Shown here in pieces: positions 1 to 64,000 of a DNA stretch of 64,000 bases (positions within the stretch are counted from its first letter, which is position 1; every line of letters begins with the position of its first letter). Origin of the DNA: Sphagnum magellanicum. Its lineage: Eukaryota > Streptophyta > Sphagnopsida > Sphagnales > Sphagnaceae. Under the pieces are notes generated by a model, which searched no databases, was not told the origin of the DNA, and saw only the letters and a program-made list of their open reading frames with translations. The stretch is taken from positions 4,092,001 through 4,156,000 of the forward strand of contig CM038919.1 of the NCBI GenBank assembly GCA_021904315.1. The letters run 5' to 3'. The position numbers and the translations under genes were made by a program.

Positions 1-126
1 ACCAGCATATTGGATTTTCTTCATCCAATTTTACTGCGGAGGACCACATACCGGGTGCTCTAAACTCTCGGCACCCATGGCTTACCACTGTAACGGCCTC
101 AATGGGGAATCACACCCTATACTTTA

Positions 127-512
127 GGGCCACATTGAACCAGCACCCACCAGCACACCATGTAGGATGGATGGTAAGTGGTCAGGAAACAGTTTTCTGT
201 TGGGTTCCAGTTCACTAGTTAACCATGGTGGTTAGCTTGATTACTTTTTTTCACTACCTATTTACTAACAACCCACAAGCAGGTTGTTAGTAGGTTCATG
301 GTTAAAAAAAAGAGCCCTTACCTATGTATAAATCATCTACTTACCTAGTAATTACCTATTTTCCTACCTATTTGTCTATATGAAACTTACTTCCTACAAA
401 ATTGGTCAATAAGGCGAAATCAAATATAAACTCGGTTGAGGTTCATCCACAACTGAGTAATAGCGGGCATCCAGTGGATGATGGACTGGTGGGTGCTGGT
501 TCATTGTGGCCC
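127..512. mobile_element. Non-autonomous inverted-repeat element (MITE-like)
   Basis: The ends form a 27-bp terminal inverted repeat with one mismatch. It begins GGGCCACA(T/A)TGAACC on the left (127-153) and its complement closes the element at 512. A 7-bp direct repeat TACTTTA flanks it on both sides (120-126 and 513-519), as expected for a target-site duplication. The 386-bp body has no coding potential. The duplication length is one short of the 8 bp usual for hAT elements, so the superfamily is open. Confidence 0.8.
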
Positions 513-519
513 TACTTTA

Positions 520-2786
520 GGGTTCAGATTCCCTGGAATTTGGCCTAGACAAGGTTGGGTATGTATGATTTTTCTTTGAAAAACGTCCTTGTGGTAAAGG
601 AGGGTATTTATGTCATGTGGCTTTAAAAGAAGAAAAACCCCTCTGAGGGTAGATCGTATGGCTATCTGATTTTGCTGAAACTTAATCCTGGGGAGAAAGT
701 CATTGGGTATCCTTTACACCATGAAGGTAAGGGCAAAAGAAGGGTTAGGGTTTAAGATATATTGATGTTTAATCAGCATGCTTTCTTTGGGACAGAAATT
801 TGAAACTTTGTCACTTGGGCACCCAAAAAAATCCAGTACCACTTATACAAAGGATTTTTGTGAAAAAAAATTGTGTTGCCAGATTTGAAGGATTTTTTTT
901 ATTCCTTCTGAAATTGCCATATTTGGACAATTAGGTTCCAGTGAGTGCCAAAATATAGCTAGACTTTTAACATTTTCTACTTTCTCCTCCAACCCTTAGC
1001 CAAATTTGCCCTATTCCTATTGTGGATGATTGTCAGTGTGGCTAAATCACAAAAAAAAATTTTTAAATAAACCCTGATGTTAATGTTTGATATTAGACAT
1101 TTGAACTTCGCAACACAATTTTTTGTTCTTTAATTGATTTTTTTGGGAACTTAAATTTCCCCCCACCCAATTTCAGATGTTGCTTCATTGACTAGCATCC
1201 CCCAAGAGGGATTAAGCATTAAATGATGACTAGATTTTAGAACCTATCTAAACCATCGCAAAAAGTGCTACAAAAACTAAAAGCACAGTCCAAATGTGAC
1301 AAAAACAATAAAATCTCAAAATCTGGCAATTCTTTATAGAAAAATTTGAAAATGTTGTGACAGAATATTCCCTTTTATTTTTTTATTTTTTTCATTTTGG
1401 TAAAATTTTGCACCCTAAACAAAATGCCATGCATAATAGGCCTTCCACTATCACATATATAACACATTTCAGCCTTTCAATTGCATTGCAAGAATGCCAA
1501 ATTTAGTGATTGAAAATATATACATATCAACATTGATGATCAATATCAACTAAGTCTCAACTTAGCCATAATGTCTTTGATAATGAAGATGGTACAAGTA
1601 ACAATAAATGAAGGATCAAACAAAAAAACTGAAAGCAACCAAAAAAAAAAAAAAAGGAAAAAGAAGTTTATACATTGAAATCTACTTTTTTTGGGACAAT
1701 TATACCTTGCCAAGTGCCCTATTTATCCTCAACTTTTACAAACATATGTAACAAAAAAGACATTGTGGAATACATCACACCAAATTACTAGAACCTCGTG
1801 ACTGGGGGAAAAGCTCTGGATTGGAAAACAATCATATTAATAAAAAATACAAAATACAAAAGGGCCATGTTATGGTTTTTACATGCAAGTATTTCAATTC
1901 AAAGCATTAGCATATATCATAACTAAGCATCTTAGCAATGAGCCTCTTTGATTGGCCCATCATTAGAATAAGTTATCAAAGTTTCAAATCAAGACTCTCA
2001 AAATACAATTAAAAATTTCCTATCCCATTGGGTCATAAATATAAACTTCCGATGTGCGACTTTGAGCAAAAGATATGGTTTTGATCACAATGCTACAAAG
2101 AACACTCTTCTTCAAATTGAAAACAATCTCATATATTCTTTTTAATTTATTCATCATGTCCTTTTGATTTATTGTTACTTTTCATAAGTATGTTGTTGAC
2201 AAATGTATTTTTATAATCTTGAAACATCACCTATTTCCGTCCATAAGGGGCAAGCTACTTATAGCCCAATAAGATATTGTAGACCCAAGTGAATGCATAA
2301 TTATTGCCTCAAGTCATGGCCCAATAAATCCACATCCATGACTACATCCATGGTAGTTGTTTAGGACATTATGTGACTATATGATTGGATAGCATATGAT
2401 GGGAAAGTGTAGATCGAATTACTTACATGCATCTAGATAGCGAGGTGTACAAGAAGCTACCTATGTTAATTTAGGGTATATATATATATATATAAGGTAG
2501 GTTAACTTAGGTAGCTAGGATAATCATAACTTTGAGGACTAACCTAGGTATTGTAAAGTATTTATGCGAAAATTACATCAAAAAGTTTTTTTTTAATATG
2601 GGGATCACTCATAAAAGTTCATAAGTTGTATTCAAGTATATATTTAGTTATTTGCAAATCCACATTGTATGAACTATTTTCCCATAATGCAAGATGCAAA
2701 CATGTGCATCAAGCTATGTGCTCTAGAGCTTGTAAATGTGTGTCTTCTGCAAGATGAACATTTCCTGATTGGAAATATTCTATAAC
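520..2786. other. AT-rich spacer without recognised genes
   Basis: No ORF with protein-like character was found. The stretch contains poly-A and poly-T runs and a foldback with an AT-repeat core at 2455-2516. A block at about 800-975 looks like a diverged relative of 28300-28530 in the V-ATPase intron: the order of short motifs such as TTGCCA, TTAGGTTC and ATATAGC is shared. That relationship was judged by eye and is weak. Confidence 0.5.
2455..2516. repeat. Foldback with (TA)n core
   Basis: Arms AGCTACCTATGTTAA (2455-2469) and TTAACTTAGGTAGCT (2502-2516) are inverted copies with one mismatch. They enclose a TA microsatellite. The sequence (TA)n followed by a GGTAGGTTA-like motif recurs near 35644-35715. 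Confidence 0.65.
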
Positions 2787-3310
2787 ACTATGGGAAAGGG
2801 GTTCAAGAACTTGCAAGTCTATTAAATGTTTCACTTGTGATAGAGCTACATACAACATGCCATTTTTCTTTGAGTTTCATCGAGATGGATGTAAGAGTAG
2901 TCCAAGGATAGCTCTTGAAAGGGTTAGTCCTTAGCATTTGTCAATTGTGAGAGCAAAAATAGGGACGATGGGAATTTGTTCAATAGAAAAATGAAACTTC
3001 GGTTTGGAAGTCTGATGAATACATCTCGTTCCAATATTGGATGGATGCTAATAATGTCAGGTAGAAGTTCAGGATTTAAGACTTGGTCATGGCCAAGCAA
3101 TTTTATGAAAATTACTTCAGATAATGTGGATGAAACAAGAATTGTGTACCCAAAACTTTCATCAATGACTTGGTGATGTGTAATTACATTTTCTGGCAAC
3201 TGGTAGCCAATGACATGACCCAAGGTGCCATTAGCAACTTCCTTGGGTTTAGAGTTATTTTTTGCGCACATGACAGGCATTCTTATCACAAGTTCCAAAA
3301 ACATTGGCAA
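2787..3310 (-). pseudogene. Pif1-like (Helitron-type) helicase C-terminal remnant
   Basis: The minus-strand frame from 3310 reads LVIRMPVMCAKNN and then NGTLGHVIGYQLPEN. This is the pattern of the C-terminal part of Pif1/RecD-like helicases (methionine-led strand, NGT turn). It reaches the FP...TNAK region where the family has its TNKxQG motif, then hits a stop at 2924-2926. One frame over, homology resumes with LTLSRAILGLLLHPSR, a stop near 2877-2879, and then NGMLYVALSQVKHL (YVALSRV is helicase motif VI, about 2835-2852). The remnant therefore carries a frameshift and at least one internal stop, and lacks the ATP-binding N-terminal half. In plants most such helicases derive from Helitron Rep/Hel proteins; assignment to a Helitron is inference because no Rep domain is visible. 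Confidence 0.7.
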
Positions 3311-6300
3311 ATGACTTATTTTGTCATCGCGTAAGCAATTGAGGCTTCAATGTTCATAAACAAAAAGAATCGAATGGCAACCCCTAATGACATGAACATG
3401 GAATTGTATTGGTGGAGATTCCCTTTGTATGGCAAATAATTTTGCACATGATCATGGGTGTAAATAAGCATATGACCATTTGTTCAAAACTTAGGGAAGA
3501 CAATTACAAAAAAATTGCATCACAAGTGTCTCTCACATTTCTTTCAACAACATGAAAACTTAGCCATGATGTCAATAGGCACTCAAAAGCATAGTGAGAA
3601 TACATACATAATCAAATCTTCACATCTTTCAATGACAAGATGCCATTGGTCTCCTTCACCCACTAACTCATGCACCAATCTAAATATTTTCATCCAACTC
3701 ATAAGGGGCATAAAAAACCAAAACAATCAACATACATCAAATCCTACATTGTTTAGCAAATTCAAGCAAGGTACAAAACTAGGAGGGAATATAGTTGTTA
3801 GAGAGAGAGCAAGAAAAAGAGAGAGAAACACACACACACACACACACACACCTGAAACAGTTAGCTAAGCAATGCAGAAACATTCATTCATAAGACAACA
3901 TAGGCTCCAATGTCAATGAAGGCTACCTTTTGCACCATTGGAAAAGCTTGCCTCGGAATCCTCCATGGAATTGTAGATGGGATATGGGTTAACAAAGAGT
4001 TTAGAAAACATGTGTTCTCCACCTTTCACTCAAGTCTTCACCTATTTCCACATTCTCTAACTTTCCATCATCATGTTTCAAGCTCAATCATTGAAGCCAA
4101 ACAACAAGCATTTTCCCAATATTGAGCTACAACTACTAATCCAAAACCATTGTCAATGGAAAAGAGAGTTGGTCCACTTTTCTTTCTTCAGCCTTGTGAT
4201 GTGCATTCAAAGCCATGATCCCTTAAGGGAGGTTGTGAAAGACATTTCAAACTAAAGTGTAGGAAACTCTGTTGAACTTATACTATAATGTTGAATCATG
4301 ACCAATTAATCACAAGGATCATCATAGAGATGATGGGTCAAATGGATCTTTGGATTTGTTGTGAGATTGCCAATTGTTTGGCTAATCAATGTTTGTCATC
4401 TCCTTCGAAAGTTTTGCTCCAAAGCTATTAAATGTCTTCAAACCTCAAGTGTCAGAGATTTACCATACTATAAAAGATGCATACACAAGTGATTATGAGA
4501 CGATCATGGTGCATGATTTAGTTCATAAATGAATCCAATTCTGGATAGTTGGTGTTCATTCACAATTGCCAATAAGAAGCAATAAATGCATTTGTTTTGT
4601 AGGATCAAAGTGAGAAAAATAATGTTTGTGTGAAACAAAACTAACTTTTCCTTGCTAGACATATGGAAATGTGCATGAAGGAGATTCTTAGTTGCATCTA
4701 AAACCAAAATCACAAAAGTCATGATGTAAATGAAGCAAAGTGGTTGAGGGTTATAAAACAATGACACAACACTCACAATCTTTATGAACGACAAATGATA
4801 ATGAAATATTTCCCACAATTTTGAAACAACCCAACACCACAACAACATTGGCAATTGTGTGCAAGAAGCTTCTCTCTGGCCACCATGCTCATTACAAACA
4901 GGGAGGGACATCAAGATCTACAACTGAAGAGTTTTCTTCATAGGCAAGGAGGCACTTTGATCCTAGCCCATCCCTTAATACTCCTAAATCTTCCAAAATT
5001 ACAAAAGTTGAGTTGCAAATAGAGTACATTATGAATGGTATAAACAAACATGTATAACACTCAAAATCACTTATGAATGGAATTTGATAATGTATTTTGT
5101 TTTGCAAAATTCAATAGTTTTGTAGTAGCAATCTCCTACAAGAACACAATGTTATTGTGACCATGGTAAACACACTAACTTCCACATAGATGATGAAAAT
5201 GCAATCCTAATTAACCTCAGTCTCTTCAATGCAGTGTTTTGCTCAACACACAACTTCTTCACAATGTGACAAAACATTGTGGAAGGCAATTGTGTAACAT
5301 CTCATCCACCTTTTAAAGTATTGAAGAGTCTCTTTAAGGGGTCTAACATATTTTTTGCTTGGAACAATTTGTTTGTGAAGAATAGGATGATGAATTTGTA
5401 AACAACTTGAGTTTCTGATGGAAGAAAGGCAGAAAATTGGATTGCAAATCAACTTTGAAACATAAAGAAGAATATCAATGAATGGGATTGTACTTTACCA
5501 ACTTTTTCCTTTGACTTGTTCTCTTACTGAAACCTTGTTGCTACAATTCATTCATCTAGAGATTGCCATGAATCATTTTTTTGTTGGGATAGGTATGTAG
5601 AAGAAGGGGGTTGGGGGGAGGGAGTGGGAAACAAGAGATAGGGAATCATCTTTGAAAAGAAAAAATGTTGTGAATTCCTTTTCCTTATGGCCTCTTGGTC
5701 TCTAACAAACCTCCAACTTTTACTAAAATAAAGCAAAGAGATTTGAAGAATACCTTAGTTTTGATGAGCTCCTACTGGGATGTGATTGTGATGTGCACAA
5801 GGAACAACTATGATTGTTGCTGCCTTACACAAGTCCCACATGAAGCACAACAAACTTGCTTTGATACCTTTCCAAAATTGGATAATCTTTGTTTTCGTCT
5901 TCTTCTTTTTCTTCAACTTTCAAGCTTTTTGCACTCTAGCAACATTACAATGGCACTAGAGCTCTAGGCTATGTGTATTTTGAAAAATTAGGGCGCACAA
6001 ATATACGAAACTTGAAATCATAAACTCTAGATAAATCCAAAAAATATGAGTAGAACATTAGCAAGTTTTAGGCACATTGCAATGTGGTTACAAAACAAAA
6101 ATCTGGCTAATTACACAATCTTTAATCAATGAAAATTATGGGTTGCCAAGGATTAGCACACTTCGGCATCACTTTCTCGAGCACAATTGGTCTCCTTATG
6201 GCCAAATCCCTTGAAAATAGAAATCAAACCCCATTCCTGGACATTCCCAATCCCACACAATTATGTAGAATTGATGCCCATCACACAACACCAACCAACA

Positions 6301-7273
6301 CAAAATAATACTAGAAATTGTCATTTGACTTCTTTTTCGCACCCTTGTAGATAGTAATCCCACAACCTCATACATAACTTCTTCCAACAACCTTGTTGAA
6401 GAATACTATAGGGGTGAAACAAGATAGTGAAACCCATGTACTTTCCCAATGTAGAATCCTAGAACCAATTCAACCTTGGCACTCCCAATTACATGGGTAA
6501 TTTCATACTCTTAGCAACAAAATGACCACTTACTAAGCTTTGCACAACCAAACATTTTCACCCATCAAACATGGCTAAAGAGACCATTCACAACACCACT
6601 TGAACATGTCATCATCTCCTTGGTTCAACCCTTACACCTAAATGTAAGTCCTGCATATCCTAAGTAGAAGCACTAGGGACAACAAATTTCTAATACTTCA
6701 AATTAAGGACTCACAAGATGAGGCATTCTTGTTCCACACCAAAACAATCACAAAAGAACAACTTCATATCAACATAAACGTTTTGATCTCTTAGGAAGAA
6801 AACATGGTACTTAGCTATGCCTTCGCACACCTTTAGTAGTAGGTTCATATCTTAGAGAGAATCCTTGTAATGCGCCCTAGGAACCAATTGCATTGCACCC
6901 ATTTTTGCCAAGAAATGAAAAATGCTTGTCCAAAACACCAACACCAAACACCACAAATTCATAAAACCAACACTCTTGCATAAATAACAACAAACAAAAC
7001 CAACCCATAGAAAAAAAAAAAACAAACAAACAAAACACCCTAGCTCATCATTATTGGACACACACAATTGCCTTTTCCCTCAACTTTGAATGATGCCAAC
7101 CAAGCACCACTGGTGTTGCAGATGTGGACGTTCCACAAATCACTTCAGCCTTAATTCCACATCACACATATTCCCAAAACTCAAAATGCATATTAGACCC
7201 AATAAGGGTATGATAAAAAGAGAACTATCTCTAGACTCCAATAAGCTAGTGGTATGCTTGATCACTAATGGTA

Positions 7274-7307
<34 letters not shown>

Positions 7308-9080
7308 ATATTAGGTGTTACCCTATTAGAAATGGTACACTCCCAATACTAATGTGCATCATCCCTATCACCATTCACATGCAACCTTAGTCTTAATTGA
7401 ACCTAGCAGTTCGTTTGACACAATTTCAATCTCCACACTGGTGATTACAGGTTCCAATTCATTCCTCAATGCATAATTAGCCATCAACAATTTTCTTTTG
7501 TTACAAGGTGTTTAGCAGCATTTCTTTCCACCTAAGTGAAAAGGTTAGGATATTTAATGACCTTCATCATTCCTTCCATTGTCAGTGCCTCTAATGATGG
7601 ATTTTCTTTTTCAATCCAATAAGGTCCCATGATTTACTTACTATTATAATCGTTTTTCAGAATATCCTAGAGCATAGAGCTTGGCCTCCAATTGTCACTC
7701 ACACATTGGTTCAAAGTTGCAGCCAAAATTTTACCTCAAACTCTCTTCCCTCTGAACTAGATTCACACCAAAGGATAGTAGAGGTGTTATTGTTTCATTA
7801 AAATTTAACCATCTCTGGGTTGGGGAATTAAATTGATTAAAGTTGAAGGAGTAAACTAACCCAAATGGGGTTCACACCAATGTTTGCCAAGTTCTTCCTT
7901 GTTAAGTGAATTATGGTCATAGTTTTGACATTGAAATTTTTTTCCCTCTAAGTGCAGGTTTTGACATTTAAAAAAGGGTATTTAAATAAATTAGCTTGCA
8001 ATACAATACAATACAATGCATTACAATACAAGCTCCTCTCAAGGTTGCATAGGTACATAGTTTTATAACAAATTAAAAGTGGGGTTTGTATAGGAATGGA
8101 ATTCTACAACTAATTAAAATTAAAATTTATTTATAAAGTTTAGCCTAACTTACTTATCATGAAAATTTTATGTTAAACTAACAATTAAGGTTGAGTCCCC
8201 TAACACCATGCTACCCATTTAGGACTTAAACCTAGTTACAATGAAAATTTTATGTTAAGCTGACATTCACTTAACATTAAGCTATGGCCCATTTAACATT
8301 GGGTGCCACCTAGGATGCCACCTAGATTTTCATTTAACACTGACTTAACATCAAGTTTTGAATGCACCCTTACCCAACTAGCATAAAGCACTCGTTGAAT
8401 TTTGCTTTTGAAACTGGACAAAAGTGATTCATTTGAGAGCAGAAGAAGCACTTTACACATAAGATGACATCCTTTGTCAAGGCAGAAATTTTACAGAGGG
8501 CCCTCAGTATATACTAGAAAATTTCTACCCATAAATCTTTAGGACTTTGTTCGATGGCAGAGTTTATAATGAGTTTTGTCACTTGATAACACAGGTAATT
8601 AATTATCCAGATTATCATGATTAATTAAAACTTTTTTTCTTCTGGGTGATAATTAGTCCAGAGGGGAGCTGCCCAGGAAGGTAGTGTACATGGTTTGGTA
8701 TCTTATGAGAAAAGGCCCTTTTGAAGTCCACTAGACTCATTGAAAGTGAGCCCTTGTCATATGGACAACAGCAACCCATTCCACTATTCTACTAAGCAGG
8801 TGGGTTCACAGTGCTAAATAGTATGTTTGAAGTCTCTACCTTCATCAACCTATGTCCTACCAATCTCAGCAGTACTAGCAACATACATTCTCTGCTCCTT
8901 AATAAATTGTGCATGGAATCCCAGATAACATCCGCAAAAAATGACAAATTATTTGACATTTCTCAACACATAATTCAGCTTCTGCTGCTGCAAACTATAG
9001 GAATGCACTTGCTTTCAAGAAGACCCCCCACATTCAAGTCCATGGAAAAACCCCCACAACCAGCAACACTTGTACAAGAG
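3311..9080. other. Repeat-rich spacer, no recognised gene
   Basis: ORFs here are short, overlap on both strands and show no family motif. Simple repeats are (CA)n at about 3829-3850 and (TA)n at 7275-7305. A motif resembling a Met-tRNA primer-binding site lies on the minus strand at about 5859-5875, but no LTR pair or gag/pol homology could be seen. At 8155-8260 the phrase ATGAAAATTTTATGTTAA occurs twice. Confidence 0.45.
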
Positions 9081-9271
9081 AACCAGCAAAAATGAAGCAC
9101 CAGGAAGGACATTTGGTACAGCAGATGCCACTGGAGCATTTTGGTGGCAGGAGGAGGAGAACAGAAAGATAATAGTGAGGCACAGGGAATCGATCAAAAG
9201 AAGGAACGAGTCTTAGAGGATCAATCACAGGTACCAAAGACCAAAGGCAGACCCTGGGATCCTTTTGTCAG

Positions 9272-9541
9272 TTGCTAGCTGATTGTCTTCTGTTTGACAT
9301 TGGCTATTTCTTTGCACAAAATAAGCTGGCTGCTCAGGCTACATATGTGGCATCACCGACCAATTTGTACATAAGAGTCAGAGCTGAGGACAATGCCACT
9401 GCTATTGAGCTTGAGGGACATGTGACAAGTGCTTGGAAAAATGTGCAGAAGGTTGTTACATCTGTAACTTTGAAGGATGGTACAAAAGTTTTGAGTATGA
9501 GATATCTCCAGCATCCTAATTTGATGATGAGTCACAACTGA
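9272..9541 (+). CDS. Unidentified 89-aa ORF, possibly the last part of a gene
   Basis: I do not recognise a family. The translation has ordinary protein composition (for example YVASPTNLYIRVRAED and ELEGHVTSAWKNVQKVV), unlike the low-complexity shadows nearby. The region has balanced base content, like the true genes. The preceding 180 bases have protein-like open stretches in two other frames, one ending KTKGRPWDPFV; its GRPxDPxxxxF-like pattern is faintly like the linker of BED/hAT-type proteins. This suggests an exon chain or a decayed coding segment rather than a clean single ORF. The ATG at 9272 may not be a true start. It lies about 1.2 kb downstream of the SEC6 stop in tail-to-tail orientation. 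Confidence 0.3.
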   Translation: MLADCLLFDIGYFFAQNKLAAQATYVASPTNLYIRVRAEDNATAIELEGHVTSAWKNVQKVVTSVTLKDGTKVLSMRYLQHPNLMMSHN

Positions 9542-10782
9542 GGCTACGGTGAGTGGAGCTTGTTGAATGCAATGTTGGATTCTTTCTTTGTTACTGCAGA
9601 GCTGAAGACCTGAGGGGAAGATGTCTTCAGAACTTTGACCCTCTTGGATGCAATGATGCATTCTTTCTTTGTTGTACCAGAGCTGGAGACCTGTGGGATG
9701 CAGTATTAAGAACAATGATGTAGTTGTATGTGAAAATGGTCATTTCTCATGCAGAATGCCTGCAGTTGTTCCAGGATAAGTTCAGTTGAAGGGTTGAAGG
9801 AAGAGTTCAAGAAGCATGGGAAGATGGTCTCATGTTTGGAGCACTGCATCTTCTTTGTTACAATCTGTATCTACTGAAAGCTCTCATGTTTGGGATACTA
9901 CATCTTTGGTACAGCCCCAATCTGCCAAAAGCCCTTCATGAACCCAATTATGGCAGATTCAAACAAATCGTGAAAGATGATGGAATCACATAAATTTCAA
10001 CATCATTTCAATGCAAAATGAATTTGACCAAAAAAATGGCATTCGGCGTACAACTTGTTCTTTGGCAGTCACCCACAAATTAGTTCTCAGTTCAAGCCAA
10101 AATAATATCCCAAATCCTCCAGGGATGCAAAGTCCTCTCCCACTTGGTAGAACTGACCAAAAAAAACCACGAATACCAAAAGCAACAACACTGCTTACAC
10201 TACTGTCTCAACCATCAGTGAACTGATAGAAGATAGTACCAATGATGGACTACTTTCATGTCCCCAGAGTTGGGGAAAAGGCATCACCAGAAAGACTCAT
10301 ACTGGAAATTGAGATCTTGAACAATGTGGTTAGGATTTAAAAGCAGTTGAGTATCCAAAAGGAAATCTTTTTTTGTCACATCAATGTTGAAGCACTAAAG
10401 TGGCCATCCAACGAAGGTGACACTAATTGGTAACAAGTGAATTCTCTGTAATAAAAGCTGTACACTATTTTATACTAAGGTCACTTTGGTTTTTTAGTCA
10501 CAAGTAGGCCAGGCCAGGATAGTTACATGTTATGATCGATGAGAACTAGTAAGTAAATGAAGTGATTTGAAACTTCATATGCATACATAATACACAAGTG
10601 TCAAGAATTGATCATGTAGCAGCCTTTGTCAAGGACAGGTCAAATCATTCAGTCAAACCCTATTTGAAGATATGGAGCCTTGCCACAGCTGAAGCCAAAA
10701 CTTGTAGGCTTTAGACATTGCACCATGTTAAGTTGGATAAGAAAATGAAATTGGGTGCGGGATAAAATGAACACAAAAGAAA
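9542..10782. other. Interval beyond the SEC6 3' end
   Basis: This stretch lies between the unidentified ORF and the SEC6 stop codon. It will include the SEC6 3' UTR on the minus strand. No further exon with recognisable homology was found on either strand. Confidence 0.5.
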
Positions 10783-13700
10783 TTATAGTGCCTTCTTATT
10801 GAGCCTGGTTTTAGGGAGGCAAGTTAGTCTACTAAACACCAGACCAGGTTTTGGCAAATCTCCATTATGCAGTGAAGCAGCATATACTTCTTGGCATTCT
10901 GCAACCACCTGCTCCACAAGCAACACCAGAAACAATCAGATGGAAAAAGGTGCCTAACACTATCCTGAGTTCAGGTGCATGTAATGCTGCTCCAGGACTA
11001 CTTAACACAGATAGCATAGCACATGTACTTGTGAGATGACATACCTCTTTTGCATCCTTACGAGGTATGCCCTCGCGCAAAGCCACCAATTTTTCAACAA
11101 CTTCTGGCTGCATTTCCAAGTCGTTTTTGTTAAGTGGTAAGTGTGCATCTGACCTCATCTATACCTTGTAGTAAAATAGGTGTCCAGGAATGCATCAGCA
11201 GTCTTTAGAATATCCAAAACTAGAGAGGACAGAAATTCTATACTACATCTCCTAATAGATAATGTCAGTCACTGCTGACATCTATACATTGATTCTACCA
11301 TTTCCTTTTGAAGACTGTGCTATTTACAGTTTTCATGCCTGGATTGTGTAATGACTGCATTTTAATCAATGCTTCCCACAACATAATAAACTTCTGAAAT
11401 AAGCACCCAAAACATGGTTAAGGTTTCTAGCAACAAACCACAAACTTACAACCTGTAGGGAATCTATGTGATGCAAAAGACTGAACAGTATCCTACCCAA
11501 AGGACAGTAGGTGACAAAGTTTGAAGGCTATAACTAGCATATTGCCAAGTGAGGAATCAATCCCACCAACAAATTTGAAGGGAAACAGAAAACAAGAATG
11601 ATTTGAACACATACAGGGCAGTCAGGGTGATTCTGAAGAAGGTTTGTGTAGGCAAGGGTGAAAGCATCCACACTCTCTGCAGATGCAAGCTCTCGAATCT
11701 CAGCTAGTGCTTGCAGTCGCTTGTCCACTTTCTGTCCTCCACAAAACACCTGTCATTAGCCTGATGTCTTCCTAAACAACTTGCATTATATCACTCTAAA
11801 GTTGCTCTTCTGTCCTGCATTTGGAAGGTGAAAGAATATTACTATGATTGCACAGAAAGCAAGAATTTGTAGTAACCAAACAAATGTTGCGTCTGTTCCA
11901 GCCAAAACCAAAACAAATACTGCAAAGCACAATTGCAGCCATAACCTTGTGTTGTCATTCACAAGGTATCAACCCATCACTGCATTGTGAATGGCAGTTA
12001 CTGGCTGCCATTACTCCCCACTGACTTCATTAGCTCCCAATAGTGGATGTAGAAAGCCATGTAATGGTAAAAGGTTAACAAGGCATACAGCTGGACTTAT
12101 GATATCTCTAAAGAACTCGCCAAGGACCTCCTCATCCACCTTAAGCCTCTCTAATGTTTCCTGCTTGATATAGTTTTTCTGCACCAGTATATTCCATCTT
12201 CACTTAGCATCTTATGACATTTGAAACAATGGGGTCAGTAGAACAACACATTGTTATTCATCACATTCATAATCAATGCCATGAAACTACAAGAACTAGC
12301 AAGGGTAACCAAAAAATGTCTGAATATCTCCATGAAGGAGAAAGATCCAAACCTGAATAAGAAGGTGGTCCATGTAAATCACAATAGTGTCTTCCAGACA
12401 AGCCTCTGCAAACCTTTTAAAGGATCTTTCTTCAACATACCTGTAAGAGACATTCACATGTTGATTAGAAAACCTGGAAAGAACATCAGCATGAATTAAA
12501 TGAACACATGTGGATGAAATTAATGATGTTGGAAAACTTGGCCATGTGACTGAAACTTTTCTACATAAAAAGAGCACCACAATGATGAAACTATATTCAT
12601 GGACTCAAAAACTTACATGAATAGAATTCATCGTGCAAGTACAATTAACCATATGAATTAAATGTAGCAAGGAAAGCAGACAAATATATCCTATATCTCC
12701 CACAAGAGACCCACCTCACTCATGAGAAAAGTAATGGAATAGGGTCAAAACATATTGAAACCTGTTTTAAAATGAAGCAAGAAATGATAAAAGACCTATG
12801 TTTTCAGATATGAAGAGTAGAGAGTCCAAGCTTACAGTTTGACATCCCCGAAATAATCTGCGAATGTGGCTACCAAGTATTCTGTCACCAGGCCTTCATA
12901 CCAGTCTGTTTTGTTCCAAGACCACAGGACCACAAATCAGCTGACCTCATATGTTCAACCAGCTAAACAAGCACAAGCTACCAAAGTTACACATTTTTTA
13001 TCCTTATCCACAGGTGGTCAATCTCTTCCTTAAATGTGGCCAATTAGGATGCTATGTGGTGCAAGTAACTGCTTTATTTATGCATGATAGTTCTATTGGT
13101 GATAGAGGTATGGCTTACTATGCCCAGCCAGAGTGTTGTACATTTATGTAGCATTTCTCATTACTGAACCTTTGGCATATTCATTTTCCTCCAATTCAGA
13201 ATTGCAAACAATTTACACACCTTTTTGGTAAAGCTTTGAAATCAATTCCTTCACGCCAGGATCCTCAAAAATCACTTCTACTGTCCGTTGTACTGCTTCC
13301 TGTACCACAATAGATGAAAAGTACTCAGCACAAGCTAACCAAATTATAATACCATCTAAACCTCACAAGACTACTCATCACGACTGCAACACATGAAGCC
13401 TAGTCAAGATTCAAAATATCATAGCTGGCATGTCTTATTAATAAAAACAACATCAATCTCACAGGGGTTCTGGGGAGTGACTGAGGCAAATATGCAATCT
13501 TAAAGACAAGTTAGAGTAAGAGTCCCCAGAAAATCCAAACAGAACCTAGAAGATAACTTTTGAATCAAGCAAAGCTTACCTTTCCGACTTCCAAAAAGCC
13601 CTTGCATGTGTCTTCAAAATTCACCTGCAACATTGCCCCTTAAATTGTAGTTTGTACTTACAAACTAGACAGTCATTGCCAAGTACAGTCAATGCCAAAG

Positions 13701-16700
13701 ACAGAAACCAGACCTGCTCAGCAAAGTTAGGAGTAAGTGCCTCCATAACACCTGCACTCAACTCTGTGGCTAATTCATAGCATTTCACATTGTTATTCAC
13801 CTGCCATAACCGCCCACCATCCTACATTATGAGGACCTCTTACTGGAAGGAAGAGATCAGTATCCATGAAAAATTCATCTGAGATCTCATTAGGTCAATC
13901 TGGACAATGCCAAGTGTCCAGGTGATTGTCTAAAACCAAATATCATAGACAGATGTTGACAGTCAATTTCATAACACCTACTTTTGTAATCTTCTCCTCA
14001 AACATCCTAAGCAACCTAATCCAATGACATGGACTCCACAGGGAAAGTGCATACCATTGCACACAATGGCTCCAAACCAATGTCCGCTGCAGGTTCTTCG
14101 AGCTGGTGCCGCTCTGCCGCTTGGAATTCATTCATCACCTGCAAGACAACATAGAAACCATGTTTATGCTATGGTAATTGCTCACCTTATACTAGGAAGA
14201 TACATGAAATATCTTGATAAGTATTGAGAACTTCGCCATACCTACAACTTAGTCAACCTGACAGAGAATTGAGAGGTGACCCAATAATAAGGTTATAGAG
14301 GTTTTAGATCCTACAGAATATCTTGAACAGGAAAAAGGAAAAGAAATAGGAGACTGCACCCTGAAACATAAGAGAAAAGACCAAGGAGTGGTTTGAATGA
14401 CAGTGATTCATGAAATAATCTCAACAGGAAAATGTATGGTAGTGACGAGCTACCATTACATCCCCACTAACTTCATCAGTTCCTGGCAGTGGGTGGAGGT
14501 TAGCATTATACATGAACTAAATCACTAAGTTTCTGTCGTGAGAATGGCATAATATGAAGACTCAGTCATGATGCTAACTAGCTCAATTTAATGAGATGAC
14601 CAAAGAAAACAAGAAGAAAAAGGAATACAACACAAGAAACACTTGTATAAAAACAAAAATGAACCAAAGAAAGAAGAGGAGCAGAACAAAGAAACAATGT
14701 GCAGAACTTCAAGAGCAAATCTTTTGAGGACAATCTGGGCTTTGAAAAGCTCCCCACTCAAGATTACGAAGACACAACCAAAGGTGATCTTGACTAAGCT
14801 AGATTCAACCCACCTGAATAATAGCCAGAGCAATTCGGTACAGCATGACATCAGTGCTGTTCTCTTGTACAACCTGAACTTGCTCATTGAGAATGCGAAA
14901 CAAGTCCACACCTGCTGGTGTCCAAAGTTGCCCATCCTCACTTTTCTTTGGTGGGTTTTTGTTGTCAGCTTCAAGAATGTTTGTGTACCATTTCTGAGCA
15001 TACATACAGGTTTAGAGAAGTATCAGTGACAAAGTGTTTCAGCACCTTGAAAGCTCTGAGTTTAGAAGTTATCCAATCAATGACAGGACTTGATGGCAAT
15101 GGGGGCTATCAGTCACAGGACAATCCCTTCAACTGACAAGAATGTCAGCAACAAGGACACAGATGACATCCATGCCTCATGACCATACAATATAAGTTTC
15201 AGTCAGGCATATATAGGTAATTTACTTGCATGGTTGCTTGCATGCGGTCAACATAAGCATCCATGAGTGGATCCATGGCCCCACTTTCAGCACAAACAGA
15301 AGCAAGTCTGTCTTCAACACCTAAGTTTAGCAACTGTTCTTGGAACCATACCACCCACCCTGTCACCTGCTCCAAACACAGAAAAATATAAATCTATTCA
15401 AATAGTGTTGCATCCAAAACATGGAAATACTCTCCACCCATGCAAACATTCTGTGACACAAAGTAACCCTTTCTGACACAATATTCTACTGGTGGATATC
15501 CAAGCATGAAACCACTTCAATGAGAAAACCAATCTTTTATGTAACTGTTGGCAAACTACCATTTGAACTTCCCTGGTGATTACTGACCAAGCAATAAATG
15601 TTAGAATTTGACAATCCCCACAGATCCAAAGTCAATCTGACCTTTAAAATTTCAAGGTTTGTTAGTGCATTGGCTCTATCACCTAGCCCCCTCAGCATCT
15701 GGGTAAACCGCTCTGTGTAGAGCTGTACCATAAATTGGAAAACCTCATACCTGCCAGTCAAAAGCCATCCAATCAACACAGGAACACAAAAGATCTTGCT
15801 GGACTTGACATGATTGAACTGTAAGGATGTGCTGAAGGAGATTGCAGAACTTATACAAACAATTCTACAAACACTGAAGTCATGAAAAGAGTTACAAAAG
15901 CACTACTGACAGGTTAATAGGAAGCCACTTGTGGAATTTTACCGAGGTGGAAAACAGGGGCTAACATAGTCATAGATGTCTGGCAGCTCTTGTGCAATCT
16001 GATACCTCAAACACAGGCCACAAGTCACAGTCAGCTACAAATCTGTAGGTGGTTGAGAGCCACAGAGGAGGACATGCTTGTTGATGAATCTTGTGGCCAC
16101 ACAGTATGTTTCTTTATTTGTTGACATCTCCTTGCAATGCCCCAATACTATCTTTGTCAATCCTCCAGAGCTGTTAATAAGCTTGAACCCACTGGATTGT
16201 AGACCTCATCATTGTACAGGAAAATGCTTACAAGGCCCCCAGTACCAAGGGTGACTAACTGCAATGTTTGGCAAAGTGGTGTGGCAGTAGTGTTCATGTA
16301 AGCATACCACCACTGGCTCAACATCATGTCCACACCAGACAGTGTTAAAAAGGGTGGGTAGCTATGTTGCTAGAATGCTGATATGCTATTTGCTAAGTAA
16401 AAGAGTAGCTTGTGGCACCTATTTCTTGTGAATGTTGACCATTTGGGTGTTGTCTGTACAGCCCATTATACTGGCTGCTGTATAGGTCCACAGCCATCTT
16501 CCTGTGCCTCACATGCCTCCAGCAACACTTCTACATAAACTAAGACAAATAGAATATTTGGCTTGACAAATAGACTTGGTGAATGAGCTGACTGAATTGA
16601 AACAAAAGAATGAACACAAATATTAATCAGGAAAAAGATGGCCTCACTGATGAAGGTTATGCATGCAATTCAAGTAACTAATCAACTCACCGTGGTTGCT

Positions 16701-19690
16701 TCTTCCAAAGCTGCCTTCAGGTCTTCCACAACTAGCTGCATAACACAACTCTATTAAGTTTTAAATCAGGCACACAAAGGAAAAGCATGAACTGAACTAT
16801 GCTACAATCATAAAATTTCTGAGGAAAAAGACACAGAGGAACCCAACCCATCAACTGAAGCAAAGCTCATATCAGAGATTGGTTCACCTTGGTTAGCAAA
16901 ACATTGAACCTTGCTTCCACTGACTTGCGGAGTTCTTCATAACAGCGGTTCTTGTACCCACTTCCACCAGATTCTTGTCCAGGGTGCTCATCACGAAGTT
17001 GAGAAAGGTTTTGTGACCTGCAAAATTTACATCATACTTGTCACTTCACCAACAAAGTTGTGAAATGTGTTGGGGGGGGGGGGGGGGGCTTTAAGCACTG
17101 TAAGGTTCCGAAGCTCACTTGCGACTGGCTCTGGGAGCTGGAAGGTTGGACTTGGGACCTGCACCTTCTGCTTCAGCAGCTTCTTCAGCCTGTTGCTGGT
17201 CCAGTAGTTCCTGCTGCATTTCCACAACTCTGAAAGCACAAACAGGGTCCCTCTTATGTAAGAAAATACAACAGGATGTCATGCATATACCATCAGAGAG
17301 TATGATGAGGATGGTGATTTTGTCTTTTGCTTCATAACTTCATTCGCTGTCTGCTTGCCTGGCTAGCAAGGTGCAGGAAGAAGCAAATATGAGGACTAAA
17401 TGAAGCTATTTTAGGAGATGGGTACCAATAGAAGTGTACTCCTTGACCTTAGCACAATATGATTGAGGGACACACAATTAGAACCAGGTGCATATGGTAG
17501 CTGGCTCCACACTCTCTGTCAATCTCTGCTTTTTGCCATCTTGTGCTCAAGCTTTGTAAAGGTAATGCAATAAAGTAATGCTGTTCATCAAAGTTCTTTC
17601 AACAAATAGAGAGAGAGAGCTTGCGCATTGCTGTACCTCAAGGCTCGGACCAGTGTTTGGGGACTGCAGATTGCCATAAACAGAGATATCAGTTGGACTC
17701 TGTTGGAAGTGATATCCAGCAGAGCCAAGATCAAACCTAGACTTAGCCATTTACTTGCCATGTCTACATCAAAAGCAACATCTCTTTTGTCATGAGTTAC
17801 AAGGATCAAGATAATGCCTGGATTAATGGAAACTTGCAACAAGCACCTTTCTTTAGCAAGTTGGAAGAAGTTGCGGATATGCCCCCAAAGAGTCTGCTCA
17901 AATTTGACCCTCGTATTATTTACATCTTCAAAATATTCCCTGCAACCATGGCCACCTATCAGTGTAACATACAGAAACAAGCAGATTTTATGCTTTAGGC
18001 AAGCATTACTTGAGAAGATACTGTCCTCACCAGTGTGGACTTAAGAGGTTCTTATGATTGGTGAAGCATAAGAACCAAGTAACATCTACCAATTTTCTCA
18101 CCACCACAAAGCAAAACAGATGTATTGATCACTCACTCCAATTTGCCAGCTTCTTCCCTCCTTGTCGAGACAGTAGCTAGAGCAAACCGCCTCTTCTGCT
18201 CAAGGGCTGTCAGTGCCTGTCATACAAAAGTAATCAAATTTCTAAGCTGTGGCCAAAGTGAGCTACCTTTCTTCACAAAATTACAAAACTAAGTAAGGAC
18301 AAACAACTTACAAGAAGTGCAAAGGCTCAGAAAACAGTAAGAGGAGGACCAAACCAGAAACTCAACCAAGTGAACCTTACACCTTATCTGTCAGCTTAAA
18401 GTGTTACTTTGACCATTTCCTCCTGAAACTAGCAATACACTTGCAAATTTCTCTATGAGGCATGTTGGAGATTCAATCAATAACTGACCTGAAAGGTGTG
18501 TAACAGCTCCTTTTCATCTTCTAGAGAGGCCCTTGCTTCTGCAGCCTCTGTGGATATGGACATCATACCTTCCACATCCTGCAAATGAAACAAGCGGGCA
18601 AGCAATGTATGTGAACATGGTTCCAAAAACTTAAGGTCCACCATCATTCAAAACGAGCATTGCTGAAGATTTACCTTTAAAGTCATATTCAAGTTGTTAC
18701 GTGCATTGCTAAGCAGCTTGATTTGATCATGGTGCTCAATCAGCGTCTGGCATTCACGACACAACCTGTCTCAGTGACACCATCCCAGAGTTATGCACTC
18801 AAGGTCATTTCACAATGCTTCAAAAGTGAATGGAGTCACAAAATCCATGGTCATGGGATTGTAGAGAAACAGCAGCCCTGTACCTGTCAATCAGTTCAAA
18901 ATTTTCACGTAGATCATTTATCCTCATTTGGGAATCTTGAAGTGCATCAATGCCAGTCCTTGCCTGCTCCACCTGTTGAAATCCCACGATGGCCTTTGAT
19001 TACCAAAGACAGACTGGGCACAGACTGCATGAGCACAGCTAACTCAAAATGCTCCCGAGCACAACTGGCACTTTGCACAACCCTGGCTATCTAATATAGA
19101 GGCAGATGAATGGATAGGGCAAAGGAGAGAAGTTGATCAAGCAATAGTATATGAACAGGGAAAAACCTGTGTCATTACACTGGTGCTGAGTTGTGCATCA
19201 TTGTGCTGCCAAGCATGAACACAACAAATTCCCTCAGTACTTGCAGTCACTTTACATGCACTTCCATATTTCCAGGTTACATGAGTCAAGATCAGAAACA
19301 AGCATAGAGTGAGGAGACAACATTCTACATTGCCCAGAATTATGAAGAATTTACTCCCTTCAACTACAACTGCTTTTTGTTAGGTTATCCCTCTAGGGTA
19401 TTATCTGGCATACAACAGCCATTCTACATGTGGAACTCTCAATGCTGTACTTTCTTGTGAAGCCTTAAGCATCCATCTGATTGCCAAGCTAGGTAAGCTA
19501 ATCATATCCTTCAAGATGAATACCACTTCAGCCAAGAAATTAAGATGAAAGAAATGGAAACCTGCTGCCGTAAGGCATAGTCAGCTCTGATGGTTGTGAT
19601 AGAGGCAAGTGACTCTGGTAGTGGCAACAGCTTTGCTACTTCCCGCACTGCTGCCTCCTTGGCTTCAATGTCACCATCTCGTATCATCAT
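10783..19690 (-). CDS. SEC6: Exocyst complex component SEC6 (25 exons, intact)
   Basis: SEC6 is a core subunit of the octameric exocyst, which tethers secretory vesicles to the plasma membrane before SNARE fusion. Coding exons (minus strand, 5' to 3'): 19690-19562, 19205-19167, 18972-18884, 18765-18675, 18578-18489, 18216-18137, 17939-17847, 17663-17637, 17229-17119, 17017-16888, 16735-16691, 15998-15943, 15750-15642, 15366-15226, 14993-14814, 14138-14055, 13800-13714, 13624-13580, 13299-13221, 12905-12836, 12440-12353, 12178-12089, 11731-11615, 11107-11045, 10908-10783. All introns are GT-AG and all phases agree, giving 752 aa, the usual length in plants. Diagnostic stretches are [17 protein letters not shown] (N-terminus), DNAx-type coiled coil, YFEDV...[63 protein letters not shown] and [11 protein letters not shown] near the C-terminus. 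The start is the first of two adjacent ATGs, preceding the conserved AKEAAVRE block. No damage was seen. Confidence 0.97.
17072..17088 (+). repeat. 17-base G tract in SEC6 intron 9
   Basis: An uninterrupted run of G on the plus strand (C on the transcript) sits in the 101-bp intron between SEC6 exons 9 and 10, about 30 bases below the exon 9 donor. Its length is likely polymorphic, or uncertain from sequencing. Confidence 0.85.
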
Positions 19691-19954
19691 TGTGCCTCAC
19701 CTTCTTCCTCCTCCTTTCAACGCCTTCTGCTCCTCAATCTTTGCAACAATAGAAGACCTTGTTAGCGCACACATCTGTAACCTAATTTGTGATTGTTGAA
19801 ACAACAGCAATGTGCCCAATTCTGTAATTAATATCAATAGATGTAAGAAGAGAACTATGTTGACACTTCACAAATATTGGTATTCAATCACTGAAACATA
19901 GTAAAAACGCACATCTCTGATTGCTGAACCAGAAACTTTTGCCAGCTTCCCTGG

Positions 19955-19963
19955 TTAGGGTTT
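19955..19963 (-). promoter_or_regulatory. Telo-box (AAACCCTAA) upstream of SEC6
   Basis: The minus strand reads AAACCCTAA about 265 bases before the SEC6 start codon. Telo-boxes are common in promoters and leaders of plant housekeeping genes. Function here is inferred from position only. Confidence 0.55.
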
Positions 19964-20144
19964 CTTTACAAAATCCGCATCAAGAGCCCCTACGTCTAAG
20001 ATGCCCACACGTCAAAGAAGAGCGGAGGACAGCATTTCTGAGCACAGACAAGGATGACACAAAGACAGCCGGAGCTTATGTATAGCAAGCGGCAAAGAAC
20101 TTGCAGACTATTGCATTAGCACTAACCGGGCAAAACGAAAAAAC

Positions 20145-20153
20145 TTAGGGTTT
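20145..20153 (-). promoter_or_regulatory. Second telo-box (AAACCCTAA) upstream of SEC6
   Basis: An identical 9-mer on the SEC6 strand, 190 bases further upstream than the first copy. Together they mark 19.9-20.3 kb as the likely promoter/5' leader, which may include a leader intron. Confidence 0.55.
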
Positions 20154-20933
20154 CGCTGAACAAGAGAGACAAACCTACCTCCCAACAGCAGCGTCTTCAA
20201 CTGGCGATGACCTCAAACCTCGAAAGCCACAACTTCTGGAAGCATCAAATTGATGTCAAAAGCGTCATTTTACACCAAAACTTCCAAGCTTGCTGAGCTG
20301 CTACAACGAGAGGAAAGCAAACACAAGACGGGAAAATGGTAGGGATATGACATGAAGGGAATTTTTTAAAATAGGTTAAGCTGAGCACCCACATCCAACA
20401 CTTTGAAAAACAGATGATCTTGCTGGTAATTTGATTTTTGTCTGCACAATCTTGTCCTCCATTGAATGCAAATTGCTGCCAATCTTCAATCCAATTTCCA
20501 ATGTTGAAAAACAGCGCGATTCTCTCTGCAATCTGATGCGCCAGATAGGGTTGCGAGTCACGGCGACTCTCCGACCAGCGTTCTCCGTTTACATTGAGCC
20601 TTGGGGTTCAGGTTCTTTGAGGGTGAGCGTGATCATAGAACCGGCGGTTACGAGTGCTTCAGACCTCATTTACTTATATAATATTCCTGGGTGGTCGTCT
20701 TTCAGGGGTCGAAGTGCAGTGACTTTGGGTGACAAAACCAGTTTTGGTCCCCCTTTTGTTTGATGTGTATTGGAGTTATCCAGAAAGTCACCTTGTCTTT
20801 GGGCCTGCTTCCACTCCCTATCCCCTCTTGTAGTGGTATCTGCAAAGAAAAGAAATTTTAATACGACTCAATATGAAATGCTGAAACTCATCATCCCGTC
20901 ATCTATCGTTATTTGTCTCTTCATCCATCCCCT

Positions 20934-21005
20934 CATCTGTCCCAATGACGACCACCGCTGCTAGCCTTTCATCTGTCCCAATGACGACCACCGCTGCTAG
21001 CCTTT
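20934..21005. repeat. 36-bp unit repeated twice in tandem
   Basis: Two near-identical copies of a unit starting CATCTGTCCCAATGACG lie head to tail inside Helitron-like element 1. The TGACGACCACCG core resembles TGACGGCCACCG in the 3'-end array further along. Confidence 0.9.
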
Positions 21006-21599
21006 CCTGATGATTGGGGGGAGGTGGGAAAAACAACTACAACAGGGCACTCTGAAAAATTTGGATGCTTGAAATTTATTGGGCATTTTGGGAATTCTCA
21101 TTTTGCTCAATAATAATCGGCACCTTATAAATATTAAAGATAGTTTTCATTTATGCCCAAATTTTTGGGGCATTCTGAAAATGTTCTCATGCTTTAGAAA
21201 TTTTGGGCAGTTTGAGAATTTTTTTTGTCCAAAAAGTTCGAACAGATTATGAAGGTGAAAAAACTTTTTTTTGTCACTGCCCACCATCTCGGGTGCTCTT
21301 CTCACATGAAAGTCAATATGTTGGGTAGACCAACATTGCTAGTCCTGTTGCTGTTCTCCATGGGTTCCTCCAAAAATCCGCACAAGGTTTCCCACTTTCT
21401 TCCATTTGAGAATATTGCGACTGGCCTCGGACCACTTTCTTCACAAAATTTGGATACATCTCTGCCATCCGAAATGCATCCAAATAAACAAAAATATAAA
21501 AGTGAAAAAGAAACACTTTATTTTTATTATACAAAATAATAATAAAAATAGAAAACACATTAAAAAAAAAAAACATAATTTAAAAAAAAAAAAAACTAA

Positions 21600-21882
21600 A
21601 ACATGAACCAAGTTTAAAAAAACAGGGGACTTCACCATGTCTGATGACGGCCACCGGGGCAGATGAATAAAAAATAAAAAAGATAAAAGTTTCTAAAAAA
21701 AACTAAAACATGAACCAAGTTTAAAGAAACAGGTCACTTCACCGTGTCCAATGACGGCCACCGGGGCAGATGAATAAAAAATAAAAAAGATAAAGTTTCT
21801 TTTTAAAAAAATTAAAACATGAACCAAGTTTAAAGAAACAAGGGACTTCACCGTGTCCGAAGGCCACGGGGGTACCCACTAG
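21600..21882 (+). repeat. Three tandem copies of the Helitron 3'-terminal segment
   Basis: Copies start at 21600, 21707 and 21816 (period 107-109 bp), each beginning AACATGAACCAAGTTTAAA and running through GACTTCACC. Only the last copy keeps the hairpin and CTAG terminus. The first two have TGACGGCCACCGGGGCAGATG in its place, followed by an A-rich spacer. Confidence 0.9.
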
Positions 21883-22027
21883 TCTATTTCTATAATATCC
21901 CTGGGTGGTCGTCCTTTCCATCCATTCGTCCCGTCGTTCGTCCTTTGTCCATCTGTCTTCTGTCCATCCGTTCGGTCGTCCATACAAATCGACACCCTGG
22001 AAGCTCCGAGGTTGCCGGCTGCACATA

Positions 22028-22164
22028 TGTTTCTATTTTACAACTGGGGGTCCAAAGAGGTATTTCTATTGGGGGCATGCCCAAAAGTTCCAAAACAATT
22101 ACAGGTGGGCCAATCAATATGGCTCCATTAAAATAAATAAAAAAGTTGTGAGGGCACCCATGAT
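22028..22164. repeat. 137-bp segment, copy 1 (copy 2 at 22421-22556)
   Basis: Both copies run from TGTTTCTATTTT through GGGGGCATGCCC to GAGGGCACCCATGAT with only a few differences. They are direct repeats about 390 bp apart inside Helitron-like element 2. Confidence 0.9.
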
Positions 22165-22420
22165 CTAATCACAGGGTGCACCACCTGTCTCTCCCCGTCC
22201 TCCCCTCCCTCCTCCCCCTCTGCTGAGTTTGACACTACAGCTTTCTGCCCACCAAGAATGGGAAGGAAATAAACCAAGAATGAAATAATAATAATTTAAG
22301 ATGATGATGATGTTGTAGAAATGTTGCAAGTTAGCCAATAGCACCTGGGTGTTTAACCCATATGCTTTGCCCAAAGTTCAAACTCCCCTATAAATAAACT
22401 ATAATCCAAGGGTGCAAATT

Positions 22421-22556
22421 TGTTTCTATTTTGCAACTGGGGTCCAAAGAGGTACTTCTATTGGGGGCATGCCCCAAAGTTCCAAAACAATTGCAGGTGG
22501 GCCAATCAATATGGCTCCATTAAAATAAATAAAAAAGTTGTGAGGGCACCCATGAT
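22421..22556. repeat. 137-bp segment, copy 2
   Basis: Direct repeat of 22028-22164, with an indel of one base. See copy 1. Confidence 0.9.
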
Positions 22557-22866
22557 GTAATTAATATGAATCACACTATGACATTCCTAAGAACACCCTA
22601 GCTATTCACCTTTTTTATTAATTAGATGAGGTGCCTCAAAATTTTGTTGTTTTGTTTTTCACAATGAACCAATTTGATTGGCCCATCACACACAAAAATG
22701 AAACTATGGAGGCTCCCCAAGATAGAAGGTTCTATTTTGAAGTATTGACTTCCTCCCCTTTGGCCCACCCATATGGGTGAAAGGAGGACAACAATTTGCC
22801 GGCTGCACACCATCCCTTTGCTGAATCTGACATTCCAACTTTCCGTCCGTGAAAAATTAACTTTTA

Positions 22867-23480
22867 TTGTTGTTGTGAGTTTGCAGAGATCTGAAGTTTC
22901 GGAATTCGAAGTTGGCAGCTTCTTCTTCTTCTTCAAGTCTGACTAATTTCCGACTTTGATCATCAGGTTTGCAAATTTCGAGTTAGCAAAAGAAAGGGTT
23001 CTACAAATTTGGAAACTGCATTCGGTTTTTCTGTTTTTTTTTTTTTTTTTCCAGTGTTGGGTCTTCTTCAGATCCGTCTGTGAGAAATTAGCTTCTGTTG
23101 TTGTTGTGGGTTTGCAGAGATCTGAAGTTTCGAAATTTGAAGTTGGCAACTTTTTCTTCTTCTTCAAGTCTGACTGATTTCCGACTTTGATCATCAGGTT
23201 TGCAAATTTTGAGTTAGCATAAGAAAGGGTTCAACAAATTTGGAAACTGCATCCGGTTTTTCTGTTTTTTTTTTAGTGTTGGGTCTTCTTCAGATCCGTC
23301 CATGAAAAATTAAGGAAGTAAATAAGGCTCTTCTTGAGGTGGCTGTTTTTATTTTGTTCTGTTGTTGTTGTGGGTTTGCAGAGATTTGAAGTTTCGGAAT
23401 TCGAAGTTGGCAGCTTCTTCTTCTTCTTCAAGTCTGACTGATTTTCGACTTTATCATCAGGTTTGCAAATTTCAAGTTAT
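22867..23480. repeat. Three diverged tandem copies of a 230-260-bp unit
   Basis: Units begin near 22867, 23097 and 23360 with TGTTGTTGTGxGTTTGCAGA. Each continues through TCTGAAGTTTCGxAATTC, a CTTCTTCTTC run and CGACTTTxATCATCAGGTTTG. The first two also share a T-run and GGGTCTTCTTCAGATCCGTC. The composition resembles a plant 5' UTR or leader, which would fit a captured gene promoter region (inference). Confidence 0.85.
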
Positions 23481-23734
23481 TTCAAGTTATTAGTTATTAC
23501 CAGGTTTTTGTGTTGTTACCATCTGTGCATGTTGTGTTTGTTTTTTTTTTTATAAATTTTTTTAAGCCACCCTTTCGGTTTGTTCATTTTTCTGAATTTA
23601 TAGAGCATTTGATTTCTGTGTTTTGGGATTGTTGTTCACATTTTTTGTGTTTCTGTGTGTGTTGGTTTGTCACATCTTTTGTAATTTATTTTGTGTGTTT
23701 GTGTGTGTGTGTGTGTGTGATTTTGTTGTAGTTT

Positions 23735-24040
23735 TTGCAATTTTTATGTGTTGTTGATTTTCTCTCAATTTTTGTTGCAATTTTTGAGTAAATTGATTTT
23801 TTTCAGTTACTACAATTTTTATGTGAGTTGATTTGTCTGAGTTTTTGTTGCAAATCTTATGTTTGTCAATTTTTGTCTCAGTTTTTGTTGCAATTTTTAC
23901 GTGTGTTGACTTTTGTTTGAGTTCTTTTTGCAATTTTTATGTGTGTTGATTTTTGTCTCAGTTTTTGTTGCAATTTGTGAGTGTGTTGATTTGTCTCAAT
24001 TCTTGTAATTTTTGTGGGTGTTGATTTGTCTCAGGTTTTT
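23735..24040. repeat. T-rich 35-45-bp imperfect tandem repeats
   Basis: The phrase TTTTTGTTGCAATTTTTATGTG followed by TTGATTTxTGTCTCA recurs with small changes at least six times. A (GT)n run at 23701-23719 precedes it. The base pattern is like an expanded intron. Confidence 0.75.
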
Positions 24041-24059
24041 GGAACTTTCTGTTGTGTTT

Positions 24060-24144
24060 TGGACACCTTTAACACTGAAGCGGGGAAGAAGATGAGCGAA
24101 AGGATCACAACAGTGAGTGGCAAAATGAAGGAGCTTTTCCAGGT
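24060..24144 (+). pseudogene. Captured exon fragment resembling TOL1 (TOM1-like, VHS protein)
   Basis: The plus strand reads TEAGKKMSERITTVSGKMKELFQ in pieces: TEAGKKMSER (about 24073-24102) followed by ITTVSGKMKELFQ, ending CAG|GTCTCA like an exon with a splice donor. Plant TOL1-type ESCRT-0-like proteins carry a matching N-terminal stretch (…KISAGVSSMSFKVKELFQ) just before the VHS domain. Only this exon is present; the VHS and GAT domains are missing. It lies just before the element's 3' terminus, a common position for host fragments picked up by Helitrons. The match is short, so identity is tentative. Confidence 0.45.
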
Positions 24145-24225
24145 CTCAACACAAGTTAACATGCGAACCAAGTTTAAAGAAACCGGGGGACTTCACAGTG
24201 GCCGAAGGTCACGGGCACCCACTAG

Positions 24226-26500
24226 TCTGAAGGATAATATGCCCTGTAGTCATGGGTGATTCATAATTATTTTTGCCCCAGAACTTGCTTATATATCAAG
24301 TACACTAATGTGGCCGGTGCTGTTGGCCCAAGTGTGAACCCATTACAAAATAGGGAAACTCAACATGTGAACATTGTTTTGCAATGCATGTATTGATATT
24401 TTTGAACAACCAAATATGAAAGGAAATCATGCTTGAATTGGATGGTAAGCTTTCAAGTGTTACCACGTTCTCAACTAATCTTTCCTTCCAAAACCTAGGC
24501 TTTTGGAATTTATTTGAATTTTCAGCGGCAGAAATCACTTTAAAAACCAATATCTCCCACATTCTAAATCCAAACCTTACCAAATAAATTCCACTAAACC
24601 TTGCTCATCAAGATCTTTCCAACAACACCAAAGGCACATTCCAATTCTTCTGAAATTTTCAGCGACAATTTAATTTACTTTTCATTGAAAAATCATTCAA
24701 TATTCAAAAACTTTTGCACCACAAGTCCAAATCTCATGGAACCAAGCCCATGTACCCCTCCTGAAGCATCCCGGTTTAGTGGATTTCATAACTACAAAAC
24801 AAAACAAGTGGCTTTGCCACAAGATGCTCTGTCTTGAAAATAAGGTATTACATTTAATGATTTAATATGAACTCACTCAAGTTATATTGGATGACAAATT
24901 ATATCGGATGAAAGTTTGTTGGTTTTATTAAAGACCATGAATTTATTTTTTTCACATTTGTATTAAGAAATGAAATTTTCTAACCCTCTTAGAATTCATT
25001 GTGGACATGTAGAAATTGAAACCATAGTTCCATTATCTTTGCTTTAACCATACAAATGAATATAAAATTATAAATAACCATATTTTTTTTAAAAATCCAA
25101 GTTTTCCAAACTTGAATAATGTAGACAATTTTTAGCAGTGTGCATGAAATATTTCGATGTTTGAAACAAAATAATAAATTGAATGGATATAATTTATATG
25201 GAAATATTTTTAATTCTTAGTCTCATTTTCATTTTTTGGCCCATTTTTTCTTGTAAATAGATTCATTTAGTATGTGAGTGTTGTGATTAGATCAATTCAT
25301 GATTATGATTTTTTTTCCATTTGATGATTGCACTTTTACAATAGTTTTTGAAATTAACCACATCTAATGACACAATGTGTTCATCTTTTTTCACTTAGAC
25401 CAAGGTCACGATCTCTTGGTGTTCCTAATTTGGTTGTTTATTTCTTAATGGGTTTCATTTTTAAAAAAAATTCATTAGATTTTTGAGATTTTCTTTTTCA
25501 TTTGATTTATTTTTGCATCTTAATGTTGCACCAAATTGGACAAAATTGTCACAACTAATTTCAATGAAGCTTGTGCAAATGAATTAAAATTCTATCAATG
25601 TTTTTGATACTAATTAAATTTTGTTGTTTTCTTATTTGCAGGAATGAGTTTATTAAATCATAGAAGAATAGGAAGAATTCAACCTACTTAGCTTCTCAAA
25701 AAGTTGATCATCTTCACCATAGGTATCTTCATTGTTGTATGCTTCCATGTTGAGTGTTGTTGTCATTGACATATATGTTTGTCGATGTTTGGTGTTGTTG
25801 TTTGGATGATTGTGGCCATAGACAAATGATGATCATTGATTTTGATAATGCTATGCTGTTGTAGACCATGCTACACCAATTTGGAGGAATGTGATGTGGA
25901 AGAAAGTTTTTGGAGGAATCAAAGATGTAGTTCAAAGGCTTGCAATTTAGAAGAATGAATTGTTCAAGAAGGTTTTCAAAATTACATGCATGTTGTGCTT
26001 GTGTTATGTGTTTGTGAATGCTTCCATGAAACTTGTGTGGGTCTATTGTTGCAATTATTACAAGATTGTGGACTCTTCCATTGCTCCTACATGTGCATGT
26101 TGTCATGATTATTGCAAGATCATAAGCTCCTCCAATTTAGAGGAGTGGATTGTTGCAAAAAAGGTTATAAGTTGGAATTATAAGTTAGCATCAAATTAGC
26201 AAGAGGATTTTTCCAAATGGTAACTAACATTGAATTTTTGCTAAAAATTCCATGGATTTGCTAGATTCAATGATAGCTAAATTAAACACTATCCCTAACT
26301 TATTTTCTCATGCCACATAGACATTTCATGTAGGACTTGATATTACCTAATATTGTATGTGTGAACACAAGGTTAAATTTGTTGGTTATGGCATTGATTT
26401 AACTTTCTTTTACTTGTAAGTGTGGCCCTCCCTTTAGTAGTTTCATATTTTCATGAAGATTTGTTTCACTATTTGAAAGATTATTTAATGAAAAAATTGA
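24226..26500. other. AT-rich spacer between Helitrons and VHA-e
   Basis: Short A/T-rich ORFs only; none has a recognisable domain. A TGTTGT/GATGATT-rich patch lies at 25730-26110. No gene supported. Confidence 0.5.
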
Positions 26501-27025
26501 CTCTAGAGTAAAGTACCTTTCACACCTTCCTTGTTATTCCAATGCACCCAATAATAATAATAATAATATTGATAATAATAAAAAAATCTGGTTGGAAGTA
26601 GGCAAAAATGAAAAACATAAAAAAAAGAGGAGTGAAACGAAATTGGAATTAGAGGATGAAATAAAGAAAGAAAAACTAGGGTCCGAAGAAGAAGACGACG
26701 AATCTTCTGCTGTTGCTGCACTACTCTTCGTTCCAACTTCGTCCATGTCCGTCAACGAGAGGCAGGAGGGGACTCTCTTCGACACTCGGGGGACGAGACG
26801 CACGAGACGTGACGGAACGCGGACGTGGAGCACAAGGGCTTCTCTGATTTTCTGTCTCTGGGTTGTTGTCGTTGTGATTGCTTGCTTGCTTCCCGGATCC
26901 CAAAGATTGATTTCGGGGAGAAGATCAAGACAAGAAGGGAAGAAGGAGAAGAAGCTCATCATCAGACGAGAAGGAGGAGGGGAAGGGAGGGAGAAGCGCG
27001 CAAGGAAGGAAGAAAGGAAGCAGCG
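26501..27025 (+). promoter_or_regulatory. V-ATPase subunit e promoter and 5' leader
   Basis: The stretch holds an (ATA)n run near 26550-26580 and then a purine-rich leader (GAAGAAGG/GGAGGAGG) up to the start codon. An upstream ATG at 26592 opens a 224-codon frame that overlaps the VHA-e start in another frame. It would matter for translation only if transcription begins upstream of it. Confidence 0.5.
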
Positions 27026-28997
27026 ATGGGTTTCTTGGTCATTTCTCTCTACTACCTTCTCACTGCCCTTGTGGGATCATTGCTCGTCAGAGTCTGCTAC
27101 AACAAAGGCAAATCCACTAACATGTAAGAAGATGATCTTTAGGGTTTCAATTCTTCTTCTTCTTCTTCTTCTTCTTCTTCAGCTGCTCTTCTGCGACTCC
27201 GTCTTCTTTTTTCTCTGTTGCTCCTATTCTCAAAATTTTCCCAATTTCTCTATATATATTTTCTAGTGTTTGTTTCTATTGATCTAGTTCTCTCTTGCTT
27301 CTTCTTGCTTCAGATTTCTCCATGGTGCATTCACTTCAGATTTTAGGGTTTGTTTTCGATCTCCTCCTCCTCCTCCTCATCTTTTCTCAAGTCTGGAAAT
27401 TTCATACTTGATGGTGGGTCTGGTTCTCTCTTGCTTCTTCTTACTTCAGATTTTTCCATGTGCATTCTCTTCACATTTAGGCTCAGTTTTCCAATCTCCT
27501 TCTCTTTTTCTCCAGTCTGGAATTTTCACTCTTGATGGTGTCTGTGAAGAAGAAGGTTGATTGTGTTAGTATGCTGCCAGTCTTGATCATGCTCATCTTA
27601 ATCCTGCTGATTATTGCTTGTGCTTTCATACAGGCTGCTTCTTTGTTGTTTGTTTGCTTGTGTGGTATGTCTGAATTGAAAGCAGCCTACATTTTAGAGT
27701 TTGTGCCCATTTTGAAACTTTCTTCAGAGCTCTGATGTTAAGCAGCCTACATTCTAGGGTTTGTGCCCATTTTGAAACTTTCTTAAGAGCAATTGCAAAG
27801 CTAATGTTAAGTGAACTACATTTTAGGGTTTGTGCCAATTTTGAAACGTTCTTCAGAGCAATTACAGAGCTGGTGTTTGTCTTTTGCAACAAACCAAAGT
27901 TGTTTCAGAAATTTTGATTTCCATGTCTGATTTGTTTTGGGAATGGTCTGTGGAATGAATGTGTGTGACAGGCTCCACATTACGCTGGTGATTACTGCTG
28001 TCATCTCTTGCTGGCTCATGTACGTAAAAGAAAATACCCCTTCACAGTTCTCATGACTATATCAGCAGATTTCATCAGAATAGTTACTTGTTTTCTTCCT
28101 TGCTTTTACAGGGAGCAAGCTAAAACTGAAATGAAGGGCTTACCTTCACAAGCTTGCTTGTTGCAGAATGAATGGGGATATACTATTGACTGTTTCTTTT
28201 TTCTTCATTAGCTTATAACTCTTAGTGCTAGCTAACAAACATCATATTCAAGTCTTCCTGTTTGCTTCTTGAAATTTGTGACAAAAAACTGAGGATACAG
28301 ATTTTGTATAATACTTTTTTCCTCTCAGTAATTTTTCTGTTTTTGGTGAAATTTTGCATCCTGGCAACAAAAAAAAAGCCCTTGTGACATGTACAAAGGC
28401 TTTTTCAGGAAAAAATGGCACATTGTTGCCACATTCTGAGGAATTCTTCTTTGAAATCATCATCATTAGACAGTAGGTTCTAGCATGTCACCAACATATA
28501 GCCCAATTCCTAAACTTTTCTACTTGGACTGATTATTGTATACATATCTACAACCCACCATTGGTTGGGAGCTGATGAATTCAGTGGGTAGTAGTCATGG
28601 CATATTGTCACTACTATTCATGATGAAGGTGGCAATGGTCTGGCACTTTGTGAGTGACTCTCATAAGGTTATGACTGAACTCGTTGCCATGTTAGCCTTC
28701 AAATGGTCATTGCAGAAATTAGTCTACAATGACATAGATCAATTATTATGTATGCATCTACGTCCACCCACTGTTGGGAGCTGATGAAAGTCAGTGGGTA
28801 GTCATTGTCGTGGCTCAGTGCTGCTATTCCTCATGAAGAAAGATTTGTCTGCTGCAATTTCATGGATATGGTTATTTTCTGTAACATATGAAGGTGTTAA
28901 CTCATAGCTGTGGAAACAAAAATGCAGGTGGGCAATAGTATGGCTATCCCAATGGAAGCCCCTGATCAATCCTATACTGAAAGCTGAAGGTGAATAG
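27026..28997 (+). CDS. VHA-e: V-type proton ATPase subunit e (VHA-e), 3 exons
   Basis: Subunit e is a small membrane protein of the V0 sector of the vacuolar/endomembrane proton pump. Exons are 27026-27123, 27972-28019 and 28928-28997. All introns are GT-AG and each junction splits an ATG codon in phase 2. The product is 71 aa, the normal plant size (about 70). It starts MGFLV, has a first membrane helix (about residues 4-23), a short basic loop CYNKGKSTN, a second helix LHITLVITAVISCWLMWAIV (about 34-53), and the conserved tail QWKPLINPIL ending in KAEGE. This matches the plant family pattern (PSTNLLHLTLVITA…MNPLIVPIL). No disruption is visible. Introns 1 (848 bp) and 2 (908 bp) each contain local duplications. 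Confidence 0.95.
27139..27147 (+). promoter_or_regulatory. TTAGGGTTT motif at the start of VHA-e intron 1
   Basis: An inverted telo-box lies 15 bases into the first intron, and a second copy is at 27343-27351. Motifs in the first intron near the 5' end of plant genes often contribute to expression. This is inference from position. Confidence 0.4.
27680..27862. repeat. Three tandem copies of a 50-65-bp unit in VHA-e intron 1
   Basis: The sequence CTACATT(T/C)TAGxGTTTGTGCC followed by xATTTTGAAAC and TTCTTxAGAGC recurs at about 27687, 27745 and 27815. Confidence 0.85.
28536..28808. repeat. Duplicated segment in VHA-e intron 2
   Basis: About 70 bases containing GGGAGCTGATGAAxxTCAGTGGGTAGT occur at 28536-28606 and again, diverged, at 28745-28813. 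Confidence 0.7.
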
Positions 28998-30600
28998 GGA
29001 GATGATGAGGAAAGAAAGAAAGAAAATCGTTTGCTGGTGTGTATCTGACAAATTACGAGTATGACATTTTGCATATTGCAATTGTTTTGACTTTAGAACA
29101 GGAGAGGTGTTGTTTTGCAGTACTAGAATGTGGAGACTTCTTCATGCTGGCAATCATGTTTATGTTATGCTAAATCTTGTACTCTTCAACATTGTCAAAA
29201 CTCCCATATGTTTGAAATTCATTTCCCAATCTCATCATAGGCAAACCCAAAAAAAAGGTGATATCTAATGAGAATGTCTTTTAAGTATTTCACACATTTG
29301 TCTTTGGAGATTGTCCATGGCACTGTCCATCATCACTCTAAGCTTGATTGATGATCAAAAGTCTCAACTCCAAGGTTTGAAATGGTGTTGGCTAAACCTG
29401 CTTTCCAATGAGAAACAAGATCAGCCAGATGGGTGCAGCTTATGCTGCCTCATCCTCGCAGAGGCTGCTGAAACATGGTAAGTAATGATTTTTGTACTTC
29501 TGATTCAAACACTGATGATTGCATTGGTGTGTCCCAGTTGTCTTTGTAGCCTCTGAATTGAGATTAGTAGACCATGGGCTATTGAATGACCTGGGAACAT
29601 CACAAGCAGGGAAAAAAAACCTTTAGTAACATCCTATTGGCACAATTGACCCCTGCCTGTTCTACATCCATGATCTTAGAATGTCCCAGCTGTGTGACCC
29701 ATTTCAGTGTAGAAGGATAGAAAAGAAAAGGGTGGCTACTTTCTTTATTCTACACTGAAATGGGCAAATAATTATGTCATCACAAATGCCTGATGGAAAT
29801 ATATCCTAAGTGTATCACAAGATAAATTTATTTTTGGCTTCAATAAATTGATTTTTTTTGCATATTGATTAAAGATCCCAACTTCTACGTTAAGCAGATG
29901 ACTTTCTCTTGTATTCTTTAATACCATGCCTACATCCATAGAAAATAACATTTCAATTGATTATCATGAACTTTGTTACCTACCATACGCAAACCAATTT
30001 GTACAATTAAAATAATGGTGTTTGTTTATATGTTTGAAATGTTCCTACTTATTTACAAACCTTCCCAATGCTTCTTCAATTCTACCAATAAAATTGTACG
30101 TACTTCCATCCTATACACATAATAAGGTCAATGTTTTTGATGTCCAAGGAATTCAATGAATTCCAATTGAAAAGGTTTGAGTTGCTTTGAATCTAAGAAA
30201 TAAAATCCCTTATTCATGATATTCACAAAGGAGGAAAAACTCAATGCTACATTGTTTTGTGGGACTAAATAACATCCTCTTTGCAAATTGTGTATTTTTA
30301 TCAACAAATTTAGTTTCAAAATGGTCTATTAGGCCACGATTTATTCAATTGTGAAGCAACAACAAGGAGGAAGAACTAGATGTTGTTTTGTGGGACAAGA
30401 GAACATCATCTTTTAGGATTGTATCAGGGTTGTAGTTTCAAAATAATATATTAAATTATAAATAACTTATTACAAAAATTCATGTTAAATTTTGCACTTT
30501 GATCATTTTTTTTTGCCTTGTAAGGTTGGATGTGAATTGGAATTGGATGACCATATAATATTTCAAAGGGTTGTTCAAGTTGCCATGCCATGGTGAAAAA
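28998..30600. other. Spacer after VHA-e
   Basis: It includes the VHA-e 3' UTR, whose end could not be placed. A foldback lies at 29698-29764. No coding region is supported. Confidence 0.5.
29698..29764. repeat. Foldback of about 67 bp
   Basis: The left arm CCCATTTCAGTGTAGAA and the right arm TTCTACACTGAAATGGG are perfect inverted copies of 17 bp. Partly paired purine/pyrimidine tracts (GGATAGAAAAG / CTTTCTTTA) extend inwards. It could be a tiny inverted-repeat element or a hairpin transcript. Confidence 0.8.
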
Positions 30601-33065
30601 TAGTGTATTCCATTTATTTTGTGACTAATTAATTATATAAAATATTAATCATAAATGATTGAATATTAACTATCAATTATTAAATATCAACTAATTAATG
30701 TACTAAGTTTAAGTACCTACATGTGTTTACAAGTAGCATGTAAGTAGTTTATTAAACTTTATAAGCACCTACTAGGTGTAATATCCCTAACCTAGGGCCT
30801 ACTAGCTGTGAATTTAAGTTTGGTATGTACTTTGAGCAAAATAAAGTTGTAGGTTAAATATTCAAATTAGTATGGTTGATTTGATTAAGTGTTAAATCAT
30901 AATGATTAATTTGACTAATTATAAATCATAATGGTCATTCAGTATGGTCAATTTGACTAAACCTTGGTCATTTTGATGGACCTTTGACCTTTTTGATCAA
31001 ATGTTTGATTTGTCCCATGGTTAAAAAGGTCATAGTTAAATGTCTTAGTCAAAAGTAATTCATGTTTTTCATGTATTAAGCCTTTAGTTAAAACTACCAT
31101 CCCCCTTGGTCAATGTAGACATTTTAGTTAAGTTGAACATTTTGAAAAGTCACGTTTTCTTAAAATGAACATAAGTTAAATTTAAAGGTTAAATTTTAAT
31201 TAAACCTAAAAATTAAATTTAGTTAAACATGGTTAAAATTAATTTAACCTAGGTTGAACCTTTGGGTTAAACCTAAGATAAATTTAGTTAAACACAACTA
31301 AATGTAGGTAATCTTAGTTTAATTTAAAAGCTAAACCTAAAGGTTAAACATAAATTAAACTTAGGTTAATCTTAACTTCAACCTAAAAGTTAACCATAAG
31401 TTAAATATAATTTGGTTAAACTTAAAAGATAAATTTATATTAAATTTAAATTAATCTTAGAGGTTAAATATAGACTAAGCCCAAAGGCTAAATTTAGAAA
31501 TTAATTTGAAAGGTTAAACCTAATGTGAATGTATTTTAATATTGATTCTAAAAATTAAAAAATTAATGGCATGATATTAGAGTAAATTTATTTTTGTGGT
31601 TCTCGTTTAAAATCAGTCACAATTGGTTATTGTAAGTTATTTTAATTTCATTTTTTTGCGCTACCTTTGGAAATTTAAAATAAAATAAAATAAAATAAAA
31701 ATAATCTTGTTGCTAATTATAATTATGAACATATTGATCCTAATTGCATGCATTTAACCAACAAATTTTTTTCATATAAAAATTTCCTAGCTTGTTGATG
31801 TGTTTAATTCATTTTGTTATTTGGTTGGAGATGGTTTTGAAATCAAACCACATCCCATAGTCATGTAATTATGAGTTGCATGACATGACCTAGTCATGTA
31901 ATCATGTAGTTGTAAACATGACTAAGTCGTGTTACATGATTAAAGACATGATTACATGATTACATGATTAAAACCTAATCATAGTTGCAAAAATTTCCAA
32001 GTCATGGATGTTACCTTTTGGTTTTATGTTTTCAAGTTGTGTTTTTGTCTTGTCATTGACACCACCTTTTATTGTAGCATTTTAAATTAACAAAAAGGTG
32101 TCTTGTTTTTATACTACACATGAATGCAAAAATTTGGCCAACAATCAAGTTAAACAACTATTACATGTGGAATAGGAGGAAGGTGTTGAAGAAGGTGCAA
32201 TTTTCATTTCCTTGCCTTTGGCGTTTAAATTCCAATAAATTTTTATATTGTCTTTTTTTTTCAAAGAAAATTAATGTTTATAGTTTTCTTTGATTCATTG
32301 CATGAAATCATGATTATTTGATTAAAAAACTAGACCAAAAAATAATCATTTTGATATTTGATCAATTTGACCATTTAACCATACTTGACAAGTTAATTTG
32401 AACATGTCCAGCTTGATTAATGGTTTTTTGATTGGCCATAAAATGGTTTTTTTTGATTAGTCAAATCAAACAAAAAATTGGGTAACTAGAAAAATATAAT
32501 TAAAAAAATAGTTCAAATTTTAAATATAAAAATTTAATAAATATATAAATATATAATACCTACCTACCCACCATTGCTTCCTACCTACATATCAACAACC
32601 CATCTAAGTATTATATGTTTACACACATGTACAAAATATATATACGAATATACATATTTCACATAATATATGTTGAAATATGTATGGATTCACACTAATG
32701 TTTTAGCCATTAAACCATCACACCATTTTGTAAAACAATATGATACCAAATGTATTTACATGTTTGTTTGAAGTTCCATGAATTTTTTTGTGAATTTGTA
32801 TAACAACATTTGAATTTCAATTTTTTTCATAAGTAGATAAGTAGATACCCAACTAGGTAAATAGGTAAGTACACATGCCTAACTATTTATGTTTTTAGAT
32901 GTACATATTTATTTATGTAAAATATAGTAGGTAGGTTTGTAGTTGATAGATTGATCAACAAGTAGATAAATAAATAGGTAGGTAGAAAATATTTAGGTAA
33001 GTAGGTAAATAGGACAAATGTATCTATATGTTAGGTAAATAGGTAAGTAGCTTAGTAGGCATAAC
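30600..33065. repeat. AT-rich low-complexity block with GGTTAAA and GTAGG phrases
   Basis: From about 31130 to 31530 short variants of GGTTAAACCTAA/TAAGTTAAA follow one another without a fixed period. At 31860-31990 ACATGATTACATGATTA phrases recur. At 32560-32600 the plus strand is CCTACC-rich and at 32830-33060 it is GGTAGG-rich, giving opposite-sense low-complexity arms. There is no gene. Confidence 0.65.
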
Positions 33066-33665
33066 CAGTAAATTAACTAACCAAATTAATATGGTCAATT
33101 TAACTAAACATGACCATTTAATATGGCCGATTTGACTAGGCCATGGGCATCTTCATGGACCATTAGAAACAATTGTCTTTTTTGACTAGATGTATGACTT
33201 AACATTTGTTCAAAATAGTCATTTTGGTCAAAAGAACCTACCAAAAAAACCATGTGCATTTCATGGCCCATGCTTTTAGTCAAAGCATACATTTTTTTGG
33301 TCAATACGAACACTTTAGTCAAATTAAACCTTTTGAAAAACCATGATTTTTTATAGTGATTACATTGTAATTTAAATAGTGGATTTACTAATTTTGAATT
33401 TTTGTTTGTTGCATTGTAAAGAGTGGTGAATTTTTTTGTGTTTTGTGTTTTTACTTTACTTTTGTCCATAATAAAGGTTTTTTTTCATAAAAGACATGAT
33501 AAGTTAGCACATTTGTGCTTTCAATCAAGATGGTGAAATGTTTTTAAGGTTAAGGGTTTTGTTTTTTTTTGTTGTTTCATTCAATAATGGTAGATAATAA
33601 CTTGAAAATTTGTTGCTTTTGATTAACTTGTAAGAAACTTTTCAATCATCAACTATTCAAATAGA

Positions 33666-34314
33666 GGGTGGGTGCAAGAATGAGTGGACCAATGGGATAT
33701 AAGAAATCACCACTTTTTTAGTCCAAAACAAGGATATTTTTTGTGGGTTAAAGTGAATTACAAAGATTAATCATTGGTTCTTTAGGCATGTTTTTCATTT
33801 AATTTAATTAAGGCCCATTTAGAGGTCCCTTTTCTTAATACATGTGCACAAAAATAATCGAAAAACCTTTTTTAAAAAATATTTTATGAACTTTTGAAAA
33901 AACCTTTTTTTTAAATTTGTTTAAAAGTCCATAGGTAAAATCTTACAAATGGCATCATGCAAAGCTTTTCAAACTTAGTTTTTTTAATGTGTTATCTAAC
34001 CAAAATCAAGACCCTAACTAACACATCATAAATGATCGAACCATTTGAAAGTCCATATAAAAAATTATTGTCAATATTACAATTCATAATGTTTGATTTT
34101 GAAATTCTATATCTCTTGTGTTTTTTTGAATATGGAAATCTAATAAATGGAATAAAAAAAATTCAAAATGGTATTCTTAAACAAAGTCCTTATATATTTT
34201 AAAAAAACATTTACCTATCAAATATGGTCAATAGAATGACAAGCACTTTGTAGAATTTTCCAAAACATAAAAAAATTGGTCCACTCATTCTTACACTCAT
34301 TCTTACACCCACCC
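33666..34314. mobile_element. Inverted-repeat element (MITE-like), 649 bp
   Basis: The left end reads GGGTGGGTGCAAGAATGAG and then TGGACCAAT. The complement of the right end reads GGGTGGGTGTAAGAATGAG, a second TAAGAATGAGTG, and then GACCAATT. The terminal repeat is therefore about 28 bp with one mismatch, plus a 12-bp duplication inside the right arm. A TA lies 2 bases outside the left arm and directly outside the right arm, which hints at a mariner-type target site. The interior is AT-rich and non-coding. Confidence 0.7.
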
Positions 34315-35640
34315 TAAAGTAAACAAGTATTTTTCATGTGTCCTTTGTTCCTTATTTAAGAGGTCATCATTTGTTCAATCTTTTTCCTTGTCATGTAACA
34401 TTCTGCATTACCTTTCACCCACATATCCCAATCCCCAAAATGATAGTGATGAATTTTACAACTCCTTCCAACAAAATGCATATTGCATTTAATGTTACTA
34501 AACCTAGTCCTTTCATATCATTTGCAAGATGTGCAAATAGTAATATTGTTGAGATCTTGTAACAAATTCCTAATGAATGTGGAAAATAGATGTCAATTGA
34601 TGTTGGTGGGGATGATGAATACATTTTGGAGTTGTTCATGGCTTGAAAAAACAAGTTGTTACTTGGAAACCTCATTCTTAAAACTCCCCCAAATGGGCAT
34701 TCTTCCAAGCGAACAATAACCAACATCTTGATTATGAGTAAAACCATATTATCATATGCTTAGTCTACCATAATGAGGTGGTTGGCCCATAAATTCTAAC
34801 CTTGCACATTAAGTATTGCAAAGGGTTAATTTCATACCACAAATATAATGGCATAACAACCATGAAAAAACACATTGATGTTGATCACCAAGTCTTGTAT
34901 GTAGGTTATGTGAAAGAGGTGGTTGATGCCAACCCCACTAGAGTTTAAGAACTCACCACAATCAAAAGACCCCATGGACCATGAATTGTGATATTGTTTG
35001 TCATTAAGGGGTTTTTGCCATTGATGATTATTGAATTAATTTGGTTACATAGGTTGGCATACAAGTTGTGCCCATGAGTGGCATGTTTCCATTTAGGAAA
35101 ATATTTGTGGAAGAAATGTTTTAAAACTTGGTTCAAAATTTTTTGGTCAAACATGTCTAGCCTACATTTACTTTATGTTTATTTGCAACCTTTAACTTCT
35201 GGATGTCAAAAGGAGCACATGACATATTCATTATGAAAAAAGGGTGTTTTGCAACTAGCTTTGCAATTCAATTTTTGAGTTGAATCAGACATTTGCAATT
35301 CACTGTATTTATATGCTGTGAGTGCTATCGGACAAGTTGCAAGAGTTGCAACTCATCGTATATATGGTGCAACTCATTACAACTCAATTACAACTTTGTT
35401 GCAACAGCTCCTTTTCAACTATTATGCAACTCCCCTATGATTACAATCATAATGTCATGTTGATGTCATTTTTCATCCATCCATCAAAATTTAACACATG
35501 GCATTATGAAGATTTTTCATGATTTTTTTGAAATATTGATATCCATCATCCATTATGATTATTCATTTTAAATGGTCTTGGATTATAATATGTGGCACGA
35601 TCAAAAGTTGCCACATGGCATATTCATTGAATTTTGGAAA

Positions 35641-35680
<40 letters not shown>

Positions 35681-36900
35681 AAGGTTAGTACATAGCCATA
35701 GGTAGGTTAGTTGATATAACTCCAACCTACTTATTTACTTAACTATTTGTTTATTATTTAAGTAGGTAAAAAAGTAGGTGAACTAAAGAGCAGTCACATA
35801 AGTTTTTAAATTTGTTATGTGTTTTGCTTTTAGGGTTAAACTTTTATGAGCTCATCCCAACATGGCACATGTATTTTAATATGAGAATGCAAGAGGAAAC
35901 ACCTCCTTTATATAATTTGTGAAATGAAATATTGAAGACAAAACATATGGGTTAAATCTTTTAGGGGCACCCTAGTTGTAATTGAATTTTAATTATATAA
36001 AAAAAGTTCTCAAATGTTTTTTGTTTGATTTTAATTTTGAAATTAATTTGAAATTTATAATTAATCATTTGACATAATTATTTGGAATTTTTTTTGAATT
36101 AAATATATGATAATTAATTATTTAAATTTATTGTATGAATTAATTAATATAATTCAGATAATTAATTATCAGAATAAATATTAGATGATTAATTATTTAA
36201 ATAAATATTAGATAATTAATTATGTTGATAATTGATGATCTGAATTCAAATAAAATTCAATAATTATTCACTTACATTAACAAAGTTTGTTATCTGAAAT
36301 TATTTGAATGAATTAATTAAATTTATATAATTAATTATTGACTCTAAATAATTAGTTATTAAATAAATAATTAATTAATATCTGACTGAATTAAATATTA
36401 ATTAATCAAATTTGATTAATGAATTCATATGAATAGTTTATTATTTAGTTTACTTAATTAGTTCACGGTAATTAAGTATATTACATATTAATTACTAATT
36501 TAAAAAATAGTAACCAATATTTCATTTTAAAATATTAAATAATAAACATGAATTTGAATAGAAGACATTGAGGTATATAAAGACATATTCATATGTGCAC
36601 CCTTATTGAATGTTTAATATAATATACACATTGGTTTTAATTTCAATTCAAAAATAAATTTTCACCTTTCATGAATTCATGAAATTCTATGGTTTGATAT
36701 GTATGTATACCAACATAATATTGTGAATTCCAATGTAGTGAAATATTATCAGCACAACAATTGAACATTAATCACAAAAAATAGGACTATAATATTTACT
36801 ACATTAATTAATTTTAGTTATTTAGATAATTATGAAAATGAATTATTTTAATTAATTAATTAATTCAATAAAAGAATCGGCTTGTATCAATGAAACATTT
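34315..36900. other. AT-rich spacer
   Basis: Contains a dispersed repeat (35228-35490), a (TA)n microsatellite at 35644-35678 followed by GGTAGGTTAG, and a nearly pure A/T stretch at about 36000-36560 built of ATAATTAATTA-like phrases. No supported gene. Confidence 0.55.
35228..35490 (+). repeat. Dispersed GTTGCAAC-rich repeat, copy A
   Basis: It starts ATTATGAAAAAAGGGTGTTTTG and runs through many TTGCAACT phrases to GATGTCATTTTTCATCCATC. An inverted copy of about 270 bp lies at 61233-61503. Both copies can be read as similar short peptides (MQLPYDYNHNVMLMSFFIH), but these have no known family and probably reflect nucleotide conservation. Confidence 0.85.
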
Positions 36901-39789
36901 AATAATCTAGTGTAGAAAAGTTTGAAGTGTATAAGCAATGATATCTATATGTACATATTCATAAACATTTTAATACTTTATTCCAATTCAACTAAAGGCT
37001 TGCATTTACACTTTAAATGAATTGCACAATTTGTAAATCTTTTAATAGTATGAGTTGCCACATAATTGACAACTAATTTTAAATGAGTTGAACACTTTAA
37101 ATCCAAAATAGTGGACAAGTAATAGTTATGTAGAGAAACCATAGTGGCACATTTAGTTGTAAAACTAGCCAATTTAGTTGATTATTAGTTGTAAACAACT
37201 TGCAAGTTCTAGATGTTATGGACCTTTATTTAACCGTACATGTGGCATGATCATACATATCAATGCCATATGCTAGTTGCAAAGTACTTGCCCACTCAAC
37301 ACTAAAGTTACACCAATTGCAACATAGTTGAGATTAACCACTTTGCTGCAACTTATGATCATGGTCAAACTACGGTTGACTATCACCGTATATATTTTGC
37401 ATGCATACACTCGTATAAAGTCCAAGTTGCAACTAATGTTCAACTAAATTACAACTATGAAATATTCTAACATGACATTTTAATTATTAATTCATTGTAT
37501 TTCCATATTGTAGTTATACCCTACTTGCACAATAGTTTTCGTGATAATTTAGTTGCATGCTAGTTTAGTCTCTATGGACATGATTTCTCATAGTGATTTG
37601 TGATTGTTGTGAATTTTCTTTTGATTAAATGAGAACCAAAACATGTCATCATTGGGTTGTTTGATACGAGTGGTGTAGCCATGGCACCAAAATTATGCCA
37701 ACTCCTAATAGATTTCATTCAAAAGATTATTGCTTATGGGAAGGATGAAGGGTCCAATCTATAAACTTTTGTGGTTGTTTTGAATTTGATTTTCCTACAA
37801 TAGTTTGGGCATGTTTGATCCATTTGATGGATCATGATTTGAACATGCTTCATCAAAAGTGTGTTAATATAATACTACATTTATGAAAATGCAAATTTTT
37901 GTGGGTTGAATTATACATATGTAAAGACTACCCAAACATATGTTTCTTGTTGTCTAGGTTCATAAATGATTGTTTGTTCAATAGGAGGCTAAATAAGGCG
38001 AGATTTTTTTCTTTTAACATATGAAGGTTTATAAGCCAAAATTTACTATTTTAAGATGCATTGACATTTCGATCGATCATGTTGCCTTATACTATTTTCA
38101 ACAATTTATGTCACCGTATAATTGTGTGCCATCTCCATGAACCTAGGCCATTTGCAAAATTATGGTCAAAATGTTTCACCAATTGTGATTAATTGTGTGT
38201 TGAATTAGAGATAAAGACATTGACTTCAAGTGGAGTTACCTTGAGTTTTATCATCTCAATGTGTCAAGAATTTTGTGATGATTTTGCAAACTATGTTGTT
38301 CATGATAGCTTGGGAGATCTAGAGGTGAATGAGTTAGACCAAGAATTGGAAGAATTTATGATGCACATGAAAATCCAAATTTTGGAATGCTTTTTTTGCC
38401 TTTGACCTTCTTTGTGCATGGATTTGATGGGGGAAAAAAACATTTTGACCCTAATGTTGGATCTTAGATTCAATCCCATGTTGTTAATCACTAGTTTTGT
38501 AGGTTGTGATGTAACATTAGTTTTCATGGTTGACTATAATAAACAATTGTTCATACCTTTGTTGGTGGAATGTTACAAATTTTGATGTGAATGAAGATCG
38601 TCAAGTGCAAGGCTTAGTGGACATTGTGGATTGTGAACCCTAAACCCCTAAGACAAATGTTGACACTTTGAAATAACTTGTAAATGAAGAGAGCTTGATG
38701 CATTTCACCAATATCATATTGATGAGTGTAATTAATATAATTATGATTTGGAATTAATATAAGATTAACTTGTGAAAAGGCCTATTGGTGTCTATATTTT
38801 CATGAATGATCTCAAATATTGCTTGTTGCTTCTTTTTCCAATGTTTGATGATAGTTGGGAAAATGTAGTACCATCTTGTTGCTTTTCTTTTTAATTGTTG
38901 TGTGCTTAATTTCTATTGCTTAAAATCTTCAGAGCTTGAGGATTGACGATTGAAAAAGTTCAATAAGTTTTGTATCTGAAGTTTGGAGTTATTTGTTATC
39001 TTTATGTGTTTGAAATTCAAAAGCATTGATCATAGTTTGGGAAGTTTCATTAACAATTGTGTGAATGGTAACTACTTTTTTATTTTCAATGGCCTAATCA
39101 CATTTGTGTATGATTGTTCATTTTGAATTTGAATTTTTGAAGGTTGACATGTGAGAAGCCCATTGACATGTCTGTCTAGTTATTAATCTTGAATATTTTG
39201 AATTTTTTTGAGTTGAGAAGATTATTTAACATCTTTGTCTAATTGTAATTTTTGTGTGCTTGAAGTTGAAAGTTCATAAGTTTGAGGAGGGCCATTCACA
39301 TGTGTCTAATTGAATGCTTCACAATCTTCACTACTTGTGGGGTTTGAGGTGAGAGCTTAGAATCAAAGGCATCTCTTTTGGGAAGCGAGAGTTTATAGGG
39401 ATGAAACTCCATTTTGATTGATCCAACAACATTTTAAATGTCAAACTCCTGGACTTGATTGTTGTTAAATTATGAAAAAAGAAAAAGAAAAAGAACAAGA
39501 CCCAACTAGTTGTTGGATTAAAAAAAAACAAGACCAGATTCCAAATCCCATTGTACTATAGATATCCTTATATACCAATATATATTGTAGAGAAATTGGG
39601 TTATATAACTATATATAACCTATACATAATATACTTCATTTTTCTTTCAATTATTTTAGGGATAAATTTTCCCACGTGTTAATACCCAAAAAAAACTTTA
39701 AAAAAAAAATAGTAATTAAAAAAAATTAAAAAATTATATAAAGAAAACTTAATCAAAAGATTTTTGTCATACAAATAAAGTCAGAGAGG
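36901..39789. other. AT-rich spacer before the CBR gene
   Basis: No coding homology was found. ORFs are short and poor in complexity. Further TTGCAACT phrases at 37260-37450 relate loosely to the repeat at 35228-35490. Confidence 0.5.
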
Positions 39790-40056
39790 CTATGAAAGAA
39801 TGTAGTTGTTATACCATACCTTTTGGGCCTTTGGAGTTGTTGCTGATCAGACTTACGACTCTTGTATTGCATGAACAGAAAACGCCCTTTTTCTGTAACG
39901 CTCCAAACCACACTCCTTACGTAAGTTACTCAGATTTCAACTGAACTTTGTTGTGCATGAGAGAGAGGGACACACACACGCAAACACACACACACACACA
40001 AAAGAGGCGGAAGGGAGAGGGGAGAGGGAGCTCGGATAGTGCTGGAGTAGGGAGAG
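39790..40056 (+). promoter_or_regulatory. CBR1-like 5' leader
   Basis: A change from AT-rich DNA to a GC-richer leader precedes the start codon. It includes a (CA)n tract at about 39970-40001 and a GAGGGGAGAGGGAG purine run. A promoter core could not be assigned. Confidence 0.45.
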
Positions 40057-43000
40057 ATGAGGGGATTCGTTGAGCAACTGCTGTATCATAGAGCGACACA
40101 ACTGGGGCTCGCGTTGGCGTTGCTGGCCGTGGTTGTAGGAGTGGTTTGCGTCTGTTACTCCAATCGGAAGCCAAGAAGTAAGCATAATTTTCTGCATTCA
40201 TGTGCCTGACCATGATGACATGTGAAACCTCATTTTCCTCTTCTTCCTCCTCCTACTCATCTATACTTATTTGTCAAGTATCATCTGGATGATCGGGATG
40301 TCGCCGCCGATATGAGATAGGCGGTCGGTCTTCTTGAGGGAAGTACAAGCTGTCCGGCAGCTAAACAAAAGTCTTTGGAGGAAAATTGAGCCAGGAAACT
40401 TTCCTAAAGCTGAAAAATGAGCAAGAGAGTGCAAGAATTGACATGCTTGTAGTTAGTTATGTACGCAGGAATCCTAGAAACTGATTTGTGCGTAACTGCG
40501 CAAACTTGAACAAACTGACAGGAAATTTTGGATTCATTGAAAATGAGTCTCCTTCATTCCAGGTTTGGATCAGTTTCATAATTAGCTGTTCCGATTGGGT
40601 TATCTATTTATTAGGCTTGCTCCATGCAGATACAACTCGTGATTATGTACAGAAGAGGAAGCCTACAAGTTTTATAGCATCTAGGTTACATCGGCCACAT
40701 TGCATTTTTTTCTTTCCTAATCATGTCATGTACTATTTTATGTTGAGAATGAAAAAATAATAGGGAAGCACATGTTGAAAGAAGATGTGCTTCTGCTTCT
40801 ACGTAGTTACGTGGATTAGGTTTTTTTTTGTCATGGATATGGGGCCTCGTCTTGATGATGGAGTCCAAATTATCTTGAAAAGGAGTATGATTGAAGTGAA
40901 CCTGTGGTCAGCTTCACGAAAGATAGGTCAAAACATAGAAAGAGGCCTCAGTAACCTAGAAGATGTTGCAGTGGCCTTTGGATGCAGCGGTGCTGCAGCC
41001 AGACAAGTGGTTGAAGTTCAAGCTGGTGAAGAAGCAACAAGTGAGCCACAATGTGGTGAAGCTTCATTTTGCGCTACCTACTCCACAATCAGTGCTTGGT
41101 CTTCCCATTGGTCAGCACATCAGCTGCATGTAACACATCTGTTCTGCTTCCTGATCTCTGCTTCTTCCCTTGCATTTCTGGATTAAATAACACCTTATTA
41201 TTCCTTTATACACCTTGGAGTCTTTATGTTAGCACTGTGCAGAAAATCATGCATAGATCTGCAAAGGCAGCATGCCCTCTTGAGATGGATGGAGGAGGTA
41301 CCTGCTCTTGGAGCCCAGGAGCAGTATGGTCTACAGATCCCATCTGAATAGACAGTCACTAACAGCTAGGATTATTTTTTTGTTCTATCTTCCAAGGTAA
41401 CTGGCTATGCACTATCATTGCCTCTGATTGAGACAAAAACTAACAAATTTTGTCATCACTGTGGTAATGTACCTTCCAGTGTCAACAACTTGCACTAATG
41501 TAGGCAAGGGAGCTGACACAGATGGTTTCACTCTGACTCATTGAACCTATGAAGGACACTCCTGATTGATGGAAAATGGATAATTTACAGACATATATGT
41601 CTGTATGCCCCACCTCAGCTTTGTGGCAGTACTATAGGTTTTTCCAGAACTGAGAATCAAAAGAGTGTCCCCCCACCTACACAGTTTGTAGCAAGCAGAT
41701 TTTTGTTATCAAACACTTAGAACGGTTGGTTCCTGATCATTCAATGAATGCCAAAGAGTCCTTCTCTTCTTGTATTGAAAAAGGGATGTGACATGTTCTG
41801 TTGACTTTGAGTGCCTCTTGTGCAAGGGATTTGACACTAATGGGATGGAGGTACTGAGGCCATATGCACCCACTACACTTGACTCAGACATTGGCTTCTT
41901 TGAGTTGGTCATCAAGGTGAGAAGTCAACCTTGTTCCATGGGCAGCAGCAGCAGGTCTTACTAATTTCATAGCGTCCATCCTCCACCTCAAGGTGTGCAT
42001 ATTACATGTTGAAAGCTGCCTAAGAGTCAATGTATTGTTTCCGGCACCTCAATGAGGTTCCCCTTGCAAAAGATAGAGGGCAGCAACATATTCTTGCCTA
42101 GCTGACATAGTTAAGCCAGCTGATCAAACTCGATCTCAAAGATGGAGATGAGAGTTATCAGGGTTTATTGGAAGTTGTGTGATACTGTGGTAAAATGGTG
42201 ACAATCAGTACAGAAATGCACGTGTTGCTGCAATCTATTCTCTTAGCTCCTGTTGCCAGGTCTCTCATTTAACTGTATTATCTGATGTTTTGATGAATCC
42301 TGGATATTGATTTCTTACCAATAGTGTTTGATGAATGTTCTTGTAGATCTATAAGGAGGGCAAAGTGTCAGCCTATTTTGGCAAAATGAAGGAGGGTGAA
42401 TACCCCTCTGCTAGGGGCCCCAAGGTATGGCCAGATGGTAATCTTTTGGTGCAAGATATTTGGCTTCTGTAAAGTTGACCTGTGTGTTAGGTGATGTCAA
42501 ATCATGAGAAGTGCCTGTTTCAAAACACATCATTTATTTGTAGTATTGTTGTGGACTGTGTCAGTAATCTTCATGGCACTTTTGGGTTTTCTTGAAGAGT
42601 TTGCTTTGCTTTGAGGTTTTGAAATCTTTGTGAGGCTCCTTATGCAATTTAATTTGATCTTTGGTGCCTGAATTGTAGGGGTGTTTCAGGTACAAACCCA
42701 ATCAGGTCTGGGCCGTTGGCATGCTCGCAGGAGGAACTGGCATTACTCCCATGTACCAGGTATGCTGCCCTTCATAGAAACCTGCTGTCTTACATCCCAT
42801 CAAGGAACAGAGCTTGATGTGCTTTGTACATTGTCTCCTGTCAGGGCTCCCAAATTTCTTTTCGTTGAGTAAAATATCTGGCTCATGTGAGTCACTGTTC
42901 AGGTGATGAAGTAGCTTTCACACTGTTATCATTGTGGCTGGAGGGTGACCTTGACCTTCCTTTGTTCTCCGAGTCCACACTATGGCCTCTCACTAACATC

Positions 43001-45000
43001 TTTGTGTAATCCATGTTCAAATTAAGCAACTGTAGCCCTCATTCTGTCTCAAATTGTCACATGGGTGAATCGAGACAGTAGATGGCATGTTGGGTCAGAG
43101 TTATTCATGTAAGAAGCTTTGAAGATTTATCCTTTGCTACATAATTCCAATCTAGAGTTATGATGATGCTGACCAGGAAGCAATGTGATACCTACATGGA
43201 GATTTCGCACTCCTCAATGTGTAATAGATGATCAGGTCAAGTTTTAGAGCTCCAGAGTCCAGATGGCTCAATCTGCACAACAGTACTTTGATGGTTAGCC
43301 TGATTCACATTTCCCATTAGGTCAGAATGCAGCATAAATCATAAACCCAACGAATGAGCTGCTGTTATCACATGTATTCATTTTGAGCAAATGCCTCTGG
43401 TGCAGGTGGCACGAGCAATTTTGGAGAATCCAGAGGACAAGACAAAGATTTATATGATCTATGCTAATGTCACTTATGATGACATTCTACTCAAGGTGTT
43501 GATGATAATCTTTGCCTTATTTTCATTTCATTAATTGGGGCTCTCAAATCCATATCTGAAGGGAGTTTCTTCTGGTTCTCTTCCAACTCAAATATCATGC
43601 ATATCTTAGTCTTTATTCTCTGACCAGTCAATTAGATAACACCATGTAATGCTGAACTTCATTTATGGATTGTTGGACTGGAAGACTTCTCCAGAGAAGC
43701 TTTTGCTAAAAAAACTTCAATTATTAAATTGGATGCTAAGATGAAACTACAAAACTGCTACAAGTATTGGGTGAGTTTTCACGCAAGGAATTAACCCATG
43801 AGCCCAGAAATCTGATGTGTCTCACTGTCCGCACAATCTGTACTGGCATTCATGGTGCATGGCTGATAACTGAGGGAGCTGCATGACAGGAGGATCTGGA
43901 CAGATTTGCAAGGGACTATCCTGGTCAATTTAAAGTGTATTATGTCCTCAATCAGGTAAATTGCTTTTGTTGTGGATCACTTCATGACTTGTCTTGATTT
44001 GGAACAAGGACTTTTTGCTACTAATATTGAAGTTGACCTGAGACTACTTGTGAAGCCAGGCTTCCCTGGCCACCCGGATTTTCAATTCAACCCCAGGTTC
44101 AGAATGCTGTGGTGGTTTCCAGAAATGTTTATACTCCTGGATCTGATGCAAATAGTTTATGTATTTAAGTAACTGTGCTGTGGTCATGTCATTTCTCTCT
44201 GACAGCTGATATGTGCTGCCATGGGTTTCAATTGATTTGCTAGCCCATGTATGGGGGTTAGTTGTAAGACTTGAGTGATTATGGATTCATTTCAAGTCCA
44301 GGATGCATTAGAGTCACATCCCTAGGCTAGCTTGGTTTTAGTTTTAACTTTAGCTGGATTATACATCAGCTTTGTGCAACCCATTCAGACTGCATAGCAT
44401 ATGTTGCTTGAGGGTTAACATTACATACTGTGGACTTTCACAAGATTTCTTTGGTTTTATGCAGCCTCCAACAGAATGGGGCAGTGGTGTTGGATATGTC
44501 TCCAAAGGAATGATAGAGGCTAATTGCTCCCCACCAACTGATGATCTCTAGGTAACATGTGAACAATGCATGGCTTCCAATTGGTGGATATGAGTGCTTG
44601 TCTTGAGCTCAATTCTGCAGTGTTCCGAGATGGCAAAAAGATTCTATGTTATGCGTTGCTCAAGAGTAGGTTATGGTAGTGTAAATACCATTCACAATGT
44701 CTAGATGCAAAGGTCCCCCTTTGAATTGACTAAAAACAATTTGCTGCTGACCATGCAAACCTTAAAGGCAGGCGAAATCAGACCTCCTGCAAATGACTCT
44801 CGAGTTGCTATGCCTTGAGGCAGCATTCCCAAAAACTGTATTTGAGGGGTGTGGCCAGACAGAAAAATCTGTTGGAGTTGTCTAAGATTGTGATAGTGTG
44901 TCCTCAGATTTTGCGGTGTGGACCCCCTCCTATGAACAAGGCTATGGCTGCCCACTGCGATGATCTTGGCTACACCAAGGCCATGCAGTTTCAGTTTTGA
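40057..45000 (+). CDS. CBR1: NADH-cytochrome b5 reductase (CBR1-like), 9 exons, frame interrupted
   Basis: CBR1 is an ER-anchored FAD enzyme that passes electrons from NADH to cytochrome b5 for fatty-acid desaturation and related reactions. Exons: 40057-40177, 40988-41129, 41827-41916, 42347-42424, 42679-42759, 43406-43495, 43890-43955, 44465-44551, 44908-45000. Exon 1 gives an N-terminal membrane anchor ([17 protein letters not shown]). Conserved blocks follow: [24 protein letters not shown] (FAD site), [33 protein letters not shown], and [15 protein letters not shown] (NADH site) ending in QFQF. Total length would be about 282 aa, normal for plants. Two defects are visible. Exon 8 ends in TAG where relatives have a glutamine, and exon 2 (phase 2) does not join exon 3 (phase 0) without a frameshift. 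The FAD motif also has Ala for the usual Thr/Ser. The gene is either a recent pseudogene, or it uses unseen splicing or holds sequence errors. Confidence 0.88.
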
Positions 45001-48000
45001 TTCTACCATGAAGCAGTTGTGATACCAAATGACCATTTTGCGAAGTCCTTGCCAAGATAGGCATTGCTTATGGCATCATCATTAGTTTGCTGGAACTCCA
45101 TGTTTCAGCCCCAGTCACAATCTGGTGAAATATGGCTTGATGGGATGCAATGGATGCTCCCAATATTTGCATTGGTTTCAATTCCAGTAGCATCTTTACC
45201 TTTGTGAGACCCTGGATTGGCCGAATCTGTTTCTTAACCTCTTTTAACATTCTGCTTTATGATTAATACATTAGTAGCCAGTGACTCCCTGTTACTGCTG
45301 TCTTACCAACATAGTGAGGCTGTGGCTCTTTGAAATGAATTCAGATACCTGTGATTTGAATTGACATATATGTTGCAGCCAGGAGACCTGCAAATATCAT
45401 CTTGACCACAAATGGTTGATGAGGAGACATAGTTGACAATACAAGAATGTAGTCCTTAACACCATTTTGCAACCTTGCCCCCCTAACATTCATGTCCAAA
45501 ATTTGGTTTCTGTAAATTTGGACAAGTAAGGAATTTAGCTGCGCACATATTGTGACAAATTTGGTCAAAAATGATTCATGAATGAAATTGTATCTAGTGG
45601 GTTTCAAACTTCAAAGCTTCTTGGATAGTTGCTGGCTGGATTGGGGTGGTACATTCATTGTGTTCTCCATGAATTCATCCTGTGGGAAAGTACCAGATCA
45701 ATAAGAGCCCTGCACCTTATGAGTTTTGTAATCATGGCCCTTTGGGCAGGACTAGGTAGTGGATTTAGTGGGATCATGGCTGATGAATGAAGAGTTTTTG
45801 GTGTTGTATTCTTACCAATCCTAATCTATAGTGCCTTCTTCAGATTGATGAGAAATGGTTTGCAGATGGACTGTTTTCCTTGAATGGATCTTTCAAAGTG
45901 GAAAGCTACATTTGCATCCTGATACAAGGTGCCACAAATCACAGACCCTCACTGTGCATACAGTGGTCAGGATCCAGTTTATGGCATTCATTAGAGGAGT
46001 ATATGGCCATTGATCAGTAATCTTCAATATGTCAAAAGTCTCCTAGTCTGCCGTCTTTCTCTTCTGTAAGTTCCACAGGATAACCCTCTGAAACTCAGCA
46101 AGTCCTAGTTTGAACTATTTTTGTTCAGATGGTTGCCCGTTGTCTCCTTCATCTCTGGTTGTCCTCCACATCTATGAAGTTCTCATCATGTTATGCAAAC
46201 ATCAATACAGACATCAATAGTCACCAGCACCCTGACTATGCAATACCGATCATATGCTTTCGTTAGAACTTCTGGTCCTGCAGCTCAGTCAATTCTTCAA
46301 ATTTGGCTTTTGCATACAAATTAGTCTTGAGAATGGTTGACACTCTTTCCCTCTGTGCTCACTTCTCTCATATTGGTTGGACTCTACTCTTACTTTCAAA
46401 GGAACAACAAGAACAATAGAAACAACAGTGTCATTGAAATGCTGCCAAGCAGTTAAGATAGGATTTGGTTTTTTAGCAATGCATATAGTTGTGATTCCTG
46501 ATGGATTGGGCACACTGTGAAGGACAAATTCCACTACTGACCATCTGCAGTGCAGGTCTTCAGACAGTTCCTGTTGTGGGGCTGCAAACAACTTCAACAT
46601 TCATGGACATCTTCTGAGCCCTACGCACTACAAGTTCATATCTTGAATTCTTCCATATGCTTTCACAAGGTTCTATGCACCTCTTTCTTTGTCTTTCTAA
46701 TGCAAGTCTTCCCTTCTACCAAATTACCAATTAGGTTTTCTTCCAATATGTGTTCAAAATATAAGTCATAGTTTGGAAGTTAGGAATCATGGAGCTGGTG
46801 GTTTGCAATGGGGGGGTGTGCCCATTGTCTTTGCGAGATGTTATGAAACATGCTGATCAAACCACCAGATCCAAGGTAGTCCAAATCAGAAAACACCATT
46901 ATCTCCACTTGAATGTTTCAAAGTGAGTTTCTGAATCCACATAATCTCTGAGGAAAGGAGTCTTCAATTAGGTCAATCTTTGGGGACCATTCAAATGGTG
47001 CTTTCCTCATTGTGTGGTACATTTAGGTTAAATCCCAACTAGGACATTGGGGTCTGCCACAAGGGAAACTGATTTTGAACAGAGGAATTTTATTTATTTT
47101 TGGGATGAAAGCACTGCACAAATTTGGGCTAATGTTTGTTGAAGAATTCCTTAAAAATATGATGATGTTATGTGGGACCCTATCCATTCACAAGGGACCC
47201 TAACCAGCCACTGTCATGCTCCTGGTTATACAAAGTGGATGCAGTTCCAGGTCCAATTCTATATGTGGTACAGGGTGACCAAACTGAGAGGTTCTTTCAA
47301 GACAGGCATTGCTTAAGTCAGCAACTAGCTCTTTGCTGGAATGGCATGTGTCAAAACCTGGCCTTGTTTCCCACGATTTCTGCCATGGATGATTACTCAG
47401 AGTTCAGAAGCCTGCATTGTTTACGTGAAACCCACTAAGGCAATGATGCTCCCATTTATATTGTATTTCCATTGCAGTACTTTGATTTTCATTTGCAACA
47501 TCCTGGGTTGAGCCCTGTGATCCAGATCTTATTCTTTTCATTTAAATTAGTGGGAATTGGTGTGATTGATCAAGTCTCCAAGTGCATGTTACCTCTGCAG
47601 ATCAAGGTGAGGCAGGCAGTAAGCCCAATACAGCGTCCTGAACTTTGAGTAGTCCAGGGTAGAAGTGGGCCACTAATTAAGGTCCTGCATTGACAGGCAA
47701 GCTTAAAAGCTATTATTGTTAAATGTGTGAAATATGAGAAACAGTTTGCAATTCTGTTATGTAGTTCATACACTCTGCCTTGCTAGCATTGTCCATTACC
47801 TACAGTTATGAATAGTACAAGTACACTCCCCACCAAGGATTAGGTTGTTGAATCATCTTTCTTTGCAGTAAAGTATTTCTCTTTCCAAATATGGACTTTT
47901 GGAAGCCTGATTCTGATTGTCAGAACTGGCACATCAATGTGCACTTTAGAGCTGCCTGCATTTACATGTAGCCTGGACAGTGGCAGCATGTTTCAAAATT

Positions 48001-50060
48001 GATCACTCACTACTTGTCCTCTAATTCAGATGAATTTAGGGGCCTAATGCAAAAGCCTTTGATGCCCAGTGATCAATTGCAGGATATATATTATCTGGCA
48101 TTGCTTTCTACCAAAACATTGAAAGAGAGTCCCTGAAATCATTTTTGTAAAATGGAAGGTTGCATTTGTACTTAACGCCCAACCAACACCTCTTACTCAA
48201 CACCCCTAAAGTATCAGACCACAAATCTGCTTTGAACCATCAGCTAATCAAGATTTAATCTTTTCTGCACTACCCAGTCTATAAATGGCTAGGACTCGTC
48301 AGCAATCTTGCAAGTGGTTGTCTATTCAGTTCACCACTAGGCCATACCAGATGCACCTTCTGATGCAAATGGGTTTTCTGCCATGGACTTCCAAGCGCCT
48401 GAGGAGTGAAATGGACAACACCAATGTGCTGCCATTAGTCCGTACAGGGTTAGAAAGCATCTCTCCAAAGGAGCATGATTGCATCATCGAATCATGTTTG
48501 GTCAGCACCCTTTGCAGCTTTCTTCTTCTTCACACAGCCTTATGTGGACAGGTTAGATCTACATCTTTGACATTTGACAAGGACTGAGCTAACTTGCTTG
48601 CTTTCTTTCTTTCCTTCTTTTGACTAGGTTTCATTTCTCTCACTTTTGGTTAAGACAGCTTACTCAAGTTTTGTAGGTGAATATGTAAGCACACTTCAGC
48701 TTGAATTACAGATGTGTTAACATAGTAATGTTTCAGTACACTCATCAGTATAGTAGGCATGTAACTAATTGTTCACAAAACAAAGTCTAGAGAGCCTGCA
48801 TAGAGCCTGCTGATTTCTGTCAAACACAACCATAACTCCTGTTTTCGCTGGAACCTGGATGTGACAATGCTTAGCACAAGCCGGAGCAGTGTCCTCCCAA
48901 TTCCACTGTAATGGAGGGTCACATGGTAGCCCAGGGTATGGGTGTGCCCTGGGCCACCACTTGACCTACCCATATGGTGAAATTCGTACAAGGTACTAAG
49001 GCCTTTGCTATGCATTGTCATGTCCCCATTCCAGCCAGAGCAAGAATTATTATTTCGTGTTGACAGAAACTCAATAATGTGCAAACTTCTAGTCTGTGCC
49101 CCCACCTCCCCACCGCCCCATTACTCAAGTTTTTTTCTAGAACCTCATTCTTATGTTCAGTATTTTGGACTTTATCCCTTTTGCCAACTTTCTGCCTTTG
49201 TTAAAAATGCAGGGATTCTCTTTACAGAGCTTTCCTTTGTTGTGCCCAGCTCCTGGCTGATTCTGTGTTGCCATAGCCCTCCAAGAGCTCAGGTTTCTTT
49301 TGGATGTTCAAAAGTTCAGGGTAGGCAGTTTTTCAATTAATGGGTTGACTTCACCCGAATGGGAAACACTAATCTGAGTTCTGTATTCTTTGTGCACCTC
49401 TCTCTCTCCCCTTTGTACTGAATCCTTTGTGCACCTCTCTCTCCCATTTGTATCAAATTCCAATGTGCAAAATGTTACCAATTCTGTGATGAATCCCTGC
49501 CAATTCTTATCCATATGCATCAGAAGTTCAAGCTAGCTTATCAGGGACCATCAAACTCTCTCATTGTATTCTCTCTCTGATTTTACTTCTTTGAGTGTAA
49601 GTGGATTATATCTACGATTATTTTCCAGGTTTTGTACTTCTCTTGGGTGGTGGGGTTGGGGACTATGACGGGACTTGTCCCAATGGTTGATGGTGGGTTA
49701 GTACACAGAAAGGTTCCTTGAGTTGAATTGAAATTCCTTTAGAGTGAGAAGAGGACAAGGGGAAGAATCTGCAATTTATTTTTTGTGAGGTACAAGATGC
49801 CAAGAGTGGGGAAATGAGAAGGTGGTAGCAAGTGCTTGCACTCCATAGACCATGGAAATTTCCTTTGCATTTGGCAAAAAAATTATGTTGCAAAATCAAA
49901 GCAAAGAAAGCCAATAGGATGTGATTTGGCAACTTGGCAAAATGAAGGAAATCTACCATACCCCAAATAGTGGGTTGACAATTGTTTGTCCATGTCATTA
50001 ATAGTTCCCAACAAGGGATCAAATGCCATTCAATTCTCACCCTTGAACCTACAACAAACA
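45001..50060. other. Unannotated region of gene-like composition
   Basis: Base composition is closer to that of the genes than to the AT-rich spacers, and simple repeats are few. Even so, no exon chain or protein family could be recognised on either strand. The start includes the CBR 3' UTR. The longest open frames (for example 45341-45607 and 46289-46600, both minus) have no motif I know. It may be decayed gene or element sequence. Confidence 0.4.
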
Positions 50061-52600
50061 AACTTCACATCATTTCTTATTATTATTCCATTGCAAACTA
50101 TGTACCCATTCATTTGGATTATTCCACATGGTTCAATAAATATTAAAAATATCATAAATTTTTTAAAATCATTTTCAATTTTTGGAGTATATTTTCATTT
50201 TTCAGTACATTGTTACCATGTTTTCTATTTCGAATTTGTGATATTGAATTTTTCAAAAAATTCCAAAAATTACAAAAAAGTAGTCAAATTTGCACTAGCC
50301 CAGATTTTTCCCATTTTTATGGTGAGAAAATGACACAATTTTTTGAAGAGCAAAAACACTAATTGGTACAAGTACTATGTTTGCACAAATATATTGATAC
50401 CACATAATATGAAATCAAAAAGTGTTCATGATTTCTTTTAGCAATTGATCTGTTTAATGTTTTGGAGTATAATTTCATGTGCTCTTGATGTACTTAAATA
50501 TGTGCCTTACTGCCTCCATGTGCACCCTATGAGGTGCATTCAAGTAGTGACTAGTAACACCAATGTGTAGTTTTGTTTGGCCGAGTATGGGTTTGATAGA
50601 TCATTTTTTAACAATATGTTGAAAAATAGTCAAGGTTTGATTGGTCATATTGTTTTTCATTACCTAAGTTGAAGCGATAAGGGAGAGCAATCATAGCTAG
50701 GTAACATTCATTCATCTAGAATTGTTCTAAAACATTGATGTATTATTGTTCATATGACATAAATATGTTTTGGTCAAATATAAGAAACTTTATGTTTAGC
50801 TTGATGTAACCCGTAGAAGGCATATGATAATTTGCATACCTTATTTTATGGCATTTGCACCCTTAATTACAAAACTTTAGAGTTGAGTCATGAACATTTC
50901 TTCTTTCCCATCAACCTTAAGAAAGGTTGTCTTTACATCAAGGTGAAAAATGTTCCACTTATTGTGTGTTATTAGTGCAATTACTAAGGGAATGGTATTC
51001 CATTTGCATTAAAAATTGGTTTAAATCCTTAGCAACTAATCTCACCTTAAATTTGTTTAGCTTTCTGTCAAAATTTGGCTTAATTCTTTGTATACGAATC
51101 AAGTAACAATTGGTTTTTTACGTTGTGATAAAATTTCTATGTACAAATCTAATTTTTCTTGGTGGAATCCTTTTATTGTTGGATGGCAAGGTTCCACTCA
51201 TCATGGGAGATGACTTTTTTTGTATTTTGAAAATACTTAATATATGGATGGTTAATAGAACATAATGTTGAGTCATTGTGGTAAAATCATCTTTGTGGTT
51301 GTAGGTGACAAGTATTCTAATGAAGTTATTCATCCATATAGGCCAAAAATCACATCCTAACCATGCTTCAATCTTGTAGCTTGTACACTTTCTCATTCGA
51401 TTGCCCTTGGGTCCAAACATGTTCACTATGTTGACTTTCAAAAGTCTTACACCCCCATGACTTTGAAGATGAACTACATAAGCTTTAAAATTTGAAATTG
51501 ATTTAGTTAGGTGGACAACATTATTTTTACATTAATGTGTTTGCATTCCAATTATTTTGTGGAATTCCCAACTATTTCAATTATTATTCATTTATTGATA
51601 TAAAGACTTGAATAAACAATTGTTAACTAGGTACTTTTACTTAAAATATCGTCTTTTATTATATGTGAAACTAAGCCATTCATGCTCAAAATGTATGGAG
51701 GCCCATACATTATTGATAATTATGAAGCCCTTGAAAAAAACTTGAAACCATGTTTTAATGTGGCAATACATGTTGATGTATTTTGAAGGTGTTTTTGACC
51801 CCATAATTTGAAGAATTTCCTTGAAAAAGAGATGTTCTTTAATGTGTAAGAAAGTGCAAGGTTGCATTTTCATGAAAATTGGATGTGTTATTATGTTTTC
51901 TTATATGGTTTATTAATATCTTCTTTTGAAAATTGCATATTGTGATATTAAATGCAAAATTATGGTACTATAAAAAAATAATCAATTAGTAAATACATTT
52001 GATTTGTTGTTTTAACATCAATTTCCTTAAGTTTGAAACACATTTTGCATTTAGGTAAGGGTCCAAATTCTTTAAGGTGTACCACCTAGGATGAAGTAGA
52101 GGTAATTTTGGATGTAGTCCTTAATTTTACCCTAGATTTTGATTCATGTACAAATTAACGAATGAAAAATTGTCATATTTTGAAGTATGATAACTTAAAC
52201 CACCCTATATCTATTAACATCAATATTATTCGCTTTATTTATATGTTAATGGTGAGAAAAGACTAATAAATAATAAAATAATAAAATAAAAAGGTGACTA
52301 TGTGGCAAGATTTTTGGTAGATCTTAAAGAATTTTGATTTGTAAGTGGTTGTTCATTTCACTAATAGAAATCTTGTATTTTGCAACCATCAATTTTGCAA
52401 TTGCATGTGACTACATGTCATTTGTGACTATCCTTACAACTACTAACTATTTAAAAAACATTTATAATTATCTTGCAAATACATTGCAAATATTACAAGC
52501 TTCATCTTTCCATGTGGAAGAATTTAATATTTATTTTCATCTAAGAACATGGTAGTAAATCTCATTAGTTGCATTACAAATTAAAAATTAATTGCAAGTA
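50061..52600. other. AT-rich spacer
   Basis: No gene or clear repeat structure was found. Short ORFs are low in complexity. Confidence 0.5.
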
Positions 52601-52839
52601 ATTTGACATTGTTGTGTTAGGAATATATTAAGAATATAATAGGGGTGCATCTTTAAAGGTGTATTGAAATTATATTTTAAATATAATAATGGTATATTTA
52701 TGAATATAGTTTGAAATATTTCTAAAGCTTAATATTAAAGTTCTATTTAGTATATATAAAGTATATTAAAGTTTTGTAAATGTACTAAAGGTATATTAAT
52801 TTTATTATTATTTTATTAAAAAATCATGGTTAAACTAAA

Positions 52840-53560
52840 TGTGTCAAATATTAACCAAGATTTAACCAAGCTTTAACAAAATTTTAGTTTAAATTAATCC
52901 AAATTTGAATTTCATCAAAATTTAGCCAAGATTAATCCAAAGTTTAGTTAAATTATAGTTTAGCCAATGTTTAGACAAATTGTAATTTAATCAACTTTTT
53001 GCCAATGTTTAACCAAATTTTAATTTAACCAATGTTTTGCCAAGGTTTGACCAAATTTTAATTTAACCAATGTTTTGCCAAAGTTTGACCAAATTTTAAT
53101 TCAACCAAAGTTTAACTTAAGTTTCACCAAGTTTTAGTTTTGCCAAACCATGGTTATCCAAGGTTTAACCTATTTTTTATTTAACCAATATTTTTGCCAA
53201 GATTTAACCACATTTTTTTTAGCCAATTTTTTGCCAAGTTTTAACTAATGTTTAGTTTAACCAATGTTTGATCAAATTTTTGTTAGCCAAATTTTTGTCA
53301 AATTTTAACCAAATTTTAATTTTGTCAAAGTTTAGCCAAGGTATATCCAAGATTTAGCTAAAATTTAATTTAGCCAATATTTTTGCCAAGGTTTAGAATT
53401 TTTTTTTGTTTTGCAAGTGTTTAACCAATGTTTACTCAAATTTTATTTTACCCAATGTTTTGGCAAAGGTTTAATCAAGTTTTAGTTTTGCCAATGTTTA
53501 TCAAAGGTTTAGTCAAATTTTATTTTAGCCATGGTTTATTTTAGGTCCCATGTAGCATAT
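52840..53560. repeat. Low-complexity TTTAACCAA array
   Basis: Imperfect units of about 25-45 bp of the type GTTTAACCAAATTTTAATTT and CCAATGTTTTGCCAAG follow one another for about 700 bp with constant drift. The phrase ACCAAATTTTAATTxAACCA recurs at short intervals around 52990-53105. There is no exact period. Confidence 0.8.
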
Positions 53561-53569
53561 TTGGTTTAG

Positions 53570-54330
53570 GCATAAATGTCATGTGGGTTTAACCTAGGTG
53601 TGATATGAATTACTTTAGTTAATAAGCTAGGTTAGTTAATAGGTAATAGGTTAAACTAGGTAGTCATCGGTAGGTAATACCTAGGTTAATGAGTAATAGG
53701 TTCAGCTAGAAGTATTAGTTGGTAGGTCAATAGGTTAGGTAGGTAGTTTGACTAGGTCAATAGGTTAGATTAGATGGGGAAGTTAACTAAATAAATAGGT
53801 AGGTATCTAGGTAGATAAATAAGTATGTATATACATAAGTTAAAATAGGCTTAGAGTAAGTAGGTAGGTAAGTAAACAAAGCCTAGGTAGGTAGGTAGGT
53901 AGGTAGGTGGGTAGTCTTTTTATGAGGATCTTATTTGAATTTGGGATTAAAAATTTTATTATGCACATTTCATTATATAGTTTATAACATTGAAAAAAAG
54001 ACAAAAGATATGAGATAAATTTTATAGTTGTAACTATAAAGTTTATCCCACATTTTTGTGTTACATTATAACCTTGTAAATTATATAAAGAAATGCACTT
54101 GAAACATTAACACAAAAAAAATTTAAAAAAAAATTATTTGCAATGAACCAATAAAAAAACTTGACCGAAAATGCTAAATTTAGAATTTAAAAAAATTACT
54201 TACCTACTTACTCCCTACCTAACTAACCATTTACCTACCTACTCACCTACTCACTTACTTAATTATTTATTCACATAGCTATCTATCTACCTATTTACTT
54301 AAATTATTTACCTATTTAAAGTAAAATTCT
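53570..54330. repeat. Opposed GGTAG and CTACC low-complexity arms
   Basis: From about 53630 to 53920 the plus strand is built of GGTAG/TAGG/AATAGGTTA phrases, with (GTAG)n at about 53885-53914. From about 54200 to 54310 it is built of CTACCTACTTACC phrases. The arms are roughly complementary and flank about 280 bp of ordinary AT-rich DNA. Confidence 0.75.
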
Positions 54331-56407
54331 AATTTATTTCTTTTGAAATCCTCATATTAAGCCACATGGAAAAATGCAATTAACGCATGTGGAACAATTC
54401 TAAACCATCAAAATTGGACAAATGAAATAAAAAGGGTTATTTAATTTTCATAATTTAAATTTACATATGTCATTCATGTGACAATGTGTAATTGGTGTTA
54501 TGTCTAGTTGCAAATAGTAGTAAATAATTACAAATAATTATATGGTCGAAGGATCTAGAATATACATTTGAATGTATATTTCATCCATGGAACATTTGCC
54601 AATGTCATGCTTAGATCATATTTGGGACTACATGTTGGGTGCGACTACATTTATGCAACTAATAAATTTTAAGTTATGATAATCGTTTAGTTGAAAATTC
54701 AAGTTGCAAAATGAGGTTTTTCTAATAGTATTTTGTGGTCTTTCCTTTGAACCAATTTGGGTAACCCAATTAACATCATGCAAACACCAATGCTACCCAT
54801 GGTGTGTAATAGTCCATTTTAGCACATCCACAAATGTGTATATATCCATTATGTGCTAAGGAGATCCATGACAATTGGTAGCTTTGTAATGGGATTAAAA
54901 AACTAATGCTTAAGACAAAGTTTTGAGGTTAGAAGTGCCTTCACATTTGTGGAGTAACTAAACAACCTAGGTACATAATCCATACTAGCTTGTAATTATA
55001 GTAGAAAGGAGCCTAATGGGGAAAAAGGACTTTCAAGACATAACCAATCTTTTTATTACTTGATGTGTGTTTAATTAAGTAAGGGAATACAACATTATGA
55101 TACAAATTTGGGTACTTTATTTTTAATACAAATGTTAGATATTTCTTATTTCAAAACCTTATAACTTGCATGACCATCTATTGAAAATACATTTTAAGGC
55201 ATTTGATGAATAATACATGGAAGAAATGGATTTTTAATTATGTCAATGTTAAACATTATTATATAATATCTTTATACTTGGTTTACATGTGATATGAGAA
55301 TTTGGTACTTAAAATATTTACTTTTGTAGTTGGATAGTGTAGAAAAGCTCAAAATTTCACATACTTGTTTTTGTGAATGAGAATATGATGGAAAGGTATT
55401 TGTGAACCATGAATTGATTTACCATCATCAATTAGTTCATCTACAATTACGACATGTGGATATATATTGTTTGATATTTGAGTCATATGATTGTTTGAAA
55501 TCTAAGTCGTAGGAATGAGCGAGCGTACTTTGGATTTGGAATGATAAAATTAGGGCATTCACACACTTCAAGCTTAGCATCTTCTTGAAGGTTTATTGGC
55601 AATAGTAATGATAGATACACATGATTATTACATAGCACTAGCAATGGTGGGCTTGTAAGATTTGCTTCTTGGTTTGTGTTAATGGTGGTAAACATGAGCA
55701 AGCCCTTGGTTCAAAGAGAAATTGATTGTTTAAATAAATTACTAGAATTCAACATTCCTTGTTCATAAAAGTTTAAAACCAGATTCAAGACCTACACTAT
55801 CACAATTGTTGGATAATGTTATGTATGTTATTATTGAAGAAAAGATAATTACATTTTATAAACAAGAAAACAAAGATATGAAGATTGAACTTATGAAATC
55901 ATTGACTTGATTGAGAATTGCAAAAGTAATGGACTCAATTGTGCACTTGCATATACAATGAAATGTGAAAGGATTTAGGAACATATATTCAAAATTATTT
56001 CAGCATGTCTAAAAATAATATAAATTTTTGTTGCACATTCTACTCAACTAAGGTATTTATTTGGTCAGCGGTGATGTAATTTTGCATGACATCACATAGT
56101 CAGTGGACAACCCTGCCCAGTTTAGCCAGGCATAGGTTTTTCATATTGTTGAAGTCGAGTGTCCCTAGGATAGATTGAACCCTGATACCGTACCTTGTGT
56201 GTAGGAGAAGGGCCTATCTTGAGAACATCTGTGATTAGCTATCACTCATATGCTGAGTGATACCCCTATGAGGCTCGTAGGCTGTGTGGGAGAGGCCTTG
56301 AATTTTTGGAAGGTTGAAAAGAGGGGTCTTTGGACAACTGGAAACTTGTTGGATTCTGATGACACATTGGTTGAGGCCTTACAAAATAGGTAAAAGTAAA
56401 GCCCCTT
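54331..56407. other. AT-rich spacer
   Basis: No supported gene. From about 56040 the composition becomes more balanced, leading into the inverted-repeat element. Confidence 0.5.
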
Positions 56408-56780
56408 GAGCATCTCCACCGGTGCACAGTATGTGACTCCAGAAACTAAAATTTATGGCGAAAAAGTCAAAATGTGCCGGTTTAGCTCAGGAAATTGATT
56501 TTTTTGCACCAAATTCAGGCAGCTTGCCGTGGTTGGTAAAAGGCGCAACACAGTTGTGCACCTCCAAAAAAGAGTGTAATGAATTGGACCTGACTGCGGA
56601 TCAGTATTTCTGATTGGTTGATCATAATGATTGGTCCAGGTGGTTTGTTATTAGTAGTCCCTACGTAAAATGCAGTTCCAGTTAGAGTTTTATTGGTGGG
56701 GTTGCCAAAAAAACACAGCTATACTTAGATATTTAATTTTATTATCCAGAGTGACATACTGAACACCGGTGGAGATGCTC
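56408..56780. mobile_element. Inverted-repeat element with GAGCATCTCCACCGGTG ends
   Basis: The left end GAGCATCTCCACCGGTG (56408-56424) and its exact complement at 56764-56780 bound a 373-bp segment. Pairing continues inwards with mismatches (CACAGTATGTGACTC against TTCAGTATGTCACTC), for about 32 bp in all. The interior is non-coding and GC-moderate. GAGCATCTCCA-type ends are seen in plant MITE families; no target-site duplication could be recognised. Confidence 0.8.
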
Positions 56781-57069
56781 GTACAGCCTAGCAAGGAACT
56801 TTATGCAATATAAATAAGTAACCCCAGTTTATAATGGGGGTATTAGCCCAGGCCAAAAATGGTGATGAACAGTTTTGGAACATAGAAATTTCATGCAGCC
56901 AATGGGAAGGCTCAGCATGCACTCAAAGTGCCTTGATTTTTTTTCTTTTAAGTTTTGGGTGTTTGGGGGTGGGGGGGCGAGGATTTTTTTCATTTTTCCT
57001 TTGTTCCCAACATGTTCCCTTCAAGTTCCTGGGTTCCCAATGTGTTCCTCAATTCCCCAAGGGTGTTCC

Positions 57070-57240
57070 CAATAGCACCTCACTTTAATCCCATATGTTT
57101 TGCCCAAGGTCCTCCCCTTCTCACTTATATAGCTGGGCCAAAGGGTATAGACATTCCGTCTTTCCATAGAATCTTCTATTTTGGGTAGCGTCCATAGTTT
57201 CAACTTTTTTTTGTGATGAGCCAATCAAATTGACTCATTG
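57070..57240. repeat. Segments shared with Helitron-like element 2
   Basis: CAATAGCACC followed by CCCATATGxTTTGCCCAA (57070-57120) matches 22335-22385 in the same sense. CTTCTATTTTGGGTAGC and CCATAGTTTCA followed by GATGAGCCAATCAAATTG (57165-57240) matches 22665-22735 in the opposite sense. The two pieces are thus rearranged relative to element 2. Confidence 0.75.
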
Positions 57241-57423
57241 CCCCCAAAAAAATATAAAAAATTGGACTTGAGAGGCACCCCCAATTAATTAATATGAAAC
57301 AGAATAAGTTCCCCCCAGTTTATATAATACATGTAAAAAACTTCTTAGAATTTTTGTAGTATAACTGGAGGGCAGATTATAGTTTTCTTCCACCCCATGA
57401 GTGGGTTTTCTGTTTTCAGAATG

Positions 57424-57448
57424 GGCTTTATGAAAAACATAAAGCCCT
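57424..57448. repeat. Perfect 10-bp-arm hairpin
   Basis: GGGCTTTATG, AAAAA loop, CATAAAGCCC. It stands in a mixed-composition spacer with no adjacent gene to terminate. Confidence 0.7.
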
Positions 57449-59215
57449 TGCTATCAAGGTTGCATCAATTTTTGTGCTGGTGAGAGCATTATCAAAATTG
57501 GGCTTGTGCTCAGCTCTCACCTCATGTGCCCTTATTTAGGACCTTGGGCTTTACCCTACACTAAGCAAAATCTGGAAGGTTTTAGGGTTCAAAATACCTC
57601 CAAGGTTTTTGCTGGACAAGCCATCAGCTAGGTCATTAGTCATTCTGTAATCAAGTTGAAAGCTTGGTCTCACTCATGTATCTTTCAAGCACTTCTTTAC
57701 AACTGCAACGTGTATTGAAGAGCAATGGTTTTTTGGTCAAATTTGTGATGTAGCAAAGTGATGATCATCCATAAGAAGATTTAGCCAAATTTGATTACAT
57801 GTTAAAGATGAAAGTAAATTTATTTAAACACCTTCTATATTTTTGGCTACCTACTTGAATCACGTATAGATATTTTTGTGATTTCTCTTAAAATCTGGTC
57901 AAATTCCAGTTTTTGAAATTTTTAAAAAAAACTTGATTTTAGTACTTTTATTTTTCAATTTCTTCTTTTTGGCTACATATAGCCATCAAAAAAGAAAAGG
58001 CTGTTGGTGTGTTGTTTATAATTCCAAAAAGCTTAAAAAATTAATCCAGAATTAACAGATTTGAGTAACTTAACCTTTTCCCCAATTCAACACTTGACCC
58101 TTTCCCAATTTGAAAATTGGAAGATTGCCAGAGAAATTTGATCCTGTCAGAAACCCTTTTGTTGGCCATGTGGCCTTGAATAATTGACGGTGCACCAGAG
58201 AGAATAGCAAGGCTGTGAAGGTGTGTCAAGCACTTTAAAAACTACATTTGTGTGTTGGGTTTGAGATGTTTTCCTTGCAACAGCTTTGAATTCATTGATT
58301 TTGTTGTTGCAAACACAACTTTTTCTTTTGGGGGGTCGGTGGGGAGGCCTCCTTGACCCTTACCCATTTGGAACATTCACCAATGCAAGAGGAATTTGAT
58401 TTTGTCAGAGACTTCTTGTTGACTACTCAAAAGAAGCATCAGATCTCATAGTTTGTTGGTTCCATTGTAAAGCAGATTACAAAAGGAAGTTTTGGGTTTT
58501 GCAGAACCTTTTTTAAACCTTTTAGAAACCTTGTCTATATACAGACAAAGGTTATAGTATTGTAGTCTAGAAAATATAATCTCATATATATATGTTCTTT
58601 GGAATAGGTAGGCTTGTCCAGCAATTAAATGTTGTAATAGTCTCATAGACTTGTGCCTAGGTGAAGAAAAAAAATTATGGTCGATGAGATTGCTCAAATT
58701 CTTGTCTTCAATTTCTTTTTTCAAGAGTTGCCTTAGTGAGCTAGTACTTAGATGTTGCCATATCGCCCATGCAAAAAACGTCTGCAAATTGCAAGGAGCT
58801 TTTAACAAGAATTTTGGGCTTTCAAAACATCCTCTGATTTTAATGAAGGGTGCACAAACCTTAACATTCTTGCATAGAATTTCAACCTTGCAACCTCCTC
58901 CTAATACTAAGAGACAAGGTTCCAGCACATTTACTTGTGCGTGAGGGGAGGGGACAGGAGAGGTAAGGGTGGCGTAAGTCTTTTTTGAATGATTTAACCA
59001 CAATGGTCGATTGGGAAAAAGGACACAAATCTTTTGATCCAATGGTCAGATTGAATTGAGGCATGAGGGAACAATCCAAGAGGTATCATCCTGAATGCAA
59101 ATCGTGTCTTTTGATCAACTGAATGCTGTACATGCAGTCTGCATAGCATTGGGTTTATGAACAAGGCTAGCTGGTGAGAGGTGAATCTTCAAGTTTTGTT
59201 ATTTTGATTTTACTG
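57449..59215. other. Spacer, no recognised gene
   Basis: A 198-codon minus-strand frame at 58446-59042 is the longest open stretch, but it shows no recognisable domain and includes unlikely Cys/Leu-rich parts. I do not support it as a gene. Confidence 0.4.
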
Positions 59216-59216
59216 T

Positions 59217-59297
59217 AGATTGGTGGGTATCCAAATCATGGAGCAAGTCTGATCACTTTTGGTGCTTATAACATACCTAGTTTGAGATCTTATCAGG
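59217..59297 (+). other. Candidate orphan exon
   Basis: The segment is bounded by a good acceptor (CTGTAG) and a donor (CAG|GTCAGT). It reads IGGYPNHGASLITFGAYNI and then PSLRSYQ in one frame, with a natural-looking composition. A further open stretch with NPWADIPKKS and RLGPEFDYNKLPVRMN follows at 59430-59530 in a different frame. No family was recognised, and no start or neighbouring exons could be joined. It may be a relic of a gene carried by an element. Confidence 0.2.
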
Positions 59298-59607
59298 TCA
59301 GTTTTATGGTCTGCAGCTTTGATAGGCCAAACAAACTTCCATGCACAACTCTCAGTTTTAAATATGATGTCACAGCAGCGTGTGCCACATGGTCATTTTT
59401 TTAATAATGGAAATGACAGAAAAAGGATGGAACCCATGGGCTGACATACCAAAAAAATCAGTAAATATCAAGAGATTGGGCCCAGAGTTTGATTATAATA
59501 AGCTCCCTGTCCGGATGAACATGAAAGATGCTAAGTACTCTTTGTGCCTTTTTTGTGATGTACATGGTTTTGTGGTTCTAGAACTCAGGCCTGGTTCTAT
59601 CATGTAG

Positions 59608-61232
59608 AACAAAATAAATGAACACTTTTGTTTTGCATGTTCTACTATCCCACACCAATTTCAAATGCGAGATGTTAAATACCCTCGGTTGAGTTTTGTC
59701 TCACACTTTTCGTAGGTCTCATGTCCCACCATTGAAGCTTTCACATAGCTCAAGCAGGCCCCCTCCAACATTGTTAGCAAAAGAAATTTGATATGATAAT
59801 TATAAAATTTTATCATGACCATTCCAATCTCAATAATTTGCAAATTGAATGCAATCTCTGGTAGGTCAATGTATAGTTCATTGCCATGCTTTTCATTTTG
59901 CAAGTATTCTTGTAAATTTTGATTAGAAAATAAAACCAACATTCTTCCTCGGGACATGCAAAATGTCTCTGGTTTACACAAAAATGGAAGCAAAACCAAA
60001 TGAATAAATCAAACTAGCACGAGAAAGGAGAAAGGTCTTTGTTGGTGTTTTCAAAATCTAGCCAATAATCATAGTGGAAGATTTGAATTAGGAAAACAAT
60101 GTTAGATATGTCCATAAAGTGTGGATGTCAAAGAGCTTTCATTGCGAAACAACTATACTTGGGAGCAAAGTTTTTGTCAACTAATATAAAACATAAGAAC
60201 AAACAAGGTCAAATATGCCACAAGATAAATGTGCATGGATATTGCCATGCTTTGGTTTTGAACATTTAAATGGTATGAAGGCACACTTGATGGTTCTATT
60301 AATGCAAGGCCTTTGCCCTATTCAAGTATTGGCTCATCATAAGGTGTATGTTAGAGAGCATGGATTGAGAATGAGCTTGTGACCTATGACACCTTTGTGC
60401 TCCCATCCAATGTGAAGAACTAAACAAAGAAGAAAGTTGATGAGTTATGGTAGAAAAACCTCAAGGACCCATCAATGTTAGAATGTGGGTTCTAAAGAAC
60501 CTTGATTCAGTTTTTTATTATGTTCAAGCTATGTCCCTTTGGACTTCAATTTACCAACCTAGGATGACACATAGTCATGTTTGGAATTCAAATTCCACAA
60601 CAATTTGAAATGATGGAAAGATTTGTATGTTGGAGTTCAATGTTTTTTGATTCAACATTTGACACAAATCAAAGCAAGGTACACCTTTTTCTTCCATTGT
60701 ATGAAATGTTTGTTCCATGTTTTTTGTAGTAGCCTTTATACACTTTGATGGTGTACCTTGACAAATGGTAAAATGGCATACTATTTGTTTTCATTGTCAT
60801 TGGAAAAGGTCAAGAGAATGACCAATTTTTCAAGCACTATCATAATGCATGCTTAGCAATTGGATGCCTAATATTATTATTATGGATAATGCAAATGTTA
60901 AATCAATGTTCTAAGGTTTGATTTTGTCATACCTACATTGCATCTACATTTGAATGTAATTCATGGTCTTTAACATTGCATATTCATTTCCTTAATTTTT
61001 TGTACAAAATAGTTTGCCCCTAAGTTCACAACATAATGTCATCTAATATTGTAGATTAGATTCATGTGTTTGCACACCAGCATTACAACAAAATGTGTAC
61101 CTTATTCATTATGTAATTTCATTGGATTTTGAGTTAATTCACTAGATTCGATTAAATGGGGACAATAAATTCACTGGTACATTGAACAAGGACTAGTGAA
61201 CTAGACCCAAATTTTGTAGTAATGACCACAAC
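59608..61232. other. AT-rich spacer
   Basis: No supported gene was found in this stretch. Confidence 0.45.
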
Positions 61233-61503
61233 ATTTTGATGGATGAAAAATGACATCAACATGACATTATGATTATAGTCATAGGGGAGTTGCATAGTAG
61301 TTGAAAAAAAGTTGTTGCGACAAAGTTGTAATTGACTTGTAATGAGTTGCATAGTATATACGGTGAGTTGTAACTCTTGCAACTTTTGTAATTTATCCGA
61401 TAACATTCACAATGTATAAATATTGTGAGTTGCAAGTGTCTAATGCAACTCAAAAATTGAATTGCAAGGCTGGTTGCAAAACACCCTTTTTTCTCATAAT
61501 GAT
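61233..61503 (-). repeat. Dispersed GTTGCAAC-rich repeat, copy B (inverted)
   Basis: Read on the minus strand this matches 35228-35490 along its whole length with small indels, from ATTATGAGAAAAAAGGGTGTT to GTCATTTTTCATCCATC. Outside these borders the two loci differ, so the repeat unit is about 270 bp. Confidence 0.85.
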
Positions 61504-64000
61504 AAAAAGAGATGTGAATTCTTCAACCATTTTCCATTAAAATCACATTCCAAATACGTACACCTTTCTCCATTCCCTTACAACCCTTTTCCATGAAAGT
61601 CTTACATTCCCAAGTTATCCCCACTTCTTCAAGTATCGAACGAATTTCTCCATCCTCTCCCATTTCCTTTAATCCTTCTTTCCCACATATCACACATAGG
61701 GTCCACATTGACCTTTAAGGCCCTTATCCTAATCCCTTCCTAAAAATCTCTTAGATGATTGGGTGGATTATCCCCTAACCACTCATTAACCCGAGCTACT
61801 TAATCCCATTAGCTTCACTCCTTGAATAAAGGATGGTAAGTCTACCATTAGTAACTAGTAGTTACTAAGAGGCTTATGGAACTAATTAATTTACAGATTT
61901 CTACCAATTAACTGGGCTTTATATAACCAAGTAGATAAGTAACTAATTAATTACTTAATATTTAACATTTAAATAATAACTAAATAACTAATATATTAGT
62001 TATAAATTCTTAGTTAATTATCAATTAATCAATAATTAATATAACTAATTAATCATCAATTAATTAATAAGTAGGTAGATTATGTTAGGTATGTACATAA
62101 CCTAAGTTAGATAGGTAGGTAAACATAAATAGATAGGTAGGTAGCTTAGGCTAGGTAGGTAGACAAACATATGTAGGTAGGTAATTAATTTGCCTAAATA
62201 CAAGTTTATAAATACATTCATAGAAACACACCTTCATTATACTTGTAATAAAACTTAGCAAAAGTACACATACCTTTCAAAAATTTCCTAACACATCTAT
62301 GTATACCACTAATAGTTCTATTGACTCATAGTGGTGTGATTAAGTTAATTTGGTTAGATTTGCAACTAAATTATGGGACTTTATGGGCATGATTATGGAT
62401 GAAAACAATCCTAAAATGAAGGATGAAAAAGTTATTAGTTGTAAATGTAGTTGTAATATAATTGCAAGAATGGTCAAAGGTGCAAAAATAGTTGCAAAGA
62501 TGACCAAAGTTGATTGCAAATGATATAATTAGTTGCATGTAGTTGCAAATACATTTTTAGGGATTTCTTATAGTGATCATGGTTGAATATGAACCATTCC
62601 AATTTATAACAAAATTAAACATTTTATGATGCCCCCCTAAAAATGTATAACAAAAAAATTTAATCATTCTATAATTCCAAAAAAAAGATTATAAAGTCTT
62701 GTTGAACTTCTTGCCAAACCTTATAATTTCTTTCATTTCATTCTTGTTCCAGGTTGGGTACATATTTAAAAGGGCCTTACCCTTGTAAGTAGCACATTGG
62801 TTCATCATCCTATGATAAGATAAAATTTTCTTGTCTTTCATGCATGCTTTACAAAAGTTATTATAAAAGGAAGGCCAATTGCTTATAAGGTTATTAAGTC
62901 ATTTATAGTAAAAGTGTGTTTCCACTACAAGTTCTTCATACTCCTTTCCAAGATATAATGCCACACATGTTCAAATCCTATTTTGTTACATTTGTAAATT
63001 TTTCTTATGGGTGAAAGCACACTATTTGGCCAAAAAATATTATTACAAATATTCTTTTTTGAAATTGTGTGACTTTCAACTTCCACCAAGTCAATATTTA
63101 AAAACATTTTCACAAATCATATTCATTTAATAAGGTACAATTGCCAATAATGCAATTGTCACAAGAAACTATATTTTTTGATTGATATCAAATGATTAAA
63201 GAATATATTTGTGAAAAATTAATACATGTACCAATACATTACAAAATGAAAATATATTCTCAAAAATGATTTAACCAATTATAACACTTGATGAATTACT
63301 TAATCATGTATTGAATATGAGTTCATTGTACCATTTCAATTTCAAATAAAGAGTTCTACTCATGTGATTTCACAAAAAACATCTAGATGAGGTTTTTCAT
63401 TCAAACATGCATAACTATGTTGAAATTTTTTTTGTTGAGAATTACTTTCATTTGAAAGATAACAAAAATTATATGTTAGAGGCCTTTGTATCAAAATCCA
63501 TTTTACATGTTTATCAAAATGCTAGATGAAATTTTTAAAAAACTACTTTCATAATAATACAAAATGTACTAAAACAAAGTACATGTTTTAGCTTAAAATG
63601 GCCCCCTCGTAATATGCTTTCACCCTTATGCATAATGGATCTCCAAAAACTTAAAAATGATATTAAACCCATATTACTTTAAGATGTTGCACAGTAACTC
63701 CAAGCTTAAAAAAAAAAAAACATGCATAACAAGAAAATTATCACCTTTATAATACCATGTATTACCCAGTGACACAAATATCTTCAAAGCAAAAAAAAAA
63801 AAAAACATAAAAATTATTATAATAAAAACCATGATTCATTAGTAATGTGCATCATTTTGCATAAAAAATTCCAAGCCTAATAAAAACATCAACATGCATG
63901 TAATTTCTTGAACAAAACCCACCCAACAACTTGGAAAAGGTTTTAAGAAAGAAATAAATCTTAAGGCAAGGGGAGGGGGGGCAAAAGTGCATAAATTTTG
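61504..64000. other. AT-rich spacer to the window end
   Basis: Contains TTAATTAATCAATTAAT phrases (61930-62070), GGTAGGTAG phrases (62070-62190), GTTGCAA phrases (62430-62560) and many poly-A runs. No supported gene. Confidence 0.5.

Follow-up and report, generated by a model that had tools for sequence, protein, structure and literature searches.

A head-to-tail pair of Helitron-like elements in Sphagnum magellanicum, probably produced by consecutive insertions at one point

The window analysed here, a stretch of 64 kb from Sphagnum magellanicum, contains two Helitron-like elements that adjoin each other head to tail, and most probably these are two different Helitrons that were inserted consecutively at one point, the later arrival placed precisely at the edge of the earlier one. 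Consecutive insertion is favoured over a rolling-circle concatemer because the partners joined in this way differ in subfamily and sometimes in family. To judge from its sequence, the locus is formed by two non-autonomous Helitrons that are alike in their ends only. Maize and bats already provide examples of the head-to-tail arrangement; what is new is a hint, given by the copies themselves, that these elements may choose landing sites resembling their own left end. The observation on which the original prediction was built is partly confirmed, and its interpretation is likewise supported in part, insertion into a terminus, which it had kept as a fallback, being the best fit.

The two elements and their ends

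All the features described here are located on the + strand. At the junction (21879..21884), read directly in the sequence, the CTAG at 21879-21882 is followed by the TC that starts at 21883, with zero bases between them, and the predicted head-to-tail pair was borne out. The bases at this inner junction are G|T (21882/21883) instead of A|T, which is found at the outer edges of the pair (A at 20668, T at 24226); by analogy with maize, G|T would be expected at any abutment of two Helitrons (excerpts of PMC2267711).

Element 1, a putative non-autonomous Helitron of 1214 bp (20669..21882), was delimited with the left ends of its family and with relatives on C3 and C15. The family copies read R|TCTACTTATATAATATYCC at the left end and element 1 reads A(20668)|TTTACTTATATAATATTCC, i.e., its TC has changed to TT with the canonical A present at 20668; from this comparison its start, initially placed at 20666, was corrected to 20669. 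The C3 and C15 relatives align to positions 3-1214 of element 1, its final base included, with 86-87% identity, which shows its ends to be true ends; neither of the outcomes that the original prediction had named as refuting it, a shared 5' motif inside a larger single element or a CTAG and TC that are not the termini, was seen. The left terminal sequence (LTS, 20669..20687) was recognised by its likeness to the left end of element 2 and by motif matches in the genome, and the right terminal sequence (RTS, 21817..21882), read directly, shows the hairpin sequence GTGTCC-GAA-GGCCAC and ends in CACTAG.

Element 2, also a putative non-autonomous Helitron, has 2343 bp (21883..24225), runs from TC to CTAG and is followed by T. 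Its left 679 bp share 93% identity with the element lying downstream at a different junction on C8, and its last 69 bp share 97% with an upstream element of C18. The RTS (24160..24225) carries GTGGCC-GAA-GGTCAC and the end CACTAG; the 3' CTRR is thus CTAG in both elements (21879-21882 and 24222-24225). At the 5' end, element 2 has TC and element 1 TT; in the solo copies of the family (71 copies, after removal of left ends with CTAG, CTAA or TTAA in front of them), TC is present in 65/71 and TT in 6/71.

When both elements were compared by BLASTN, the only matches were a 5'-terminal stretch of 32 bases and the 3' end plus its internal copies, in agreement with the common 5' motif and 3' terminus that had been claimed. 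The first 40 bases are identical in 32/42 aligned columns; the 3' ends, with identity in 57/69, are related rather than near-identical, as they had been called. The interiors are unrelated, which is at odds with the identical or near-identical units of a concatemer, and the difference in length and interior from which a simple dimer had been excluded was confirmed. The shared left-end motif has 101 matches in the genome, and the right-end core of the family, CGAAGGTCACGGGTACCCACTAG, has 576 (with up to 2 mismatches), the reversed control being 0 in each case. Regarding the predicted hairpin, the stem GTGNCC-GAA-GGNCAC is present in the sequence, but DNA folding energies, tried as proof, were unconvincing: z was -0.25 in element 1, and in element 2, where it reached -2.50, the best fold uses a different pairing.

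Junctions elsewhere in the genome

The search for other CTAG|TC junctions, proposed as a check in the original prediction, gave 32 matches to a 26-base pattern (within 3 mismatches, the locus itself included) and 0 to the reversed pattern; at least one of them (C2:2977918) is without the upstream hairpin. In the element 1/2 family, 15/99 readable 5' ends exactly adjoin the 3' end of another Helitron, and 10/67 exact right ends followed by T are junctions. In a second family, F1, the corresponding junction pattern has 41 matches (reversed control 0), and these cover 21 of the 100 F1 left ends listed.

The partners vary: the same upstream type is found with downstream elements of different subfamilies (J2 and J17 versus J27), and one downstream type follows different upstream partners (J14 versus J18, the locus described here), while at J23 and J26 the upstream element is of the F1 type, including F1-type left ends. 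The first element is preceded by A in two arrays in which its left end can be seen clearly (J18 and J22) and, with a less clear view, in a third (J1). F1-type right ends were also found 0.8 to 1.4 kb downstream of left ends of the element 1/2 family (L010, L015, L019, L075 and L083), and the idea that they are simply foreign was softened since they occur there; right-end types may be exchanged.

Insertion sites and the target box

The base before the left end of the solo copies is A in 55/71, G in 14/71 and T in 2/71; A before the insertion is a preference, not a strict rule. Upstream of the cut, these copies favour A or G at -1 (69/71), T at -2 (53/71) and C or T at -4 (55/71). On the other side, T directly follows 67/82 exact right ends, and 13/82 are followed by AAA(C/T)(A/T)AAAT; those whose locus could be viewed are located within longer elements.

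The 3' flanks of other copies of the family share a box, TATAATA, at about +5 to +10, that resembles the left end of the family itself. The box is present in 20/52 discovery flanks and in 5/13 hold-out flanks, against 420/18127 (2.3%) background R|T sites (hold-out test, p = 7e-6). In the family's own left end it lies approx. 2 bp further downstream than in the targets, and the left end of element 2 scores only at the 82nd percentile for it; both points, like the lack of the box in most discovery flanks, weigh against the favoured reading. The flanks of F1 carry a different box, also like the left end of F1, and no site among 4000 sampled from the background fits the F1 flank profile as well as this left end does. 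Both boxes are not cleanly separate, and the flanks of the element 1/2 family are also enriched in F1-like sequences (GTAAA-like in 13/52, TGTAAA-like in 9/52). At two loci where the target had been duplicated, insertion took place at the same position with respect to the box; the short tandem duplications at such sites are of 19 bp (C9) and 27 bp (C12).

A tentative proposal is that Helitron target choice consists of a weak recognition of the left end, where the LTS of each family would be mimicked, with almost identical spacing, by a family-specific box and arrays would seed themselves; with equal reserve, insertion upstream of the box could make resident elements landing pads. No LTS-like target was found in searches of open-licence PMC papers; Yang and Bennetzen reportedly described target specificities of Helitrons in 2009. 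The box alone is too rare for the observed frequency of junctions, and this suggests an extra recognition of the resident end, which must be assumed since so few background R|T sites carry the box.

Origin of the pair

In the consecutive insertion that we favour, the position at which the RepHel protein cuts would depend less on the A before the site than on the sequence that follows the T. Such a site would remain usable with a resident 5' of it, the newcomer entering between the CTAG of the resident and the flanking T; likewise, the resident's left end, having its own box, would be a target itself, which the newcomer would enter upstream, at A|T. Both orders would give CTAG|TC, and additional recognition of the resident end would raise the frequency of junctions. 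An occupied site, or the left end of a resident, may thus stay a target. An independent insertion had been argued to leave an A before the TC by necessity; this does not hold, given the solo copies with G and given that A|T insertion at the resident's left edge yields CTAG|TC, a route already included in the excerpted text of Du et al. (2008; PMC2267711).

As to which element arrived second, the odds are about even. An order score placed element 1 at the left edge of element 2 in the 97th percentile and element 2 after element 1 in the 75th; nevertheless, this score is biased against CTAG, as its upstream half was built only after left ends with CTAG, CTAA or TTAA before them had been removed, and for this reason the odds are not tilted to element 1. 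The score of J22, which was calculated with a placeholder flank, is disregarded. No age difference was detected between downstream elements and solo copies (consensus distance, p = 0.78 and 0.90; nearest neighbour, p = 0.34 and 0.44) in a test that is weak because the subfamily II alignment mixes subtypes (distances up to 0.5), and that labelled as solo three downstream elements (C9:17692700, C15:12074502 and C19:17356172). A downstream newcomer is indicated both by the C9 locus and by the maize case. The favoured explanation has a narrower variant, in which the newcomer always arrives downstream because Rep recognises the hairpin and CTAG of the resident and inserts at G|T; this variant is possible but somewhat doubtful. 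Among maize lines, three have the left element alone, two have both and six neither, according to the excerpts of Du et al. (2008; PMC2267711), and at C9 an element was inserted 3' of a duplicated CTAG. Against this, the solo targets are unlike CTAG before the cut, with the T at -2 mentioned above and AG in 1/71, in a set from which CTAG-ending sites were removed, and the CTAG used on C9 is the short duplicate, 19 bp past the CTAG that follows the hairpin.

It is very improbable that the pair came from one event, with more than one turn round the circle and insertion as a multimer. Precise CTAG-TC joints are present in Helraiser circles (excerpts of PMC4778049), and head-to-tail junctions and tandem arrays of plants and bats have been cited for rolling-circle transposition (excerpts of PMC5876387); however, the unlike length and interior of elements 1 and 2 largely refute this origin at the locus, neighbours in the C2 array are approx. 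90% identical over 750-790 bp and are not mutual copies, and upstream types are mixed with various downstream types, with F1-type elements upstream of the left end of the element 1/2 family at J23 and J26. The predicted concatemer, or read-through into a neighbouring copy, is therefore unsupported. Another possibility, unlikely in our view, is that the elements were joined elsewhere and moved jointly, with the transposase running past the first CTAG. In the 13 copies followed by AAA(C/T)(A/T)AAAT, a right end seems to have been read through, and J2 and J17 share both the upstream type (92% over 1.5 kb) and the downstream subfamily (91%), as expected of a pair that moved together; yet no second copy of the pair was found by a junction-spanning search (40 of 676 candidates scored) or among 31 junction loci, the downstream element of J17 is at least as near to its counterparts in J26 (91.6%) and J30 (91.9%) as to the one in J2 (91.1%), and the initial joining remains without explanation. 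Least probable of all is an assembly error, a tandem duplication or an end-joining; the short tandem duplications of C9 and C12 show that duplication occurs at such sites, but a join of right to left end that matches 32 places, plus 41 in F1, and 0 in reversed controls, is unlike chance end-joining.

Comparison with known systems

The Helitrons of maize r1 (Du et al. 2008; excerpts of PMC2267711) are similar in the CTAG-TC abutment, in having G/T for A/T and in their differing interiors, and they were likewise read as consecutive insertions with the order left open; this is a single case, and its excerpted account includes neither a genome-wide count nor a target motif, in contrast with the data from S. 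magellanicum. Perfect head-to-tail junctions, as seen here, were described for Myotis lucifugus (Pritham and Feschotte 2007, as related in excerpts of PMC2267711), where the missing A was argued in the same way as in the original prediction; those units were suggested to be tandem repeats, whereas elements 1 and 2 are unlike each other. Helraiser (excerpts of PMC4778049) also forms a precise RTS-LTS joint, prefers AT without this being absolute (46/1751 elsewhere) and has an A/T preference that peaks on the 3' flank; it differs in that new insertions are unclustered around donor sites and, in the excerpted text, an LTS-like box is not described. As an analogy only, IS30 (excerpts of PMC9333248) has two kinds of targets, hot-spot sequences and its own ends; it is bacterial, and it cuts both strands of the circle.

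Head-to-tail Helitron junctions have been used as support for rolling-circle concatemers. For those examined here, repeated independent insertion at Helitron ends is the better reading, and it follows that junctions alone are no proof that replication was multimeric. Should the LTS-like rule also apply to other genomes, it would provide a testable account of how Helitrons choose sites and pile up, and it would be relevant to annotation, given that arrays could pass for single elements.

Coding capacity and surrounding sequences

No closed ORF of at least 120 aa overlaps element 1 or element 2, and the ORF check detected RepHel in neither. The genome has a source of it: 150 scored Helitron_like_N matches are above the cut-off, two of which sit in open frames of more than 1000 aa without an inner stop, and these RepHel proteins are candidate movers of the element 1/2 family. 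Rfam and tRNA scans across the 64-kb window gave no matches. The host flank of element 2, TCTGAAGGATAATATG (24226..24241), has a target-like box, GATAATA, at +8. A third Helitron of the same family at 24226 was considered and rejected, as 0/40 other scored matches to 24220-24420 (412 candidates) extend left of 24285; they begin at 24285-24306, the edge of another repeat. Tandem Repeats Finder detected 2.5 copies of 107 bp (90% matches) of the 3' subterminal region of element 1 at 21588..21858, and these internal copies were also seen as direct repeats. A third family, F2, has 313 right ends in the genome (with up to 2 mismatches).

The element pair in the window

The genome comprises 439 Mb in 31 contigs, and the window corresponds to C13:4092001-4156000. 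In this region, the CTAG that ends element 1 (21879-21882) is joined directly to the TC of element 2 (21883), as was originally predicted and as can be read directly from the sequence. Element 1 extends from 20669 to 21882 and element 2 from 21883 to 24225; the start of element 1 had been placed at 20666, three bases too early, given that comparison with the family sets it at A|TTTACTTATATAATATTCC, where the usual TC is changed to TT. The pair as a whole occupies a canonical site, since element 1 starts after an A (20668) and a T (24226) follows the pair. Left ends of the two elements are identical in 32 of 42 columns and right ends in 57 of 69, so the 3' termini are less alike than the near-identity first claimed. 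The different interiors were borne out: sequence comparison revealed nothing in common beyond the ends, except for internal copies of the right end. Two loci, on C3 and C15, match element 1 from position 3 to the last base with 86-87% identity, which marks it as an independent unit.

Both elements contain repeats. Tandem copies of the 3' subterminal region of element 1, of approx. 107 bp (window 21588-21858), form a minisatellite inside the element adjoining its right end, and are also present in several of its relatives (L002, L005, L007 and L008). Element 2 carries a 231-bp unit, possibly a captured sequence, that is repeated about twice (22842-23313); part of a third copy lies at 23357-23452.

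Recurrence of the junction

The proposed genome search for other CTAG|TC junctions, carried out with a 26-base pattern, gave 32 matches within 3 mismatches and none for the reversed control; at least one of them (C2:2977918) has no hairpin upstream. Here, similarity and family counts for repeats in the genome are lower bounds. The junction is of a known kind, since it has been reported in papers on maize, Helraiser and fungal Helitrons. Du et al. 2008 (PMC2267711) describe two unlike maize Helitrons joined head to tail at G/T, as in the window pair, discuss both orders of insertion and cite head-to-tail cases in bats. In the Helraiser work, right and left terminal sequences are joined precisely and A/T is preferred, most strongly on the 3' flank (PMC4778049); this work also mentions that plants and bats have tandem arrays (PMC5876387). 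For fungi, PMC5148889 discusses tandem and self-inserted Helitrons. Matches to the Helitron_like_N domain are many in the genome (150 scored of 576 candidates).

The right-end core of the family gave 576 matches and its left-end motif 101, both within 2 mismatches and with no match for the reversed patterns. Reading of 82 exact right ends showed that the following base was T in 67, A in 14 and C in one, and 10 of the 67 T-followed ends run on into a family left end. The A-followed ends continue as AAA(C/T)(A/T)AAAT in 13 cases, the fourteenth being similar, and wherever the locus is in view the right end lies inside a longer element. At C3:1802303, C8:10614543, C8:12559018 and others, an internal right end is followed by AAAC(A/T)AAAT and by a later right end, and these elements look as if the first terminator had been read through and another acquired.

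Of the 101 left ends 99 were readable: 71 are solo copies, i.e., by the rule used they do not abut another Helitron, 18 are preceded by CTAG, CTAA or TTAA, and in the remaining 10 the start is damaged or unusual. Three of the 18 (L037, L095 and L118, by reading of the listing) have no hairpin; the other 15 begin directly at a Helitron 3' end, in one case (L019) at a short duplicate of such an end, and one solo copy (C14:3767216) comes after a damaged right end. The base before the solo copies is A in 55, G in 14 and T in 2; T occupies position -2 in 53 of them, and C or T position -4 in 55. Therefore, the rule that an independent insertion leaves an A is only a preference in this family.

Several loci are arrays, such as that on C2 with three junctions at 12611579, 12612332 and 12613078. 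Two CTCG|TC junctions on C7 (9524 and 5731134; L062 and L063) have downstream elements that differ by approx. 1%, which suggests a recent duplication of one array.

Concatemer or mobile pair

Two explanations of the junctions, i.e., rolling-circle concatemers and partners that moved together as one mobile pair, were weighed by comparing 31 junction loci found by pattern, all against all, with as many as 1500 bases to either side. J2, J17 and J27 have upstream sequences that agree at 92-94% over 1.5 kb, yet the downstream partner of J27 belongs to another subfamily; conversely, the downstream parts of J14 and the window locus are 93% identical over 680 bp, although their upstream partners differ. 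Like upstream types with unlike downstream partners, and vice versa, speak against both explanations, and the concatemer reading of the original prediction was not supported; moreover, adjoining units of the C2 array are only about 90% identical. The junctions are thus very unlikely to be concatemers. As a moved pair would show, the downstream partners of J2 and J17 are of the same subfamily (91.1%); nevertheless, that of J17 is equally close to those of J26 (91.6%) and J30 (91.9%), and joint movement is improbable. At J23 and J26 the upstream element is of the type of a second Helitron family, F1, at both ends, the left end of the upstream element at J23 being a variant. An A precedes the first element where its left end is clearly in view (J18, the window locus, and J22) and, less clearly, at J1.

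A putative target box resembling the left end

T-followed flanks other than left ends numbered 57, reduced to 52 without near-duplicates. A/T predominates at +7 to +13, and 20 of the 52 have a TATAATA-like box at +5 to +10, a range picked after seeing these data. In a hold-out of 17 one-mismatch right ends among the matches listed, all on C1, the box was present in 5 of 13 T-followed flanks, compared with 420 of 18127 R|T background sites taken from the window alone, outside the pair (p = 7e-6). The family left end, TCTACTTATATAATAT, has the same box approx. 2 bp further downstream than in the targets; among background sites, the box scores of the family, variant and element 2 left ends lie in the 94th, 98th and 82nd percentiles, respectively. 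In the open-licence PMC literature searched, no description of a family-specific target box resembling the left terminal sequence was found. Five right ends (C15:9911449, C17:8233772, L150, L187 and L189) have a common 3' flank, TACT(C/T)TATAATGAATCT; either insertions struck a repeat at the same point, or the flank was carried with the elements.

Two loci offer natural tests. On C9 (L019), the locus without its inserted element consists of the start of a right end of another family, F2, and then two tandem copies of ACTAGTACGATATAATACC; the element has ACTAG before it and TACGATATAATACC of the second copy behind it. The duplication (approx. 17692681-17692699 and 17694002) is a 19-bp tandem copy of a Helitron 3' end plus flank. 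The simplest history is that F2 came first, followed by the 19-bp duplication and then by the family element at G|T. On C12 (L021; 3073591 and 3072556), a 27-bp flank of one element is repeated (25 of 27 bases) and stands on both sides of an element; the next insertion, at T|T, falls in the second copy at the matching position relative to the box. In both cases the position seems to be set by the downstream box, with less weight on the preceding base.

As to which of elements 1 and 2 came second, the case is about even. When all T sites are ranked by an additive score, the site at the left edge of element 2, on offer to element 1, lies in the 97th percentile and that after element 1, for use by element 2, in the 75th. 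The score penalises CTAG by construction, because sites that end in CTAG, CTAA or TTAA were left out of its upstream half. The downstream half alone showed little difference (0.18 versus -1.37 bits). A newcomer on the downstream side is suggested by the C9 locus and by the maize lines of Du et al.

The second family F1

Right ends of F1 gave 1345 matches within 3 mismatches. Among 20 flanks read, T comes first in 19 and TATAATA is found in only one; at +6 to +10, 6 have TAAATG-like and 7 GTAAA-like sequences, motifs picked after seeing the data. The separation from the family is not clean, since GTAAA-like sequences are also enriched in the flanks of the latter (13/52). Before the F1 left end was read, (G)TAAATG was predicted near +8; the end, TATATTGTAAAGG, agrees in the main, with GTAAA at +7 versus +8 in the targets, followed by GG instead of TG. 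None of 4000 sampled background sites fits the F1 target profile as well as the F1 left end does. Cross fits are weaker; 8.2% of background sites match the F1 targets no worse than the family's left end does. The fit of the family's targets to their own left end is only moderate, since 3.3% of background sites fit them equally well. The F1 junction pattern and left end gave 41 and 228 genome matches, respectively, and 21 of the 100 F1 left ends among the matches listed (of 228) coincide with an F1 junction.
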